From an uncultured Opitutaceae bacterium (lineage in GTDB: Bacteria; Verrucomicrobiota; Verrucomicrobiia; Opitutales; Opitutaceae), in NCBI GenBank assembly GCA_903919205.1, contig CAIXHE010000141.1, forward strand, positions 1 through 33,071: 33,071 bases of DNA, in the 5' to 3' direction. The notes beneath the pieces were generated by a model. It was not told the DNA's origin. It made no database searches and was given only the letters and a program-made list of their open reading frames with translations. A program made the translations under genes and the position numbers. Shown piece after piece: positions 1 to 33,071 of this stretch (its first letter is position 1; each line of letters opens with the position of its first letter).

Positions 1-983
1 GGCGACAGGAACGCCGCGACCAGGCAGAGCAGGGTGGAGCGCGGCTGGTGGAAGTTGGTCACGAGGGCGTCGACCCCCTTGAAGACCCGGGGCGGGTAGA
101 TGAAGATGCCGGCCTCCGACAGGTGGGTGTGGCCGGTCGGCGCCTCATGGCTCGTCAGAAAATCCTCCAGGGTGCGGACGGTGGTGGTGCCGATGGCGAT
201 CCGCCGGCCCGTGCGCGGCCCGAAAAGGGCCTGCTGGGTTTCGAGGGGAATCTCGTAGAATTCGCTGTGGATCGGATGCTCCTCGACGTGGGCCGCGCTG
301 ATCGGCTTGAAGGTGCCGAGGCCCACGTGCAGGGTCACGTCCGCGGTGCGCACGCCCTTCTGGGCGATCGCAGCCAGGAGCTCCGGCGTGAAATGCAGGC
401 CGGCCGTCGGGGCCGCGACCGCGACCCGCCGGGACCGGTCCGCGTACACCGTCTGGTAGCGCTCGCGGTCCTCCTCCCTCCGGGAGGCGTCCTCCCGGGT
501 GATGTAGGGGGGCAGGGGGATGTCGCCCAGCCGGCTCGCCGTTTCCTCGACGGATTCGCCCCTAAGCGGAGTGAAGCGCACGAGCACCCCGCTGTCACCC
601 AGGTCGGCGGCCACCTTGGCGTGCAGGGCGCCGTCGCCGGCCTCGAACTCCGCGCCGACCCCGAGCTTGCGCCCGGGCCGCACCAGGCACTGCCACACCT
701 CGGCGTCCCGGTGCACGGAACCGGAGCGGCGCAGCAGCAGGCACTCCACCTTTCCCCCGGTGGGCCGGCGGCCGTGGAGCCGGGCGGGCAGGACGGCCGC
801 GTTGTTGCGAAAAAGGGTGTCGCCGCCAGCCAGCAGGCCGGGCAGGTCGGAAAACTGCAGGTGGGACACCGTGTGGGCGGCCCTGTCGACCACCAGCAGA
901 CGCGAGGCGTCCCTCCGGTCCGCGGGCGCCTGTGCGATCAGCTCCTGCGGGAGCGTGTAGTCGAACCGGTCGGTGGGGATCAC
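1..983 (-). CDS. queA: S-adenosylmethionine:tRNA ribosyltransferase-isomerase (partial, 3' end outside window)
   Basis: QueA transfers and isomerises the ribosyl moiety of SAM onto preQ1 at the tRNA wobble base, giving epoxyqueuosine (queuosine pathway, cytoplasm). The minus-strand translation begins MIPTDRFDYTLPQELIAQ and contains the family blocks SRLLVVDR, GGKVECLLL, PTAGLHFT, HVGLGTFKP, EFYEIP and, near the window edge, TNFHQPRSTL. About 327 of the usual ~350 residues are present; the C-terminus lies beyond base 1. The start is a GTG at 983, chosen because MIPTDRFDYTLP aligns with the usual QueA N-terminus; no in-frame ATG is placed better. It is divergent from the tRNA gene, so 984-1119 should hold its promoter. 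Identification is firm; only the exact start is uncertain. Confidence 0.95.
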   Translation of the reverse strand, partial: MIPTDRFDYTLPQELIAQAPADRRDASRLLVVDRAAHTVSHLQFSDLPGLLAGGDTLFRNNAAVLPARLHGRRPTGGKVECLLLRRSGSVHRDAEVWQCLVRPGRKLGVGAEFEAGDGALHAKVAADLGDSGVLVRFTPLRGESVEETASRLGDIPLPPYITREDASRREEDRERYQTVYADRSRRVAVAAPTAGLHFTPELLAAIAQKGVRTADVTLHVGLGTFKPISAAHVEEHPIHSEFYEIPLETQQALFGPRTGRRIAIGTTTVRTLEDFLTSHEAPTGHTHLSEAGIFIYPPRVFKGVDALVTNFHQPRSTLLCLVAAFLS

Positions 984-1078
984 GGCGCCGATTGTCCGCC
1001 GAACCGGCTGCGGACTTGAAGCCCAAATTGCTCGTTTTTCGCAACGCCCGTGTGTTTTTTCCCTCTGCCGAGGCGTTC

Positions 1079-1107
1079 TTGACAGCCCCTTGCCCGGCTG
1101 GTGGACT
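1079..1107 (+). promoter_or_regulatory. putative sigma-70 promoter for tRNA-Thr
   Basis: A perfect -35 box TTGACA (1079-1084) is followed after 17 bases by TGGACT (1102-1107), a weak -10 box matching TATAAT at 3 of 6 positions. This would start transcription a few bases before the mature tRNA 5' end at 1120, a typical arrangement for a stable-RNA gene. Inferred from spacing and the -35 match only. Confidence 0.45.
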
Positions 1108-1119
1108 GACCGTTCTAGC

Positions 1120-1194
1120 GCCGGCTTAGCTCAGTGGTAGAGCATCGGTATCGTAAACCGAGGGTCGTCGGTTCAACCCCGACAGCCGGCTCCA
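1120..1194 (+). tRNA. tRNA-Thr (anticodon CGT)
   Basis: A complete cloverleaf can be folded. Acceptor 1120-1126 pairs with 1184-1190 (GCCGGCT/AGCCGGC). The D stem is GCTC/GAGC (1129-1132/1140-1143) and the anticodon stem TCGGT/ACCGA (1145-1149/1157-1161). The T stem is GTCGG/CCGAC (1167-1171/1179-1183) with loop TTCAACC. The seven-base anticodon loop ATCGTAA puts CGT at 1152-1154, reading ACG (Thr). The discriminator is T (1191) and the 3' CCA (1192-1194) is encoded in the DNA. All stems are fully paired, so the gene looks functional. Confidence 0.96.
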
Positions 1195-1212
1195 TTTCTA
1201 ACGTGTTGGGGG

Positions 1213-1252
1213 AAAGGGCCCAAAGTCGGGCCTTTGGTTCGCCCCCGGGGGC
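1213..1252. terminator. possible bidirectional terminator hairpins between tRNA-Thr and the convergent NTF2-like gene
   Basis: AAAGGGCCC (1213-1221), loop AAAGTC and GGGCCTTT (1228-1235) form a hairpin with one bulged G. It is followed by the self-complementary GCCCCCGGGGGC (1241-1252). They lie between two converging transcription units, ending 2 bases before the opposing stop codon. Neither has a proper T tract, so termination is inferred from position and stem strength. Confidence 0.4.
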
Positions 1253-1254
1253 GC

Positions 1255-1764
1255 CTACCAGCGGTTGGGGGCCGCCCTGGGATACGGATACGCCTCCTCG
1301 CCTTCGTCGATGATCAGTTTTCCCGAAGCCTGCAGGTCGCCCACCGAGGGATCGTAATATTCCTTCCACGATAGGATGCGTCCGTTCCTCACCTCGCCGA
1401 CCGCCACGGTGCCGTCGGCCTCGCGCTTGCCGGTCGACCGGTCCGTCGAGCAGTACTGGTATTCGGCCATGAACCGGTCGCCCTGGATCACGATGTTCAT
1501 GTGGTGAAATTTGATGTTCGCGTAGAGCTTGGGCGACGCGGTGAACTGCTCGAGCGTCTGCTTGCGGTCGAACGTCCCTCCCGGGTTCGAGAAGTGAAAC
1601 TGGTCGTCGATCGTCGCGGTGAACGCCGCGACGTCCCCGGTGGTCCACGAGTCGGTGTACTTGAGGATGAGGGCCCGTACCTCGGCCTCGCTTGCCGCGT
1701 CCGCTCTGGGCGCCGCCGCCGACAAGCCGACAAGGATCAGAACCAGGGTCGCACGCATGTTCAT
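1255..1764 (-). CDS. secreted NTF2/SnoaL-like fold protein
   Basis: From the ATG at 1764 this encodes about 169 residues; a second ATG at 1758 is equally possible. The N-terminus MNMRATLVLILVGLSAAAP ending near RADA is a Sec signal peptide, so the product is exported. The mature part starts with a helix (SEAEVRALILKYTDSW), then TGDVAAFTATIDDQFHFSNP, TFDRKQTLEQF and IVIQGDRFMAEYQYCSTD. This is the helix plus curved-sheet order of the SnoaL/DUF4440 branch of the NTF2-like superfamily, whose members bind or isomerise small molecules. No substrate can be assigned. It ends against the terminators shared with tRNA-Thr and is divergent from the cytochrome gene at 1864, with 99 bases between start codons. 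There is no clear Shine-Dalgarno sequence. Confidence 0.75.
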   Translation of the reverse strand: MNMRATLVLILVGLSAAAPRADAASEAEVRALILKYTDSWTTGDVAAFTATIDDQFHFSNPGGTFDRKQTLEQFTASPKLYANIKFHHMNIVIQGDRFMAEYQYCSTDRSTGKREADGTVAVGEVRNGRILSWKEYYDPSVGDLQASGKLIIDEGEEAYPYPRAAPNRW

Positions 1765-1863
1765 GGGGCCAAACAAGCACAAGTCCTGCCAAGCGGGGCG
1801 CGGTCCGCGCCCAGGAGGGGAATTTCCGCCAACCGTGGCATGCGACGTGCTCGCGGGATCCCC

Positions 1864-2739
1864 ATGCGCTTTCCGAACCCCGCCGCCTGCTGTCTTGCCG
1901 CCGCCCTCCTCGCCCTTTCAAGGCCCGTGCGGGCCGACGGCCTTGAGCCCGGCCGCGGCTCCCCCGACGACCTCGCGGTGAGCGGCCTGTTCACGCCGCT
2001 CTCTCCGGGCGCCACCGCCCACTTCACCCGGGCCTCGCTTGAGGCGATGCCGGGCGTCGTCAAGATCCATGAAAGCGTGAAGCCCGAGCTTCCCGAGGTG
2101 GACCTCGAGGTGCTGCCGCTCCTCGAGCTTTTCAAGGCGGTGCCGCCCGCCGCCGGGGCCGACGGGATCGTGCTGATCGGCGCCGACAGCTGGGAGTCCT
2201 TCCTGCCGATGGAATTCGTGAAGACGTACCACCCCTACGTGCTGCTCCGCTACGACGGGCGCACGCCGGCCGGCGGCTGGCCGAAGGTCTACGGCATCAA
2301 GCCCCTGGCCCCCTATTTCTCCGACATAAGCCCCTCCCTCGGGCCGAAGCTCGAGACGCCGCTCGAGTACGGCTACAACGATGCCAACCAGATGGTCGAG
2401 ATCCGCGCGGTCGTGACCAAGGACCGCTATGCCCCCTTCTTCGAGGGCAAGCTCGCGGGGCTCTCACCGGCCGCCGCGATGGGCCGAAAGACGTTCCTTA
2501 GGGAGTGCAGCAACTGCCACCTGGGGCCGGGACACGTCGGCGGCAATGTCGCCCACCGCTCGTTCGCCCTGCTCTCGGCCCAGGCCACGCTCAGCAAGGA
2601 CTACTTCATCCATTTCGTCCGCAACTCGACGCTCTATCTCCCGGAAACCGTGATGGCGCCCTACGACCAGATGAGCCCCGCGGAGATGGACGGCCTGGTT
2701 GCGTTCCTACAGGCGGCGCGGGCGGCCGGCGTCGAATAG
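1864..2739 (+). CDS. secreted mono-haem cytochrome c with N-terminal molybdopterin-oxidoreductase-like domain
   Basis: The 291-residue product has a signal peptide (about residues 1-24, ending VRADG). A globular domain (about 50-185) includes VDLEVLPLLELFKAVPPAAG, GIVLIGADSWESFLPMEF and YHPYVLLRYDG. A C-terminal cytochrome c domain (about 200-290) has one haem-binding CSNCH (215-219) and a likely axial Met in ETVMAPYDQM (M264). The middle domain resembles the sulfite-oxidase (Oxidored_molyb) fold, but no cysteine remains outside the signal peptide and haem motif, so it cannot bind Mo through the usual Cys. A periplasmic electron-transfer role follows from the haem; the partner is unknown. The start follows from the signal peptide; longer in-frame readings run into the divergent gene. 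It converges on ecfT, 10 bases away. Confidence 0.8.
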   Translation: MRFPNPAACCLAAALLALSRPVRADGLEPGRGSPDDLAVSGLFTPLSPGATAHFTRASLEAMPGVVKIHESVKPELPEVDLEVLPLLELFKAVPPAAGADGIVLIGADSWESFLPMEFVKTYHPYVLLRYDGRTPAGGWPKVYGIKPLAPYFSDISPSLGPKLETPLEYGYNDANQMVEIRAVVTKDRYAPFFEGKLAGLSPAAAMGRKTFLRECSNCHLGPGHVGGNVAHRSFALLSAQATLSKDYFIHFVRNSTLYLPETVMAPYDQMSPAEMDGLVAFLQAARAAGVE

Positions 2740-2749
2740 GGCCCGCCGC

Positions 2750-3607
2750 CTAAGGCAGCAGGCCGGCGCGGAACGCGCCGATGTGCGCCTCCAGGCGCAG
2801 GATCACGACCAGGGCGGCGGCGGCGACGCTCGCGGCCACGACCAGCCGCCCCGAAAGACCCAGCTCGGAGTCGTGCAGGTAGGTCCGCCGCGCGCTCCCC
2901 GAGAAGCCGCGCGCCTGCAGCACGATCTCGATCTGCTGCGCCTTGAACATCGCCCCCAGGGTCACCGGGATCGCGACCTTGGCGTAGGTGCGCACCCGCT
3001 CGGCCACCCCCATCTCCTCGACCGCGAATCCCCGCAGCCGCTGGGCCTCGATCACGAGGCCGATCTCCTCCAGGAGCAGCGGGAAGAACCGCAGGGTCGA
3101 CGAGAACGCGAACGCGAACTTGTAGGGCACCTTCATGCGGACGAGCCCGACGACGATGTTGTTCGGGTCGGTCGTCAGCACGCACAGCGGCACGAGCAGC
3201 AGCAGCGTCACGCTCTTGCAGACGACACTGATTCCGTAGAGGAAGCCCTCCCTCGAGAAGACCATCGAACCGGCGAGCGGCCAGGACGGCGGCACGGTGA
3301 ACAGGGGCGTGAGGGCGGCGCGGCCGGTTAGGCGCAGCACAAGCTGCACGTTGAAGAAGCCGTGCGTGAGGACGAGCAGCAAGAGAAACGGCGCCATCAC
3401 CCGCCCGACGAGCGCGAGGTAGCGGGCGCCGATTCCCGCCGCAAGGCACGCGCCGATCGTGGCGAGGGCGAGAAGCGCCCCCATCCCGGGGTCGTCCCAG
3501 AGAACGGCGGCGAGGCTCGCGGCCAGGACCGCCGCCAGCTTCGCCCGGAAATCGAGCCTGGAAAACGCCGTGGGGCGCGGCGCGGCCGCTGCACCGGGCC
3601 GCATCAT
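2750..3607 (-). CDS. ecfT: ECF transporter transmembrane component (EcfT)
   Basis: The 285-residue integral membrane protein couples the two ATPase domains to the substrate-binding S component of an energy-coupling-factor vitamin or precursor importer. Visible features are several hydrophobic segments in the N-terminal two thirds, the EcfT hallmark DPNNIVVGLVRMKVPYKFAF, and two coupling-helix Ala-Arg-Gly-type motifs, EAQRLRGF and LQARGFSGS, which dock on the ATPases. Length is normal for the family. It is last in the operon, and its ATG (3605-3607) overlaps the stop of the ATPase gene by 4 bases, implying translational coupling. An in-frame ATG directly follows the first. No terminator is visible before the converging cytochrome gene. 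Confidence 0.93.
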   Translation of the reverse strand: MMRPGAAAAPRPTAFSRLDFRAKLAAVLAASLAAVLWDDPGMGALLALATIGACLAAGIGARYLALVGRVMAPFLLLLVLTHGFFNVQLVLRLTGRAALTPLFTVPPSWPLAGSMVFSREGFLYGISVVCKSVTLLLLVPLCVLTTDPNNIVVGLVRMKVPYKFAFAFSSTLRFFPLLLEEIGLVIEAQRLRGFAVEEMGVAERVRTYAKVAIPVTLGAMFKAQQIEIVLQARGFSGSARRTYLHDSELGLSGRLVVAASVAAAALVVILRLEAHIGAFRAGLLP

Positions 3608-5307
3608 GGCCCGCCTCCCGCGTATCCGTCCGCAAATTCCTCGGGGGTGACGGCGCGGCTGCCGCGGCAGGCCGCCGCGGCAAGCGCGGCCGCCTGCGGG
3701 GGCTCCAGGTGCGTGGACCCGAGCAGGGCCAGGTCGTGGTAGACCTCGCGCAGCGGCGCGCTCGCCACGACGCGTCCCTGCGCGAGCACCACGGCCCTGC
3801 GGGCGTAGCCCGGCATCAGATGGAGCTGGTGGGTGGCGACGATCACGGTGCGCCCCTGGCGGTTCAGGGCCGCGGTGAGCTCAAGGATCGCCCGGGCGCC
3901 GGCGTCATCCTGCCCGTGCGTCGGCTCGTCGAAGATCAGGACCTCGGGCTCCATGGCAAGGACGGCGGCCACGACGACGCGCGCCCGCTCCCCCTTGGAA
4001 AGCGCGAGCGGATGGGCGCCCCGCAGGTCCGACAGCCCCAGGGACGCGAGCGCCGCGTCGGTTCGCGCCTGGCGCTCGGTGCGGCTGAGCGCCAGGCGCC
4101 CGAGGCCGAAGGCGACCTCCGCCTCGACCGTGGCGTTGAAGATCTGCCGGTCCGGATTCTGCCCGACGTAGCCGATCCGCCGGGCGACCGCGCTCATGGA
4201 CTGGCCCGAGAGGGGCTTTCCGGCGACCTCGACCGTCCCCTGGGCCGGGCGCAGCAGCCCGAGGAAATGCTTGAGGAGCGTGCTCTTTCCCGAGCCGTTC
4301 TGGCCCAGCAGCACCACGTAGTCGCCCGAGTGGATCTCAAGGTCGACCTCGCGGAGCGAGCGGGTGCCGTCGGGGTAGGCGTGGCTCACGCCGCGCAGGG
4401 CGAGCGCGGGCCGCCCTGCGGCCGGCGCCGGATCCCCCGGCAGGAAGGGCCTGCACGGCGGCAGGGCGCCCAAGGCCCCCAGGGCCTCGTCCATCCGCAC
4501 GGGCAGGGCGCCGTGAAAGAGCCCCCGTGATCGCAGCCGCTCGAAGGACGCGGTGACCCCCGGGGGCCGGACGCGCTCGCGCGCAAGGAGCGCCGTGTCC
4601 CGGAATATCGCCTCCGGGGTTCCCGAGGCGCAGACCCGCCCCCGCGACAGCACGACCACGCGGTGCGCGGTGTCGGCGATCTCCTCGGAGGCGTGGCTTG
4701 CGATCACGAAGGCCGTGCCGCGCTCGCGGTTGATCCTCTTGATGAGGGCGATCACCTCGCGGGCGGCCCGCGGGTCCAGCTGCGCGGTCGGCTCGTCGAG
4801 CACGATCAGGGCGGGCTGCTGCGCCAGCGCGACCGCGAGCGCGAGGCGCTGCTGCTGGCCCCCCGACAGCTCGTGCGGGTGGCGGTTGCCGAGGCCCGCA
4901 AGGTCGACCGCGACCAGCGCCTCGGCGACGCGGCGGCGGATCTCGCCCCGCGGGACGCAGGCGTTCTCGAGGGCGAAGGCGACCTCGTTCTCGGCCGAGG
5001 CCGCGATCAGCTGGCTTCCCGGGTCCTGCAGGACAATCCCCACATGGCGCGCGAACGCGTGGATCGGCTGGTCGGCGGTGTCCAGGTCCGCCACCGTGGC
5101 GCTCCCGAAGAACCGGCCCCCGTAGAGCTGGGGCACGATGCCGTTCATCGCAAGGCACAGGGTCGACTTGCCCGATCCGTTCGCCCCGAGCACGCCGAGG
5201 ATCTCGCCGGCCCTCACCTGGAGGCCCACGTTGAGCAGCGCGGCGCGCGCCCCGCTCGGGTAGAAGTACGAGAGCGCCTCGACCGAGACAACGGGTGGGG
5301 TCTCCAT
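3604..5307 (-). CDS. ECF transporter fused double ATPase (EcfA1-EcfA2 in one chain)
   Basis: The 567-residue protein holds two complete ABC ATPase domains. Domain 1 has Walker A GANGSGKST (41-49), signature LSGGQQQRLALA and Walker B LIVLDEPTAQLD. Domain 2 has Walker A GQNGSGKST (about 336), a degenerate signature LSKGERARVVVA, Walker B VLIFDEPTHGQDD and switch His (VATHQ). Most ECF systems use separate EcfA1 and EcfA2; the single-chain form resembles YkoD-type architecture. It powers import through EcfT (downstream, 4-base overlap) and the S component (upstream, 10-base gap). The linker between domains is about 60 residues. The cytoplasmic ATPase role is certain; the substrate is not revealed. 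Confidence 0.94.
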   Translation of the reverse strand: METPPVVSVEALSYFYPSGARAALLNVGLQVRAGEILGVLGANGSGKSTLCLAMNGIVPQLYGGRFFGSATVADLDTADQPIHAFARHVGIVLQDPGSQLIAASAENEVAFALENACVPRGEIRRRVAEALVAVDLAGLGNRHPHELSGGQQQRLALAVALAQQPALIVLDEPTAQLDPRAAREVIALIKRINRERGTAFVIASHASEEIADTAHRVVVLSRGRVCASGTPEAIFRDTALLARERVRPPGVTASFERLRSRGLFHGALPVRMDEALGALGALPPCRPFLPGDPAPAAGRPALALRGVSHAYPDGTRSLREVDLEIHSGDYVVLLGQNGSGKSTLLKHFLGLLRPAQGTVEVAGKPLSGQSMSAVARRIGYVGQNPDRQIFNATVEAEVAFGLGRLALSRTERQARTDAALASLGLSDLRGAHPLALSKGERARVVVAAVLAMEPEVLIFDEPTHGQDDAGARAILELTAALNRQGRTVIVATHQLHLMPGYARRAVVLAQGRVVASAPLREVYHDLALLGSTHLEPPQAAALAAAACRGSRAVTPEEFADGYAGGGP

Positions 5308-5317
5308 CGCTCGGCCG

Positions 5318-6115
5318 TCAGTAGCGCGCCCCGGCGGGCTTGATGAGCGACAGGGCCCTCAACCCCGCGATGACGCCCGTGCCGACGACCGCCCCGATCG
5401 CCGCACGCGCGGCCTGCTCGAACGGGATGATGCCGACAAAGACGACGAAGAGCTGGCCGGGCCAGTTGAGCAGGTAGTACGAGACCAGGGACTCGGTGAA
5501 CATCATGATTCCGGTCGCGCACCAGGTCCCCAGAAAGAGCCCGATCCAGACCCTGCCGAGCTGCGGGCTCGCGATCAGCCGTCCGATCCAGCGGCGCGTC
5601 GGCAGCAGGAAGAGGGCGACGGAGACCGCGTGCGACGCGTAGGCCGCGACGAAGAGGGCGGGGCGGACGCCGTTGTCGTGGACCGCGTGCCGATAGAAGA
5701 GGATGCACGCCGCCGCGACCGCGAGCGAGGCCGCCAGCCCCGCCAGCCGCCGCCCGCCCGCCACGATGCACCCGGCGATTCCCGCGCCGAGACCGGCGCC
5801 GCCGATCGTGATCCAGGCGATCCCCGCCGTATGCGGGGCGAGGAACACGCCGACCAGCGCGCCCATGGCGCTGGCGACGATTCCCGCCCACGGGCCGAGC
5901 AGCCAGCCGGTCAGCGGATAGACGCCCTGGGACATGGGGAAGCTGCTGCCGCCGGCGAGCGCCACGGAGAAGGGGATGAAGGAAAGCACGGCGATCACCG
6001 CCGCCATCATGACGACGTAGGCGACCGGCGCGCCGCCTAACGAGGCGGGGCCCTGCAGGCGCACGGTGCGCGGGGCGCCGACCGGCGCCTCGGGAATCTC
6101 GGCGTCGGCGCTCAC
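5318..6115 (-). CDS. ECF transporter substrate-binding S component, substrate unknown
   Basis: The 265-residue protein is mostly hydrophobic, with about six predicted membrane segments after a ~28-residue polar N-terminus. The segment MSQGVYPLTGWLLGPWAGIV followed by ASAMGALVGVFLAP has the glycine-rich look of S-component helices. Placement directly before the fused ATPase and EcfT, with no other candidate S protein, makes the assignment secure by context. I cannot match it to ThiT, RibU, BioY, FolT, YkoE or CbiM from sequence features. The start is GTG (6113-6115), overlapping the TGA of the amidohydrolase by 4 bases (GTGA), so the two are probably translationally coupled. Substrate assignment would be speculative. 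Confidence 0.82.
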   Translation of the reverse strand: MSADAEIPEAPVGAPRTVRLQGPASLGGAPVAYVVMMAAVIAVLSFIPFSVALAGGSSFPMSQGVYPLTGWLLGPWAGIVASAMGALVGVFLAPHTAGIAWITIGGAGLGAGIAGCIVAGGRRLAGLAASLAVAAACILFYRHAVHDNGVRPALFVAAYASHAVSVALFLLPTRRWIGRLIASPQLGRVWIGLFLGTWCATGIMMFTESLVSYYLLNWPGQLFVVFVGIIPFEQAARAAIGAVVGTGVIAGLRALSLIKPAGARY

Positions 6116-7008
6116 GCGCGTCGGAGCAGGCGCAGCACGTTTCCTCCCAGCACCTTCCCCTCCTCCTCGGGCGTCAGCCCCGCGCCGCGCGCGTCCGCCA
6201 GGTCGCGCAGGAATTCCGGCTCCCGGGTCGCGCGCGGGTGAGTGAGCAGCGGGTAGTCGGTGCCGAACAGGACCCGCTCCGCGCCGACCAGGTCGACCAC
6301 GCGCCGGTACACCTGCCTGTCATAGAGCAGCGGCGACGCCGCCGTGTCGTAGTAGACGTTCCTGAAGAGGGTGCGCAGCTTCGCGTTCAGCTCGTAGTAG
6401 GGGATGCCGCCCCCCCAGTGGGCCAGGATGAACGTGGCCTCCGGAAACGCGCGGACGAGCTCCACGTAGTTCTCGAGCGGCGTGGGCTTGGTGCAGGACT
6501 CGGGATTGTAGGAGAGGGGGTCCGTCACGTGCAGGTTGATCGGCACGCCGTACTCCACGGCGAGCGCGACGACCCGCGCCCACGCCTCGTCCCTGAAGGT
6601 GAAGCCCTGCGCCTGCGGCAGGAGTTCGCCGATGCCGCACAGGCCGGCGTCGAGCGAGCGGCGCAGGTTGTCCAGCCCGCGCTGCCCCGAGCCCGGCTGG
6701 ACCGTCGCGAAGCCGAGCAGGCGGTCCGGATGCGCGCGGCACCAGTCGATGAACCACCCGTTCTGGATCTCGCAGGTCTCCTGGCGCTCCCAGTACCAGC
6801 CGAGCATCACGCTCTTCTCGATGCCGGCGGCATCCATGTCCGCGAGCAGGCGGGGCACGTCGGCCCATCCCTGCAGCGTCGGCTGGTGCGGCGGAGCGAC
6901 GCAGTACGTCCACCACGGCTCGCCGTGCGCGGTGCCCCAGGCCACGGGGTCGGCGAAGACCTCGGGCGGGTACATGTGGATGTGCGCGTCGACAATGCGG
7001 CGAGTCAT
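6112..7008 (-). CDS. amidohydrolase-family (Amidohydro_2) metal-dependent hydrolase
   Basis: About 298 residues from ATG 7008; a GTG at 7014 would add two. The TIM-barrel metal ligands are visible: HIH near the N-terminus (RIVDAHIHMYPP), His in PINLHVTD, His in FILAHWGGG and Asp in LFGTDYPLLTHP. This Amidohydro_2/ACMSD-like set fits a Zn- or Mn-dependent hydrolase or decarboxylase acting in the cytoplasm. No signal peptide is seen. It is the first gene of the ECF transporter operon and overlaps the S-component start by 4 bases, suggesting it acts on the imported compound or a product of it. No Shine-Dalgarno sequence or recognisable riboswitch lies in the 99 bases upstream. Confidence 0.88.
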   Translation of the reverse strand: MTRRIVDAHIHMYPPEVFADPVAWGTAHGEPWWTYCVAPPHQPTLQGWADVPRLLADMDAAGIEKSVMLGWYWERQETCEIQNGWFIDWCRAHPDRLLGFATVQPGSGQRGLDNLRRSLDAGLCGIGELLPQAQGFTFRDEAWARVVALAVEYGVPINLHVTDPLSYNPESCTKPTPLENYVELVRAFPEATFILAHWGGGIPYYELNAKLRTLFRNVYYDTAASPLLYDRQVYRRVVDLVGAERVLFGTDYPLLTHPRATREPEFLRDLADARGAGLTPEEEGKVLGGNVLRLLRRA

Positions 7009-7074
7009 GGGCACCGGATAACAGCACGGACCATGCTAGAACCCTTCCCGCAATCCCCGGCGTTTCCAATCTGA

Positions 7075-7097
7075 ATCGCCCTGCGGCGATCCCGCAG
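7075..7097. repeat. two mutually exclusive hairpins downstream of the response regulator
   Basis: ATCGCC (7075-7080) pairs with GGCGAT (7085-7090) across a 4-base loop. The overlapping CTGCGG (7081-7086) pairs with CCGCAG (7092-7097). Both cannot form together. They sit between the response-regulator stop and the amidohydrolase start, both on the minus strand. They may weaken readthrough or be a terminator without a T tract. Function is unproven. Confidence 0.35.
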
Positions 7098-7107
7098 CCG
7101 GGTCCTC

Positions 7108-7500
7108 TCAGGACTCCTGGACCAGCGCCCGGAGATCGTTCAGCTCAACCGGCTTGTAGAGGATGCGCTCGACGCCGAGCCTGCGGTATTCGCTGGCGAC
7201 CTCGAGGTTCAGCTCCGAGCTCACGATCGCGATCATGCCGGGATAGCCGATCTCGCGCAGGCGCATGACCAGCTCGATCCCGTTCATGCCGGCCATGTGG
7301 TGGTCGGAGATCACGATGTCGTAGGCGTGCAGGTCGGCGGACACCAGATTGAAGGCGTCGCTGCCGTCCGGAGCGCAGTCCACCTTGTGCCCCACCACCG
7401 AGAGGGCGAGGCGCGCGACGTCGCGCAGCTCGCGCATGTCGTCCACATAAAGCACGCGCTTGGTCGCCTTTCCTGCGACATTCTTTTCCGTGGTGGTCAT
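7108..7500 (-). CDS. single-domain response regulator (CheY-like receiver)
   Basis: From ATG 7500 the product is 130 residues, one receiver domain with no output domain. Acidic pair D20-D21 (LYVDD), phospho-acceptor D66 (VISDHHMAGMNG), Ser94/95 in IAIVSSE at the switch position and K116 (LYKPVEL) are all in place, so it should be phosphorylatable. The pair of histidines directly after D66 is unusual. A GTG at 7533 would add 11 residues of poor receiver character; the ATG start is preferred. No histidine kinase lies nearby, so the partner must be encoded elsewhere. The gene upstream on the same strand is the LON-domain protein, 109 bases away. Confidence 0.88.
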   Translation of the reverse strand: MTTTEKNVAGKATKRVLYVDDMRELRDVARLALSVVGHKVDCAPDGSDAFNLVSADLHAYDIVISDHHMAGMNGIELVMRLREIGYPGMIAIVSSELNLEVASEYRRLGVERILYKPVELNDLRALVQES

Positions 7501-7609
7501 TGTTTCTATCGGAGCGAGGAGAAGTTCTCTCACCAGATAGACCGCAAACTCGTAACTTTGTAACTACGATCTTTGCTAAAAAATGGCGAATTGGCGGGGC
7601 CGCGCATGT

Positions 7610-8293
7610 CTAGTTCTGCGATATATGATCGTCCGGCAGCCCGCCCTGCAATTTCAAATTCAGCAGTGCCGCGTCAATTTCCGTCCGCAGCACCTGCAGC
7701 AGCAGCACGAGCCTGCGGTTCACGTCGAGCGTCTCGAGGAGCCGCTGCTTCACCGGGGCGCTCTGGCAGAGGTTGAAGGCCGCGATGTCGGAGAAGATCT
7801 CGGGGTCCTCCACGCTGCGCAGGAGTTCGCCCATGCCCTCGATCCCGCCGGGCGAAAGCTTCAGCTTGAGCTTGATCAGCCGGGTAAGCTCGGTCCGCAG
7901 CCGGGCGTTTTCGCCCGGCTCGGCCCCGGGCTCGCTGGAAAGGGCCTTCACCCGGATCCGCCGGTAGGGTTCCTCGCCCACGATCGCCTCGATGGAAACG
8001 CGGCAAAGCCCTTGGAGAAGGAGGTTTGAGGTCCCGTCGTCGTTGCCCTGGCAGGCGCGGATTAGCCCGATGCACGCCACGCGGTGCGGCGGCTCCCGCT
8101 CGGGATCCACGGCGGCCGCGTCCGAATCGAGGCAGGCCACGGCGAAGAGCCGGTTGCCCTCGAGCACGTCCTGCAGCATCTGCCGGTAGCGGGGCTCGAA
8201 GATCCTCAGGGGAAGCAGGGCCTGGGGAAAGAACGCGAGCTCGGGCAATGTCATCACAGGCACCTCATCGGGCACTTGGATCTCGACTTCCAT
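7610..8293 (-). CDS. stand-alone LON substrate-binding-domain protein
   Basis: The 227-residue protein resembles the N-terminal (substrate-recognition) domain of Lon protease: VPVMTLPELAFFPQALLPLRIFEPRYRQM matches the family opening, followed by LFAVACLD, VACIGLIRACQ, LLLQGLCRVSI and a helical C-terminal half (LTRLIKLKLKLSPGGIEG to LLLLQVLRTEID). There is no ATPase or protease domain. Such proteins are widespread, and their role is mostly inferred as substrate or chaperone-like binding. It is divergent from dnaK across a 246-base regulatory region, so shared stress control is conceivable but not shown. The ATG at 8293 fits the family start. Confidence 0.88.
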   Translation of the reverse strand: MEVEIQVPDEVPVMTLPELAFFPQALLPLRIFEPRYRQMLQDVLEGNRLFAVACLDSDAAAVDPEREPPHRVACIGLIRACQGNDDGTSNLLLQGLCRVSIEAIVGEEPYRRIRVKALSSEPGAEPGENARLRTELTRLIKLKLKLSPGGIEGMGELLRSVEDPEIFSDIAAFNLCQSAPVKQRLLETLDVNRRLVLLLQVLRTEIDAALLNLKLQGGLPDDHISQN

Positions 8294-8344
8294 GGTCCCA
8301 GTAAGGCTCCGTTGGCCGGATAATCAAGAGGCCCATCCAACTAT

Positions 8345-8505
8345 CACCGTTTTTCGGTGCCGGAAGGGTCGCGCCACTGTGCCATCGCCGTGTGCCATTG
8401 CCCCCAAAGTGTGCCAAAATAGCCCAAAATGGGCCATCGGCGGAAAGCTCGAAAAACCACCGGATTATTTTAAGTAAATAGTATAAAGCAACTAACGAAA
8501 GTTAG
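8345..8505. promoter_or_regulatory. dnaK/LON-domain intergenic regulatory region with repeats and a putative dnaK promoter
   Basis: The 246-base gap holds an ordered set of elements. A hairpin CACCG-TTTTT-CGGTG lies at 8345-8359. Three direct copies of TGTGCCA lie at 8378-8384, 8391-8397 and 8410-8416. A hairpin GCCCA-AAA-TGGGC lies at 8422-8434. An AT-rich stretch contains a -10-like TATAAA (8482-8487) without a recognisable -35. The inverted repeat CTAAC-GAAA-GTTAG (8492-8505) falls near the expected start of transcription. No CIRCE element (TTAGCACTC-N9-GAGTGCTAA) is present. The elements are seen directly; any regulatory role is inferred. Confidence 0.45.
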
Positions 8506-8539
8506 CGTTTGAAGGCACGGACACTGCTACCTTGCGGGC

Positions 8540-10483
8540 ATGAGCCGTATTCTGGGCATCGATCTAGGCACCACCAATTCCTGCATGGCCGTCATGGAAG
8601 GCGGCGAACCCGTCGTCATTCCGAACGCCGAGGGTGCGCGCACCACGCCTTCGGTCGTGGCCTTCACCAAGACAGGCGAGCGCGTTGTCGGCCAGGCCGC
8701 CAAGCGCCAGGCCGTCACCAATCCCCGCAACACCATATTCTCCGCCAAGCGCCTGATCGGGCGCAAATTCAGCGAGGTCCGCGAAGAGGCCAAGAACATG
8801 CCGTTCAAGGTCGTGGAGGGCAAGAATGGCGACGCCTACATCGAGGTGGAGCAGGGCGGCAAGACCGAGCAGTACGCCCCCCAGCAGATCGCCGCGTTCG
8901 TGCTCGGCAAGCTCAAGGCCGACGCCGAGGCCTACCTGGGAGACAAGATCACGCAGGCCGTGATCACGGTTCCCGCCTATTTCAACGACTCCCAGCGCCA
9001 GGCCACCAAGGACGCGGGCAAGATCGCCGGACTCGAGGTCCTGCGCATCATCAACGAGCCGACGGCGGCGTCGCTGGCCTACGGCCTGGACAAGAAGAAG
9101 GACGAAAAGATCGCGGTGTTCGACCTGGGCGGCGGCACGTTTGACGTGTCCGTCCTGGAGATCGGCGACGGCGTCTTCGAGGTGAAGGCCACCAACGGCG
9201 ACACCCACCTCGGCGGCGACAACTGGGACGACGCACTGATCGCGTGGCTCGTGGACAATTTCAAGAAGGACAACGGGATCGACCTGAGGAAGGACCCGAT
9301 GGCCCTCCAGCGCCTGAAGGAGGAGGCCGAGAAGGCGAAGATCGCCCTTTCCTCGACGCAGTCGGTCGACATCAACCTGCCGTTCATCACGGCCGACGCC
9401 TCCGGCCCCAAGCACCTCAACGTGCAGCTTACCCGGGCCAAGATGGAGCAGATCTGCGATCCCCTCTTCGAGCGCTGCATCCAGCCGTTCAAGAACTGCC
9501 TCAAGGACGCGGGCCTCACCTCGGACAAGATCGACGAGCTCGTGCTGGTCGGCGGCATGACCCGCATGCCCAAGGTGGTGGACATCGCCCGCGGCCTCGG
9601 CGGCAAGGCGCCCCACCAGGGTGTCAATCCCGATGAGGTCGTCGCGGTCGGCGCGGCCATCCAGGGCGGCGTGCTCAAGGGCGAGGTCCGCGACGTGCTG
9701 CTCCTCGACGTCACCCCGCTCACGCTCGGCATCATGACGGCCGGCGACGTGTCGACGGCGATGATCCCGCGCAACACCACCATTCCCTCGAAGAAGACCC
9801 AGACCTTCTCGACCTACTCGGACAACCAGCCGTCCGTCGAGATCGTCGTGCTCCAGGGCGAGCGGCCCATGGCCCGCGACAACAAGACGCTCGGCACCTT
9901 CCGCCTGGACGGCATCCCGCCGGCCCCCCGCGGCACCCCGCAGATCGAGGTCACCTTCGACATCGACGCGAACGGCATCCTGCATGTCTCGGCCAAGGAC
10001 CTGGGCACCGGCAAGGACCAGAAGATCACGATCCAGGGCTCCTCGGGCCTCTCCAAGGACGAGGTCGAGAAGATGACCAAGGAGGCCGAGCTCAACGCCG
10101 CCGAGGACAAGAAGCGCCGCGAGGCCGTCGAGACGCGCAACCAGCTCGACTCCTCCGTCTACCAGCTTGAGAAGGCGCTCAAGGAGGCCGGCGACAAGCT
10201 GGCCGGCGACAAGAAGTCCAAGGTCGAGGCCGCGCTCGCCAGCGCGAAGAAGGCCCTCGAATCCAACGACGGCGACAAGATGAAGGCGGCCCTCGAGGAC
10301 CTCACCAAGGTCGGCGCCGAATTCTACGCCGACGCGCAGGCGGCGGCGCAGGCCGCCGGCGGCGCGGGCCAGCCCGCCCCCGAGGGCGAGCCGCAGCCCG
10401 AGCCCAAGGCGAAGGCCGAGAAGAAGGCCGACGTGGTCGACGCCGATTTCGAGGTCGTCGACGACGAAAAGTCCAAGAAGTAA
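8540..10483 (+). CDS. dnaK: Hsp70 chaperone DnaK
   Basis: The 647-residue ATP-driven chaperone binds unfolded segments of cytosolic proteins. The N-terminal actin-like ATPase has GIDLGTTNS (6-14), [30 protein letters not shown] and [11 protein letters not shown]. The substrate-binding domain has DVTPLTLGI and GILHVSAKD, and the lid ends in the conserved acidic tail ([17 protein letters not shown]). Length is standard. The start [10 protein letters not shown] fits the family and is preceded by no Shine-Dalgarno sequence. Co-chaperone genes grpE and dnaJ and the repressor gene hrcA are not adjacent; groES follows after 64 bases, so all three chaperone genes may share transcripts. Confidence 0.98.
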
Positions 10484-10496
10484 CCCTTTTCGGGGC

Positions 10497-10517
10497 GGGG
10501 GCGGCTTTGCCGTCCCC
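10497..10517 (+). repeat. dnaK-groES intergenic hairpin
   Basis: GGGGGCGGC (10497-10505), loop TTT and GCCGTCCCC (10509-10517) form a nine-pair stem with one G-T wobble. No T tract follows, so it is not a canonical intrinsic terminator. It could partially terminate, stabilise the upstream dnaK message or mark an RNA processing point that sets different dnaK and groE levels. The structure is read directly; function is inferred. Confidence 0.5.
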
Positions 10518-10547
10518 ATCCGACCTTAACCCAAAAACAAAATCCAT

Positions 10548-10844
10548 ATGGCTAAAGTAAAAATCAAACCTATCGGTGATCGCGTCCTCGTGAGGCATCT
10601 CGACGACAAAGAGCAGGTCCGCGGGGGCATCATCATCCCGGACAGCGCCAAAGAGAAGCCGCAGGAGGCCGAGGTCATCGCCCTCGGCACCGGCAAGAAG
10701 GACGAGAACGGCAAGGTCCAGGCCTTCGAGGTGAAGGTCGGCGACCGCGTGCTTGTCAGCAAGTACGGCGGCACCGAGGTGAAGCTCGACGAACAGAAGT
10801 ACACGCTCGTCCGTGAGGACGACATCCTCGGCGTCATCGCCTGA
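10548..10844 (+). CDS. groES: co-chaperonin GroES (Hsp10)
   Basis: The 98-residue lid of the GroEL cage contains the family blocks [32 protein letters not shown] (mobile loop), [18 protein letters not shown] and [10 protein letters not shown]. It forms a heptameric ring that caps GroEL in the cytosol during ATP-driven folding. Length and order are normal. The leader is A-rich (cccaaaaacaaaatccat) with no Shine-Dalgarno sequence. groEL follows after a 44-base gap, the usual groESL operon order. No CIRCE element is seen upstream, so HrcA control is not indicated. Confidence 0.98.
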
Positions 10845-10888
10845 GGAAGCCCGCAACCGGCAACAACCCACAAAAAAATCTTACTAAA

Positions 10889-12517
<1,629 letters not shown>

Positions 12518-12548
12518 TCCGCCCTCTCCGAAATACAAAAAGTCTACG

Positions 12549-12583
12549 GGCGCCCCCTCCTCGCGGAGGGGGCGCCTTTTTTT
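12549..12583 (+). terminator. intrinsic terminator after groEL
   Basis: A perfect 12-bp stem, GGCGCCCCCTCC (12549-12560) with GGAGGGGGCGCC (12565-12576), closes a TCGC loop and is followed at once by seven T residues (12577-12583). This is a textbook Rho-independent terminator for the dnaK/groESL unit, 31 bases after the groEL stop. Confidence 0.95.
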
Positions 12584-12624
12584 GGTGCGTTGCCCCCGGG
12601 GCGCCCCAATCGTGGGCCCCCACC

Positions 12625-13404
12625 ATGGAAGTGATCGTCCTAGGAAGCGGCACGTCGCAGGGCGTGCCCATGATCGGCTGCGGCTGCGCCGTCTGCACGT
12701 CCGCGGACCCCCGCGACCGCCGCACCCGCGCCTCGGTGCATGTCGTCATGGACGGCCTCTCCGTGCAGGTCGACGCGGCCCCGGAGTTCCGCCTGCAGTG
12801 CCTGCGCGAGCACGTGGATCGCATCGACCTCTTCGTCCTCACCCACGGACACTCGGACCACGTGCTCGGCATGGACGACCTGCGGCGCTTCTGCGACGCG
12901 CGCAGCGGGGGAGCCCTTGCCATCCACTCGACCGAGGAGGGGCTTGCCCGCGTGCGCGCGATCTACCCGTACGCCATCATGGAGCGCGCGCTCGTGCGGG
13001 GCTACCCCGCGTTTCGCCTCGAGCGAATGCCGGCGCGCATGGACCTGCCCCAGGGGACGATCGAGACGACCCTGCTCCCCCACGGGTCGACCGAGACCCT
13101 CGGCCTCGTGTTCACCGAGCGCAGCAGCGGGAGGAAGTTCGCGTACTACACCGACTGCAAGCGCCTGACCGACGAGGCGGTGGCGCTCGCGCGCGGCGCC
13201 GACGCCGCGATCCTCGACGGCCTGCGGCCGGAGCCGCACCCCTCGCACATGAGCATCTCCGAGGCCATCGAGGCGGGGCAGGGCATGGGGATTCGCTCGG
13301 TCTGGCTCACGCACCTCACCCATCTCACCGGGCACGCGGCGACCGAGGCCGCGCTTCCCGCGGGATTCGCGCTCGCCTTCGACGGAATGAGGCTGCGCCT
13401 CTGA
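12625..13404 (+). CDS. PhnP-like metallo-beta-lactamase-fold hydrolase
   Basis: The 259-residue product belongs to the MBL-fold phosphodiesterase group. Near the N-terminus is GSGTSQGVPMIGCGCAVC, with the C-x-C-x2-C (C19, C21, C24) that in PhnP binds a structural zinc. The catalytic THGHSDH (73-79) binds the dinuclear metal centre. Later ligands lie in LLPHGST, YYTDCKRL (Asp) and LTHLTHLTGH. PhnP-type enzymes hydrolyse cyclic phosphodiesters, but many relatives act on other substrates, so the exact reaction is open. It starts 41 bases after the groEL terminator as its own unit and is followed by the 208-base gap before the sulfur operon. No signal peptide; cytoplasmic. Confidence 0.87.
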   Translation: MEVIVLGSGTSQGVPMIGCGCAVCTSADPRDRRTRASVHVVMDGLSVQVDAAPEFRLQCLREHVDRIDLFVLTHGHSDHVLGMDDLRRFCDARSGGALAIHSTEEGLARVRAIYPYAIMERALVRGYPAFRLERMPARMDLPQGTIETTLLPHGSTETLGLVFTERSSGRKFAYYTDCKRLTDEAVALARGADAAILDGLRPEPHPSHMSISEAIEAGQGMGIRSVWLTHLTHLTGHAATEAALPAGFALAFDGMRLRL

Positions 13405-13569
13405 GCGGAACATCCGTTGGACCCCGGGCCCTGCGGCGCGGGCCCGGTCCGCGCGACGGTGCTTGGGCGAGGGGGGATAGGTGTACCCACGAACGGCGCG
13501 CTTGATGGGTCAGGCCGACCGCGGCCCCGCCGGCCCTGCGGATTTATGACGAAAGAGAGACAAAAGCGC

Positions 13570-13607
13570 TTGATTTAATCCCTACTTAAATAATGTAGAT
13601 TGAATCC
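13570..13607 (+). promoter_or_regulatory. putative promoter and Rrf2 operator of the sulfur operon
   Basis: This is the most AT-rich stretch of the 208-base gap 13405-13612; the rest shows nothing recognisable. A -35-like TTGATT lies at 13570-13575. A 17-base partial dyad CTAC-N9-GTAG (13582-13598) covers the expected -10 region, overlapping ATTTAA-N7-TTAAAT (13573-13591). Two near-identical ten-mers, GATTTAATCC (13572-13581) and GATTGAATCC (13598-13607), flank it. The element ends 5 bases before the Rrf2 start codon. Autoregulation is inferred from position, since Rrf2 proteins bind such dyads. Confidence 0.45.
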
Positions 13608-13612
13608 ATTTC

Positions 13613-14224
13613 ATGAAGCTTTCCAAGAAAGGCGAATACGCCCTGCGATCCCTGATCAACCTGGGCATCGCCGCCGAGATGAAGCGCAAGCTGGTGCAGG
13701 TCTCCGAGCTGGCGGAGAGCGAGCAGCTTCCCGTGAAGTTCCTTGAGCAGATCCTCCAGGCGCTGAAGGAGGCGGGCATCGTGGCCAGCCAGCGCGGCAA
13801 GTTCGGCGGCTACCGCCTCGCGCGCCCCGCCTCCAAGATCAAGATCGGAGAGGTGGTCCGGCTGATCGACGGCCCGCTGGCGCCGATCGGCTGCGTCTCC
13901 CAGACCGCCTACGAGCCCTGCACCTGTCCCGACGAGGCGCACTGCGGCCTGCGGATGCTGATGGTGGACGTCCGCAACGCCATCGCGGAGATCCTCGACC
14001 GCTACACCCTCGCGGACGTCGTAGAGATCACGCTGCGCAAGATGCGCCGCGACAGCGTCGCCCTGCCGTTCTCCACCGAAGGGGACGCGGCGGGCGCCTC
14101 GCCGAGGGTCCCCGCGCGGATCGCCCGCCAGCAGCTGGCGCGCCGCAGCCGGACTCCCCGGGAGTCCCGCACGTCCCCCTCCGAGGGCGTGCTCCATCAC
14201 ATCCTCGGCGAATATTCCATCTAG
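13613..14224 (+). CDS. Rrf2-family transcriptional regulator with four-cysteine sensor motif
   Basis: The 203-residue DNA-binding protein has the Rrf2 winged helix at the N-terminus: MKLSKKGEYALRSLINLG, then SEQLPVKFLEQILQALKEAG and the wing SQRGKFGGYRLARP. The ligand region has cysteines C94, C103, C105 and C111 (GCVSQTAYEPCTCPDEAHC), a pattern suited to an Fe-S cluster or thiol sensing. A ~60-residue C-terminal extension rich in Arg, Pro and Ser (from about residue 145) makes it longer than the usual ~150 residues. It heads the operon containing yezD-like, sulfate transport and cysK genes, so it most likely senses cysteine, sulfide or Fe-S status. An A/T-rich dyad lies just upstream. Confidence 0.92.
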   Translation: MKLSKKGEYALRSLINLGIAAEMKRKLVQVSELAESEQLPVKFLEQILQALKEAGIVASQRGKFGGYRLARPASKIKIGEVVRLIDGPLAPIGCVSQTAYEPCTCPDEAHCGLRMLMVDVRNAIAEILDRYTLADVVEITLRKMRRDSVALPFSTEGDAAGASPRVPARIARQQLARRSRTPRESRTSPSEGVLHHILGEYSI

Positions 14225-14233
14225 CCCCCTCCC

Positions 14234-14419
14234 ATGACCCCCGAATCCACGCTGCCAGCAGCCCCCGCGCGAGAACCCGAGTGGCTCGCCTTGGTGCGGT
14301 CCAAGGTCGAGGGTCTGCGCTACGGCGTCGTGCAGCTTGTCGTGCACGACGGCCGCGTGACGCAGATCGAGCGCACCGAGAAGACCCGCCTGGCGTCGGA
14401 CCGCGAGGAGCGCCCGTAA
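14234..14419 (+). CDS. YezD-like small protein (DUF2292)
   Basis: This 61-residue protein has the core EWLALVRSKVEGLRYGVVQL then VVHDGRVTQIERTEKTRL, which I recognise as the DUF2292/YezD family. Such proteins are short, cytoplasmic and commonly found beside sulfate assimilation genes; their biochemical role is not established. It starts 9 bases after the Rrf2 stop and lies before the sulfate-binding-protein gene, consistent with that family context. The conserved part occupies residues 16-53; the N-terminal 15 residues are low-complexity. The short length might cause it to be overlooked, but the motif and spacing support a real gene. Confidence 0.88.
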   Translation: MTPESTLPAAPAREPEWLALVRSKVEGLRYGVVQLVVHDGRVTQIERTEKTRLASDREERP

Positions 14420-14506
14420 CGCCGAACGCAAACCTGCCGACCGGAACCCCCGGAGGAATCACCTCACCCCCCAATCCGTCCACGGAACCGCAGCGCATCC
14501 CCTGTC

Positions 14507-15535
14507 ATGTCCCTTCCCATCCGCTCCCTTGCCAGCCTCCTCGCGCGCCCGTTGCTCGCGGCGATCGCCCTCGGCGTCGCCTCCGCACCCCGCGCCCACG
14601 CGAAGGAAATTGAGCTCCTCAACGTGTCCTACGACCCGACGCGGGAGCTCTACGTCGAGTACAACGCCGCCTTTGCCAAGTACTGGAAGGCGAAGACCGG
14701 CGACGACGTCGTGGTCAAGCAGTCGCACGGCGGCTCCGGCGCGCAGGCGCGCTCGGTGATCGACGGCCTGCAGGCCGACGTGGTCACCCTCGCCCTTGCC
14801 GCCGACATCAACAGCATCCACGACAAGGCGGGCCTGCTGCCTGCGGACTGGCAGGCGCGCCTGCCCCAGAACTCGACCCCGTACACGAGCACGATCCTGC
14901 TGCTCGTGCGCAAGGGAAACCCCAAGGGCATCAAGGACTGGGACGACCTCGTGCGCCCCGGCGTCGAGGTGGTGGTCCCGAACCCGAAGACCTCCGGCGG
15001 CGCCCGGTGGGCCTATCTCGCCGCGTGGGGCTATGCGGAGCTCAAGTACGGCAGCAAGGACAAGGCGCGCGAGTACATCACGGCGCTCTACAAGAACGTC
15101 CAGGTCCTCGACACGGGGGCGCGCGGCGCGACGATCACCTTCGCCCAGAAGGGAATCGGCGACGTGCTGATCGGCTGGGAGAACGAGGACTACCTGGCCC
15201 GGAAGGAGTTTGGTTCGGACGAGTTTGAGATCGTCGTCCCCTCGGCGAGCATCCTGGCCGAGCCCCCGGTCGCCGTCATCGACAAGGTCGTCGAGCGCAA
15301 GGGTACCGCAGCGGTCGCCCTGGCCTACCTCGAGTACCTCTACTCCGACGAGGGCCAGGAGATCGCGGCCCGCAACTACTACCGCCCCCGCAACGCCCAG
15401 GTCGCCGCCAAGTACGCCTCGAAATTCCCTGCGCTGAAGCTCTTCACGATCGACCAGGTCTTCGGCGGGTGGACCCTGGCGCAGAAGACCCACTTCGCCG
15501 ACGGCGGCGTTTTCGACCAGATCTACCAGAAGTAG
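14507..15535 (+). CDS. periplasmic sulfate/thiosulfate-binding protein
   Basis: The 342-residue substrate-binding component of a CysTWA importer has a Sec signal peptide cleaved after AHA (residue ~32). The mature protein opens with the family pattern [20 protein letters not shown]. Further hallmarks are [49 protein letters not shown] and [10 protein letters not shown]. These residues form the oxyanion pocket in Sbp and CysP. Whether it prefers sulfate (Sbp) or thiosulfate (CysP) cannot be told here. It lies 87 bases after the YezD-like gene. A GGAGGA at 14451-14456 sits more than 50 bases before the start, too far to act as a ribosome-binding site. Confidence 0.95.
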
Positions 15536-15561
15536 CAGCGGCCCAGGACACGCATCCCGAC

Positions 15562-16359
15562 ATGAGCCCCCCCTTCCAAGGCACCTTTGACGAGCGCGCT
15601 CAGGCCGAGCCGGCGGACCCGCTCGAGGCCGACCTGAGCGGCCTCTACGCGCTCACGCAGGCCTCGCGCTTCGTCTTCGCGTCGCCGCTCGGGCCGCTGT
15701 CGGCGGCCAGCCGGTCGCACTTCCTGCCGCGCTTCGTGTTCTTCGGGCCCAACGCCTGCGACGACTCGTGGCGGGTGGCCTTCCTCGCCGGACTTGACCA
15801 CCGGGACCCGCGCTCGTCGAGGGCGCTCGTGGCGCTCGTCACCCGGCTCGCCGGCAGCAGCGAGCTCGGTCACGGCCTCAACCTGACCTTCTTCCCGCGG
15901 GTCGACGTGCTCGGGTCCCTGGCGCCCGGGCACGACCGAGGCCTCGGCGGCGTCCCGTGGACGGAGCTCGACGGGGGCGAGATCGGGCTCCTCGCGAGGG
16001 ACGCCCGCCAGCGGGGCTACCACGGGTACGTGCGGATCGAGACCGGGCCGCCGTCCGACGAGCTGCTGGGGATTCGCGTGCGCGGCCCCTACTCGGAGGC
16101 GCTCTCGCCGGACCTCGAGCTCATCACCTCCGAGGACACGCGCTCGTTTCCCGTTCGGTTCGAGGCACAGGCCGACGCGCAGGAGCAGCCCGGCGGCCCG
16201 CTCTCGCTCGAGACCGACGGGCCGTTCGCCCCCTTCGAGCTCACGCTGCGCATCCCCGGGTCCTGGTCCGACGCGGCCTACCAGCACGCGGCCGTGACCC
16301 TGCTCACGCGGTTCCTGCGCCGCTACCGCGCCTTCCAAGCCTATGGCCAGCACCTTTGA
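15562..16359 (+). CDS. uncharacterised protein in the sulfate operon, weakly M14-peptidase-like
   Basis: The 265-residue protein is not one I recognise with confidence. There is no signal peptide or membrane segment. The stretch [20 protein letters not shown] to [13 protein letters not shown] has the strand-helix spacing of zinc carboxypeptidase (M14/AstE-like) folds. The His-x-x-Glu zinc pair expected after the first strand is absent (NACDDSW instead), so any such relative would be catalytically altered. The C-terminal part ([20 protein letters not shown]) and [12 protein letters not shown] look soluble. It lies 26 bases after sbp and its last 17 bases overlap cysT, so it is clearly co-translated with the transporter and probably serves sulfate uptake or sulfur metabolism. 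The function is unknown. Confidence 0.8.
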
Positions 16360-17245
16360 GCCGATCCCGGCCCGGGGGCCGCGGGCGGACAGCGTCACGC
16401 GCTTCCCGGTGATGACGGCCGCCCGCTCGTCCCGGTCGATCCTGCCGGGCTTCGGGCTCTCGCTCGGGTTCACGCTGGCCTACCTGGGCCTGATCGTCCT
16501 CGTCCCGCTGTCGGCCGCGTTCCTGAAGACGGCGGGGATGAGCGCGCACGACTTCCTCGCGGCGGTGGGTTCCAGCCGGGTCATGGCCGCCTACCGGCTG
16601 AGCTTCGGGGCCTCGCTCGCCGCGGCCTCCGTGAACGTGGTCTTCGGGTTCCTGGTCGCCTGGGTGCTCGTGCGCTACCCGTTCCCGGGCAAGCGCCTCG
16701 TGGACGCGCTGGTCGACCTCCCATTTGCCCTGCCGACCGCGGTGGCGGGCATCGCGCTCACGTCCCTCTATGCCTCCAACGGCTGGATCGGGCGCTGGCT
16801 GGCGCCGCTCGGCGTCAAGGTCGCCTTCACCTGGGCGGGGGTCTTCGTCGCCCTCACCTTCATCGGGCTGCCCTTTGTGGTTCGCACCGTCCAGCCTGTG
16901 CTCCAGGAGCTCGAGCCCGAGATCGAGGAGGCGGCCGCGACCCTCGGCGCCAGCCGCTGGCAGGCGGTGAGCCGCATCCTGCTCCCGGAGCTCGCGCCCA
17001 GCCTGCTCACCGGCTTCGCCCTCGCGTTCGCGCGTGCGCTGGGGGAGTACGGCTCGGTCGTGTTCATCGCGGGCAACATGCCCATGAAGACCGAGATCGT
17101 GCCCCTGCTGATCATCACGAAGCTCGAGCAGTACGACTACCGCGGGGCCACCGCCATCGCGGTCGTGATGCTGGTCTCCTCGTTCCTGCTGCTTCTCCTC
17201 ATCAACCTGCTCCAGAAGTGGAGCCGCCGCTCCTTGGCAATATGA
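16343..17245 (+). CDS. cysT: sulfate ABC transporter permease CysT (CysU)
   Basis: This 300-residue inner-membrane permease pairs with CysW to form the sulfate channel. After a ~30-residue polar N-terminus there are about six membrane helices. [20 protein letters not shown] is characteristic of CysT. The ATPase-docking EAA loop reads [21 protein letters not shown], followed by [20 protein letters not shown], the family signature. The ATG at 16343 lies inside the preceding gene (17-base overlap), a long overlap implying tight translational coupling; a later in-frame ATG (residue 24) would remove it. cysW follows after about 39 bases. Confidence 0.95.
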
Positions 17246-17284
17246 CGTAAATGCCTGTTGGGAGCCGGCGCCGGATCCCTAAGG

Positions 17285-18181
17285 ATGGCGCCCTCCGACC
17301 TCTTCGCCTTGGCCTCCGCACCCCCCACCGTCCCCCATCGACGCCGCGCACGCGCGGTGCAGCCGCGCGCCACGCGGGACCCTGCCGTCGCCCGGTGGCT
17401 GCTGACGGCGATCGCGCTGCTGTTCCTGACCTTCTTCCTCGTGCTCCCGCTGGCGGTCGTGTTCGTCGAGGCGTTCTCCCACGGGATAGGCCGCTACCTC
17501 TCGAGCATCGCCGAGCCGGACGCCCTGAGCGCAATCCGCCTCACGCTGCTCACGGTTGCGATCGTCGTGCCGGCCAACGTGGTGTTCGGGCTCGCCGCCG
17601 CCTGGGCCATCACGAAGTTCAAGTTCGCGGGCAAGAGCCTGCTGATCACGCTGATCGACCTCCCCTTCGCCGTCTCCCCCGTGATCGCGGGCCTGATCTA
17701 CGTGCTGGTCTTCGGCGCCCAGGGCTGGTTCGGGCCGTGGCTGATCGCCCACAACCTGCGGGTCATCTTCGCCGTCCCCGGGATCGTGCTCGCCACCACC
17801 TTCGTCACCTTCCCGTTCGTGGCCCGCGAGCTGATCCCCCTCATGCAGTCCCAGGGCACCGACGAGGAGTACTCGGCCGTCACGCTCGGGGCCAGCGGCT
17901 GGCAGACCTTCTGGAGGGTGACGCTGCCCAACATCCGCTGGGGCCTCCTCTACGGGGTCATCCTCTGCAACGCCCGCGCCCTGGGGGAGTTCGGGGCGGT
18001 GTCGGTCGTGAGCGGGCACATCCGCGGCGAGACCAACACGATGCCGCTCCACGTCGAGATCCTCTACAACGACTACAACATCACCGGCGCGTTCGCGGTC
18101 GCCTCGCTCCTGGCGCTCCTCGCGCTCGTGACCTTGGGCGTCAAGTCGGTGCTCGAGTGGAGGCAGGCCGGATCCGCATGA
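17285..18181 (+). CDS. cysW: sulfate ABC transporter permease CysW
   Basis: About 298 residues from the ATG at 17285; an in-frame TTG at 17258 could add nine. The polar N-terminus (~40 residues) is followed by six membrane helices. CysW blocks include [36 protein letters not shown], the EAA-type loop [20 protein letters not shown] and [18 protein letters not shown]. It forms the heteromeric permease with CysT and engages CysA. The C-terminus runs into cysA with an ATGA overlap. The start is the least certain point, as no Shine-Dalgarno sequence marks either candidate. Confidence 0.94.
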
Positions 18182-19230
18182 GCATCGAGGCCCACAACAT
18201 CCGCAAGCGCTTCGGCCTGTTCACGGCCCTGGACGGGGTGGACCTGAACGTACCCGCGGGCAAGCTGGTGGCGCTCCTGGGACCCTCGGGCTCGGGCAAG
18301 ACGACGCTCCTGCGGATCATCGCGGGACTCGAGTTCCCGGACCCGGGCAGCGGACGGGTCCTCTTCCACGGCGACGACGTGACGGACCTGCCCGCCGGGA
18401 GGCGCAAGGTGGGCTTCGTCTTCCAGCACTACGCCCTCTTCCGGCACATGTCGGTCTTCGAGAACGTGGCCTTCGGGCTGCGGGTGCGGGGACGCAGGGA
18501 GCGCCCCTCGGACGCCGCGATCTCCGAGCGGGTGCACCGGCTGCTCGAGCTGGTCCAGCTGGACGGCCTGGCGGGCCGCTACCCCTCGCAGCTCTCCGGG
18601 GGCCAGCGGCAGCGCGTGGCCCTCGCGCGCGCGCTGGCCGTCGAGCCCAAGGTGCTGCTCCTCGACGAGCCGTTCGGGGCCCTCGACGCCCGGGTGCGCA
18701 AGGACCTGCGGCGCTGGCTGCGGCGCTTCCACGACGAGATCCACCTCACCACCATCTTCGTGACCCACGACCAGGAGGAGGCCCTCGAGATCGCGGACGA
18801 GGTCGTGATCATGAACCAGGCCCGGGTCGAGCAGGTCGGCACGCCGCAGCAGGTCTACGACCGCCCCGCCAACCCCTTCGTCTACCAGTTCCTCGGAAAC
18901 GTGAACGTGATGCGGGCGCCCGCCCTCGCGGGCGCCGCCCGCAGGCCGGGCGTCGCGGCCGAGGGGGCCGAGGGCCAGATCTACGTGCGCCCCCACGACA
19001 TCGAGCTCACCCCCCACGCCTCCGGCGGCTCCGGGGCGGCGGCCATCGTCCGCCACATCCACGCCGCGGGCCCGCACGCCCGCCTGATCGTCGAACAGGT
19101 GGAGACCCGCGAGCAGGTCGAGGTGGAGATCTCCCGCTCGGAACTCGCGGCCCTCGGCGTACGCGTGAGCGACCTGGTGCGCCTGAGGCTTCGCCAGGCG
19201 CACTCCTTCGAAGAGGACTACGCCATCTAG
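18178..19230 (+). CDS. cysA: sulfate/thiosulfate import ATPase CysA
   Basis: The 350-residue ABC ATPase has Walker [10 protein letters not shown] (35-43), Q-loop VFQHYALF, signature [15 protein letters not shown], Walker [13 protein letters not shown] and switch FVTHDQEEA. The C-terminal ~110 residues are a TOBE-type regulatory domain ([12 protein letters not shown] to [18 protein letters not shown]), typical of Cys[16 protein letters not shown] is a CysA-family helix region. It powers the CysT/CysW permease from the cytoplasmic face. The start overlaps the cysW stop by 4 bases (ATGA). cysK follows after 54 bases and probably shares the transcript. Confidence 0.97.
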
Positions 19231-19284
19231 ACCCCTTTTCGCCCACACTCCCACCGTCGGATCTCCCCAACAACCACCACCACT

Positions 19285-20268
19285 ATGGCCAAGATACACA
19301 ACGACATCACCGAGACGATCGGCAACACGCCCCTCGTCCGCCTCAACCGGACCGCAGCCGCCCACGGGGCGCAGGCGGAGATCCTCCTCAAGCTCGAGTT
19401 CTTCAACCCGCTCTCGAGCGTGAAGGACCGCATCGGCTCAGCCATGATCGACGACGCCCTGAAAAGCGGGAAGATCAACAAGGACACCGTGCTGATCGAG
19501 CCGACGAGCGGCAACACGGGCATCGCGCTCGCATTCGTCGCCGCGGCCAAGGGCCTCAAGCTCATCCTCACGATGCCGGAGACGATGACGACCGAGCGCC
19601 GCAAGATCCTCAAGGTGCTCGGCGCCCGGCTGGTCCTCACCGAGGGCGCCAAGGGCATGAAGGGCGCCATCGCCAAGGCCGAGGAGCTCGCCACCAAGAT
19701 CCCGAACAGCGTCATCCTCCAGCAGTTCTCTAACCCGTCGAACCCGGCCGTCCACCGGCGCACGACCGCGGAGGAGATCTGGAACGACACGGACGGCAAG
19801 GTCGACTTCGTCATCTCCGGCATCGGCACCGGCGGCACCATCACCGGCATCGGCGAGGTGCTGAAGGCCCGCAAGCCCGCGGTGAAGATCGTCGCGGTCG
19901 AGCCGGCCGGCTCCCCGATCCTCTCGGGCGGCCAGCCCGGCCCGCACAAGCTGCAGGGCATCGGCGCCGGCTTCGTGCCCGGCGTCCTCAACACCAAGGT
20001 CTACGACGAGATCATCACCGTGAAGGAGGACGACTCCGCCCCGATCAGCAAGCAGGTGGCGAAGTTGGACGGCATCCCGATCGGCATCTCCTCGGGCGCC
20101 GCCGTCTGGGCAGCCCTCCAGGTCGCCAAGCGCCCCGAGAACAAGGGCAAGCAGATCGTGGTCATCATCCCGTCGTCCGCTGAGCGCTACCTCTCCTCGT
20201 GGCTGTTCGCGGACCTGAACGTCGAGAGCGACTCGATCGACGACCTCCTGGTCGCGGCCAAGGCCTGA
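19285..20268 (+). CDS. cysK: cysteine synthase A (O-acetylserine sulfhydrylase)
   Basis: The 327-residue PLP enzyme makes L-cysteine from O-acetylserine and sulfide, the last step of sulfate assimilation. The PLP lysine is K47 in NPLSSVKDR. The substrate loop [19 protein letters not shown], the [10 protein letters not shown] region, the phosphate-binding [13 protein letters not shown] and the late [12 protein letters not shown] all match. Length is normal. It ends the operon; the A/C-rich leader (caacaaccaccaccact) lacks a Shine-Dalgarno sequence. A terminator lies 31 bases after the stop. Cystathionine beta-synthase is excluded by length and the missing regulatory domain. Confidence 0.97.
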
Positions 20269-20299
20269 TCCGCGCGGCGCCAGGAGACCCCGCCCGCGG

Positions 20300-20325
20300 C
20301 CCCGCGCCGCGCGCGGGGTTTTTTT
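20300..20325 (+). terminator. intrinsic terminator after cysK
   Basis: CCCCGCGC (20300-20307), loop CGC and GCGCGGGG (20311-20318) form a perfect 8-bp stem followed by seven T residues (20319-20325). It terminates the sulfur operon between cysK and the converging ctaG. On the minus strand it lacks a T tract, so it is mainly for the plus strand. Confidence 0.93.
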
Positions 20326-20338
20326 GCGCCCGCGCGGC

Positions 20339-21127
20339 TCAGCGCCGGTCCGGCCGGCCCGACTCGCGCGACCAGCGGAAGAAGCAGAGGCCGAGGGCCG
20401 TCAGCGAGACCGACATGCCGACCACCTTCATGATCGCTCCGGCGACCAGCTGGTCGTCGGCCGGCGAGAACCCCGCCAGGAGGCGCGGCGCGTACGCGTA
20501 GGTCGGGTAGAGGATGTCCTGCGAGAACACCACGTACGCCGCCACCGGGATCATCCCGATCTCGGTCGCCACGCAGTAGAGCATGCGCACCGGGTAGCTC
20601 GGCGCCGGGAACAGCCGCGAGGGGCTCGCCAGCGGCCACCAGAAGAGGAGCGACACCGCCAGGAACATCAGGTGCTCGCCCACGTGCACGAGCTTGTCCT
20701 GGAGGGTCCACTCGTAGAGGAACGGCGCGTGCCAGACGCTGATGACGAGGGTCGAGACGAGGGCGCAGGTGACCGGGTTCAGGACCGCCCGCACGAGGCC
20801 CCGGGGGCAGCGGCCGAGCGCCGCGTCCACCATCCACTCGGGAAGCCCGAGCAGCATCAGCAGCGGCACCGGGTACATGATCAGCATGTGCTGCACCATG
20901 TGCGCCGAGAGCAGGAAGCGCTCGGCCACCTGGTCGAGCGGGGAGCCCACGGCCAGGTAGAAGAGGACGAGGCCCGAGTAGAAGGCGGCGGCCTTGCCGC
21001 GGGGGTAGGGGGTCCCCGGGGCGAGCCTCGGGCGAAGCGGGCCGGCCAGGATCGCGTACAGCCAGCCGGCCAGGATCAGGCCCCCGGTCAGGAACGGCTC
21101 ATTGTGCCAGTGCCTCCAGTCGATCAT
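20339..21127 (-). CDS. ctaG: caa3-type cytochrome c oxidase assembly factor CtaG
   Basis: The 262-residue multi-spanning membrane protein belongs to the caa3_CtaG family (not the Cox11-type CtaG). Conserved features are SAHMVQHMLIMYPVPLLMLLG, ISVWHAPFLYEW, VGEHLMFLAVSLLFWWPLAS, and an N-terminal WRHWHNEPFLTGG. Histidine-rich membrane segments suggest copper handling for oxidase assembly, as inferred for this family. It is the last gene of the cta operon, 33 bases after ctaF, and ends near the cysK terminator. Length and context fit. Confidence 0.93.
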   Translation of the reverse strand: MIDWRHWHNEPFLTGGLILAGWLYAILAGPLRPRLAPGTPYPRGKAAAFYSGLVLFYLAVGSPLDQVAERFLLSAHMVQHMLIMYPVPLLMLLGLPEWMVDAALGRCPRGLVRAVLNPVTCALVSTLVISVWHAPFLYEWTLQDKLVHVGEHLMFLAVSLLFWWPLASPSRLFPAPSYPVRMLYCVATEIGMIPVAAYVVFSQDILYPTYAYAPRLLAGFSPADDQLVAGAIMKVVGMSVSLTALGLCFFRWSRESGRPDRR

Positions 21128-21160
21128 GGGGGAGGCCCGGGCCGCGGCCGGGCGGCCGCC

Positions 21161-21547
21161 TCAGGCCGCCCGCACTTCGGAGGCGACGGGCGCCAGGGCA
21201 GCCGAGGTGAGCGGCTTGCTCGCCTCGGCGCCGAACAGCTTCAGGAGCGCCCACATCGTGCCGCCGGCGAGGACAAGCCCGATGAAGAACAGGATCGTGC
21301 AGAACGCCTTGTCCCACCTCAGGTGCATGAAGTAGAAGATGACGAACATGAACTTCACGGTGGAGAGCACCACCAGCACCGTGATGAGGATCCACGCGAC
21401 GAAGGGAAGGTAGACCGTGACGAGCTCGAGGCCCGTGATGACGGCGAGCAGCATCGCGATCTGCGTGAAGATCCAGAAGCGGTTCTGCGCGAGATCGTGG
21501 CCGTGGGCGTCGGTGGAGTCGTGGGGGGTGGTGGCGGGAGAGCTCAT
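21161..21547 (-). CDS. ctaF: cytochrome c oxidase subunit IV (CtaF-type)
   Basis: This 128-residue small membrane subunit has three predicted helices: FWIFTQIAMLLAVITGLELV, FVAWILITVLVVLSTVKFMF (running into FVIFYFMHL), and ILFFIGLVLAGGTMWALL. VKFMFVIFYFMHLRWD is the recognisable COX4_pro/CyoD-like block. The N-terminus is polar and His/Asp-rich. It stabilises the core of the oxidase rather than taking part in catalysis. It lies 12 bases after ctaE and before ctaG, the usual caa3 order. Confidence 0.92.
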   Translation of the reverse strand: MSSPATTPHDSTDAHGHDLAQNRFWIFTQIAMLLAVITGLELVTVYLPFVAWILITVLVVLSTVKFMFVIFYFMHLRWDKAFCTILFFIGLVLAGGTMWALLKLFGAEASKPLTSAALAPVASEVRAA

Positions 21548-21559
21548 GGCGGGGGGGTC

Positions 21560-22180
21560 TCAGATGTACTCGAGCAGGTAGACCGCGGTGAAGATCACGA
21601 TCCAGACGATGTCGACGAAGTGCCAGTAGAGGCCCATGGACTCGACGTCGATTGACTGCTTCTCCGTGAGGCGCCCGGTGAAGGAGTAGATCAGCATCGC
21701 CGTCAGCCAGATGACGCCGATCAGCACGTGCAGGCCGTGCGTGCCGGTCAGCGTGAAGAACGTCGTCCCGAGGATGCTGTTCGTGATGGTCAGGTGCTTC
21801 TCGAAGACGAAGTTCCTGAACTCGTAGACCTGGCAGCCGAGGAAGATGAGGCCGAAGAAGATCGTGGTCAGCAGCGACCAGCGCATGCTCTTCAGGTTGC
21901 CCTTCTGGATCGCGTTCACGGCGAGCGCCATCATGAGCGACGACATGAGCAGGATGAAGGTCGAGAACGAGGTGAGCTCGATGCTGAAGACCTGGCGCGC
22001 GGACGGCGTGCCCGGGGGCGGGTGGAGCCGGTAGATCAGGTGCGTCGAGATCAGGCAGCCGAAGAACATGCAGTCCGAGGCCAGGAAGGCCCACATGAGG
22101 AGCTTCTTGTTCGGGATGCCGGTCGTCGTGGTCGGATCGTCGTGGGGGTCGAGGGTGGCTGCGGCCGCGTGACTGCTCAT
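21560..22180 (-). CDS. ctaE: cytochrome c oxidase subunit III
   Basis: The 206-residue protein has about five membrane helices, as in bacterial short-form subunit III, without the first two helices of the mitochondrial type. Landmarks are LLMWAFLASDCMFFGCLIST, CQVYEFRNF, FFTLTGTHGLHVLIG and GLYWHFVDIVWIVIF, where the GTHGLHV histidines and the WHFVDIVW motif are family-defining. It binds subunit I and supports proton uptake. It starts 28 bases after the ctaD stop. Confidence 0.96.
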   Translation of the reverse strand: MSSHAAAATLDPHDDPTTTTGIPNKKLLMWAFLASDCMFFGCLISTHLIYRLHPPPGTPSARQVFSIELTSFSTFILLMSSLMMALAVNAIQKGNLKSMRWSLLTTIFFGLIFLGCQVYEFRNFVFEKHLTITNSILGTTFFTLTGTHGLHVLIGVIWLTAMLIYSFTGRLTEKQSIDVESMGLYWHFVDIVWIVIFTAVYLLEYI

Positions 22181-22208
22181 GGAGATGGGTGTCGGGTTCG
22201 GGGGGGGC

Positions 22209-24173
22209 TCAGTGGTGGCCGCCGTCTTCCCTGACGCTGCCGTCCGCGTTCAGGTGGATGTGGAAGCCGTCCGCGCCCTCGCAGGCCCAGAGCAGCACCG
22301 AGACAAACATGATCGCGCCGCCGAGGATCGTGATGGCCACCTTGGTGCCCCAGAAGCCGGGGCTCGGGTCGTGGTCGACCACGGCCACGCCGATGGCGCC
22401 GATCAGGATGCCCACGCTCGCCAGGAACGGGTAGATCGACTGGTTCGGCATGTGGATGCCGCCATGGGCCTCGTCCTCCTTGGCGTGCTCGGCCGTCTCC
22501 TTGGCTATCTCGGAGGCGTGCTTCTTCGCGTACCACCAGCCGTCGCGCGCGTGGACGGTCGGGATGACCGCGAAGTTGTACTCGGGGGGCGGCACGGGCA
22601 GGCTCCACTCGAGCGTGCGGCCGTCCCACTGGTCCTTGTGGGCCCTCTCGCCCTTGAAGAAGGCGTAGATCATCGAGATGAAGAAGGTCGCGACGCCGAT
22701 CGCCAGGATGAAGGCGCCGATCGTGGCGAACAGGTTCCCGGTGGCCCAGCCCATGTTGGCGTCGTAGGTGAACGTGCGGCGCGGCATGCCCTCCAGGCCG
22801 AGGAAGTGCATCGGGAAGAACGTCACGTTGAAGCCGACGAACACGAGCCAGAAGGTCACCTTGCCCCAGAACTCGCTGATCATGCGGCCGAACATGAGGG
22901 GGAACCAGTACTGGATGCCGGCGAAGAGCGCGAAGAGCGACCCGCCGATCAGCACGTAGTGGAAGTGGGCGACGATGAAGTAGCTGCCGTGCTGCTGGGC
23001 GTCGGCCGGGGCGGCCGAGTGCATGATGCCCGAGAGGCCGCCCAGCATGAACATCCAGAGGAAGCCGATCGCGAACATCATCGGCGTGCGCATCGTGATG
23101 TGGCCGCCCCAGAGGGTGCCGATCCAGTTGAAGATCTTGACCCCCGTCGGCACGGCGATCGCCATCGTCATCATCGAGAAGGCGGCGGTGGCCGTGGTGC
23201 CCATGCCCGTCGTGAACATGTGGTGGCTCCACACCCCGAAGCCGAGGAAGCCGATCGAGGCGCCCGAGAAGACCACGATCGGGTAGCCGAACAGGGGCTT
23301 GCGGGAGAACGTCGGCAGGATCTCCGAGATGATGCCCATCGCGGGCAGGATCAGGATGTACACCTCCGGGTGCCCGAAGATCCAGAAGAGATGCTGCCAG
23401 AGGATCGGCAGGCCGCCGCTCGAGACCTCGAAGAAGTTCGTGCCAAAGAGGCGGTCCATCATGATCTCGATCAGCGCGATCGTGATCGCGGGGAACGAGA
23501 GCACGATCAGGAAGGACGTGAAGAGCGTCATCCAGGTGAACACCGGCAGGCGCATCATGGTCATGCCCGGCGCCCGCATGTTGATGATCGTGACGATGAA
23601 GTTGAGCGCCGCGGCGATGGAGGCCACGCCGAGCAGCTGCAGGCCCATCACCCACATGTCGATCGCGTGGGTCGGGCTGAACGTGCGCGTCGTCAGCGGG
23701 GCGTAGCCGAACCAGCCGGCGTCGGGGGCCCCGTCCTTGGTGAACCAGCCGATGTTGAGCACGATGGCCCCCACCACGAAGGTCCAGAACGAGAAGGCGT
23801 TCAGCCTCGGGAACGCCACGTCGCGGGCGCCGATCTGCAGCGGCATGATGAAGTTGAAGAAGGCCGCGCCCATCGGCATCACGACCAGGAAGATCATCGT
23901 CGTGCCGTGCATCGTGAACATCTCGCTGTACTGCGCGGACGTCAGGAAGGTGTTGTTCGGCACCGCCAGCTGCAGGCGGATCGCGAGGGCCTCCAGGCCG
24001 CCGAAGATGAAGAAGAACAGCGCCGAGAGCCCGTAGAGGAAGCCGATCCTCTTGTGGTCGACGGTCGTGAGCCAGCTGATGAGGCCCGTCTTCGCGGTCG
24101 GGCGCCAGAGGACCAGCGGCTTTGCCGGCTGGTCGTCCTTGGCGATGAAATCGGTCTTGGCCAGTGCTTCCAT
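22209..24173 (-). CDS. ctaD: cytochrome c oxidase subunit I (A1-type haem-copper oxidase)
   Basis: The 654-residue catalytic subunit reduces O2 at the haem a3-CuB site. It has the 12-helix core, with haem and CuB histidines in TMHGTTMIF, IFGHPEVYILILPAMG, WSHHMFTTGM and IVAHFHYVL. The Glu of GHPEVY, the D-channel NFIMPLQIGARDVAFPRLN and the K-channel lysine in AVPTGVKIF mark an A1-type proton-pumping enzyme. A ~100-residue C-terminal extension with two more hydrophobic helices follows the core. The C-terminus is His-rich. It lies 10 bases after ctaC. Confidence 0.97.
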   Translation of the reverse strand: MEALAKTDFIAKDDQPAKPLVLWRPTAKTGLISWLTTVDHKRIGFLYGLSALFFFIFGGLEALAIRLQLAVPNNTFLTSAQYSEMFTMHGTTMIFLVVMPMGAAFFNFIMPLQIGARDVAFPRLNAFSFWTFVVGAIVLNIGWFTKDGAPDAGWFGYAPLTTRTFSPTHAIDMWVMGLQLLGVASIAAALNFIVTIINMRAPGMTMMRLPVFTWMTLFTSFLIVLSFPAITIALIEIMMDRLFGTNFFEVSSGGLPILWQHLFWIFGHPEVYILILPAMGIISEILPTFSRKPLFGYPIVVFSGASIGFLGFGVWSHHMFTTGMGTTATAAFSMMTMAIAVPTGVKIFNWIGTLWGGHITMRTPMMFAIGFLWMFMLGGLSGIMHSAAPADAQQHGSYFIVAHFHYVLIGGSLFALFAGIQYWFPLMFGRMISEFWGKVTFWLVFVGFNVTFFPMHFLGLEGMPRRTFTYDANMGWATGNLFATIGAFILAIGVATFFISMIYAFFKGERAHKDQWDGRTLEWSLPVPPPEYNFAVIPTVHARDGWWYAKKHASEIAKETAEHAKEDEAHGGIHMPNQSIYPFLASVGILIGAIGVAVVDHDPSPGFWGTKVAITILGGAIMFVSVLLWACEGADGFHIHLNADGSVREDGGHH

Positions 24174-24183
24174 GGTGCGTGGT

Positions 24184-25443
24184 TTATTTGAGGCTCTGGA
24201 GGTAGGCGACGAGGGCGTTCTCGTCTTCGGGGGTGAGCTTGATCTGGTTGGCGAGGTAGCCGCTGACCCACATCTTGTTGCCCGGCTTCACCTCGTTCGG
24301 CGCGTGGATCCAGCGGTGGACCTCGTCGCGGTTGTTCTCAAGGAGTCCGGCGGCGATCGTCGAGCGGGCGCCCACGTGGGTGAGCTCGGGCCCGACGACG
24401 CCGATGTAGCCATCGCCGCGCACGGTGTGGCAGCTGGAGCAGGTCTTGGAGGCGAAGAGCTTGCGGCCGGTGGCCACGAGCGCCGCGTCCTCGCCGGGGC
24501 TCGGCTGCTGCTGCTTGCGCCAGCCCGCGAGCGGATCGGCGTCGAACGCCTCCGTCGTGCCGGCCTCGTTGCGCTTGAACGTGCGGTAGGAGGCGAACTG
24601 GGCCTTCGGCTTCGCCTCGTCGGCCACGGGGGCCTCGAGGTGGCGGGCGGGCTCGGCCTGGTTGCTCAGCCAGTCGTTGAACTCCCGCGGCCCGAGGGCG
24701 ATCACGCGGAAGCGCATCACGGCGTGGGACTCGCCGCAGAACTCGGCGCACTGCCCCCAGAAGTACCCGGCCTTGTCGGCCTCGATCCAGAGGTGGTTGG
24801 CGCGGTTCGGCATCATGTCGACCTTGCCCGCCAGCTTGGGGATCCAGAAGCTGTGGATCACGTCGAGCGTGCGCAGGTTGATCTCGACCGGGCGGCCGAC
24901 CGGGATCACGAGCTCGTTGGCCGTCGAGAAGGCCGCGTTCACGGTCTTGCCGCTCGCGTCCACGGTCTTCGCGACCTCGTTCGGGTAGTCGAACTTGAAC
25001 CACCACTGGTAGCCGGTGGCTGTCACCACGTAGGCGTTGGCCTTCTCGTCGGCTGGGACGTCGTACGAGTACCAGATGCCCTTCAGGGTCGGGATCGCGA
25101 TGATCACGAGCGCCAGCACCGAGGCGCCGATCAGGCTCACCTCGACCAGCGGGTTGCCATGGGCCTCCTCCGGGGGCTCGGCATGGGCGTCGGCGTCGCT
25201 GCGGGCCAGGAACTTGAAGTTGGTGTAGGCGAGCACGGCACCCACCGCCATGAAGATCACAAGGCACACCCAGCAGGTCACATAGAAGAGGTCCATCTGG
25301 TGGCGCGCCACCGGACCATGCGGGTCGAACGTGGACTGCGGACCGTCGAACCAGAAGCACCCGGACAGCATCGTCGCCAGGCCCAGGAGGGCCGGAAAAC
25401 GGGCGGATTTAGTCAAAAGTGAGGCAAATGTGTGCAAACGCAT
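24184..25443 (-). CDS. ctaC: cytochrome c oxidase subunit II with fused cytochrome c domain (caa3 type)
   Basis: From ATG 25443, 419 residues. A lipoprotein signal (LATMLSGC) precedes two membrane helices (LFYVTCWVCLVIFMAVGAVL; VSLIGASVLALVIIAI). The CuA domain has YQWWFKFDYP, VIHSFWIPKLAGKVDMMP and the CuA ligands in CAEFCGESHAVMRF. A C-terminal cytochrome c domain carries CSSCH, with likely axial Met in NKMWVSG. This makes the enzyme a caa3-type oxidase taking electrons through its own haem c. Longer in-frame readings upstream lack the signal sequence context. It heads the cta operon; a plausible promoter lies at 25492-25521. Confidence 0.96.
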   Translation of the reverse strand: MRLHTFASLLTKSARFPALLGLATMLSGCFWFDGPQSTFDPHGPVARHQMDLFYVTCWVCLVIFMAVGAVLAYTNFKFLARSDADAHAEPPEEAHGNPLVEVSLIGASVLALVIIAIPTLKGIWYSYDVPADEKANAYVVTATGYQWWFKFDYPNEVAKTVDASGKTVNAAFSTANELVIPVGRPVEINLRTLDVIHSFWIPKLAGKVDMMPNRANHLWIEADKAGYFWGQCAEFCGESHAVMRFRVIALGPREFNDWLSNQAEPARHLEAPVADEAKPKAQFASYRTFKRNEAGTTEAFDADPLAGWRKQQQPSPGEDAALVATGRKLFASKTCSSCHTVRGDGYIGVVGPELTHVGARSTIAAGLLENNRDEVHRWIHAPNEVKPGNKMWVSGYLANQIKLTPEDENALVAYLQSLK

Positions 25444-25491
25444 GGTACAATCGGTGGTGAATGCGGTCCAAGAGCGACCGCCAGACCTCTC

Positions 25492-25521
25492 ATTAAGTCG
25501 TCTAACCTGAGGCCTTTTCAA
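25492..25521 (-). promoter_or_regulatory. putative promoter of the ctaCDEFG operon
   Basis: Read on the minus strand, TTGAAA (25516-25521, 5 of 6 matches to -35) is separated by 18 bases from CTTAAT (25492-25497, 4 of 6 matches to -10). It would give a leader of roughly 40 bases before the ctaC ATG at 25443. Inferred by consensus only. Confidence 0.45.
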
Positions 25522-25527
25522 GCCCTA

Positions 25528-25557
25528 TTGCGTTAGATTTTGAGGTCTCGGTTAAAT
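25528..25557 (+). promoter_or_regulatory. possible azurin promoter
   Basis: TTGCGT (25528-25533) and TTAAAT (25552-25557), 18 bases apart, are the best sigma-70-like pair on the plus strand of the 235-base gap 25444-25678. The match is modest (3 and 4 of 6). The rest of the gap is GC-rich; GCCCC and GGGGC around 25577-25602 could pair. Confidence 0.3.
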
Positions 25558-25678
25558 CGCAAATGCCGGGGCGGGTTAGCCCCCACCTATAAGGCAGGGG
25601 CCCGGCCGCCGCGCCGCGCCTAATGGAGATGGGTTTCGGTTTGCGCTCCGCGGGGATCGGGTCGAGCCTTTGGCTCCC

Positions 25679-26158
25679 ATGAAGCTCCATCTTCTGATCC
25701 CCACCGCCCTTGTCGCTTTCGTCACTTCCGGCTGCGGCCCGAAGGACACCCCCGCCGCGGCCTCCGCGGCCCCGGGCCCCCAGACCATCGAGATCACCGC
25801 CGGTGACACGATGAAGTACAGCATCACGGCCATTTCCGCCAAGCCAGGCGAGGACCTCAAGGTGATCCTGACCAACGAGGGCACCCAGCCCGCCGAGGTC
25901 ATGGGCCACAACTGGGTCCTCCTGAAGGCCGGCTCCGACGTCGCCGCCTTCGACGCGGCCGCGATCACCGCCAAGGACACCGGCTACATCCCGGCCTCGC
26001 TCAAGGACGAGGTGATCGCCCAGATCGGCCTCCTCGGGCCCCGCAAGTCCGGCGAGGCCGACTTCAAGGCCCCGACCACCCCCGGCGAGTACCCGTACCT
26101 CTGCACCTTCCCGGCCCACTACCAGGTCGGCATGCACGGGGTGCTGACGGTCAAGTAG
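25679..26158 (+). CDS. azurin-like type I copper lipoprotein
   Basis: The 159-residue blue copper protein has a lipoprotein signal peptide with lipobox TSGC (Cys18-19 region), so it should be tethered to a membrane facing the periplasm. The Cu ligands fit azurin: His in EVMGHNWVLL, then Cys, His and Met in YLCTFPAHYQVGMHG. The mature start TIEITAGDTMKYSITAISAK and NEGTQPAEV fit too. Azurins shuttle single electrons; here the likely partner is the adjacent caa3 oxidase (inference). The gene sits alone between two minus-strand cta blocks. ATG 25679 was chosen because it starts the signal peptide. Confidence 0.93.
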   Translation: MKLHLLIPTALVAFVTSGCGPKDTPAAASAAPGPQTIEITAGDTMKYSITAISAKPGEDLKVILTNEGTQPAEVMGHNWVLLKAGSDVAAFDAAAITAKDTGYIPASLKDEVIAQIGLLGPRKSGEADFKAPTTPGEYPYLCTFPAHYQVGMHGVLTVK

Positions 26159-26171
26159 GCCCCGCGGGGCC
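26158..26171. terminator. palindrome between azurin and DUF420 genes
   Basis: GGCCCCGCGGGGCC (26158-26171) is a perfect 14-base palindrome that overlaps the last base of the azurin stop and ends 4 bases before the converging DUF420 stop codon. The position suggests a bidirectional stop signal, but there is no T tract. Confidence 0.35.
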
Positions 26172-26175
26172 CGCC

Positions 26176-26610
26176 TCAGACCCGGCCCGGCCACCACTGG
26201 TAGAGGAACAGGTAGACCAGGACGCCGGTCACGCTCACGTAGAACCAGATCGGGAACGTCACCCGGGCCCACGCCCGGTGACGCTCGAACTGGCCGCCCA
26301 GGGCGAGCAGGAACGTCCTCGGCACCAGGAAGGCGATCAGCGCCGCCAGCGGGATGTGCGTCCAGAGGATCGTGAAGTACACCCAGCGTATGGGCCCCGT
26401 GCCGCCGAAGGGCGTGTGCAGGCCGCGCGTGATCGCGTGGTAGGCCACGTAGAAGACGAGGAAGAGCGCGGAGGCCACCGCCGCCGTCAGCATGCAGGCG
26501 CGGTGGCGGACGCGGTCGCCCCTCTTGATGAAGACGAAGCCGGCGGTGATCAGCACGGTGGCGATCCCGTTCAGGGTCGCCTCGATGGCGGGTAGGTCGT
26601 GTACGGTCAT
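26176..26610 (-). CDS. DUF420 membrane protein (CtaM-like)
   Basis: The 144-residue protein has about four membrane helices: LNGIATVLITAGFVFI, AVASALFLVFYVAYHAI, WVYFTILWTHIPLAALIAFL and FPIWFYVSVTGVLVYLFLYQ. Conserved polar residues include HRACML, FYVAYHAI and TILWTHIP histidines, typical of DUF420. Family members such as CtaM are needed for maturation of haem A-containing oxidase in some Gram-positives; that role is inferred here from family and position. Its start overlaps the ctaB stop by 4 bases, and it is the last gene of ctaA-ctaB-DUF420. Confidence 0.88.
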   Translation of the reverse strand: MTVHDLPAIEATLNGIATVLITAGFVFIKRGDRVRHRACMLTAAVASALFLVFYVAYHAITRGLHTPFGGTGPIRWVYFTILWTHIPLAALIAFLVPRTFLLALGGQFERHRAWARVTFPIWFYVSVTGVLVYLFLYQWWPGRV

Positions 26611-27497
26611 GGGAGGTGGGAGAGCAGCCGGTCGGCCACGAGGGCCCCGAGGAGCACGGGCAGGTAGGCGAGCGAGAAGTGGAAGAGGCGCCGGGCGCTG
26701 GCATCGCGCTGCCTGGAGCGGATGAAGCCCGCGGCCCTCCACAGGAAGCCCGCGCCCGCGACCGCCGCCGCCGCCCCGTACCAGGGGCTGTCCAGGCGCA
26801 GCACGACCGGCAGGAAGCTCAAGATCACGAGGGCCAGCGTGGCCGTGAACGACCACGCCGCCACCTTCCGGCCCGACTCGTCGCGCACGGGGAGCATCGG
26901 GAAGTGCACGGCCGAGTAGTCCCTGCGGTAGGTCCAGGCGATCGCCATGAAGTGCGGGATCTGCCAGAGGAACAGGATCCCGAAGAGGATCCAGCCCAGG
27001 GCCGACACCGAGCCGTCGACGGCCGACCAGCCGATCAGCGGCGGGAACGCCCCGGCGATGGCGCCGATCTCGGTGCTCCATCGGCTCGTGCGCTTGGCCG
27101 GGGTGTACCACCCGAGGTACGCCGCGATCGTCAGCAGCGTGAAGAGCGCCGAGAGGCGCCCGACCTGCGTGAAGATGACGATCAGCGCGACGAAGCTCAT
27201 GCCCCATCCCAGCACGTACGCCGAGCCCCCGGGTATCCTACCGGTGGGGATCGGCCGCTGGGCGGTGCGGTGCATCCGAGCGTCCGTGTCGCTCTCGCTC
27301 CACTGGTTCAGGGCGGCGACGCCGCCCGCAGCGAGCGACGAGCCGAGCGCCAGGAACGCCACCTTGGCCGGGTCGTGGCCCGGGCGCGCCGCGAAGTAGC
27401 CCACGAGCGCCGTCAGCACCGAAAGCAGGCTGAGCCTGGGCTTGGTCAACTCGACGTAGTCGGCGAACCTCGCCGGCGGCTGGACGGCCTCGGTCAT
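26607..27497 (-). CDS. ctaB: protohaem IX farnesyltransferase (haem O synthase)
   Basis: The 296-residue UbiA-family membrane prenyltransferase attaches farnesyl to haem B to give haem O, the precursor of haem A. It begins MTEAVQPPARFADYVELTKP, with ELTKPRLSLL as the family opening. The Mg/prenyl-diphosphate site reads NQWSESDTDARMHRTAQRP, and the second region is AWTYRRDYSAVHFPMLPV. About nine helices are visible. It starts inside the ctaA stop (4-base overlap) and ends inside the DUF420 start. Longer in-frame upstream readings are shadows of ctaA. Confidence 0.96.
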   Translation of the reverse strand: MTEAVQPPARFADYVELTKPRLSLLSVLTALVGYFAARPGHDPAKVAFLALGSSLAAGGVAALNQWSESDTDARMHRTAQRPIPTGRIPGGSAYVLGWGMSFVALIVIFTQVGRLSALFTLLTIAAYLGWYTPAKRTSRWSTEIGAIAGAFPPLIGWSAVDGSVSALGWILFGILFLWQIPHFMAIAWTYRRDYSAVHFPMLPVRDESGRKVAAWSFTATLALVILSFLPVVLRLDSPWYGAAAAVAGAGFLWRAAGFIRSRQRDASARRLFHFSLAYLPVLLGALVADRLLSHLP

Positions 27498-28474
27498 GCG
27501 GCCGCGGTCGCCTCGATCTCGTCGCGGTGGGCGAGCCAGTTGAGCCAGAACGCGGTCACGAGCGTGAGGGCCCCCACGAGCACGTGGGCGGTCGTGATGT
27601 AGGGGTCGCGCATCGTCCGTATGATCGTGATGCCGAGCAGGATCTGCAGTGCGACCAGGCTCACGAGCACCGAGGCCCCCGAGCGCATCGTGACCGGCAG
27701 CGCCCGGTCCCTCCAGATCGCCACGGCGTACACCGCCACCCCCGCGGCCACGGCGACCGCCATCACCCGGTGCGCGAACTGGATCGCCACCCGGAAGGTC
27801 CACACCTCGGGCAGGAGGGCGCCCGACGGCGTGGACCAGGGAAAGGTCGGGATCGCGAGCCCCGCGAAGCTGTGGCGCATCACCGCGGCCACCGCGAGCT
27901 GCACGAACAGCAGGGCGCAGCAGACCGTGCCGGCCCGCCGCACCCCCGCCCCCGCCGGCAGGGGCCGCGTGATCCAGGGCCTGGAGCACGAGATCGCGAG
28001 CGCCACGAGCGTGCATGCGAAGCCCTGCGCGAGGCAGGCGTGGAGCATCGCGAAGAGCCGCCCCACGCTCGTGCCGATCGCCCCCAGCTGCACGGGGTCC
28101 AGCATCACGCGCAGGCCGCCGACGACCGCCTGTGCCACGACGAGGGCGATCGCGAAGACCGCGAGCCGGCGCACCCATGCCCGGGACTCGGTGCGCCACA
28201 CCCAGACCGCGAGTCCGAGCGTCAAGATCGTCATCAGCCCCGCGCTCAGCCGGTGGGAGTGCTCCGCGAACATCGCCAGGTTGGAGAGCCACCCGGTCGG
28301 GTTGAGCGAGCCGTTGGACAGCGGCCAGTCGGCGAACGCCATGCCGGCGCCGATCGTGGTGGTGAACGCGCCCAGCGTCACCAGCACGAACACCCAGAGG
28401 GCGGCGACGGCCGAGAACAGGGCCAGGCCCGGCTTGTAGCCGGGGGTGCGCGGGAGGTCGGCGGAGAAGGACAT
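27494..28474 (-). CDS. ctaA: haem A synthase (COX15/CtaA)
   Basis: This 326-residue protein of about eight helices oxidises haem O to haem A for the cytochrome oxidase. The four conserved histidines are in MFAEHSHRLSAGLM, LFAMLHACLAQG, IQFAHRVMAV and TTAHVLVGALTLVT. The sequence FTTTIGAGMAFADWPLSNG is the usual loop after helix 1. ATG 28474 (MSFSADLPRTPGYKP) is chosen; an upstream GTG-type extension to 28555 would add a basic low-similarity leader. It is divergent from the Sco gene, 79 bases apart. Confidence 0.94.
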   Translation of the reverse strand: MSFSADLPRTPGYKPGLALFSAVAALWVFVLVTLGAFTTTIGAGMAFADWPLSNGSLNPTGWLSNLAMFAEHSHRLSAGLMTILTLGLAVWVWRTESRAWVRRLAVFAIALVVAQAVVGGLRVMLDPVQLGAIGTSVGRLFAMLHACLAQGFACTLVALAISCSRPWITRPLPAGAGVRRAGTVCCALLFVQLAVAAVMRHSFAGLAIPTFPWSTPSGALLPEVWTFRVAIQFAHRVMAVAVAAGVAVYAVAIWRDRALPVTMRSGASVLVSLVALQILLGITIIRTMRDPYITTAHVLVGALTLVTAFWLNWLAHRDEIEATAAA

Positions 28475-28553
28475 GGCTGCGTCTAAGGGAAAGGCAGATG
28501 GTGGCACCCGCAAACCCTTTGACAATTTTTTCCTCAGGCGGATTGGTGTTGTC

Positions 28554-29450
28554 ATGAGACTTCCCGCCGCCCCGTCGCTCCTCGCAGCCGCGGCCCTTGC
28601 CGTGTCGCTCGCCGGCTGCGGCAGGGCCCCGGCGCCCGCCGCCGCGGCCGCCGCCCCCGCCGAGCGGCGCTACCCGCTGACGGGCGAGGTGGTCTCGGCC
28701 GACGTGGCGCACAAGACGCTCGTCGTGCGCCACGACGCCATCCCGGGCTACATGCCGGGGATGACGATGGACTTCCCGGTGTCGGCCGGCGACGCCGCGA
28801 ACGCCCGCCCGGGCGAGCGCATCCGGGCGCAGCTGGTCATCGACGCGGCCGGCAACGGCCGCCTCGAGTCGATCTGGCCCGACGACAAGGCGGCCCGGGA
28901 CACGGTGGACGCGGCCGCCAAGATGCTGCGCCAGGACACGACCGCCAAGGGCGGCTCCGCGTACCGCGAGGTCGGCGACGCGATCCCCGAGTTCGTGCTC
29001 TACGACCAGGACGGCCGCGTGGTCCAGAGCGGGCGCTTTCGCGGCCGCCAGGTGATGCTCAACTTCATCTACTCGCGCTGCCCGATCGCGAACATGTGCC
29101 CGCTGTCGACCACCAAGATGGTCGAGACGCAGAAGCTCGCCAAGGCGGCCGGCGTCCCCAACGTCGAGTTCGTCTCGATCACGCTGGATCCCGCCTACGA
29201 CACGCCCGGCGTCCTCAGGGAGTACGCCGGCGCCCGCGGCATCGACACGGCCAACTTCTCGTTCCTCACCGGCCCCGAGGCCGCCATCCGCGACCTGCTC
29301 ACCCAGTTCGGGGTCATCGCCCAGTTCCGCGGCACCTTCCTCGACCACACGCTCTCGACGCTCCTGATCGACGAGCAGGGGCGCGTGGCGTGGCGCGCCG
29401 ACGGCGGCGACTGGGACCCGAAGGAGTTCGTCCAGAGGATGCGCCGATGA
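28554..29450 (+). CDS. CusF-Sco1 fusion, copper delivery lipoprotein
   Basis: The 298-residue protein has a lipoprotein signal with lipobox SLAGC (C22). An N-terminal CusF-like copper-binding domain (~40-105: YPLTGEVVSADVAHKTLVVR, HDAIPGYMPGMTMDFPV) is followed by a Sco1/SenC thioredoxin-fold domain (~140-298). The Sco copper ligands are C176 and C182 in YSRCPIANMCP and H265 in FLDHTLSTLL. Classical Sco has C-x3-C; here the cysteines are spaced C-x5-C, a variant I have seen described in some lineages. It should metallate CuA of CtaC at the outer face of the membrane. A TTGACA at 28519-28524 is a possible -35, without a good -10. The stop overlaps the next start by 4 bases. Confidence 0.92.
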   Translation: MRLPAAPSLLAAAALAVSLAGCGRAPAPAAAAAAPAERRYPLTGEVVSADVAHKTLVVRHDAIPGYMPGMTMDFPVSAGDAANARPGERIRAQLVIDAAGNGRLESIWPDDKAARDTVDAAAKMLRQDTTAKGGSAYREVGDAIPEFVLYDQDGRVVQSGRFRGRQVMLNFIYSRCPIANMCPLSTTKMVETQKLAKAAGVPNVEFVSITLDPAYDTPGVLREYAGARGIDTANFSFLTGPEAAIRDLLTQFGVIAQFRGTFLDHTLSTLLIDEQGRVAWRADGGDWDPKEFVQRMRR

Positions 29451-30364
29451 CCGCGGTCGCGCACGAGGTGCGGCCCTGGCGCCAGGCCGCGCTCATCACG
29501 GCCGCGGCCGTCGCGCTCTTCGTCGTCGTGCGCGAGCTGCCGACCGGCACCAACCTGAGCCACATGGACTTTCGCGTCCAGGGCGGCAACGTGATCGAGT
29601 TCTGCGACCCCGCTAACCCCCAGTTCCTGCCGGTCGTGGCCGTCAGGTCGCCCGTCACCCTCACCGTCGCCGCCCCGAGCCCCCGGGCCGGCACCGACGT
29701 CGCGGCGACCTTGGTCCTCACCACCTTCAGCGGAAAGCCGATCGCGCCCGAGGACCTGCAGGTGGTCCAGACCAAGCGGATCCACCTGCTGATCGCGGAC
29801 CCCTCGCTTGACGACTACCAGCACGTGCATCCAGAGCCCGGCAGCAGGGCGGGGGAGTGGGCGTTCCACTTCCACCCCCGCTTCGGGGGCACCTACCGCA
29901 TCTTCGCGGACTTCACCCCCGTGGCCACGAACCGCGGGCTCTACTCGGAGGCCGAGATGCAGGTGGCCGGCGAGCCGAGCCCGGTCCTCGCCGGCACGCA
30001 GCGCCCGTCCTGGGAGGCCACCGAGGGCCCCTACCGCTTCACGCTCGGGGCCTCGGCGCTGCCGATCCGCGCGGGGGTGCCCGCGACCCTGCGGCTCGGC
30101 GTGACGCGCCTGGGCGGCGGCGCGGTGCCGCTCGAGCCGGTCATGGACGCCTTCGCGCACCTGGTCGCCTTCGACGACCGGCGCAGCGGCTTCGCGCACA
30201 TCCACCCCGACCAGCGGGACGTTTCACAGAAGCCCGACTCGACGCACCCCTCCTTCACCTTCCGTGTGATGATCCCGAGCCCCGGCCGCTACGTCATCTG
30301 GAGCGAGGTGAAGCTCGGCGGACGGGAGACCTTCGCCCCCTTCTGGTTCGACGTCGCCCCCTGA
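29447..30364 (+). CDS. membrane-anchored histidine-rich protein with tandem duplicated domain
   Basis: The 305-residue protein has one N-terminal membrane anchor (residues 13-28, ALITAAAVALFVVVRE) and two similar beta-rich modules. Module 1 (~66-175) has RIHLLIADPSLDDYQHVHPE and FHFHPRFGGTYRIFADF. Module 2 (~195-305) has FAHLVAFDD, FAHIHPDQ and FTFRVMIPSPGRYVIWSEV. Each carries a x-His-Leu strand followed by His-x-His-Pro, looking like a metal (perhaps copper) site. I do not know a named family. It is translationally coupled to the Sco gene (ATGA overlap), suggesting a periplasmic role in copper or oxidase assembly, but no function is demonstrated. It ends 1 base before the converging amn stop. 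Confidence 0.85.
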   Translation: MTAVAHEVRPWRQAALITAAAVALFVVVRELPTGTNLSHMDFRVQGGNVIEFCDPANPQFLPVVAVRSPVTLTVAAPSPRAGTDVAATLVLTTFSGKPIAPEDLQVVQTKRIHLLIADPSLDDYQHVHPEPGSRAGEWAFHFHPRFGGTYRIFADFTPVATNRGLYSEAEMQVAGEPSPVLAGTQRPSWEATEGPYRFTLGASALPIRAGVPATLRLGVTRLGGGAVPLEPVMDAFAHLVAFDDRRSGFAHIHPDQRDVSQKPDSTHPSFTFRVMIPSPGRYVIWSEVKLGGRETFAPFWFDVAP

Positions 30365-30365
30365 C

Positions 30366-31145
30366 CTAGAATTTCAAGTGCTTGACGGTCAAGCCCTTGT
30401 TGATCAACTGATTCAGGGAGTCGATGCCGATCGTCAGGTGGTCGTTCACGAACCGGTCATCGACCTTCAAGTCGCTCTCGATCGTCTTCACGCCCTCGGG
30501 CACCATCGGCTGGTCCGAGACGAGCAGCAGCGCCCCGGTGGGGATCTCGTTGGCGAAGCCGACGATGAAGATCGTGGCCGTCTCCATGTCGACCGCCATG
30601 GCCCGGATCTTGCGCAGGTACTTCTTGAACTCCTCGCTGTGCTCCCAGACCCGGCGGTTGGTCGTGTAGACCGTGCCGGTCCAGTAGTCCAGGGCGTGGT
30701 CGCGGATCGTGGTCGAGATCGCCTTCTGCAGCGCGAACGCCGGCAGCGCCGGCACCTCCGGCGGGAAATAGTCGTTGCTCGTGCCCTCTCCGCGGATCGC
30801 CGCGATCGGGATGATCAGGTCGCCCACCTCGGCGCGGTGCTTCACGCCGCCGCATTTTCCAAGGAAGAGCACCGCCTTCGGCTTGATGGCGCTCAGCAGG
30901 TCCATGACCGTCGCCGCGTTGGCACTGCCCATCCCGAAGTTGATGATCGTGATCTTGCCGGCCGTCGCCGTCGGCATGGGCTTGTCCCTCCCGTGAACCG
31001 CCACCTTGTGGGCCTTGGCGAACAGGTCCACGTAGCGCTGGAAGTTGGTCAGCAGGATGTAGTCGCCGAACTTCCCCAGCGCCACCCCGGTGTACCGCGG
31101 CAGCCAGTTCTCGACGATCTCGGCCTTGGAGCTGAGGGCGCACAT
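30366..31145 (-). CDS. amn: AMP nucleosidase, short form
   Basis: This 259-residue PNP/UDP-phosphorylase-fold enzyme is assigned to hydrolysis of AMP to adenine and ribose 5-phosphate. Visible blocks are TIINFGMGSANAATVMDLLS, VLFLGKCGGVKHRAEVGDLI, GEGTSNDYFPPEVPALPAF, AVDMETATIFIVG (catalytic Glu region) and LVSDQPMVPEGVKT. The E. coli enzyme is ~484 residues with an extra regulatory N-terminal domain; only the catalytic part is present, like other short forms. It follows lipA by 12 bases on the same strand, probably one transcript. Another nucleoside phosphorylase is the main alternative, but the GEGTSNDYFPP block favours AMP nucleosidase. Confidence 0.88.
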   Translation of the reverse strand: MCALSSKAEIVENWLPRYTGVALGKFGDYILLTNFQRYVDLFAKAHKVAVHGRDKPMPTATAGKITIINFGMGSANAATVMDLLSAIKPKAVLFLGKCGGVKHRAEVGDLIIPIAAIRGEGTSNDYFPPEVPALPAFALQKAISTTIRDHALDYWTGTVYTTNRRVWEHSEEFKKYLRKIRAMAVDMETATIFIVGFANEIPTGALLLVSDQPMVPEGVKTIESDLKVDDRFVNDHLTIGIDSLNQLINKGLTVKHLKF

Positions 31146-31157
31146 GGCCGTCCTCGC

Positions 31158-32054
31158 TCAGGCGCCCGCCAGGGCGTTCTGCGTGTTCAGGTGGTCGACC
31201 CCCGTGTAGCGCTGCGACTGCTCGTCGGCGTGGTAGCTCGAGCGCACCATGGCGCCGCTCTCGACGACGCCGAGCCCCGCGGCGAGGCCGAACTGCTTCC
31301 AGCGCACGAACTCCTCGGGCTCCACCCAGCGCGCGATCGGCAGGTGCTGCTTGGAGGGCTGCAGGTACTGGCCGATCGTCAGGATGTCCATGCCGTCGGC
31401 CGCCAGGTCGCGTATCGTCTGCTCGACCTCGTGGGCCTCCTCGCCGAGCCCGAGCATGATGCCGGTCTTCACCGTGAAGCCGCGCGACTTCGCGTGGCGC
31501 AGCACGCTCCTTGAGCGGTCGTAGCGCGCCTGCACCCTGACGGGGCGCTGGAGGCGCTCCACGGTCTCCACGTTGTGGTTGAAGATGTCCGGCCGCGCGT
31601 CGAGCACCGTGTCGACGTCCTGGAGCCTGCCCTTGAAGTCGGGCACCAGCACCTCGATCGCGGTCGACGGGTTGCGGTGGCGGATCGCGCGGATGGTCGC
31701 CGCCCAGACGCTCGCCCCGCCGTCGGAGAGCTCGTCCCGGGCCACGCTCGTGATGACGCAGTGCCGCAGGCCCATGGTCGCCACCGCCTCGGCCACGCGG
31801 GCGGGCTCGCCCAGGTCGAGCTCGGTCGGCCTGCCGGTCTGGACCGCGCAGAAGTTGCAGGAGCGCGTGCAGATGTTGCCGAGGATCATCACGGTCGCCG
31901 TGCCCCGCGACCAGCACTCCCCCAGGTTCGGGCACTGCGCGCTCTGGCAGACCGTGTGCAGCTTGTGCTGGTCGACCAGGCTCCGCACCGCGGAGTAGCC
32001 GGGGCCCGAGGGCAGCTTGGCCCGCAGCCAGCTGGGTTTGCGCGTCGTGTCCAT
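31158..32054 (-). CDS. lipA: lipoyl synthase
   Basis: The 298-residue radical-SAM enzyme inserts two sulfurs into octanoyl-protein to form lipoate for pyruvate and oxoglutarate dehydrogenases and the glycine cleavage system. The auxiliary cluster is C36-x4-C41-x5-C47 (CQSAQCPNLGEC), and the radical-SAM cluster is C62-x3-C66-x2-C69 (CTRSCNFC). FNHNVETVERL, GIMLGLGE, LTIGQYLQPS and the C-terminal RSSYHA motif complete the family pattern. The ATG at 32054 gives the usual length; upstream in-frame extensions lack similarity. It heads a lipA-amn pair divergent from lysS; 32055-32165 should contain both promoters, but none is clear. Confidence 0.97.
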   Translation of the reverse strand: MDTTRKPSWLRAKLPSGPGYSAVRSLVDQHKLHTVCQSAQCPNLGECWSRGTATVMILGNICTRSCNFCAVQTGRPTELDLGEPARVAEAVATMGLRHCVITSVARDELSDGGASVWAATIRAIRHRNPSTAIEVLVPDFKGRLQDVDTVLDARPDIFNHNVETVERLQRPVRVQARYDRSRSVLRHAKSRGFTVKTGIMLGLGEEAHEVEQTIRDLAADGMDILTIGQYLQPSKQHLPIARWVEPEEFVRWKQFGLAAGLGVVESGAMVRSSYHADEQSQRYTGVDHLNTQNALAGA

Positions 32055-32165
32055 GTTCTGAGTAATGCCCTGAAATGTACGCGAACACCCGGAATCACAA
32101 GCAAGGAACCTCCGGAAGTTTCCGTTTGCCCCGGGGCGCCGCCGGCGGCAGGATGACCCGCTCAC

Positions 32166-33071
32166 ATGAGCGAAATCCCCCCCGACATCACGCATGACCA
32201 GCACGCGGTGCGCCGTCAGAAGCTAGCCGAGCTGCGGGCGGCGGGGACCGACCCGTTCCGGGCGGAGTTTCGCCCCAGCCACTTCTCGGGCGACGCGCTC
32301 AAGGCCCACGTCGAGGGCCAGGACAACACGGTGCCGGTGGCCGTCGCGGGGCGCCTGGTCACGATCCGCGACATGGGCAAGAGCCAGTTCGTCAAGATCC
32401 TCGACCAGCAGGGCGAGATCCAGCTGTACGTGCGCAAGGACGTGATCGGCGACGACGCCTACGCCGCGTTCAAGCGCCTGGACCTCGGCGACTTCGTCGG
32501 CGTGCGCGGCTCGCTCTTCCGCACCAAGGCGGGCGAGGTCACCGTGCGCGCCGACGCCTACGTGCTTCTCGCCAAGGCCCTTCGGCCCCTGCCGGAGAAG
32601 TGGCACGGCCTCGCCGACCCCGAGCAGGTCTACCGCCAGCGCTACCTGGACATCGTCGTCAACCGCGACTCCCGCCGCCGCCTCCTGCAGCGCTCGCGCG
32701 TCGTCGCCTCGATCCGTCGGTTCCTCGACGCGCGCGGCTACATCGAGGTCGAGACGCCCGTCCTCCAGTCGGTCGCCGGGGGCGCCGCCGCCAAGCCCTT
32801 CACGACCCACCACAACGCCCTCGGCGTCGACTTCTTCCTTCGCATCTCGCTCGAGCTGTACCTTAAGCGCATGCTGGTCGGCGGCTTCGACCGGGTCTTC
32901 GAGATCGGCCGAAACTTCCGCAACGAGGGCATCTCGCGCAAGCACAACCCCGAGTTCACGATGCTCGAGCTCTACGAGGCCTACAGCGACCACCGCGGCA
33001 TGATGGTGCTGATCCGCGAGATGCTGACCACCGTGTGCCGCGAGGTGCTCGGCACCGAGCAGATTGTCCAC
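32166..33071 (+). CDS. lysS: lysyl-tRNA synthetase, class II (partial, 3' end outside window)
   Basis: About 302 of the usual ~500 residues are present. The N-terminal OB-fold anticodon-binding domain ([40 protein letters not shown]) is followed by class II motif 1 ([15 protein letters not shown]) and motif 2 ([20 protein letters not shown]). [11 protein letters not shown] and [16 protein letters not shown] are LysRS-specific. It charges tRNA-Lys in the cytoplasm. The reading frame is open to the window end, so motif 3 lies beyond. ATG 32166 ([20 protein letters not shown]) is a normal start. Confidence 0.96.

Follow-up and report, generated by a model that had tools for sequence, protein, structure and literature searches.

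In the passages of a review that deal with oxidase assembly, the building of CuA at low copper is described as generally needing Sco together with a second protein, of the PCuAC or CtaK type (PMC9145763). That second place is taken by PCuAC in Proteobacteria and by CtaK in Bacillus. The DNA investigated here (the window, 33,071 nucleotides from an uncultured Opitutaceae bacterium) contains a cluster for a caa3-type oxidase, and directly behind its Sco gene lies a gene for a protein with two His-x-His-Pro modules (Table 1). The question raised by this locus is whether the twin-domain protein takes the second place beside Sco in a lineage of the Verrucomicrobiota.

Gene and protein

A four-base overlap with the CusF-Sco gene had been reported in the initial annotation and was found again, as an ATGA shared by the stop of one gene and the start of the next. 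Such an overlap is possible in 53 out of 78 Sco/twin-domain gene pairs of the named relatives, which are MAGs labelled Opitutaceae or related Verrucomicrobiota and have at most 76 % identity to the protein. The genome to which the window belongs (87.7 % complete) contains a single copy of the gene. The initial annotation knew of no named family for it, and none of the families in Pfam and NCBIfam was matched at E≤1; likewise, there was no match to PDB sequences at E≤10, no lead from PADLOC, and neither a published name nor a tandem YtkA protein in the literature searched. Ahead of the two modules are features that were absent from the initial description, a predicted membrane helix and a conserved segment containing H39 and C53, the latter possibly serving as an extra Cu(I) or docking site.

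Table 1. Features of the window around the twin-domain gene
Feature	Position	Strand	Evidence and remarks
Caa3_CtaG assembly factor	20366..21064	-	PF09678 1.6e-54
caa3-type subunit II (COX2, C-terminal cytochrome c)	24184..25431	-	PF00116 1e-20, PF00034 1.4e-10; start not refined
Azurin/plastocyanin-type cupredoxin in caa3 cluster	25670-26158	+	
DUF420 protein (CtaM type)	26176..26616	-	PF04238 6.5e-42; start not refined
Heme O synthase type (CyoE/CtaB)	26607..27554	-	PF01040 9e-55; start not refined
CtaA heme A synthase	27494..28555	-	PF02628 5.5e-31
CusF-Sco fusion gene, putative partner	28554..29450	+	CusF 6.3e-12, SCO1-SenC 1.5e-23; lipobox Cys22, C176-x5-C182, H265
Twin-domain His-x-His-Pro protein gene (protein P0001)	29447..30364	+	305 aa plus stop; ORF and homologues
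ATGA overlap, Sco stop/twin-domain gene start	29447..29450	+	Sco gene ends at 29450
N-terminal membrane helix, residues 10-30	29474..29536	+	Predicted from model helix and hydrophobic stretch; topology putative
Juxtamembrane conserved segment, residues 36-60, with H39 and C53	29552..29626	+	Conservation; pLDDT ~66-67 here
Domain 1, residues 62-178, Ig-like beta sandwich	29630..29980	+	Model, profile comparison
Triad 1 (H113, H126, H128), first strand 112-117, second strand 124-127	29783..29830	+	Candidate metal site
Domain 2, residues 186-305, Ig-like beta sandwich	30002..30361	+	Model pLDDT 94.9; VIA-align Z 10.9
Triad 2 (H238, H251, H253), first strand 238-243, second strand 248-252	30158..30205	+	Candidate metal site

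Internal duplication and conserved residues

The tandem duplication that had been proposed from the sequence is well supported. Local alignment of the two halves of P0001 gives a score of 60, which was reached by none of 2000 shuffles of one half (mean 28.3, SD 4.9, maximum 50). Comparison of half against half with hhalign, where E-values are those of a single comparison, gave a probability of 91 (E 1e-6) for close relatives (the 52-row alignment A3), 98.5 (E 1.8e-15) for 22 rows of alignment A1, from which the degenerate rows L026 and L028 had been dropped beforehand, and 99 for 13 plasmid relatives alone. A chance repeat is ruled out by the shuffle test and the hhalign comparisons. The His-x-His-Pro described for each module recurs with equal spacing, as H113-x12-H126-x-H128-P and H238-x12-H251-x-H253-P, and both motifs are present in 79 of the 80 named loci, the sole miss (L135) being cut by a contig end. 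The closing strand of each module had been called Tyr-rich; its tyrosine is conserved, although with one conserved residue per module (Y150 and Y282) it is not rich in them.

When A1 is taken with all 24 rows, including the two degenerate ones, 16 columns are listed as nearly invariant, seven of them histidines: H39 and the six triad residues. The six are identical in 31 out of 31 aligned rows from five phyla, a set of 18 proteins from the Verrucomicrobiota and 13 plasmid proteins (Bacillota, Actinomycetota, Bacteroidota, and Cyanobacteriota) from which L026 and L028 were left out and which never included the orthologues of genomes G001 and G009 or loci L171 and L174. H39 is kept in 30 of these rows and in 96 % of A3. 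The only cysteine of P0001, C53, is identical in all 52 rows of A3 and all 18 Verrucomicrobiota rows, yet is found in just one of the 13 plasmid rows. The remaining histidines are poorly conserved.

Predicted structure

The AlphaFold2 model made on A3 (mean pLDDT 89.5, pTM 0.82) consists of a helix at residues 10-30 followed by two beta domains, with residues 31-70 weakly predicted (pLDDT blocks 66-77). In each domain the first triad histidine (H113, H238) begins the first strand of a pair, the second (H126, H251) is contained in the second strand, and the third (H128, H253) lies just behind it. If the strands pair round the short loop, H113 would face H128 and H238 would face H253 in the same register, judging from the strand boundaries. 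Absence of symmetry and scattering of the histidines had been named at the outset as evidence against a two-site protein; the model shows two similar domains whose triads occupy corresponding pairs of strands, and the predicted strand boundaries suggest that the histidines of each triad cluster. Of the proposed periplasmic two-site metal binder, the extracytoplasmic placement (a helix, then beta domains) and the two candidate sites are supported by the prediction, and metal binding is a role that these sites may have.

As a whole the model resembles tandem Ig proteins generally, and matches in a viral structure library were generic Ig folds. The first Foldseek match was Cu-bound Zcp (E 9.7e-6, TM-scores 0.22/0.27). 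Unrelated tandem Ig proteins reach almost equal Foldseek scores and a relation to Zcp was rejected; it is absent from the best 50 matches of the whole model in a second structure comparison, was not returned by sequence searches with P0001, A1, or A3, and nothing was found on it in the literature searched. For domain 2 modelled alone, the top VIA-align match was CrdA of Helicobacter pylori with silver (Z 10.9, 2.6 A over 100 residues, 9 % identity), 1.5 in Z above the next protein, DUF4785 (9.4), which was followed by copper-bound FetP (9.3) and HftA (9.1). Lower in the list copper-bound P19 and PmoD are mixed with proteins unrelated to copper. Foldseek placed DUF4426 first (4.6e-4), CrdA third (E 8e-4), and PmoD fifth for the same domain.

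Linkage to Sco and co-occurrence with the oxidase

A tie to Sco and the caa3 oxidase was part of the initial annotation, and gene neighbourhoods of homologues were suggested there as a check. Among 57 genomes, that of the window included, the twin-domain gene is directly downstream of Sco on the same strand in 38 out of 38 carriers (Sco profile). Of the 80 named loci, 78 have a Sco gene ahead of the twin-domain gene; of the other two, L086 begins at a contig end and L096 shows none. The nearest possible start of the twin-domain gene is no more than 200 bases from the Sco stop in 77 of these 78 loci and 488 bases away in one. Of 29 more divergent loci, counted after dropping a 10-base stub (L164), 21 have a neighbouring Sco gene on the same strand, as detected by BLAST with the Sco of the window.

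In the 57 genomes Sco is present in all 38 carriers versus 11 of the 19 non-carriers (p 5e-5), and COX2 in all 38 carriers versus 7 of 19 (Fisher p 7e-8). When only the 46 genomes at least 90 % complete are counted, COX2 is found in 32 out of 32 carriers versus 6 out of 14 non-carriers (p 1e-5). A long COX2, defined as a stop-to-stop frame no shorter than 340 aa, the length of the caa3 type, is present in 38 out of 38 carriers versus one of the seven COX2-bearing non-carriers (p 9e-7). Because the genomes are related, all of these p-values overstate the evidence. The exception is genome G035, a non-carrier with a long COX2, in which the family profile matched none of three regions (two round Sco genes and one round COX2). 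No recurrent substitute gene was seen behind Sco at nine Sco loci of non-carriers, compared by ORF only.

PCuAC was found in none of the 57 genomes. YtkA/CtaK gave no match at E≤10 in the genome of the window and was found in one of 145 genomes of the phylum at E≤1e-6; Cox11 was not found in the window's own genome. The cluster in the window further holds COX3 and COX1, and its subunit II, with the motifs CAEFC and CSSCH, is presumed to be the final copper acceptor (CuA). DUF420 (CtaM) may export copper, according to the part of PMC13344008 concerned with it.

Some variation was seen around these genes. A homologue of the azurin/plastocyanin-type cupredoxin is present in 57 of the 80 named loci, not all of these being long enough to include one. 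The Sco motif is given as CXXXC in the review (PMC9145763, in the passage on Sco), in place of which the window Sco has C-x5-C (C176, C182). The same x5 spacing occurs in 97 of 100 Sco-like ORFs of loci L057-L163, and second Sco copies in the genomes of those loci are of both the x5 and the other kind. As a special feature of the partner CX5C was rejected; it is also present in 8 out of 10 in non-carrier genomes. The class-level relatives L155 and L156 carry the double domain after a different N-terminal portion and do not directly follow Sco. Genome G029 has a second match (L166, ~7816-8514, -), a 763-aa frame in which hydrophobic stretches precede a C-terminal pair of similar HVHP/HLHP domains, likely a membrane-protein fusion.

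Comparison with CtaK, PCuAC, and CrdA

Membership of three known groups of copper proteins was rejected. P0001 has no match at E≤1 to YtkA/CtaK (PF13115) or to PCuAC (PF04314), its methionines (positions 1, 40, 171, 233, and 275, none clustered) do not give the PCuAC motif H(M)X10MX21HXM, and the Met-rich copper loop of CrdA (MMXEMPGMXXMXEM) is absent. Fold similarity to CrdA does not in itself make the protein a member.

Scanned singly, 6 of the 13 plasmid relatives give a PF13115 match at E<0.1, located in one or the other domain, the best at 1.7e-5 and 25.8 bits versus a cut-off of 25.9. Against five YtkA sequences the hhalign signal was mixed, with a probability of 69 for domain 2 and 6 for domain 1, and of 0.9 and 7.8 when plasmid rows only were used. 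The best PDB match of these five true YtkA sequences is CrdA (E 0.17). Based on these sub-cut-off matches, the mixed hhalign signal, and the CrdA match of the YtkA sequences, it is likely from sequence comparison that the domain shares a common origin with YtkA and CrdA.

For Bacillus subtilis, the passages on CtaK (YtkA) and on the YtkA domain of YcnJ in PMC9145763 and PMC13344008 describe proteins that are extracytoplasmic and membrane-tethered, as is predicted for the twin-domain protein, and that have conserved histidines, as it does. CtaK is thought there to act with Sco on the CuA of caa3 oxidase (PMC9145763, PMC13344008); for the twin-domain gene, linkage to Sco is seen in the genomes. 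Unlike CtaK, the protein has two domains, not one, H-x12-H-x-HP triads, and a membrane helix in place of a lipid anchor. Support of the B. subtilis caa3 oxidase by CtaK and the YcnJ domain has been shown genetically (PMC13344008, in the portion on these proteins), and CtaK mutants are reported in the corresponding part of the review to be rescued by added copper (PMC9145763). PCuAC is alike in proposed role, being described in that review's section on it as a copper binder that works together with Sco to assemble CuA (PMC9145763), whereas its motif is of Met and His and the triads are of His only. CrdA is a periplasmic copper protein and, as noted above, has the fold closest to domain 2 in VIA-align; however, it is a single domain with 9 % identity and a role in copper export and resistance, and binds copper through its Met-rich loop with no His (PMC9182242, as far as its account of the binding site goes), versus the His triads here.

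True YtkA (FixH-like) domains were also encountered in other settings: in L193 and L195 the next gene is annotated as being of the cytochrome c peroxidase type, and in L167 a diheme-peroxidase-like ORF follows.

Proposed function

With Sco, DUF420, and Caa3_CtaG present, PCuAC and CtaK not found, and the gene placed behind Sco, the twin-domain protein is proposed to bind copper in the periplasm and to partner Sco in assembling CuA, a position held elsewhere by PCuAC or CtaK. This is considered fairly probable, with copper binding and transfer as the predicted activities. The N-terminal helix would fix the protein to the inner membrane so that both domains project into the periplasm, and the three-His hairpin of each beta-sandwich domain would hold one copper ion, a step suggested by the conservation and equivalent placement of the triads. 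Copper would then be handed to Sco, possibly aided by His39 and Cys53, and by Sco to subunit II; this order is suggested by the arrangement of the genes, their co-occurrence, the failure to find PCuAC or CtaK, and the analogy to those two proteins. The protein may thus work like CtaK or PCuAC, although it belongs to neither as tested. Probably it is helpful when copper is scarce and not absolutely required.

The chances are about even for a broader proposal, in which the protein would found a third, unnamed class of Sco partners with two domains and six histidines; this class would load copper for caa3 oxidases in the Verrucomicrobiota and belong to a family reused in plasmid copper resistance operons of Bacillota, Actinomycetota, Bacteroidota, and Cyanobacteriota. 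A candidate for the copper route to CuA in bacteria without PCuAC or CtaK can now be named, in one phylum, and its predicted ligands, the triad histidines, can be named for mutation.

Plasmid relatives and alternative functions

There are 211 plasmid records that match the family at E≤0.01, of which 96 are from Staphylococcus. Fifteen of their neighbourhoods, chosen by hand and not at random, were opened, and a heavy-metal or cation P-type ATPase is nearby in 11 of them, frequently accompanied by genes for a CopZ-like protein and a CsoR-type regulator. Genes for HMBD and RND efflux proteins are near the relative in L168, a multicopper oxidase is ~2 kb away in L176, CueP is among the genes beside the plasmid relatives, and plastocyanin is near the unannotated match in L171 (E 7e-3); L054 has no such copper-type genes. 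The staphylococcal version in L053 (3905-4561, +) stands behind CsoR-type, CopA, and CopZ genes and is annotated as a hypothetical protein where looked at. A PDB sequence search with two plasmid relatives gave no lead. Like the twin-domain protein, these unnamed proteins have two domains, with all six triad histidines in the 13 aligned; unlike it, they are mostly without C53 and lie beside copper resistance genes, not Sco.

These neighbourhoods point to copper resistance, not oxidase assembly, for the plasmid relatives. A buffer or detoxifier would also be conceivable at the present locus, its two triads soaking up periplasmic copper and its adjacency to Sco reflecting shared copper handling only. 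The plasmid settings, with Cu-ATPase, CopZ-type, and CsoR-type genes or multicopper oxidase and CueP, agree with such a role, as does the copper-resistance protein CrdA as top VIA-align fold of domain 2. In the Verrucomicrobiota relatives, however, the gene follows Sco in all 38 carriers of the 57 genomes and tracks COX2, and no copper ATPase is annotated in the window cluster; storage or detoxification is therefore regarded as unlikely here. The initial annotation had left the choice between a copper reservoir and a chaperone. Since the gene stands behind Sco and co-occurs with the caa3-type oxidase in the lineage, and PCuAC and CtaK were not found, the predicted role of chaperone is favoured, with the reservoir as its rival. 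The family links oxidase assembly with plasmid copper resistance proteins annotated only as hypothetical, so that one biochemical test would inform both.

A sublineage with decayed triads

Four orthologues from the same genus (genomes G001, G009, G011, and G012; loci L137, L138, L139, and L140) are fast-evolving and still beside Sco, grouping together with support of 0.99 in the protein tree and 0.89 for the neighbouring Sco. H238 is the sole triad histidine left in G001 (five of six changed), H238 and H253 are left in G012 (four changed), and none is left in G011 (six changed). The protein of G009 ends after domain 1, in which all three triad histidines are changed; the second domain is missing in L138. 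COX2 is present in all four genomes, and the CuA motif C-x3-C-x3-H-x2-M is intact in the three in which COX2 is inside the examined locus. C53 is kept in all four orthologues and H39 in three.

Retention of the oxidase where the triads have decayed speaks against a strict requirement for them. The triads may be important under copper scarcity only, the sublineage may have a different solution, or the reading as a partner of Sco is wrong. One rival reading is a metal-free scaffold for oxidase assembly, which would act through its membrane anchor and the H39/C53 segment with dispensable triads. The persistence of C53 and, mostly, H39 beside Sco in these orthologues fits a scaffold, as does the invariance of C53 in A3. 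Scaffolding alone would not explain why, outside the fast-evolving sublineage, the triads are identical in every aligned row across five phyla, and C53 is absent from most plasmid relatives; this possibility is thus held to be quite improbable. Three-His sites also suit Zn or Co, Zcp was solved with Cu, Zn, and Co, and a single conserved Cys could react with the cysteines of Sco, but given the copper gene context both here and on plasmids, and a Zcp match that hardly exceeds those of unrelated tandem Ig proteins, a role with another metal (such as zinc, nickel, or cobalt) or in redox exchange with Sco through Cys53 is the least probable of the readings. For the copper partner of Sco proposed above, the decayed-triad sublineage provides a ready-made natural comparison.
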